Positions 1 through 5,290 of a DNA stretch of 5,290 nt are shown one piece after another (the first letter of the stretch is position 1; each line of letters opens with the position of its first letter). The translations under genes and the position numbers were made by a program. A model generated the notes under the pieces. It saw only the letters and a list, made by a program, of their open reading frames with translations. It made no database searches and had not been told where the DNA came from. The stretch comes from an uncultured Polyangiaceae bacterium (GTDB taxonomy: Bacteria > Myxococcota_A > Polyangia > Polyangiales > Houyiibacteriaceae), in NCBI GenBank assembly GCA_947258625.1, contig CAMYJN010000214.1:1-5290 (forward strand), written 5' to 3'.

Positions 1-631
1 GCGCGCGAGTGGAATCCGCATGCTGCGAGGGGACCAGGCCTGAGAGGTGGGGAAGAACCGCCTCGAACGCCGTCCGCAAGGGGTGCCGCACCGCGAGCTG
101 GTTCCACGATGTCCAACCTTGTCCTTGCCGATCGAAACGCTGCACCGTGGCGGTCATTGAAAAGCGCTGGCGTTCAAGAAAAGTCTCCGGAGGCCAAACG
201 AGCCCTGGCGCGACCACCGCGTCGAGCTCGCTTCGCACCTCGGCTAGCGTGCGGGTGATATCGGTACCCTGGCGCCGCACACTTGCGAACTCTCGACCGA
301 GCTCCGCCAACCACCTATCGGCTTCGGGGTAAACATCCAAGCGATGCTCGGGGAGCAGCAACTGAAATACGCTATCTCGATCCGCCATGCGCTGCCGGAC
401 GTCCTGCCGGAGCGCAAGGTCTTCCAAGGTGCTCTGCACGATTGGACTTTGCGCCCCCGCCATCGTCAATCCGTAGGGTTCGATCTCGACGCCCGCCAAG
501 CGGTAGAACGGCTCGGGCACCCCCTGACCGAGCACGAGAACGCGAAGACCTTCGCGCGCCAATAGGGCTGCGCACAGAAGCGGCTCGAGTCGGGTGCCTA
601 GAACCACGACGTCGTAGAAGCTCGTCGGCAC
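1..631 (-). CDS. Rossmann-fold FAD/NAD(P)-binding-like protein, 3' end cut by window edge
   Basis: Starting at a GTG at 631, an open frame of 210 codons runs off the left edge, so the C-terminus is missing. Residues 6-36 form a clear beta-alpha-beta unit: a DVVVLG strand, a helix rich in Leu and Ala (LLCAALLAREG), then a second strand RVLVLG. This is the N-terminal dinucleotide-binding layout of phytoene-desaturase and amine-oxidase type flavoproteins. However, the usual GxGxxG is G-T-R-L-E-P (12-17), and the second strand ends in Gly-Gln instead of an acidic residue, so cofactor binding is uncertain. Residues 93-100 (LPEHRLDV) and a charged helical stretch at about 103-139 follow, then an aromatic segment at 145-180. 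I do not recognise a specific enzyme. The GTG lies 4 bases after the purN stop and is the only usable start before an upstream in-frame stop, with no clear ribosome site. Translational coupling to purN is therefore likely. It could be a true oxidoreductase or a non-binding relative. Confidence 0.65.
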   Translation of the reverse strand, partial: MPTSFYDVVVLGTRLEPLLCAALLAREGLRVLVLGQGVPEPFYRLAGVEIEPYGLTMAGAQSPIVQSTLEDLALRQDVRQRMADRDSVFQLLLPEHRLDVYPEADRWLAELGREFASVRRQGTDITRTLAEVRSELDAVVAPGLVWPPETFLERQRFSMTATVQRFDRQGQGWTSWNQLAVRHPLRTAFEAVLPHLSGLVPSQHADSTRA

Positions 632-635
632 GGGT

Positions 636-1274
636 CTATGCGTCCGGCACGGTCAGCGATCGACTCGGGTCGGCAACGGGCGTCGTCACCGTGAACGGGT
701 CGAGCGTGATTGCCCCAATTGCGATCTGGTGAATCACCGCCGGCAAGAGTCGGTGCTCCTGAACTTGGATTCGCGCATGTAATGAGTCCGCGCTGTCACT
801 GACGAGGACAGGAACGGCCGCCTGCGCAATGATCGGACCCGTGTCCACGCCGGCATCGACGATGTGGACCGTACATCCACTGACGCGCACTCCCCCGTCG
901 AGGGCGTCTTGCGGTCCGTTGTGCCCGGGAAACGCAGGAAGCAAGGCAGGGTGGACGTTGATGATGCGACCCGGAAAGCGTTCCAGCAAAGGCGCACCCA
1001 AAACCCGCATGAACCCGGCCAAGACGACCAAGTTGGGGTTCAACGATGTCACCGTCTCGGCTAGCGAGTCGTTCCAGAGGTCGCGGTCATCGCCTTTGCG
1101 AAGTGGAACCACGCGACTGGGGATTCCTCGCGCATCTACGAAGTCGAGCGCCGCGGCCTTCTTTCGATCGGAAACGACGCCTACGATGTTTGCGCCACAC
1201 GTTCCTGCGTCGATGGCGTGGCAAATCGCTTTCAAGTTCGAACCACGACCGGAAACGAGAACGACGATGTCCAT
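636..1274 (-). CDS. purN: Phosphoribosylglycinamide formyltransferase (GART), PurN
   Basis: This cytoplasmic enzyme of de novo purine synthesis moves the formyl group of 10-formyltetrahydrofolate to GAR, giving FGAR (step 3). The 212-residue product matches the length of the E. coli enzyme. Visible motifs are the N-terminal phosphate-binding loop SGRGSNLKAI (8-17), the active-site strand INVHPALLPAFPG (105-117), and the VDAGVDTGPII loop (139-149). Asn106, His108 and Asp144 fall at exactly the catalytic positions known for E. coli PurN. The segment after the PG turn reads HNGPQDAL instead of the enteric LHTHRQAL, a difference outside the catalytic triad. The start is the ATG giving MDIVVLVSGRGSN. 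The open frame continues upstream, but that extension is Arg-rich antisense of purM and is not coding. The start lies 8 bases after the purM stop, and the gap lacks a purine-rich ribosome site, so coupling to purM translation is likely. The function is secure. Confidence 0.97.
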   Translation of the reverse strand: MDIVVLVSGRGSNLKAICHAIDAGTCGANIVGVVSDRKKAAALDFVDARGIPSRVVPLRKGDDRDLWNDSLAETVTSLNPNLVVLAGFMRVLGAPLLERFPGRIINVHPALLPAFPGHNGPQDALDGGVRVSGCTVHIVDAGVDTGPIIAQAAVPVLVSDSADSLHARIQVQEHRLLPAVIHQIAIGAITLDPFTVTTPVADPSRSLTVPDA

Positions 1275-1282
1275 GACAGGCT

Positions 1283-2308
1283 CTAGGAGGAGAAAGAAAC
1301 GCCTTCGTGGTCGACGACCTCGCCCATGACGAAGGCGCGTTCGCCGCTGGCGTTGAGCGCGTCCACCAGTTGAGTCGCGCGATCGGGCGCTACGACCATC
1401 GTGAAGCCGACGCCCATGTTGAACGTGCGCCACATCTCGGCGTCGGCGACGGCGCCCCGTGCCTGGATGAGAGCGAAGACCGGGTCGATCGTCCAGGAGC
1501 CTGCGTCGATCGCGACCCCAAGGCCTTTGGGAGTCACGCGAGGCAGGTTCTCGGGCAGCCCGCCGCCAGTGATGTGGCACATTGCGTGCACGCCGTGCTC
1601 CAGCGCAATTTGCGCCGCCTTCACGTAGATTCGCGTAGGCCGGAGGAGCGCGTCACCGAGCGTCCCAAGCGGCCCGAAATCGCTTTGCAGCGAGAGCGGC
1701 GCATCTCCCTCGATGAGCACGCGCCTCGCCAAGGAGAAACCGTTCGAGTGCAATCCCGAAGACGCAATACCAACGAGCTTGTCGCCGAGCTTCGTCGCCT
1801 TGCCGTCGATGATGCGCTTGCGGCTGACGACGCCCACTGCGAAGCCCGCCAAGTCATATTCGCCAGCGGCATAGAATCCCGGTAGCTCAGCCGTCTCGCC
1901 GCCGATGAGAGCGCACTCGGACTGGCGACACCCTTCGGCGATGCCTTTCACGACCGCCTCGCCCTGGTCCACATCGAGCTTCGATGTCGCAAAGTAATCC
2001 AGGAAGAACAGCGGCTTGGCGCCCACCGTGATGATATCGTTGACGCACATCGCTACGAGATCGATGCCGATCGTGTCGTGACGCTCGAGCTCGAAGGCCA
2101 GCTTCAGCTTGGTTCCGACTCCGTCGGTTCCGGAAACCAGGATTGGGTCCTCGATGTCGCTCGGTATCGAGCAGAGGCCGGCGAATCCACCGAGGGAACC
2201 GAGCACGTATTGCGAATGAGTCGACTGGGCGAGCGGTTTGATCCGTTCGACGAGCTGTTCACCCGCGTCGATGTCGACTCCGGCGTCACGATAGGTCAAC
2301 CCCGCCAT
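1283..2308 (-). CDS. purM: Phosphoribosylformylglycinamidine cyclo-ligase (AIR synthetase), PurM
   Basis: PurM closes the imidazole ring of FGAM using ATP, making AIR (step 5 of IMP synthesis) in the cytoplasm. The product has 341 residues against about 345 for the E. coli enzyme. It shows the family signatures in order: SGTDGVGTKLKLAFE (59-73), GIDLVAMCVNDI (81-92) and GAKPLFFLDYFATSKLD (96-112), then GGETAELPGFY (136-146), HITGGGLPENLPRV, and FNMGVGFTMVV near the C-terminus. These cover the ATP-binding and catalytic loops of the AIRS family. The chosen ATG gives MAGLTYRDAGVD, which fits the usual PurM N-terminus. The same frame stays open up to 2635, but that extension is low-complexity Arg-rich sequence antisense to the amidase gene. 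No Shine-Dalgarno lies ahead of the ATG. A promoter-like element ends 7 bases upstream, so the mRNA may be leaderless. It is the first gene of the purM-purN operon. Confidence 0.98.
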   Translation of the reverse strand: MAGLTYRDAGVDIDAGEQLVERIKPLAQSTHSQYVLGSLGGFAGLCSIPSDIEDPILVSGTDGVGTKLKLAFELERHDTIGIDLVAMCVNDIITVGAKPLFFLDYFATSKLDVDQGEAVVKGIAEGCRQSECALIGGETAELPGFYAAGEYDLAGFAVGVVSRKRIIDGKATKLGDKLVGIASSGLHSNGFSLARRVLIEGDAPLSLQSDFGPLGTLGDALLRPTRIYVKAAQIALEHGVHAMCHITGGGLPENLPRVTPKGLGVAIDAGSWTIDPVFALIQARGAVADAEMWRTFNMGVGFTMVVAPDRATQLVDALNASGERAFVMGEVVDHEGVSFSS

Positions 2309-2315
2309 GCGGCGG

Positions 2316-2344
2316 AAACTAGGCGATCGACCCGAGCGGGTCAA
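2316..2344 (-). promoter_or_regulatory. Predicted sigma70-type promoter for purM operon
   Basis: On the minus strand, TTGACC (2344-2339) matches the -35 consensus at five of six bases. Exactly 17 bases downstream is TAGTTT (2321-2316), a weak -10 that keeps T1, A2 and T6. Seven bases then separate it from the purM ATG at 2308, which would place transcription start on or next to the start codon. This is consistent with the lack of a ribosome site. It is a consensus-match prediction only. Confidence 0.45.
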
Positions 2345-2363
2345 CGAGCGACGCTCCGTTGAC
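2340..2363. repeat. Imperfect palindrome between divergent genes, overlapping both -35 elements
   Basis: The left arm GTCAACGAGCG (2340-2350) and the right arm CGCTCCGTTGAC (2352-2363) are reverse complements around a central A, apart from one extra C at 2357 or 2356 in the right arm. The outer arms contain the TTGAC cores of the two oppositely directed -35 elements. It may be an operator for a dimeric regulator, or simply the product of two symmetric promoters. It does not resemble the enteric PurR box. Confidence 0.55.
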
Positions 2364-2387
2364 GCTCGCGCGCTCGTCGCGTACACA
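2359..2387 (+). promoter_or_regulatory. Predicted sigma70-type promoter for amidase-glnD unit
   Basis: TTGACG (2359-2364) matches the -35 consensus at five of six bases. A 17-base spacer then leads to TACACA (2382-2387), a weak -10 keeping T1, A2 and A4. Transcription would begin near 2394, just ahead of a purine-rich ribosome site at 2401-2407. If real, it means the TTG at 2359, the only in-frame start codon for the amidase frame, lies in the promoter and is not translated. Confidence 0.42.
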
Positions 2388-3573
2388 CGCGTCCATTCGA
2401 AGAGGGGTAGACACATGGAGTCTCTTTGCGCTCGGGCTGCTGCTTTCCGCCTCGGGCTGCACGGCTGATTCGTCTCCGCGGCGCCAGCAGGAGCTTTCCG
2501 CGCCGTCGGTGGAGCTCGCCGTGCCAACCGACGCTCCAGTTGAAAAGGCCCGGCTGATCCGCATCGACGTGTACGGCGCTGATGCGAAGGAAGCGGCCGG
2601 CGCACGGGTCGTGCTGCTCTTCGAAGGAGCTCCACTGTTCACACAGAAGCAGCTTCCCGCTGAGGGAATGCTGCCGCCTCGTATCGCGATCGAGTTGGAG
2701 GACGTCGAATGGGACGCCAGCGTCCCGGTTTCTCAGGCTGTCGAGCGAGGAGGCCTCCAGCGCGTGCGGCTGGCTACGCCCAACCCCCGCGTCGTCTTGG
2801 ATCTCTATCCGACCGCGACCGGCCGGGTCTTTTTCCTGACCGACCCCTACCGCGTCGTCGTCGACGTCAGCACGGCGCGGCCCTCACGAAAGAAGAGAAG
2901 GCCTCTGGTGGTCCTCGACCCCGGGCACGGCGGTCAGGAACCCGGCGCCGCAAACGATCGATATGGGCTCGTCGAGTCGCAGCTGGCGCTCGAGTTAGCC
3001 GAGCTGGCAGCAGCTAGGTTGCGTGCGATCATACCGCGCTCGCGCGTCATGCTCACCCGGTCGAGCGACGTCGATCTCTCGCTCGAAGAACGTTGCGCTC
3101 AGGCGAACGCGATGGAAGCAGACGTGTTCGTCTCGATCCATCTAAACGCCAGCCCAGAGCAGGTTCGCAAAGGAGGCGTAACCACCTTCGTTTTAGACAC
3201 CACGAACAACCGTCAGGCGCTTCGTCTCGCCGCGCGCGAAAACGGCACGCGTGTCGCCGAGGTGACCGGTATTCAGAGTCTGCTCGCCAAGCATCATCGG
3301 CAGAACCAAGTGAAGGGCTCGCTGACTTTGGCCGGAAAGATTCAGCGCCACACCCTGAAACGCGGCCGCACCGTTCTCCCGAAGCTTTCTGATCGCGGTG
3401 TGCGACGTGCCATGTTCTACGTCTTGGTGGGCGCCCGCATGCCGTCGGTGCTTCTCGAAGCGTCCTTTCTGACGTACGAGCCCGAGGCGCGCGCGCTGAC
3501 CAAGCATCGATATCGCCGCGCCCTCGCCGACGGCATCGCATCCGGCATCGCGTCCTACCTCCTGACTCGATAG
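2359..3573 (+). CDS. AMIN-domain N-acetylmuramoyl-L-alanine amidase (Amidase_3), lipoprotein-type signal
   Basis: This zinc amidase cuts the bond between N-acetylmuramic acid and L-alanine in peptidoglycan, in the periplasm. The N-terminal stretch is basic, then hydrophobic (WSLFALGLLLSASGC), ending in a lipobox-like site at Cys34. Residues about 65-172 form an AMIN domain (RVVLDLYPTATGRVFFLTDPYRVVVDV), which targets the septum or cell wall. The catalytic domain spans 182-404. It has DPGHGG with His190, GLVES with Glu206, SIHLNA with His261 (the three zinc ligands), and VLLEASFL with catalytic Glu367. A helical insertion at about 273-340 corresponds to the autoinhibitory segment of AmiC-type enzymes, so an activating LytM-type partner is likely needed. 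The start is doubtful. TTG at 2359 is the only in-frame start that keeps the signal sequence, but it coincides with a -35-like element, while a good ribosome site precedes an ATG at 2415 in another frame. The function is secure; the N-terminus is not. Confidence 0.93.
   Translation: MTLARSSRTHASIRRGVDTWSLFALGLLLSASGCTADSSPRRQQELSAPSVELAVPTDAPVEKARLIRIDVYGADAKEAAGARVVLLFEGAPLFTQKQLPAEGMLPPRIAIELEDVEWDASVPVSQAVERGGLQRVRLATPNPRVVLDLYPTATGRVFFLTDPYRVVVDVSTARPSRKKRRPLVVLDPGHGGQEPGAANDRYGLVESQLALELAELAAARLRAIIPRSRVMLTRSSDVDLSLEERCAQANAMEADVFVSIHLNASPEQVRKGGVTTFVLDTTNNRQALRLAARENGTRVAEVTGIQSLLAKHHRQNQVKGSLTLAGKIQRHTLKRGRTVLPKLSDRGVRRAMFYVLVGARMPSVLLEASFLTYEPEARALTKHRYRRALADGIASGIASYLLTR
2401..2417 (+). 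promoter_or_regulatory. Ribosome binding site with ATG out of frame to the amidase
   Basis: AGAGGGG at 2401-2407 is the best Shine-Dalgarno-like sequence near the amidase, and an ATG follows at 2415 with ordinary spacing. That ATG reads only 17 codons before a TGA at 2466-2468, because it is one frame away from the amidase. Removing one base shortly after the ATG (for instance from the GG at 2417-2418 or the TTT at 2425-2427) would join it directly to the hydrophobic signal sequence and lipobox. Confidence 0.5.
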
Positions 3574-3621
3574 GGCGGATGGCTTGCCGACCGCAGGGTC
3601 GACGGTCATACTCGCTAACCT
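3574..3621 (+). other. Short amidase-glnD gap without a convincing terminator
   Basis: These 48 bases hold only a weak five-base stem (GACCG at 3589-3593 with CGGTC at 3603-3607) and no T-run, so read-through from the amidase into glnD is likely. No -35/-10 pair of quality and no Shine-Dalgarno is visible directly before glnD. Confidence 0.4.
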
Positions 3622-5290
3622 TTGTCGGATGGTTCCAGTCCGGTCGTCGATCTGGGTGGGCTCGCGCCTTCGCTCGGCAAGACCTGCAGCGGATACCTCG
3701 GTGGTTATCGCCGGGCGTTCGAGGACGCCGTGCGCCGAGGAGACCCGGGCGTTGGCACGGCTCGCTCTCATGCCCGCGCCCTCGACGGTCTGCTGAGCGC
3801 TCTCTACTGCGCCTCCGATGCGGCCACGCGGGCGCAGGGTCTGGAGCCGCGCGGGCGCGTCGCTCTGGTCGCGGTGGGAGGCTACGGCCGCTCGACGCTC
3901 GGTCTCAACAGCGACGTCGACGTCGTGTTCCTGTGCGACGACTCGAACGACCCGTTCGTCGGCGCCCTGGCCGAGGGGCTGCTCTACCCACTTTGGGACC
4001 TCGGGGTCGACATCGGTCACGCCGTCCGAAGCGTCGAAGAGACGCTGAGTCTCGCTCGCCAAGACATCCGCACCACCACGACGCTAATCGACTTTCGGCG
4101 TGTCGCTGGCAGTGGCTCTCTGCTCGATCAACTGGAGCGCGGAGCGCGCGAGCAGGTCTTTGAGCCGCACCTGGTCGAGTTCCTTGCCGCGCTGGAGCAG
4201 GACACTGCGACACGCCATCGCCGTTTCGGTGGCAGCCTCTACCTTCTCGAGCCCGACGTGAAGCAGGGGCGCGGCGGGCTCAGAGACATGGACGTCGCCG
4301 AATGGGCCGCAAGAGCACGCTGGGGCGCGAGGGACGAGCAGGACTATGTCCGAACGGGAGCACTCCTCGCTCGCGAGGTTCGGGAGCTCGAAGATGCTGG
4401 CGAGATGCTCTGGCGCGTCCGTAACCTTCTGCACCTGCGCGCAGGCCGTCAGCAAGACCGACTCACCTTTGGCGACCAAGAAGACATTGCGCAGGAGCTC
4501 GGCTTCGTCGATGGCGTCGCGCTCGGTGTCGAGCAATTCATGCAGGCCTATTATCGACACGCTCGCATCGTCGCTTTGACGGCGGAGCGAATGCTCGACC
4601 GCGCTCGACCGCGCAATCGGACTCGAGCCGCCACGTTCCGAAAGCTCGCACATGGGATCGTTTTGGCGGACGGAAGCATCAGCCTCGAGAAGCCTCAACG
4701 GCTCGATGCAGATCCCGCGCTAGTGTTTCGCTTCTACCGACAGGCTCTCCGCTACCACAAGCGGCCCGACCACTCGGCCTTGGACGCGATTGCACGGATT
4801 GCTCCGGACAAGCGTTGGCGTCTCCGACTGCAGGACTCCGAAGAAGCCACGCAGCTCTTCCTGTCCCTGCTCAGCAACATCGATGAGCCGGCGTTCCGCA
4901 GCGGCTCCACCGTTGCTGAGCTCCACGAGGTTGGGCTCGTTTCCGCGATGATTCCCGAGTTCGAGCCCCTGGTCGGTCGCGTCTATCACGACGTGTTCCA
5001 CGTTTACACGGCCGACATTCATGCGGTCAAAGCGCTCGAGCATCTGCAGGCGCTGACCCGAGGTGAGAGCCGCGGCCGGGCGCTCTCGGCTCGCCTAGCC
5101 GCAGAGGCCCCGAGGCGGATTCCGTTGTTTTTGGCGGTCCTCCTGCACTCACTCGGTCGAACGCGGGGTCGGGAGCAAGAGCAAGCGGGCGCGCGCCTCG
5201 CCGAGAACGTGGCGCTTCGATTGGGCCTCGCTCCTGTCGACGCCCAGCACGTCGCTTGGCTCGTCCGTGAGCAGAACTCGCTCTACCGCT
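3622..5290 (+). CDS. glnD: PII uridylyltransferase GlnD with degenerate HD domain, 3' end cut by window edge
   Basis: GlnD adds UMP to PII proteins when glutamine is low and, in the standard enzyme, removes it through an HD domain when glutamine is high. The visible 556 residues cover about two thirds of a typical 890-residue protein. The rest of the HD domain and the two glutamine-sensing ACT domains lie beyond the edge. The nucleotidyltransferase site is intact: GGYGR (86-90) and SDVDVVFL (97-104) with Asp98 and Asp100. Family blocks follow: GVDIGHAVRSVEETL, LEPDVKQGRGGLRDMD, LTFGDQEDIAQELGF, and YHDVFHVYTADIHAV with His467. The HD motif region reads LLHSLGRTRGREQEQ (507-521), lacking the HD Asp and the later Asp-His pair, so uridylyl-removing activity is probably lost. 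The start is inferred as TTG, 3 bases after an in-frame TAA. A GTG at 3730 is a fallback but would cut into the N-terminal helix. No clear ribosome site precedes the TTG. The frame is intact throughout. Confidence 0.93.
   Translation, partial: MSDGSSPVVDLGGLAPSLGKTCSGYLGGYRRAFEDAVRRGDPGVGTARSHARALDGLLSALYCASDAATRAQGLEPRGRVALVAVGGYGRSTLGLNSDVDVVFLCDDSNDPFVGALAEGLLYPLWDLGVDIGHAVRSVEETLSLARQDIRTTTTLIDFRRVAGSGSLLDQLERGAREQVFEPHLVEFLAALEQDTATRHRRFGGSLYLLEPDVKQGRGGLRDMDVAEWAARARWGARDEQDYVRTGALLAREVRELEDAGEMLWRVRNLLHLRAGRQQDRLTFGDQEDIAQELGFVDGVALGVEQFMQAYYRHARIVALTAERMLDRARPRNRTRAATFRKLAHGIVLADGSISLEKPQRLDADPALVFRFYRQALRYHKRPDHSALDAIARIAPDKRWRLRLQDSEEATQLFLSLLSNIDEPAFRSGSTVAELHEVGLVSAMIPEFEPLVGRVYHDVFHVYTADIHAVKALEHLQALTRGESRGRALSARLAAEAPRRIPLFLAVLLHSLGRTRGREQEQAGARLAENVALRLGLAPVDAQHVAWLVREQNSLYR

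Follow-up and report, generated by a model that had tools for sequence, protein, structure and literature searches.

GlnD proteins with a complete uridylyltransferase site and a dismantled HD site in a family of the Polyangiales

The GlnD protein encoded at the end of a contig from an uncultured Polyangiaceae bacterium retains its uridylyltransferase site but little of its HD site, and the residues at these two sites suggest that it probably adds UMP to PII and is unable to remove it. For the whole family to which the genome belongs (f1), we tentatively propose, with somewhat less than even confidence, that a reversible PII switch has been turned into a one-shot, write-only tag that is reset by turnover or by a PII-UMP hydrolase, and that a second family (f9) has likewise split off or dropped its eraser.

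PII uridylylation is usually described as the work of one bifunctional enzyme that both adds and removes UMP. Natural eraser-less GlnDs, if true, would mean that reversal by GlnD is dispensable, would allow the contested role of PII modification to be probed in natural mutants, and would suggest a new PII-UMP hydrolase or dilution as the means of reset. The plain name [protein-PII] uridylyltransferase is attached to several database entries for these GlnDs, a label from which automatic reconstructions are liable to infer a two-way switch. In the titles and abstracts listed, which mostly leave out subscription papers, a natural GlnD lacking removing activity is not described, which is weak evidence of absence.

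A truncated glnD at a contig end

The window (the whole stretch of DNA analysed) is an entire 5,290-bp contig, C214 of the genome bin G000 (3.5 Mb, 80% complete), and ends within glnD. It carries the following features:

2359..3573, + strand: upstream neighbour (context), N-acetylmuramoyl-L-alanine amidase (AMIN and Amidase_3), from domain matches
3622..5289, + strand: glnD, first 556 residues (N-terminal); TTG start, frame open to the contig end; PF08335 E 7.6e-35
3877..3927, + strand: nucleotidyltransferase (uridylyltransferase) site GGYGR...SDVDVV, residues 86-102, with G86, G87, D98 and D100 intact
4180..4590, + strand: GlnD_UR_UTase region (PF08335), from a Pfam match
5011..5028, + strand: first HD-domain metal His retained, ADIHAV (residue 464), H467, from the alignment
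5146..5160, + strand: HD doublet changed to H509-S510 and the Lys of HDxxK to R513 (HSLGR, residue 509), from the alignment
5173..5178, + strand: Asp-His of the GxDH block changed to E518-Q519 (REQEQ, residue 517, nt 5170), from the alignment
5263..5274, + strand: VRQH block changed to VREQ (residue 548), with Q551 replacing His, from the alignment

The minus strand of the window carries genes matching PurN and PurM domains. Full-length relatives from the same genus (g1) have 893-896 aa, counted from the same start, and contig C159 of G000 carries the final 43 residues of glnD; the stretch between the two contigs, which includes the last HD position, was not found in the G000 assembly.

An earlier reading of the window (the original prediction) held that the uridylyltransferase site is intact and that several HD ligands have changed. 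The nucleotidyltransferase (NT) motif GGYGR...SDVD is indeed whole in the window and in all genus sequences examined, and the motifs lie exactly where they had been placed (ADIHAV at nt 5011, HSLGR at nt 5146, REQEQ at nt 5170 and VREQ at nt 5263-5274). As claimed, the site retains H467 and H509 and carries the changes D>S510, H>Q519 and H>Q551. To this list we add K>R513 and the last HD Asp, which falls beyond the contig end in the window and is gone in relatives (V in G005, which is 98% identical to the window; V592 in the full-length relative L036).

Several features place the protein in the GlnD family, of which it would functionally be a one-way variant. The window GlnD has the NT motif GG(x)n SDxD. 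L036 scores 603 bits against TIGR01693, above the cut-off of 519, and the truncated window protein scores 417, below it. C-terminal ACT domains are found in L036 as two matched stretches; the window ends before the ACT part. The complete site H..HD..H..H..D expected of a bifunctional UTase/UR is missing, and the Pfam HD model gives L036 10.6 bits (cut-off 22), compared with 30.5 for the intact GlnD L061 and 45.4 for a gammaproteobacterial GlnD. When the window protein was searched by sequence against solved structures no match was returned, and a fold search yielded tRNA-processing nucleotidyltransferases and GlnE domains and nothing on the HD site.

Loss of the HD site in the genus and family

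The state of the HD site was read from an alignment of 145 GlnD sequences (84 tree-set rows and 61 others), a subset of all matches found; in the wider pool, 171 of the order's 183 genomes and 149 of the phylum's 282 have a GlnD match. In the column numbering of the alignment the HD Asp is D512 (S510 in the window), and the last HD Asp is D594 in L061. The intact comparison set contains 105 GlnDs, namely 34 of the order, a wide sample of 60 that we chose among the listed phylum matches spanning the HD region, four f9 'b' or 'c' copies, two from the basal f1 genus g6 and five outgroup sequences; the GlnDs of G024 and G131 were excluded from both the intact and the degenerate set. By f1 crown we mean the window's family minus g6, which comprises 32 sequences (20 from genus g1 and 12 from other genera).

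The HD Asp is present in all 105 comparison GlnDs. Across the 20 sequences from 19 genomes of g1 it is Ser without exception; H468 and H511 are kept in all 20, H521 and H553 are each replaced by Gln in 19, and V or I replaces the last HD Asp in each of the 18 sequences that have a residue at this position (2 gaps). The genus HD site, dismantled in every sequence examined as the original prediction had claimed for the window, typically retains only H467 and H509 of its six predicted metal ligands. Among the 12 f1 genomes from other genera, the HD Asp is A, G or S and the last Asp is gone in every case, H553 is Gln in 11, H521 is retained in 4 and K515 in 9. The f1 crown as a whole keeps D512 in 0/32 sequences, D594 in 0/30 (2 gaps; the position holds V, I, A or T in f1 relatives), H553 in 2/32 and H521 in 5/32. 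H468, H511 and RRD persist in all f1-crown sequences that cover them, so residual HD function is still conceivable.

A similar picture emerges from the best 120 of 2349 database matches (clusters) to L036, where S510 occurs in 120, Q551 in 118 and Q519 in 112, H467, H509 and D562 are each found in all 120, and the NT residues G86, G87, D98 and D100 are invariant wherever covered. The presence of S510 in 20/20 genus sequences and in all of these 120 best matches, with open frames, agrees with the original view that sequencing error is unlikely. The two g6 genomes (loci L161 and L163; G023 and G049), basal in f1, have V at D594 and retain the other ligands, which is possibly an early step of HD-site loss. 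More distant named loci (L073-L100, five of them the outgroup) keep HD in 28/28 cases. One further locus, L072 from a named MAG, has HA in place of HD.

The losses are concentrated at the site. Counting a column as lost when fewer than 50% of the f1 crown keep it, and taking as reference those conserved at 95% or more among the 105 intact GlnDs, we found that five of 22 HD-domain columns are lost (D512, K515, H521, H553 and D594), compared with 0/20 conserved UT-core columns and 0/5 ACT columns; K515 passes the loss line because genus g1 is heavily sampled. These losses affect 5/7 site columns and 0/15 other conserved HD-domain columns (Fisher p 0.0008; 4/6 and 0/15, p 0.0025, without K515), and the f9 'a' copies lost 6/7 site columns and 1/15 others (p 0.0006); the p-values assume independent columns and are descriptive, since the site set was named once the alignment had been seen. 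In the wide sample of GlnDs that retain HD and the last Asp, 7/60 replace H521 or H553 by Gln and one has a gap at H521, so the His>Gln changes alone are weak evidence.

Metal ligands and predicted structure

In an alignment of the intact GlnD L061 with a full-site stand-alone HD protein (described below), HDxGK, the following His, the xxH block and the TVADLSTTNP Asp (D594) each face their counterpart. The Asp of RRDxxDP (D564) had been considered as the last metal ligand of a 2-His-1-carboxylate site; this assignment was dropped because it is D594 that aligns opposite the last Asp of the intact HD protein. Dinuclear YqeK-type HD phosphohydrolases are reported to have the pattern H..HD..H..H..D, with two extra His between HD and D (PMC8177086). 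Intact GlnDs share these two His and by analogy may bind metals as dinuclear YqeK does, whereas the genus GlnD typically retains just the first two His. AlphaFold2 models (pLDDT 87.7 and 87.6) predict an unbroken helix over residues 511-533 in L036 and a helix broken between 517 and 521 in the intact L061.

Selection on the HD domain

Within the genus, dN/dS is 0.058 for the NT domain, 0.03 for the PF08335 part (the slowest), 0.08 for the HD domain and 0.08-0.10 for the ACT domains, with dS near saturation. These low values suggest that the UT half is guarded and that the HD fold is still maintained. Branch sums for the HD domain (seven site columns removed) relative to the UT core are 2.0 in the f1 crown and 1.24 in f9 'a', and 0.74, 1.19, 0.73 and 0.83 in four intact clades; relative to ACT they are 1.0 and 1.05, and 0.55, 0.93, 0.91 and 0.66. 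Pairwise distances give HD/UT ratios of 2.33 in the genus and 1.45 in other f1-like sequences, against 0.62 and 0.78, and HD/ACT ratios of 0.88 and 0.80, against 0.63 and 0.48. The HD/ACT ratios, together with a slow UT core that accounts for part of the HD/UT ratio, thus point to a modest relaxation of the HD domain.

Degenerate GlnDs in a second family

In f9, all six 'a' copies lost D512, K515, H521 and H553, five lost H468 and D594, and two lost H511; G525 is additionally lost, as is 1/20 UT-core columns (L210). Three f9 genomes (G061, G063 and G031) encode a degenerate GlnD and also one or two GlnDs of another clade with a full HD site (L165-L167, L169, L170, L173 and L031), a possible division of labour between writer and eraser. 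In three others (G062, G065 and G066; 86, 93 and 98% complete) the degenerate GlnD alone was found.

Trees built without the motif columns recover the f1 crown as one clade (SH-aLRT 95 and 92.9 in two trees) and f9 'a' as a separate one (SH-aLRT 100). Parsimony requires two changes for HD-site loss, and the single-clade alternative is not rejected (AU p 0.0545). The two families thus probably lost the same HD residues independently.

PII, GlnD copy number and candidate erasers

PII matches were found in 17/19 genus genomes, including G000 (contig C220), and AmtB is present in 19/19. All 30 PII loci read have Tyr51, and one T-loop string is common to 24 of them, whether or not the lineage has kept the HD site. 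Divergent second PIIs without the T-loop tyrosine were seen in G023 (L213) and G010 (L214).

GlnD occurs once per genome in g1, with three exceptions. G003 carries two distinct overlapping glnD pieces (C89 and C321), perhaps from two strains in one bin; both have a degenerate HD site and match the query at 88-89% identity. For G007 a second match was counted, beyond the matches listed, and the second match in G000 is taken to be its own glnD tail on C159. At E <= 0.001, the g1 genomes yielded no GlnD whose HD site is intact, and no intact second GlnD was seen in f1. The original prediction had offered two readings, a one-way uridylyltransferase or a GlnD paralog with a structural HD domain, and had pointed to a second glnD with an intact HD motif and to PII genes in the same genome as ways of checking. 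The one-way form fits the residues (whole NT motif, dismantled HD site) and a PII with the target tyrosine, which was found; a paralog beside a normal GlnD does not fit this genus, where the intact second copy was not found.

A search of 46 genomes for HD domains (E <= 0.001) revealed no GlnD-like eraser elsewhere in f1. Besides GlnD itself, it recovered a CCA-like stand-alone HD protein, matched weakly (E 1e-4 to 8e-4) in G024 and seven genus genomes. This protein (L224:1487-2407; G000:C259:1943-2860) has a full HD site without an NT domain, and its top family match is a CCA-enzyme model, below the cut-off. It matches (E <= 0.001) in 172/183 genomes of the order, including lineages with intact GlnD; in the 10 f3 genomes the best match is no better than E 5.7e-4. 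This order-wide occurrence led us to drop it as a specific eraser replacement and, together with the CCA-enzyme-like match, leaves it without a tie to PII.

The sampled neighbourhoods (glnD in L047; glnB in L205-L209 and L212) contain no obvious eraser candidate. The nine ORFs around glnD in L047 include amidase, purM-like, TPR and TatD DNase family genes, among others; those near glnB in L205, L206 and L212 include psd, a methyltransferase and a UbiB-like gene, and those in L207-L209 yielded nothing informative. The TatD-family hydrolase (L047:11156-11938) lies 2.5 kb downstream of glnD on the opposite strand.

GlnE is one classical user of PII-UMP. It exceeded the cut-off in 0/19 genus genomes. 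A link between GlnE loss and HD loss was considered and dropped, as GlnE is present in G019, G020 and G022, where the HD Asp is gone, and absent in G030, where it is kept. GlnE is present in 4/5 searched f1 members from other genera.

A proposed write-only mechanism

In characterised GlnDs, NT and HD are reported to be separate sites, the first adding UMP and the second removing it, with glutamine favouring removal (PMC4285133; PMC3480911). By this logic, a GlnD with a whole NT site and few HD ligands should write and not erase; we infer the loss of removing activity from the residues and the HD-domain literature. Bifunctional GlnDs such as those of E. coli and Rhodospirillum rubrum share the NT - PF08335 - HD fold - ACT layout and the intact NT motif; in contrast, the genus enzyme typically lacks four of six predicted HD ligands, and removal is predicted to be absent.

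The HD domain is most likely dead and scaffold-like, as in RelA. RelA[hS] of gamma- and betaproteobacteria, the nearest analogue, is reported to combine an active synthetase domain with an inactive HD domain kept structurally (PMC3153485). RelA is non-homologous, however, and has an active partner in SpoT, whereas the genus shows no intact second GlnD. The HD domain of these GlnDs may persist as a scaffold through which the ACT domains pass information on glutamine to the NT site; continued control of writing by glutamine is suggested by the conserved ACT columns and the kept HD fold. Low glutamine would switch PII tagging on and high glutamine would halt it without reversing it. PII-UMP might then be diluted out by growth and fresh PII synthesis, degraded by proteolysis or cleared by a hydrolase other than GlnD. 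Association of GlnK with AmtB can reportedly track nitrogen status without modification (PMC4274968), so a slow PII reset need not be lethal. Actinobacterial GlnD, a member of the same family, also modifies PII at Tyr51; it is described as adenylylating PII (PMC4285133), in contrast to the uridylylation predicted for the window GlnD.

Alternative explanations

The contig end that falls inside the gene could be taken as a sign of a sequencing or assembly artefact or of a pseudogene, an explanation that is hardly credible and was ruled out by the identical residues across 19 genomes and the 120 best of 2349 clusters, with open frames. It also seems improbable that the HD domain still removes UMP through a metal site rebuilt around the two remaining His, RRDxxDP and further residues. 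Such a site would account for the invariance of H467, H509 and D562 in those 120 matches, the HD dN/dS of just 0.08 and the Gln found at H521 or H553 in some GlnDs with HD and the last Asp. However, no f1-crown sequence that covers these positions has either Asp, D594 and not D564 aligns with the last Asp of the intact HD protein, and the losses of H468 (5/6) and H511 (2/6) in f9 suggest that retention of these His elsewhere may be structural.

We likewise give little credence to a decay of the entire PII-modification cycle that would leave GlnD as a glutamine sensor or relic. The failure of GlnE to exceed the cut-off in any genus genome favours this idea, but the PF08335 part and NT domain are strongly constrained, no conserved UT-core column is lost, and the PII loci uniformly keep Tyr51 and largely share one T-loop. 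A minority possibility that we take more seriously is a cycle that is still two-way, with the eraser outside this HD domain: a second GlnD (as in f9), the stand-alone HD protein, some other hydrolase or the NT site running in reverse. Such a cycle is compatible with the preferred explanation of GlnD itself; the idea draws on the intact-HD GlnDs that accompany the degenerate one in 3/6 f9 genomes and on the full-site stand-alone protein in the genus. Yet an intact second GlnD was not found in f1, the stand-alone protein is spread across the order, and the few neighbourhoods scanned gave no obvious candidate. A GlnD that writes and does not erase is the explanation we prefer for the window protein.

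Other unusual GlnDs

Two further GlnDs show different patterns of erosion. L202 (G024) has Q for the first His, keeps HD and has V, R and I at later ligands. L199 (G131:C5:99788-102379) is a mirror case, a lone GlnD on a long branch whose NT motif is without the first Asp (GGID) and whose HD site retains five of six ligands, with V for the last Asp.
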